Below, piece by piece: positions 1 to 8,597 of a stretch of DNA of 8,597 bases (position 1 is the stretch's first letter; every line of letters starts with the position of its first letter). The translations under genes and the position numbers were made by a program. This DNA is from an uncultured Collinsella sp. (GTDB lineage Bacteria; Actinomycetota; Coriobacteriia; Coriobacteriales; Coriobacteriaceae). Location of the stretch: assembly GCA_900555225.1 (NCBI GenBank), contig USKL01000050.1, positions 1 through 8,597 on the forward strand, read 5' to 3'. The notes beneath the pieces were generated by a model. That model searched no databases, was not told the origin of the DNA, and was given only the letters and a program-made list of their open reading frames with translations.

Positions 1-480
1 GAGAACGAATCGCTTCTCGCGTACGACAACCTTCGCCGCTCTTATGGCCGCTGCGTCGACCAAACTACGGCGATCGGCCGAGAGATCTTTGGCGATTTCT
101 TTGAGCGCTACCCCAATATCAAGATGGTCCACTCCATGCTCGGCGGCGCTTATTTTGCGTTTAAGGAGATGCTGCTGCCGCACGGTCCCAAGCGCCCAGA
201 TGCTTCGGGTCGCTTCCAGGCCGATATCGAGACGGTCTCCAAGCGTCTTGAGAACAACGTCTATTTCGACATGTCCCATGCTCAGCCCTGGGGCGAAACG
301 CTTCTTGCCTGTGCGGTTGAAGTCCTTGGTGCAGACCATATTGTCTTTGGTACGAGTTATCCCGTTAAACGCGAGTGGCTAACAGAGGGTGTCGCCTGCG
401 TCCGCGCCACAGATTTAAGTGATACGGACAAGGACCTTATGCTTGGCGGCACGGCACAGCGCTTGTACGGCATCGAGTGA
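1..480 (+). CDS. Amidohydrolase-2 family protein, C-terminal fragment
   Basis: The frame is open from the first base of the window and ends in TGA at 478-480, so only the last 159 residues are present. The visible part resembles the C-terminal half of the TIM-barrel amidohydrolase-2 family (ACMSD-like decarboxylases and hydrolases). It has a YPNIKMVHSMLGGAYFAF segment where the family has its conserved HxGG-type strand, then NVYFDMSHAQPW, then GADHIVFGTSYP and the C-terminal LMLGGTAQRLYGI helix. In characterised ACMSD enzymes a zinc-binding His precedes the GG, and the Asp in G(T/S)DYP completes the metal site. Here those places read Met-Leu-Gly-Gly (fragment residue 46) and Ser (residue 119). 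This may be a metal-poor subfamily or a non-canonical enzyme. The next gene starts 26 nt downstream on the same strand with its own Shine-Dalgarno site, suggesting one operon. The substrate is unknown. Confidence 0.82.
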   Translation, partial: ENESLLAYDNLRRSYGRCVDQTTAIGREIFGDFFERYPNIKMVHSMLGGAYFAFKEMLLPHGPKRPDASGRFQADIETVSKRLENNVYFDMSHAQPWGETLLACAVEVLGADHIVFGTSYPVKREWLTEGVACVRATDLSDTDKDLMLGGTAQRLYGIE

Positions 481-490
481 GCGACAGATA

Positions 491-497
491 AAGGAGG
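491..497 (+). promoter_or_regulatory. Ribosome binding site for the 507 gene
   Basis: AAGGAGG lies 9 nt before the ATG at 507 and follows the stop of the amidohydrolase by only 10 nt. It fixes the start of the first ceramidase-like gene and fits translation from a shared mRNA. Confidence 0.7.
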
Positions 498-506
498 GCG
501 TTCGCC

Positions 507-1754
507 ATGGATAAGGGAGAGATGAAGGCCGGAGCCGCCCGGGTGGCCATTAACTTAGAGGACGTATTGCCGTTCGACGGTTTCGACGCACTCCGTCATG
601 AAATCTTTGCCCGTGCCTTCGTGGTCGAAGGGATGGGGCGGCGCGCTTGCATCCTTTCACTTGAGGTTACCTCGATCGCTCCGGCCCTACTCGTCGATCT
701 GCGTGAGGTTGTCAAGGATGTCTCCAATTGCGACGGCGCCTTTTCTTGGGTGCTCCCGACCCATACGTTTTCTGCGCCTCACGTGCGCACCCCTGGGCAT
801 CTGGCCGACACCGATGCCCGCGATCGAAATGAGCGCTATCATGCCGCGCTCATCGCCGCGACACGCGCGGCCGTTGAGCAGGCGGTTGCGGGCATTCGCT
901 CTGTCACGCTCGCCTCGGCGGAGGGCTACTGTCCTGTGAACGTTAACCGCGACATTGAGACACCGGCCGGCTGGTGGCTGGGAGTAGACCCCAAGGGGTT
1001 TGCCGACCACGCGATGCCCGTACTTGTCGCGAGGGATGCCGAGGGCGGGCTCGTTGCCATGCTTGCGACGGCTGATGTCCAGTCTTCCGTGCTCGACGGA
1101 TCGCACGATTCTCAGGGGAAGCGCTTGGTGAGCGGGGACCTCTTTGGCTTTGCCGCCATGGCTCTCGAGCGCGAATTGGGCGGAGTCGTGTTGCTGCTAC
1201 CCGGTGCCGCGGGGGATCAGAGTCCGGCGGAGCGCGCCGTAACCGTTGCGTTCGATTCGACCGGGGCGAAGCAAACGTTAGATGCTCACGAGAGTGGATA
1301 TCGCATGCTGCATCGACAGGGTCGCGCTATGAGCGATGCGTTGATTGAGGCCGTCCGTGCGGCGCGTGAGGACGATGCCATCGGCGTCGATGCTCGCACG
1401 GTCGACGTCCTTTTGCCCGCCCAGACGCGCGCCGACTTCTGCTCATTGGCCCCGCATCGAACTTATGAGTTTCATGCGGCAGGCGAACAGCGTACGAGGG
1501 TCTATTTACTTCGGCTGGGAAATGTCGAGTTCGTTGGTATCCAGCCCGAGGTTTCGAGCTCGTTTGGCGCCGCCGTGCGCGCCGCCCGATTCTGCCCCGT
1601 GCTCTTTGCCACGCTTGTCAACGGAGGGCAAAAGTATCTGCCGGCCCCCGATGCGTACGAGAAAATCACCTATGAGGCCATGAACTCCGGCTTCGCCGCC
1701 GGTTCCCATGAGCGCCTCCTTCAAACCATCCTTGCCGCTTTAAACGCGGCATGA
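507..1754 (+). CDS. Neutral/alkaline ceramidase-like protein A, altered active site
   Basis: This 415-residue protein resembles the N-terminal catalytic domain of neutral/alkaline non-lysosomal ceramidases (PF04734), zinc amidases. Family landmarks appear in order: LPTHTFSAP (His86), ADVQSSV (Gln192), GAAGDQSP (Asp237, Ser239), QPEVSS (Glu348) and NGGQKYLPAPDAYEKITYE near the end (Tyr377). In Pseudomonas ceramidase the zinc is held by two His, a Glu and a Tyr, with a Ser in the GDxSP motif as nucleophile. Here the Ser, Glu and Tyr equivalents remain. However, the second His of the usual THTHS motif is Phe88, and the central His is Gln192. The enzyme may therefore have changed chemistry or no catalysis, or it may belong to a subfamily that normally has Gln. 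There is no signal peptide or membrane segment, so it is probably cytosolic. Its last bases overlap a non-preferred ATG of the next gene, and the two paralogues are surely co-transcribed. The substrate is unknown. Confidence 0.75.
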   Translation: MDKGEMKAGAARVAINLEDVLPFDGFDALRHEIFARAFVVEGMGRRACILSLEVTSIAPALLVDLREVVKDVSNCDGAFSWVLPTHTFSAPHVRTPGHLADTDARDRNERYHAALIAATRAAVEQAVAGIRSVTLASAEGYCPVNVNRDIETPAGWWLGVDPKGFADHAMPVLVARDAEGGLVAMLATADVQSSVLDGSHDSQGKRLVSGDLFGFAAMALERELGGVVLLLPGAAGDQSPAERAVTVAFDSTGAKQTLDAHESGYRMLHRQGRAMSDALIEAVRAAREDDAIGVDARTVDVLLPAQTRADFCSLAPHRTYEFHAAGEQRTRVYLLRLGNVEFVGIQPEVSSSFGAAVRAARFCPVLFATLVNGGQKYLPAPDAYEKITYEAMNSGFAAGSHERLLQTILAALNAA

Positions 1755-1755
1755 C

Positions 1756-1764
1756 AAAAAGGAG
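1756..1764 (+). promoter_or_regulatory. Ribosome binding site that sets the 1772 start
   Basis: AAAAAGGAG ends 7 nt before the ATG at 1772. An in-frame ATG at 1751 overlaps the upstream TGA, but no Shine-Dalgarno sequence stands before it. The family-like N-terminus (MNIGHARRKITP) also begins at 1772. The later ATG is therefore preferred. Confidence 0.7.
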
Positions 1765-1771
1765 AACTTGC

Positions 1772-2890
1772 ATGAATATCGGACATGCACGCCGCAAGAT
1801 TACCCCGCAAGGCGACATCTATCTAATCGGATACCGTAACCTCCCCAACCGTCTGGAGCCTGCGACAGGCGTCCATGACGACGTCTTCGCCAACGCGATT
1901 CTTTTCCAACAGGACGACCGCGAAGTTTTTCTCTTCAACGCCGATGTTCTCGAGTTTGAGGAGGGCATGGCCGAGGAGGTTAAGACGATGCTCGCCGAGC
2001 GCTACGGAATCGACCGTGACTGCGTTCTGCTCTCCGCGACGCACGACCACACTTCGATCGTCGCCTACCATCGCAGCTGGTGGACGGGAAAATTCAACGA
2101 GGACTACTATCGCTGGTTCCTCGATACCATCTGTCAATGCTTCGAAGAGTGCCGCGCCAACGCGCGACCTGCGACCTGCCGCATGGGCAAAAAAGTCATC
2201 ACCGGTTTCTACGACAACCGCATCATCCCAGGTGAACTCGCCGACAATGAGGTCATTGTCGTATCGTTCTTCGATACCGAAGGCAAGCCATTTGCGGGCT
2301 TTGTGAACTGGGCGGTGCATTCTGCCTGTGTCGGACCCGACTGCACGGAGCTCACGAGCGAACTCGCCGGTCTTACCGGCAAAAAGCTCGCTCAGAGTCT
2401 TGGTTACTATCCGGCCATGGTCGTCGGTGCTGCTGGCGACTGTAGCGACCGCAATTTTCGCCAGGGACGCGGCATTCCCGAGGTCGAGCGCGTTTCGACC
2501 GGTCTTGCCGAGGCGATTTCCCAGATCAAGCTCGATCGCGAGGTCGTTCTTGACCGCATCGAGCCTCAGACGTTCTATCACACCGTTGCCCATGACGACT
2601 TTTCGCTCACGCTTAAGTGTGCCGTCATCAGTCTGGGCGGCCTGCATCTCTTTGTGTTCCCGAGTGAGCTCGGCAGCGACTTGGGTATTCGCATGAAGCG
2701 CGAATGCCCGGTCGAGGGAATAGTTTGCGGTTACACCAACGGCTATTTCGAGTATTTCCTTCCGGCACGCGAGTACGGCCTCTCCTTTGAGACCGAGCGT
2801 ACTCAGATTCCCCAGGGCGAACCGGAACGTCTGTGTGACAAGTTCTGCCAGACGACGAGACTTCTCGGCGCAGCAGATTCGCGTCTGTAG
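1772..2890 (+). CDS. Neutral/alkaline ceramidase-like amidase B
   Basis: This is a 372-residue second paralogue of the PF04734 catalytic domain. It keeps the residues I associate with the ceramidase centre: SATHDHTS (His91, His93), NWAVHSACVG (His183), GAAGDCSD (Asp223, Ser225), FPSELGS (Glu299) and NGYFEYFLPAREY (Tyr328). It ends with a helix like that of complete single-domain relatives. The C-terminal immunoglobulin-like domain of secreted ceramidases is absent. So is any signal peptide, so the protein should be cytosolic and may not act on membrane ceramide. A zinc-dependent hydrolase of an N-acyl compound is the reasonable prediction. The start at 1772 is chosen over 1751 because of the AAAAAGGAG site. 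The gene lies 17 nt after paralogue A and upstream of the PTS permease. Substrate assignment is open; the ceramidase name reflects fold, not proven activity. Confidence 0.78.
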   Translation: MNIGHARRKITPQGDIYLIGYRNLPNRLEPATGVHDDVFANAILFQQDDREVFLFNADVLEFEEGMAEEVKTMLAERYGIDRDCVLLSATHDHTSIVAYHRSWWTGKFNEDYYRWFLDTICQCFEECRANARPATCRMGKKVITGFYDNRIIPGELADNEVIVVSFFDTEGKPFAGFVNWAVHSACVGPDCTELTSELAGLTGKKLAQSLGYYPAMVVGAAGDCSDRNFRQGRGIPEVERVSTGLAEAISQIKLDREVVLDRIEPQTFYHTVAHDDFSLTLKCAVISLGGLHLFVFPSELGSDLGIRMKRECPVEGIVCGYTNGYFEYFLPAREYGLSFETERTQIPQGEPERLCDKFCQTTRLLGAADSRL

Positions 2891-3083
2891 ACCTGATTGC
2901 GTGACATGGGCCAATGAGGCTCGCTGCCATGTGATCGGCATCTTCCATCTTCTCTGCCGTTTCCCATCCCGGGCGTACGTGCGTCCGCGGATTTCAAAGG
3001 GGGAAGCGGGTTCCTTGCCCTCCCACGTCGACTACGGAGGCATGAAATCGATGCTATACCCCGCTCAGAAAAAGGAGAATTCC
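2891..3083 (+). other. 193-nt intercistronic gap with a weak inverted repeat
   Basis: No separate gene is evident. A 6-bp inverted repeat, ACATGG at 2904-2909 and CCATGT at 2927-2932, could form a weak hairpin, but no T-tract follows, so it is not a terminator. I found no convincing -35/-10 pair. The gap may hold an internal promoter, an mRNA processing site or nothing. The reading frame of the downstream permease happens to be open through the whole gap, but the sequence there does not look like protein of any family I know. Confidence 0.35.
3071..3077 (+). promoter_or_regulatory. Ribosome binding site that sets the EIIBC start
   Basis: AAAGGAG lies 6 nt before the ATG at 3084. Earlier in-frame ATGs at 3042 and 3051 are less suitable. 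A GGAGG at 3036-3040 is one base from the first of them and 10 from the second, and neither extension resembles the EIIB domain, which begins at once from 3084. Confidence 0.7.
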
Positions 3084-4526
3084 ATGAAATACCAGAAGCT
3101 TTGCGATGAAATCATCACAAAGGTCGGTGGTCGAGACAATGTGTTAGACGTGAGCCACTGCATTACGCGTCTCCGCTTCCACCTCAAGGATGAATCGCTC
3201 GCCCAGACTAATGAGCTTAAGGCGACGAAGGGCGTCGTTGACGTCATCCAGGCCGGCGGACAGTATCAGGTCGTGATTGGTGCCACTGTCGAGGCCGTCT
3301 ACAACGACCTTGTTCAGATTGGCGGGTTCGACTCCAAACCCGCACTCGATATCGATGAAGGCGACGACGTCAAAAAGGGCGATCCATTCTCGCGTCTGCT
3401 GGCCATCATCTCCGAGATTCTGCAACCGGTTCTTGGCGTGCTTATGGCCGGTGGCTTTATCAAGTCGATGCTCGCGCTCTGCACGGTTGCCGGTTGGCTT
3501 GCCAAGGACAGCAATACGTATGTGACGCTCTCGGCAATCGGAGATTCGGTCTTCTATTACTTTCCGCTAATCATTGGCTGGACGTCGGCCAAGAAGTTCG
3601 GACTTAAGCCCGTTATGGGAATGGCGCTCGGCGGTATCCTCGTCTACCCGACGCTCGTTGCCCTTATGGGTGGAGATCCGCTCTACACGCTCGGCGCCGG
3701 TACGGTCTTCGAGTCCAATGTCTACGGTGATATTTTTGGCATCCCGCTAATCATGCAGAATTACTCATCGACGATTCTGCCTGCGATCTTTATCGTCTGG
3801 ATTGCCTCCAAGGTGCACAAGGCCCTTTCTAACGCGCTGCCCGCGCTTGTGAGCTCGTTCTTCTCCAACATCCTGACGCTCCTCATTTGCGGCATCCTTG
3901 GCCTGCTTGTGGTCGGTCCGGTCATGACGGTCCTCTCCAATATCGTTGCCCAGATCATCTTGATGCTCATCAACTTCCAGCCCGCCATCGCCGGCTTCGT
4001 CATCGGCACGTTCTGGAGCCTGCTCGTCATGTTCGGCCTGCACTGGGGTATCATCCCGCTGTGGTTTCTCGATGTCGCAACCTACGGCTATGACCTCATT
4101 AACCCGCTCGTGTATGCAGGCGGTTGTGCCATCGCCGGTGCTGTGCTTGGCATGGTCATCCGAACCAAGGACTCCGAGGAAAATGCTGCCGTCAACATTC
4201 CTGCCCTTGTCTCTTCGATTTTCGGTGTCAACGAGCCTGCGCTTTACGCCATCTTGCTGCCGCGTAAGCGCCTTATGTGGGCAACCTTTATTTCCGCTGG
4301 TGTAGGCGGCGCCATTGCCGGCCTCATGGGTGCCAAACTCTATGCCTTCGGTGCCTCCGGCCCGCTCGGTTTCCCGAGCTTTATTAACCCTGCCGGCATC
4401 GACACGGGCTTTATCGGCCTTGTCATCTCCGGTGTGGTCGCTTTCGTTCTGGCTCTTGTCGCCGCTATGGTGATCGGTACCAGGAAGGACGAGGGCGGTA
4501 AGGCGCTCAACATCTCGGTGGACTAG
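3084..4526 (+). CDS. PTS permease, beta-glucoside-type EIIBC
   Basis: This 480-residue inner-membrane sugar permease takes up its substrate while phosphorylating it. Residues 1-85 form the EIIB domain: KVGGRDNV followed by SHCITRLRF, with Cys26 as the phosphorylated residue, and a YQVVIG strand. After a linker (about 86-105) comes a hydrophobic EIIC domain with GVLMAGGFIKS, a conserved FGLHWGIIPLW segment (His320) and GVNEPALY (Glu384). The latter matches the GITEPA(I/L)YG motif of the glucoside subfamily. The B-then-C order places it with BglF, sucrose, trehalose and MurNAc permeases rather than PtsG. No EIIA domain follows: the protein stops right after the last membrane helix and a short KDEGGKALNISVD tail. 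A separate EIIA(Glc)-like protein must therefore supply phosphate. The sugar cannot be named from sequence. It is the last gene before a strong terminator, downstream of the ceramidase-like pair. Confidence 0.93.
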   Translation: MKYQKLCDEIITKVGGRDNVLDVSHCITRLRFHLKDESLAQTNELKATKGVVDVIQAGGQYQVVIGATVEAVYNDLVQIGGFDSKPALDIDEGDDVKKGDPFSRLLAIISEILQPVLGVLMAGGFIKSMLALCTVAGWLAKDSNTYVTLSAIGDSVFYYFPLIIGWTSAKKFGLKPVMGMALGGILVYPTLVALMGGDPLYTLGAGTVFESNVYGDIFGIPLIMQNYSSTILPAIFIVWIASKVHKALSNALPALVSSFFSNILTLLICGILGLLVVGPVMTVLSNIVAQIILMLINFQPAIAGFVIGTFWSLLVMFGLHWGIIPLWFLDVATYGYDLINPLVYAGGCAIAGAVLGMVIRTKDSEENAAVNIPALVSSIFGVNEPALYAILLPRKRLMWATFISAGVGGAIAGLMGAKLYAFGASGPLGFPSFINPAGIDTGFIGLVISGVVAFVLALVAAMVIGTRKDEGGKALNISVD

Positions 4527-4546
4527 TCTGTCTGCGCACTTTAGCT

Positions 4547-4594
4547 AAATATGCCTCGGACGGCGACGTGCCGCCCGAGGCATATTTGTGTTTT
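4547..4594 (+). terminator. Strong intrinsic terminator of the PTS cluster
   Basis: A 13-bp perfect stem (AAATATGCCTCGG at 4547-4559 with CCGAGGCATATTT at 4575-4587) continues, after one A/C mismatch, into a 4-bp CGGC/GCCG stem with a GACGT loop. GTGTTTT follows at 4588-4594. It starts 20 nt after the EIIBC stop and lies between convergent genes. The symmetric A/T-rich base might also slow transcription arriving from the LysR side, although the T-tract on that strand is poor. Confidence 0.9.
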
Positions 4595-4649
4595 GTGCCG
4601 TTGTCAGCGTGTTTGCGGACACAAGTCTGCGGTTGTGGAGCAGCGGGGA

Positions 4650-5573
4650 TTATGACGGTCGTGCCGCGGTGGAAGACGCACGGTCGCCCTGCAGGAGCTG
4701 GCGGTAGGGGAGGAAGCCGATGAACGAGACGACCGCCTGCGAGTGCGCGGCGTTCCGCTTGAGGTAGAGCCTGACCTCGGAGGTCGTCGCGGGCTCAAGC
4801 GGCACCAGGGCTACCTTTCCGCTGGCAAGCGATTCCGCCGGCTTGCGCATGAGGAATGAGACACCGGCGCCGCGTGCGACAAGAGAGATGATGTTCTCGG
4901 CTCGTTTGCCGGTGAACGTAACACGTGGGCCAAACCCAGCTTCGCGACAAAGGGAAAGGACGAGTTCGCTTACGAACGAGCCTTGGGGAAGCATGAGGAA
5001 ATTCTCGTCGATAAGGTCGTCTATCTCGACGGTGTCACGTTCAGCGAGCGGATGGTCAAGTGGAAGGACGGCCACGAGCCGGTCGGTCGTAAAGGGAATC
5101 TTTTTGAACTCCGGCTCGATGGCGCCGCCGTCACGGATGAAGGCCAGGTCAATGTCCTCGTGCAGGAGCATGCGCTTGAGTGTGTCGCCCTCGCCCTCGA
5201 TGAGCTCAACAGAATATGAGGGGTTCGCCTGCTGAAAATCGATGACGGCGTCCGTGATCCCATAAGGGGCCATAATGGGGATAGAACCTACGGTGAGGTG
5301 CTCGAGTGGCTCACCTGCGCCTATTTGAATGGCGGCAAGATAGCGGTGCTGAAGCGTCGCAATTTTTTGCGCATAGGGGAGGAGCGCTTCACCTTGCGCG
5401 GTGAGTGTTACGTGGCGCTGGCTTCGATCGATGAGCTTGCAGCCGAGTTCGTGCTCCATTGCCATGATGTGCTTGGAGAGGGTTGATTGCGACATGAAAA
5501 GCAGTTCCGCTGCATCAAGAAACGTGCGTGACTGCGCTAAGATGGCGAATTCGCCAAAGCGGCTGATATCCAT
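4650..5573 (-). CDS. LysR-type transcriptional regulator
   Basis: This is a 307-residue protein of normal length for the LysR family. The N-terminal winged helix-turn-helix occupies about residues 1-60. It contains the typical FAILAQSRTFLDAAELLFMS and SQSTLSKHIMAMEHELGCKL stretches, then LIDRSQRHVTLTAQGEALL. A linker helix follows, then a periplasmic-binding-protein-like effector domain (about 90-290) with the LTVGSIPIMAPYG strand and DLAFIRDG. Translation starts at the ATG complementary to 5571-5573, with a CCGGAGG site 7 nt upstream. It lies 36 nt behind the deformylase on the same strand, so the two may share a transcript. It converges on the PTS/ceramidase-like cluster, which makes that cluster a plausible target. 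There is no divergent partner gene, the usual clue to a LysR target, so the regulon and the effector remain unknown. Confidence 0.93.
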   Translation of the reverse strand: MDISRFGEFAILAQSRTFLDAAELLFMSQSTLSKHIMAMEHELGCKLIDRSQRHVTLTAQGEALLPYAQKIATLQHRYLAAIQIGAGEPLEHLTVGSIPIMAPYGITDAVIDFQQANPSYSVELIEGEGDTLKRMLLHEDIDLAFIRDGGAIEPEFKKIPFTTDRLVAVLPLDHPLAERDTVEIDDLIDENFLMLPQGSFVSELVLSLCREAGFGPRVTFTGKRAENIISLVARGAGVSFLMRKPAESLASGKVALVPLEPATTSEVRLYLKRNAAHSQAVVSFIGFLPYRQLLQGDRASSTAARPS

Positions 5574-5609
5574 AGGGAGGCCTCCGGTACCCTCATTTTG
5601 GCAGGTGGC

Positions 5610-6020
5610 CTAAACCACGACGCCGTTGCAGTGGTCGATTTCGTGCTGGATGATTTCGGCGGTGTAGCTCGAGAAGTTTTTGATGCGGTGGACGAAGTTC
5701 TCGTCCAAATACTCAACCTTAATGCGGCGATAGCGGGTACAGGGACGCTCGCCGATCAGCGAGAGGCATCCTTCGCTCGTCTGATAGGCATTGACCTGCT
5801 CAAGAATTTGAGGGTTGTACATCAGGAGTGTCCTGTTGCCGTCCTTTACGCAGATGATGCGCTTGCGCACGCCGATCATGTTGGCGGCGAGGCCCACGCA
5901 CTCGCGCTCATGCTCGTGGAGTGTATCTAGGAGATCCTGCCCGGTCGCGGCATCGTCGGGTCCCGCGTCTTCGGAAGGCAGACGCAAAAAGAACTCGGAT
6001 TTCATGATGGGCTTAATCAT
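5610..6020 (-). CDS. def: Peptide deformylase, short form
   Basis: Peptide deformylase removes the N-formyl group from nascent proteins in the cytosol. The 136-residue product has all three family motifs. Motif I is CVGLAANMIG (residues 41-50), motif II is EGCLS (83-87, metal ligand Cys85), and motif III is QHEIDH (125-130, ligands His126 and His130, catalytic Glu127). Motif I has Asn47 where the classic GxGLAAxQ motif has Gln. I recall similar short deformylases with this feature in clostridia and related gut bacteria, so this is probably a subfamily trait rather than damage. The start at 6020 is supported by a GAGGAG site 6 nt upstream and by the MIKPIMK N-terminus seen in those short forms. 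The frame is open further upstream to 6236, but that part does not look coding. It may be an accessory copy; whether another def exists elsewhere cannot be seen. Confidence 0.92.
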   Translation of the reverse strand: MIKPIMKSEFFLRLPSEDAGPDDAATGQDLLDTLHEHERECVGLAANMIGVRKRIICVKDGNRTLLMYNPQILEQVNAYQTSEGCLSLIGERPCTRYRRIKVEYLDENFVHRIKNFSSYTAEIIQHEIDHCNGVVV

Positions 6021-6026
6021 GGCGGG

Positions 6027-6032
6027 CTCCTC
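6027..6032 (-). promoter_or_regulatory. def: Ribosome binding site that sets the deformylase start
   Basis: On the minus strand GAGGAG stands 6 nt before the ATG at 6020. This supports a 136-residue deformylase rather than the longer open frame that extends to 6236. Confidence 0.65.
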
Positions 6033-6058
6033 ATGTCTTATGCTTTCGTGGACTTTTA

Positions 6059-6064
6059 ATAATA
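6059..6064 (-). promoter_or_regulatory. Possible -10 element for deformylase
   Basis: TATTAT on the minus strand lies 38 nt before the deformylase ATG, a fitting place for a -10 box. No good -35 hexamer stands 16-18 nt upstream (the spot reads GACGCG), so the call is weak. The upstream inverted repeat at 6063-6094 would overlap this promoter. Confidence 0.25.
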
Positions 6065-6094
6065 GCGCGGAAGGAAAGCTGCGCGTCCGCGTTA
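6063..6094. repeat. Inverted repeat in the divergent promoter region
   Basis: TAGCGCGGA at 6063-6071 pairs with TCCGCGTTA at 6086-6094: nine positions with one G/T wobble and a 14-nt spacer. It sits between the divergent deformylase and transporter genes and abuts the possible deformylase -10 box. It could be an operator. On the plus strand CAATCTTTT follows, so a weak terminator-like role is also conceivable, but no plus-strand gene lies just upstream. Confidence 0.4.
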
Positions 6095-6119
6095 CAATCT
6101 TTTGACGTTGGACCATGTT

Positions 6120-6147
6120 GCCAGATTCGTCGTGTACGGCGTCTGGC
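6120..6147 (+). promoter_or_regulatory. Leader hairpin or operator 1 before the MFS gene
   Basis: GCCAGA at 6120-6125 and TCTGGC at 6142-6147 form a perfect 6-bp inverted repeat with a 16-nt spacer. The arms could be an operator in DNA or a hairpin in a transcript that starts upstream. The region 6095-6225 has no clear promoter that I can defend. Confidence 0.35.
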
Positions 6148-6150
6148 GTA

Positions 6151-6179
6151 AGTCTAGGGCTCATTTTTCGCCCTGGACT
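6151..6179 (+). promoter_or_regulatory. Leader hairpin 2 before the MFS gene
   Basis: AGTCTAGGGC at 6151-6160 pairs with GCCCTGGACT at 6170-6179: 10 bp with one U-G wobble and a 9-nt loop containing TTTTT. It begins 4 nt after the first inverted repeat and ends 31 nt before the purine-rich ribosome site of the transporter. Only a short, mixed pyrimidine stretch (GTTCCTCT) follows, so it is not a strong terminator. An attenuating or RNA-stabilising role is possible. Confidence 0.4.
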
Positions 6180-6210
6180 GTTCCTCTGGGGCGATGCGAC
6201 TGTCGTTCCA

Positions 6211-6220
6211 AGAGGAAGGA
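6211..6220 (+). promoter_or_regulatory. Ribosome binding site that sets the MFS start
   Basis: AGAGGAAGGA ends 5 nt before the ATG at 6226. The frame is open back to an ATG at 6115, but no Shine-Dalgarno sequence precedes that codon. The extra 37 residues would also be translated from the hairpin region and are not membrane-protein-like. Confidence 0.6.
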
Positions 6221-6225
6221 AATGC

Positions 6226-7641
6226 ATGGGGAGCAAATCTCAGCAACAAGTTCAAGTAGCGCCATCGGCCACTGCGGCGATTCTCGTCGTAATGTATATT
6301 GCAGCCTTTGTTGCCGCGTTTAACGAGAACATCATTAACGTGGCGTTGCACGACATTATGGCGGCCTTTTCGGTGAGTGCCACCACGGCGCAGTGGCTCG
6401 TTTCGGGCTACATGATCGTGACGTCGATCTTTACGGCCATCATGGCCTTCCTGTCCGGCCGTTTCTCGACGCGCAAGCTGCTGTTTTTCGCATGCGGATG
6501 CATGGTCGCCGGCGAAGTCCTGTGCCTGTTCGCTCCGTCATTTAGCGTTTTGCTGCCAAGCCGTATTTTGCAGGCTGCGGGATCGGGCATCTTGTTCCCG
6601 CTCATGATGAACGTGGTGCTGTCTTGCGCTCCGCGCGAGAAGCTCGGTCTGTATCTGAGTCTGGGTGGTGCCTGCATTACGCTGGGGCCGGCGTTTGGAC
6701 CCGTGATTAGCGGTCTTATGTGCACGTTGTTTGGCTGGAGGGCGGTGTTCGTAGTGCCGCTGGTGGGCGGCATTGTGGTCGCTGCGGCGGGCGTAAAGCT
6801 TGTTCAGAATGTCGGAGAGCGCTCGAATACCACGCTCGATATTCTGTCGGTAGTTTTGCTCGCCGCCGGTATTACGGCTTTTGTGTATTCCGTAGGCGAG
6901 TTCTCGACCAATCTGATTGCCGGCATCGTGACGCTCTTCGCTGCCATTGTGCTGCTCGGCCTGTTTGCGGCCCGCCAGCTCAAGCTCGAGCATCCGGTGC
7001 TTAACGTGCGTCCCATGGCGAGCGTTCGTTTTTGGCCCGCGTGCCTGCTTGTGGTGGTGTCGATGATGACGACGTTCTCGATGAGCGTTTTGTTGCCGCT
7101 CTATTTTGAGGGCGCATACGGCATGACCGCACTTGTTGCGGGCCTGCTCATTTTGCCGGCAATTGCCTGCAACGCCGTGACCTCGATTGTGGGCGGACGC
7201 GTGATGGATGCTCGCGGCGCATGGCCGCTGCTGCCGGTCGGCTTTGCCCTGATTGCCGTGGGGCAGATTGCAATCTCGATGACGGCGGCAAGCATGAATA
7301 TCGGCGTCGTCGTGGCGCTGACCGTTGTGGTGTATGCCGGAGTCGGTTTGGTGCTGAGCCCCTCGCAAACGGCCGGCTTGGAGACGCTGCCTGCCGCTGA
7401 GCATCCCCACGGAACGGCATTGCTTAACACGTGGAACATGATTGCCGCATCGTTTGGCCCATCGCTGTTTATCGGTCTGCTCTCGAGTTCTGCGGCGACT
7501 GCCGGCGCGGCTGGCGCTGCGACCGACGTTGCCCAGGCGATTGGATTTGCAACTGCCGTGCGTGTGGCGGCTGTGATTGCCGTGGTCGGGTTCGCGACGT
7601 CGCTGGTGTACGCCCGTCGCGAGTCGCACATGTCGCATTAA
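6226..7641 (+). CDS. MFS transporter, DHA2 (14-helix) drug efflux type
   Basis: This 471-residue integral membrane protein is very hydrophobic, with roughly 14 predicted helices. That fits the DHA2 family of proton-driven drug antiporters. Landmarks are NENIINVALHDI at the end of helix 1, AQWLVSGYMI in helix 2, the motif A-like loop FLSGRFSTRKLLFF, RILQAAGSGILFP in helix 4, the antiporter motif C-like GPAFGPVISG in helix 5, and GWRAVFVVPLVGG after it. The first-helix motif that normally reads (L)DxTIVNVALP has Asn-Glu-Asn in place of the Asp region (residues 33-35), which could alter proton coupling. The export substrate cannot be inferred. It is transcribed away from the deformylase and probably stands as a single gene behind two leader hairpins. 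No clear terminator follows it: only a small TGTGCACA palindrome lies just after the stop. Confidence 0.92.
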   Translation: MGSKSQQQVQVAPSATAAILVVMYIAAFVAAFNENIINVALHDIMAAFSVSATTAQWLVSGYMIVTSIFTAIMAFLSGRFSTRKLLFFACGCMVAGEVLCLFAPSFSVLLPSRILQAAGSGILFPLMMNVVLSCAPREKLGLYLSLGGACITLGPAFGPVISGLMCTLFGWRAVFVVPLVGGIVVAAAGVKLVQNVGERSNTTLDILSVVLLAAGITAFVYSVGEFSTNLIAGIVTLFAAIVLLGLFAARQLKLEHPVLNVRPMASVRFWPACLLVVVSMMTTFSMSVLLPLYFEGAYGMTALVAGLLILPAIACNAVTSIVGGRVMDARGAWPLLPVGFALIAVGQIAISMTAASMNIGVVVALTVVVYAGVGLVLSPSQTAGLETLPAAEHPHGTALLNTWNMIAASFGPSLFIGLLSSSAATAGAAGAATDVAQAIGFATAVRVAAVIAVVGFATSLVYARRESHMSH

Positions 7642-7716
7642 TGTGTGCACATAGATTCTGCAGCTAGATTGGATGGCAACACCATAAACTAATGGACGTT
7701 TTGCCGAGAGGCATGA

Positions 7717-7782
7717 ATGTTTAAAGCGCAAAGAGTGCGCGACGGGCCCCGCGAATGGGGCGATGATGCCCGAGAGGGCTAA
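7717..7782 (+). CDS. Possible 21-codon leader peptide (uORF)
   Basis: An ATG at 7717 opens 21 codons ending in TAA at 7780-7782, one base before the AAGGAG site of the next gene. GAGAGG at 7706-7711 stands 5 nt upstream as a possible ribosome site. The predicted peptide begins MFKAQRVRDG and is rich in Arg, Asp and Gly. All three leader hairpins lie inside this frame, so its translation would open them. A frame this short can easily arise by chance; no homologue could be checked. Confidence 0.3.
   Translation: MFKAQRVRDGPREWGDDAREG
7726..7779 (+). promoter_or_regulatory. Three tandem small hairpins in an mRNA leader
   Basis: Three perfect stems follow each other. GCGCA/TGCGC (7726-7730, 7736-7740) has a 5-nt loop. 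GCCCC/GGGGC (7746-7750, 7757-7761) has a 6-nt loop. GCCC/GGGC (7768-7771, 7776-7779) encloses GAGA, a GNRA tetraloop. They end 4 nt before the AAGGAG at 7784-7789. No T-tract follows, so they are not terminators. They may form a structured 5' UTR that governs translation or stability of the RGG-protein mRNA. Confidence 0.45.
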
Positions 7783-7793
7783 GAAGGAGTCTC

Positions 7794-8597
7794 ATGTCCG
7801 AGAACGAAGAGATCATGAACGAGACCGAGAACGAGACCATGGCTGCCGAGGTTGAGGCAGTCGAGACCGTGGAGACCGAAGCTGCCGAGGTTGAGGCTGC
7901 TGACGAGGTTTCCGCCGAGGAGGAGGCCGAGGTTGTCGAGGCCGCCGTTGATTACGATGACGAAGAGCTGATGGACAAGATGCAGAAGGCCGCCCGCCTG
8001 CTGCGTAGCCGTCGCTTTGCTATTTCCAAGGAGGAGGAGGCCAAGGCCGAGCGCATGGCGAACATCGAGCGCGCCATCAAGCTTCTTGACCTCAAGCCCA
8101 AGATGGAGCAGAAGGAAATGTCCGACCTGCTGGGCATGCGCCTCCGTGAGCTCGATGGCCTGATGGCCGAGGCCGAGGCTGCCGATCTGGTCGGCCGCAT
8201 CGACGACGCCGAGGGCGATATGCGCAAGATTGTTGTCTTCGCCGCCGAGGATGCCGCTGAGGGCCTGGTCGAGCTTGCCAACAAGAAGGAGAAGCTCCTG
8301 CCCGAGCTTTCTTATGAGGAGGCCACCGAGCTGATGGCCGCTCTCGATAAGGTTATCGCTCCGCTCGTCGCCATGGGCCTGGACGAGGACCGCGGTCCTC
8401 GCGGCGGCCGTGACGACCGTGGCGGCCGTGGCGGCGACCGTGGCGGTCGCGGCGGCTTTGCCGATCGCGGTGGCCGTGGCGGTGACCGTGGCGGTCGCGG
8501 TGGCGATCGCGGCGGCCGTGGCGGCTTTGGTGACCGTGGCGGCGACCGTGGCGGTCGCGGCGGCTTTGGCGGCAACCGTGGTGGCTATGGCGATCGC
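7794..8597 (+). CDS. MarR-like winged-helix protein with RGG tail, 3' truncated
   Basis: The frame starts at ATG 7794 (AAGGAG 4 nt upstream) and stays open to the window end, giving 268 residues without a stop. Three parts are visible. Residues 1-60 are strongly acidic: 25 Glu/Asp and no Lys, Arg or His. Residues about 60-150 hold a basic segment (ARLLRSRRF) and a MarR-like winged helix. Its helix-turn-helix is MEQKEMSDLLGMRLRELDGL (from Met104) and its wing follows ADLVGRIDDAEGDMRKIVVF (130-148). A helical segment reaches about residue 198. From Arg200 the chain becomes a low-complexity tail with 15 RGG triplets, broken by Asp, Phe, Asn and Tyr. RGG tails bind RNA and promote condensates in other proteins. 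The winged helix could bind DNA, or structured RNA. I know no named family for the combination. Nucleic-acid binding is likely; the cellular role is unknown. Confidence 0.85.
   Translation, partial: MSENEEIMNETENETMAAEVEAVETVETEAAEVEAADEVSAEEEAEVVEAAVDYDDEELMDKMQKAARLLRSRRFAISKEEEAKAERMANIERAIKLLDLKPKMEQKEMSDLLGMRLRELDGLMAEAEAADLVGRIDDAEGDMRKIVVFAAEDAAEGLVELANKKEKLLPELSYEEATELMAALDKVIAPLVAMGLDEDRGPRGGRDDRGGRGGDRGGRGGFADRGGRGGDRGGRGGDRGGRGGFGDRGGDRGGRGGFGGNRGGYGDR
8391..8597 (+). repeat. GC-rich tandem repeat encoding RGG triplets
   Basis: Arg-Gly-Gly codon triplets (CGT/CGC followed by GGC/GGT) recur, with GAC/GAT, TTT or TAT between them. A 30-nt segment at 8431-8460 recurs exactly at 8539-8568, 108 nt (36 codons) later. 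The region continues past the window end. On the minus strand it yields a proline-rich frame that is only its complement. Confidence 0.9.

Follow-up and report, generated by a model that had tools for sequence, protein, structure and literature searches.

We observed that a MarR-related, RGG-tailed protein of the Coriobacteriales is encoded behind a leader of small predicted hairpins with GNRA loops. Such hairpins, counted as perfect stems of at least four pairs with a GNRA loop within 150 nt upstream, preceded 38 of 38 genes of the type carried by the window, that is, the whole 8,597-nt stretch of DNA analysed here (the 38 leaders include near relatives, and a similarity ratio of 0.85 sorts them into 33 groups). 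There were 68 non-overlapping hairpins and 0 antisense-equivalent ones. The first-pass annotation of this DNA had not reported the leader. From sequence comparisons, we tentatively propose that the product is a diverged MarR-related RGG protein that is abundant and binds RNA, its own leader hairpins included, limiting its own synthesis.

The protein and its MarR relatives

By its matches, the source of the window is Collinsella aerofaciens-like. Among 33 contig loci matched, 18 carried the gene at 97–100%, 14 came from other Collinsella/Coriobacteriaceae, and one (L035) matched in the tail only. The reading frame at 7794 is truncated by the window end; in near-identical loci, the stop follows after 299–303 amino acids. 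The encoded protein has three parts:

7794..7964, + strand: acidic N-terminal region, residues 1–57, with predicted disorder to about residue 44
7965..8378, + strand: MarR-type core, residues 58–195, with a predicted winged helix at about residues 103–150
8388..8597, + strand: RGG tail, residues 199–268 in the window, extending to residue 303 in relatives

A recount gave 25 Asp/Glu and 0 Lys/Arg in residues 1–60 and 15 RGG triplets ahead of the window end, in agreement with the first-pass annotation, and the MarR-like winged helix that it had placed after the acidic part was borne out by the predicted model and by MarR homology. In the AlphaFold2 model of the window protein, the core was ordered and both ends were of low confidence, so the two ends are predicted to be disordered. 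The window protein thus carries an RGG motif in the sense of repeated RGG within a region of predicted disorder. The acid-core-RGG layout is conserved among the relatives compared: the tail was found in every relative with a readable end except L097, the frame of which stops early. Masked stretches occur in the tails of L032, L094 and L089, that of L024 is masked or cut, and the contigs of L068 and L072 end inside the gene.

The AlphaFold2 model of the core, examined for a winged helix, has the MarR topology. A fold search returned 63 chains at E ≤ 0.001, the best 50 of which were headed by MepR, and the MarR structures among the matches listed include DNA complexes. Because the overall TM score was low (~0.4) and whole-chain superposition was poor, the fit is mainly that of the wing domain. 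Furthermore, hhalign aligned the core with eight canonical relatives (see below) over 140 columns at E 1.2e-13 and a probability of 98.1. The window protein had no match to PF01047 or PF12802 up to E 1, and MarR profiles were missing among the 16 Pfam families matched by 15 core members. The derived-type protein of L067 reached the Pfam MarR profile at E 0.0017 and 18.7 bits, below the cut-off of 24.6, and the NCBIfam HpaR model hit the window protein at E 0.0037 and 17.1 bits, far below its cut-off of 121.2. Among three canonical relatives tested, L078 and L079 passed the Pfam MarR cut-offs and L077 failed. The core is linked to the MarR family through the canonical relatives from the same order and through the profile–profile comparison with eight of them, which make it a homologue of genuine MarR proteins.

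We call the window type "derived" and these relatives "canonical"; both labels are our own and do not rest on a rooted tree. The fusion of an RGG tail to a MarR fold, which had been presented as unfamiliar, proved to be more widely shared: canonical MarR proteins of related Coriobacteriales (L076–L079, L102 and L104) likewise join an acidic N-terminus, a MarR core and an RGG tail. They differ from the window type in that two of the three tested pass the Pfam cut-offs and in that GNRA hairpins were found in 0 of 10 canonical leaders. The wing D-M-R was invariant in 16 aligned sequences. On the other hand, the recognition helix starts with MRLREL in the derived type (MRLRAL or MGLRDL in some further relatives) and with MRQQSL or MRPQSL in canonical relatives. 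With the MarR family at large (Pfam PF01047/PF12802; MepR, SlyA, OhrR), the window protein has in common the predicted winged-helix topology, the wing D-x-R and the flanking helices, but it misses the Pfam profiles, has MRLREL in place of MRQQSL, and adds the acidic N-terminus, the RGG tail and the hairpin leader.

Some match at E 0.001 was found in 85 of 296 genomes of the class; matches at ~1e-26 or better were of the derived type, and the others read were MarR proteins of other types. A phylum-wide search of 296 genomes gave 10 with a match at 1e-6, all within the same order, and the derived type was confined to Coriobacteriales among the genomes sampled. In a tree of 44 rows, from which one further protein was left out, the 27 derived rows formed a clade of their own (96/100), as did the 10 canonical rows (97/96). 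A long stem branch, of 2.67 changes per column, leads to the derived clade; the two clades may or may not be sisters. In one genus of the family (g5), four genomes were without the derived form: two gave no match at all and two gave only weak MarR-type matches. The leader hairpins track the derived protein clade over three families.

The hairpin leader

Upstream of the window gene, the following features were located:

7642..7659, + strand: partly conserved upstream element TGTGTGCACATAGATTCT, which precedes the −10-like box by about 44 nt
7685..7690, + strand: −10-like box TAAACT (TACACT or TAAACT in most relatives; four columns do not vary among 20 aligned leaders)
7702..7713, + strand: leader hairpin 1, TGCC-GAGA-GGCA, with pairing in all 20 leaders aligned
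7726..7740, + strand: leader hairpin 2, GCGCA-AAGAG-TGCGC, from the minimum-energy fold, with a purine loop that is not GNRA
7746..7761, + strand: leader hairpin 3, GCCCC-GCGAAT-GGGGC, from the minimum-energy fold, not GNRA
7768..7779, + strand: leader hairpin 4, GCCC-GAGA-GGGC, adjoining the ribosome-binding site
7781..7789, + strand: ribosome-binding site AAGAAGGAG, assigned by sequence

The TAAACT box is presumably a promoter element. Across the derived genes, small hairpins with purine-rich loops run from just 3′ of the TACACT/TAAACT box, where it is visible, to the ribosome-binding site; one counted hairpin (L026) is located 5′ of the box. Two or more strict GNRA hairpins were present in 22 of the 38 leaders and only one in the other 16. 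The 68 loops comprised GGAA (43), GGGA (10), GAGA (6), GAAA (6), GTGA (2) and GCAA (1), so that GGAA or GGGA accounts for 53 of them.

Several comparisons bear on whether these hairpins are formed in RNA. In 20 aligned leaders, the covariation score was 0.281 compared with 0.106 in shuffled alignments, and 0 of 500 shuffles reached the observed score. Covariation was strongest in hairpin 1, in which 80 of 80 cells were paired and the outer pair was variously GC, AU, CG, UG or UA; alignment helix 2 paired in 67% of cells and helix 3 in 88.5%. The window leader folded at z = −3.35 relative to shuffles, and three other leaders folded singly gave z values of −1.64, −1.02 and −0.88, which are not clearly above shuffle stability. 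Sense and antisense GNRA hairpins numbered 65 and 0 in 32 leaders, compared with 63 and 42 over all G143 genes (G143 is a related genome with the derived gene, of which 2.0 of 2.3 Mb were covered). These sense-only loops point to RNA rather than to a DNA palindrome.

The row of hairpins is uncommon elsewhere. In 139 other upstream regions of the same loci, 137 had no hairpin and two had one, counts that carry errors similar to those of the script's target calls (nine target genes recognised, hairpins before six, and three missed because of wrong starts). In G143, at least one GNRA hairpin preceded 59 of 1448 genes, and two preceded four of 1448. One of four other such arrays lies at G143:C1:334256-334289 (L165), where two GNRA hairpins stand before a gene that is rsmH (mraW)-like by its sequence.

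The sequence GGCCGGAAGGCC was found 33 times, spread over 26 of the 59 genomes of the family, and 17 of these copies were inside the leader of the derived gene; three copies without a fetched locus were on contigs other than that of the gene. It was missing from 33 of the 59, the C. aerofaciens group included. No Rfam family scored above its gathering score in the leaders of the window, L004 and L034; the best forward match to the window leader was malK-III, at 15.3 bits, where the cut-off is 50.

Palindrome, abundance and candidate readings

MarR proteins usually have autoregulatory operators. The palindrome ACAGGTACCTGT was present within 300 nt upstream of seven of 10 canonical genes and in 0 of 37 derived leaders (L086 was left out of this comparison), and a variant differing by one base was seen in an eighth canonical relative, L103. 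A search of 120 genomes from the order found ACAGGTACCTGT in 11. Both copies in G115, the sole copy in G226 and one of two in G097 precede a MarR gene, and in the other eight genomes the copies are inside or near unrelated ORFs. Upstream of the canonical genes, ACAGGTACCTGT looks like an autoregulatory operator. As for the derived genes, the upstream element in the form TGTGTGCACA has a single copy in 2.0 Mb of G143, at the derived gene. Looser forms were seen in 14 of 32 leaders read, and in several relatives the element adjoins the terminator of the preceding gene. It is possibly a regulator site or an alternative operator.

The derived protein is predicted to be abundant. With 12 translation genes as the reference, the codon adaptation of the gene ranked 40 of 1430 in G143, and residues 1–200 taken separately ranked 69. 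Apart from the derived protein, the 2.0 Mb of G143 yielded a single RG-rich protein, a DEAD-box helicase (L201:8378-10663:-; Pfam DEAD, 1.6e-46). Matches to this helicase came from 56 of 58 genomes of the family, and in ten other loci read it had 2–7 RGG triplets. Like the derived protein, it has an acid-rich N-terminus and an RGG-rich tail, but it is built on a helicase core. No GNRA hairpins were found within 150 nt upstream of the G143 helicase gene; consequently, no shared regulon was seen.

Could an ancestral MarR protein that regulated itself through promoter DNA have come to do so through its own mRNA, a direction of change that we infer? The palindrome of the canonical genes and the hairpin row in a clade without a MarR profile match are best explained by such a shift. 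The protein itself would bind the leader hairpins, with the winged helix recognising their shape and the RGG tail adding affinity for RNA. Binding to the leader may block ribosomes or alter message decay, and the protein would thereby limit its own synthesis. It might serve mainly as an abundant organiser associated with RNA, alongside the RG-rich DEAD-box helicase. The first-pass annotation had suggested an RNA-associated protein rather than a classic repressor, and this gained support from the RNA-level hairpin leader that replaces the palindrome, from the high codon adaptation and from the lost MarR profile match, though the derived core, which keeps the MarR wing, may also bind DNA.

The arrangement resembles a known RNA circuit. 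CsrA reads GGA loops, and CsrA/RsmE targets have leaders with GGA hairpins; there too, several small stem-loops carrying GGA in their loops lie close to the ribosome-binding site. The fold of CsrA is unrelated to that of a winged-helix protein. Unlike in CsrA/RsmE systems, CsrA was found in 0 of seven genomes searched, with a control search that was positive in three of 14 known genomes. A fuller account, possible but doubtful as a whole, is that a MarR lineage lost its operator, diverged along the long branch and became an abundant condensate-type RNA binder controlled by itself through GGAA-type tetraloop hairpins, a CsrA-like circuit built independently. A further likeness is offered by Rho of Bacteroides thetaiotaomicron, also a nucleic-acid protein of a gut bacterium, in which a KE-rich, prion-like disordered region interacts with RNA; the part of that report consulted mentions no winged-helix fusion (PMC13269538).

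The kept wing raises the question of whether DNA is the real target. An abundant nucleoid-type protein, with the winged helix on DNA, the RGG tail adding non-specific affinity or condensation and the hairpins regulating the mRNA in some other way, would agree with the MarR homology, the invariant D-M-R, the DNA complexes in the fold search, the codon usage of an abundant protein and the partly conserved upstream DNA element. However, 37 of 37 derived leaders lack the canonical palindrome and have conserved RNA structure there instead, and the sole RG-rich companion in the 2.0 Mb of G143 covered is a DEAD-box helicase; we consider this reading unlikely. An ordinary MarR repressor with an unimportant low-complexity tail is far less probable still. 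It can draw on the MarR fold and homology and on the sub-cut-off HpaR and L067 matches, but it has to contend with the missing Pfam match of the window protein, the long stem branch, the absent ACAGGTACCTGT, the codon usage and the retention of the RGG tail in relatives with readable ends, except L097.

Alternatively, the hairpins may be read by another factor (a helicase, a cold-shock protein, a ribonuclease or temperature), or their role may simply be to protect an mRNA that is strongly expressed; in either case the protein would not bind them. Stems at the 5′ terminus can stabilise messages, GNRA loops are intrinsically stable, and hairpin 1 lies just 3′ of the −10-like box. On the other hand, among the 200 G143 genes with the highest codon adaptation, only the derived gene has two hairpins, at least one hairpin occurs in 11 of these 200, close to the 59 of 1430 overall, and the feature follows the derived clade across the three families. 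This alternative also appears improbable, about as much so as the nucleoid-type protein. If the RNA-binding, self-limiting reading that we prefer is true, a family of DNA-binding repressors can become an RNA-binding protein that limits itself, and both stages still exist within a single bacterial order; the protein would also be a candidate RNA regulator for those Coriobacteriales in which a search for CsrA gave no match.

Surroundings of the gene

In several upstream regions of the helicase genes (L273–L282), a common TATACT box precedes CGGCGG...CTGCTCC; this may be a conserved leader in its own right. Beyond the window, 3′ of the RGG-protein gene, a dispersed repeat begins right after the stop codon (L004:8913-9180) and opens with the inverted repeat TTACGGCGTTT...AAACGCCGTAA; a BLAST search of the 2.0 Mb of G143 gave at least 30 matches to its parts. 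Nine of 18 contigs of the C. aerofaciens group stop 84–455 bases past the gene, likely because of this repeat. Within the window, a peptide deformylase-like ORF (5610–6236, − strand) lies beside a LysR-type regulator (4650–5573, − strand) and an MFS transporter (6115–7641, + strand).
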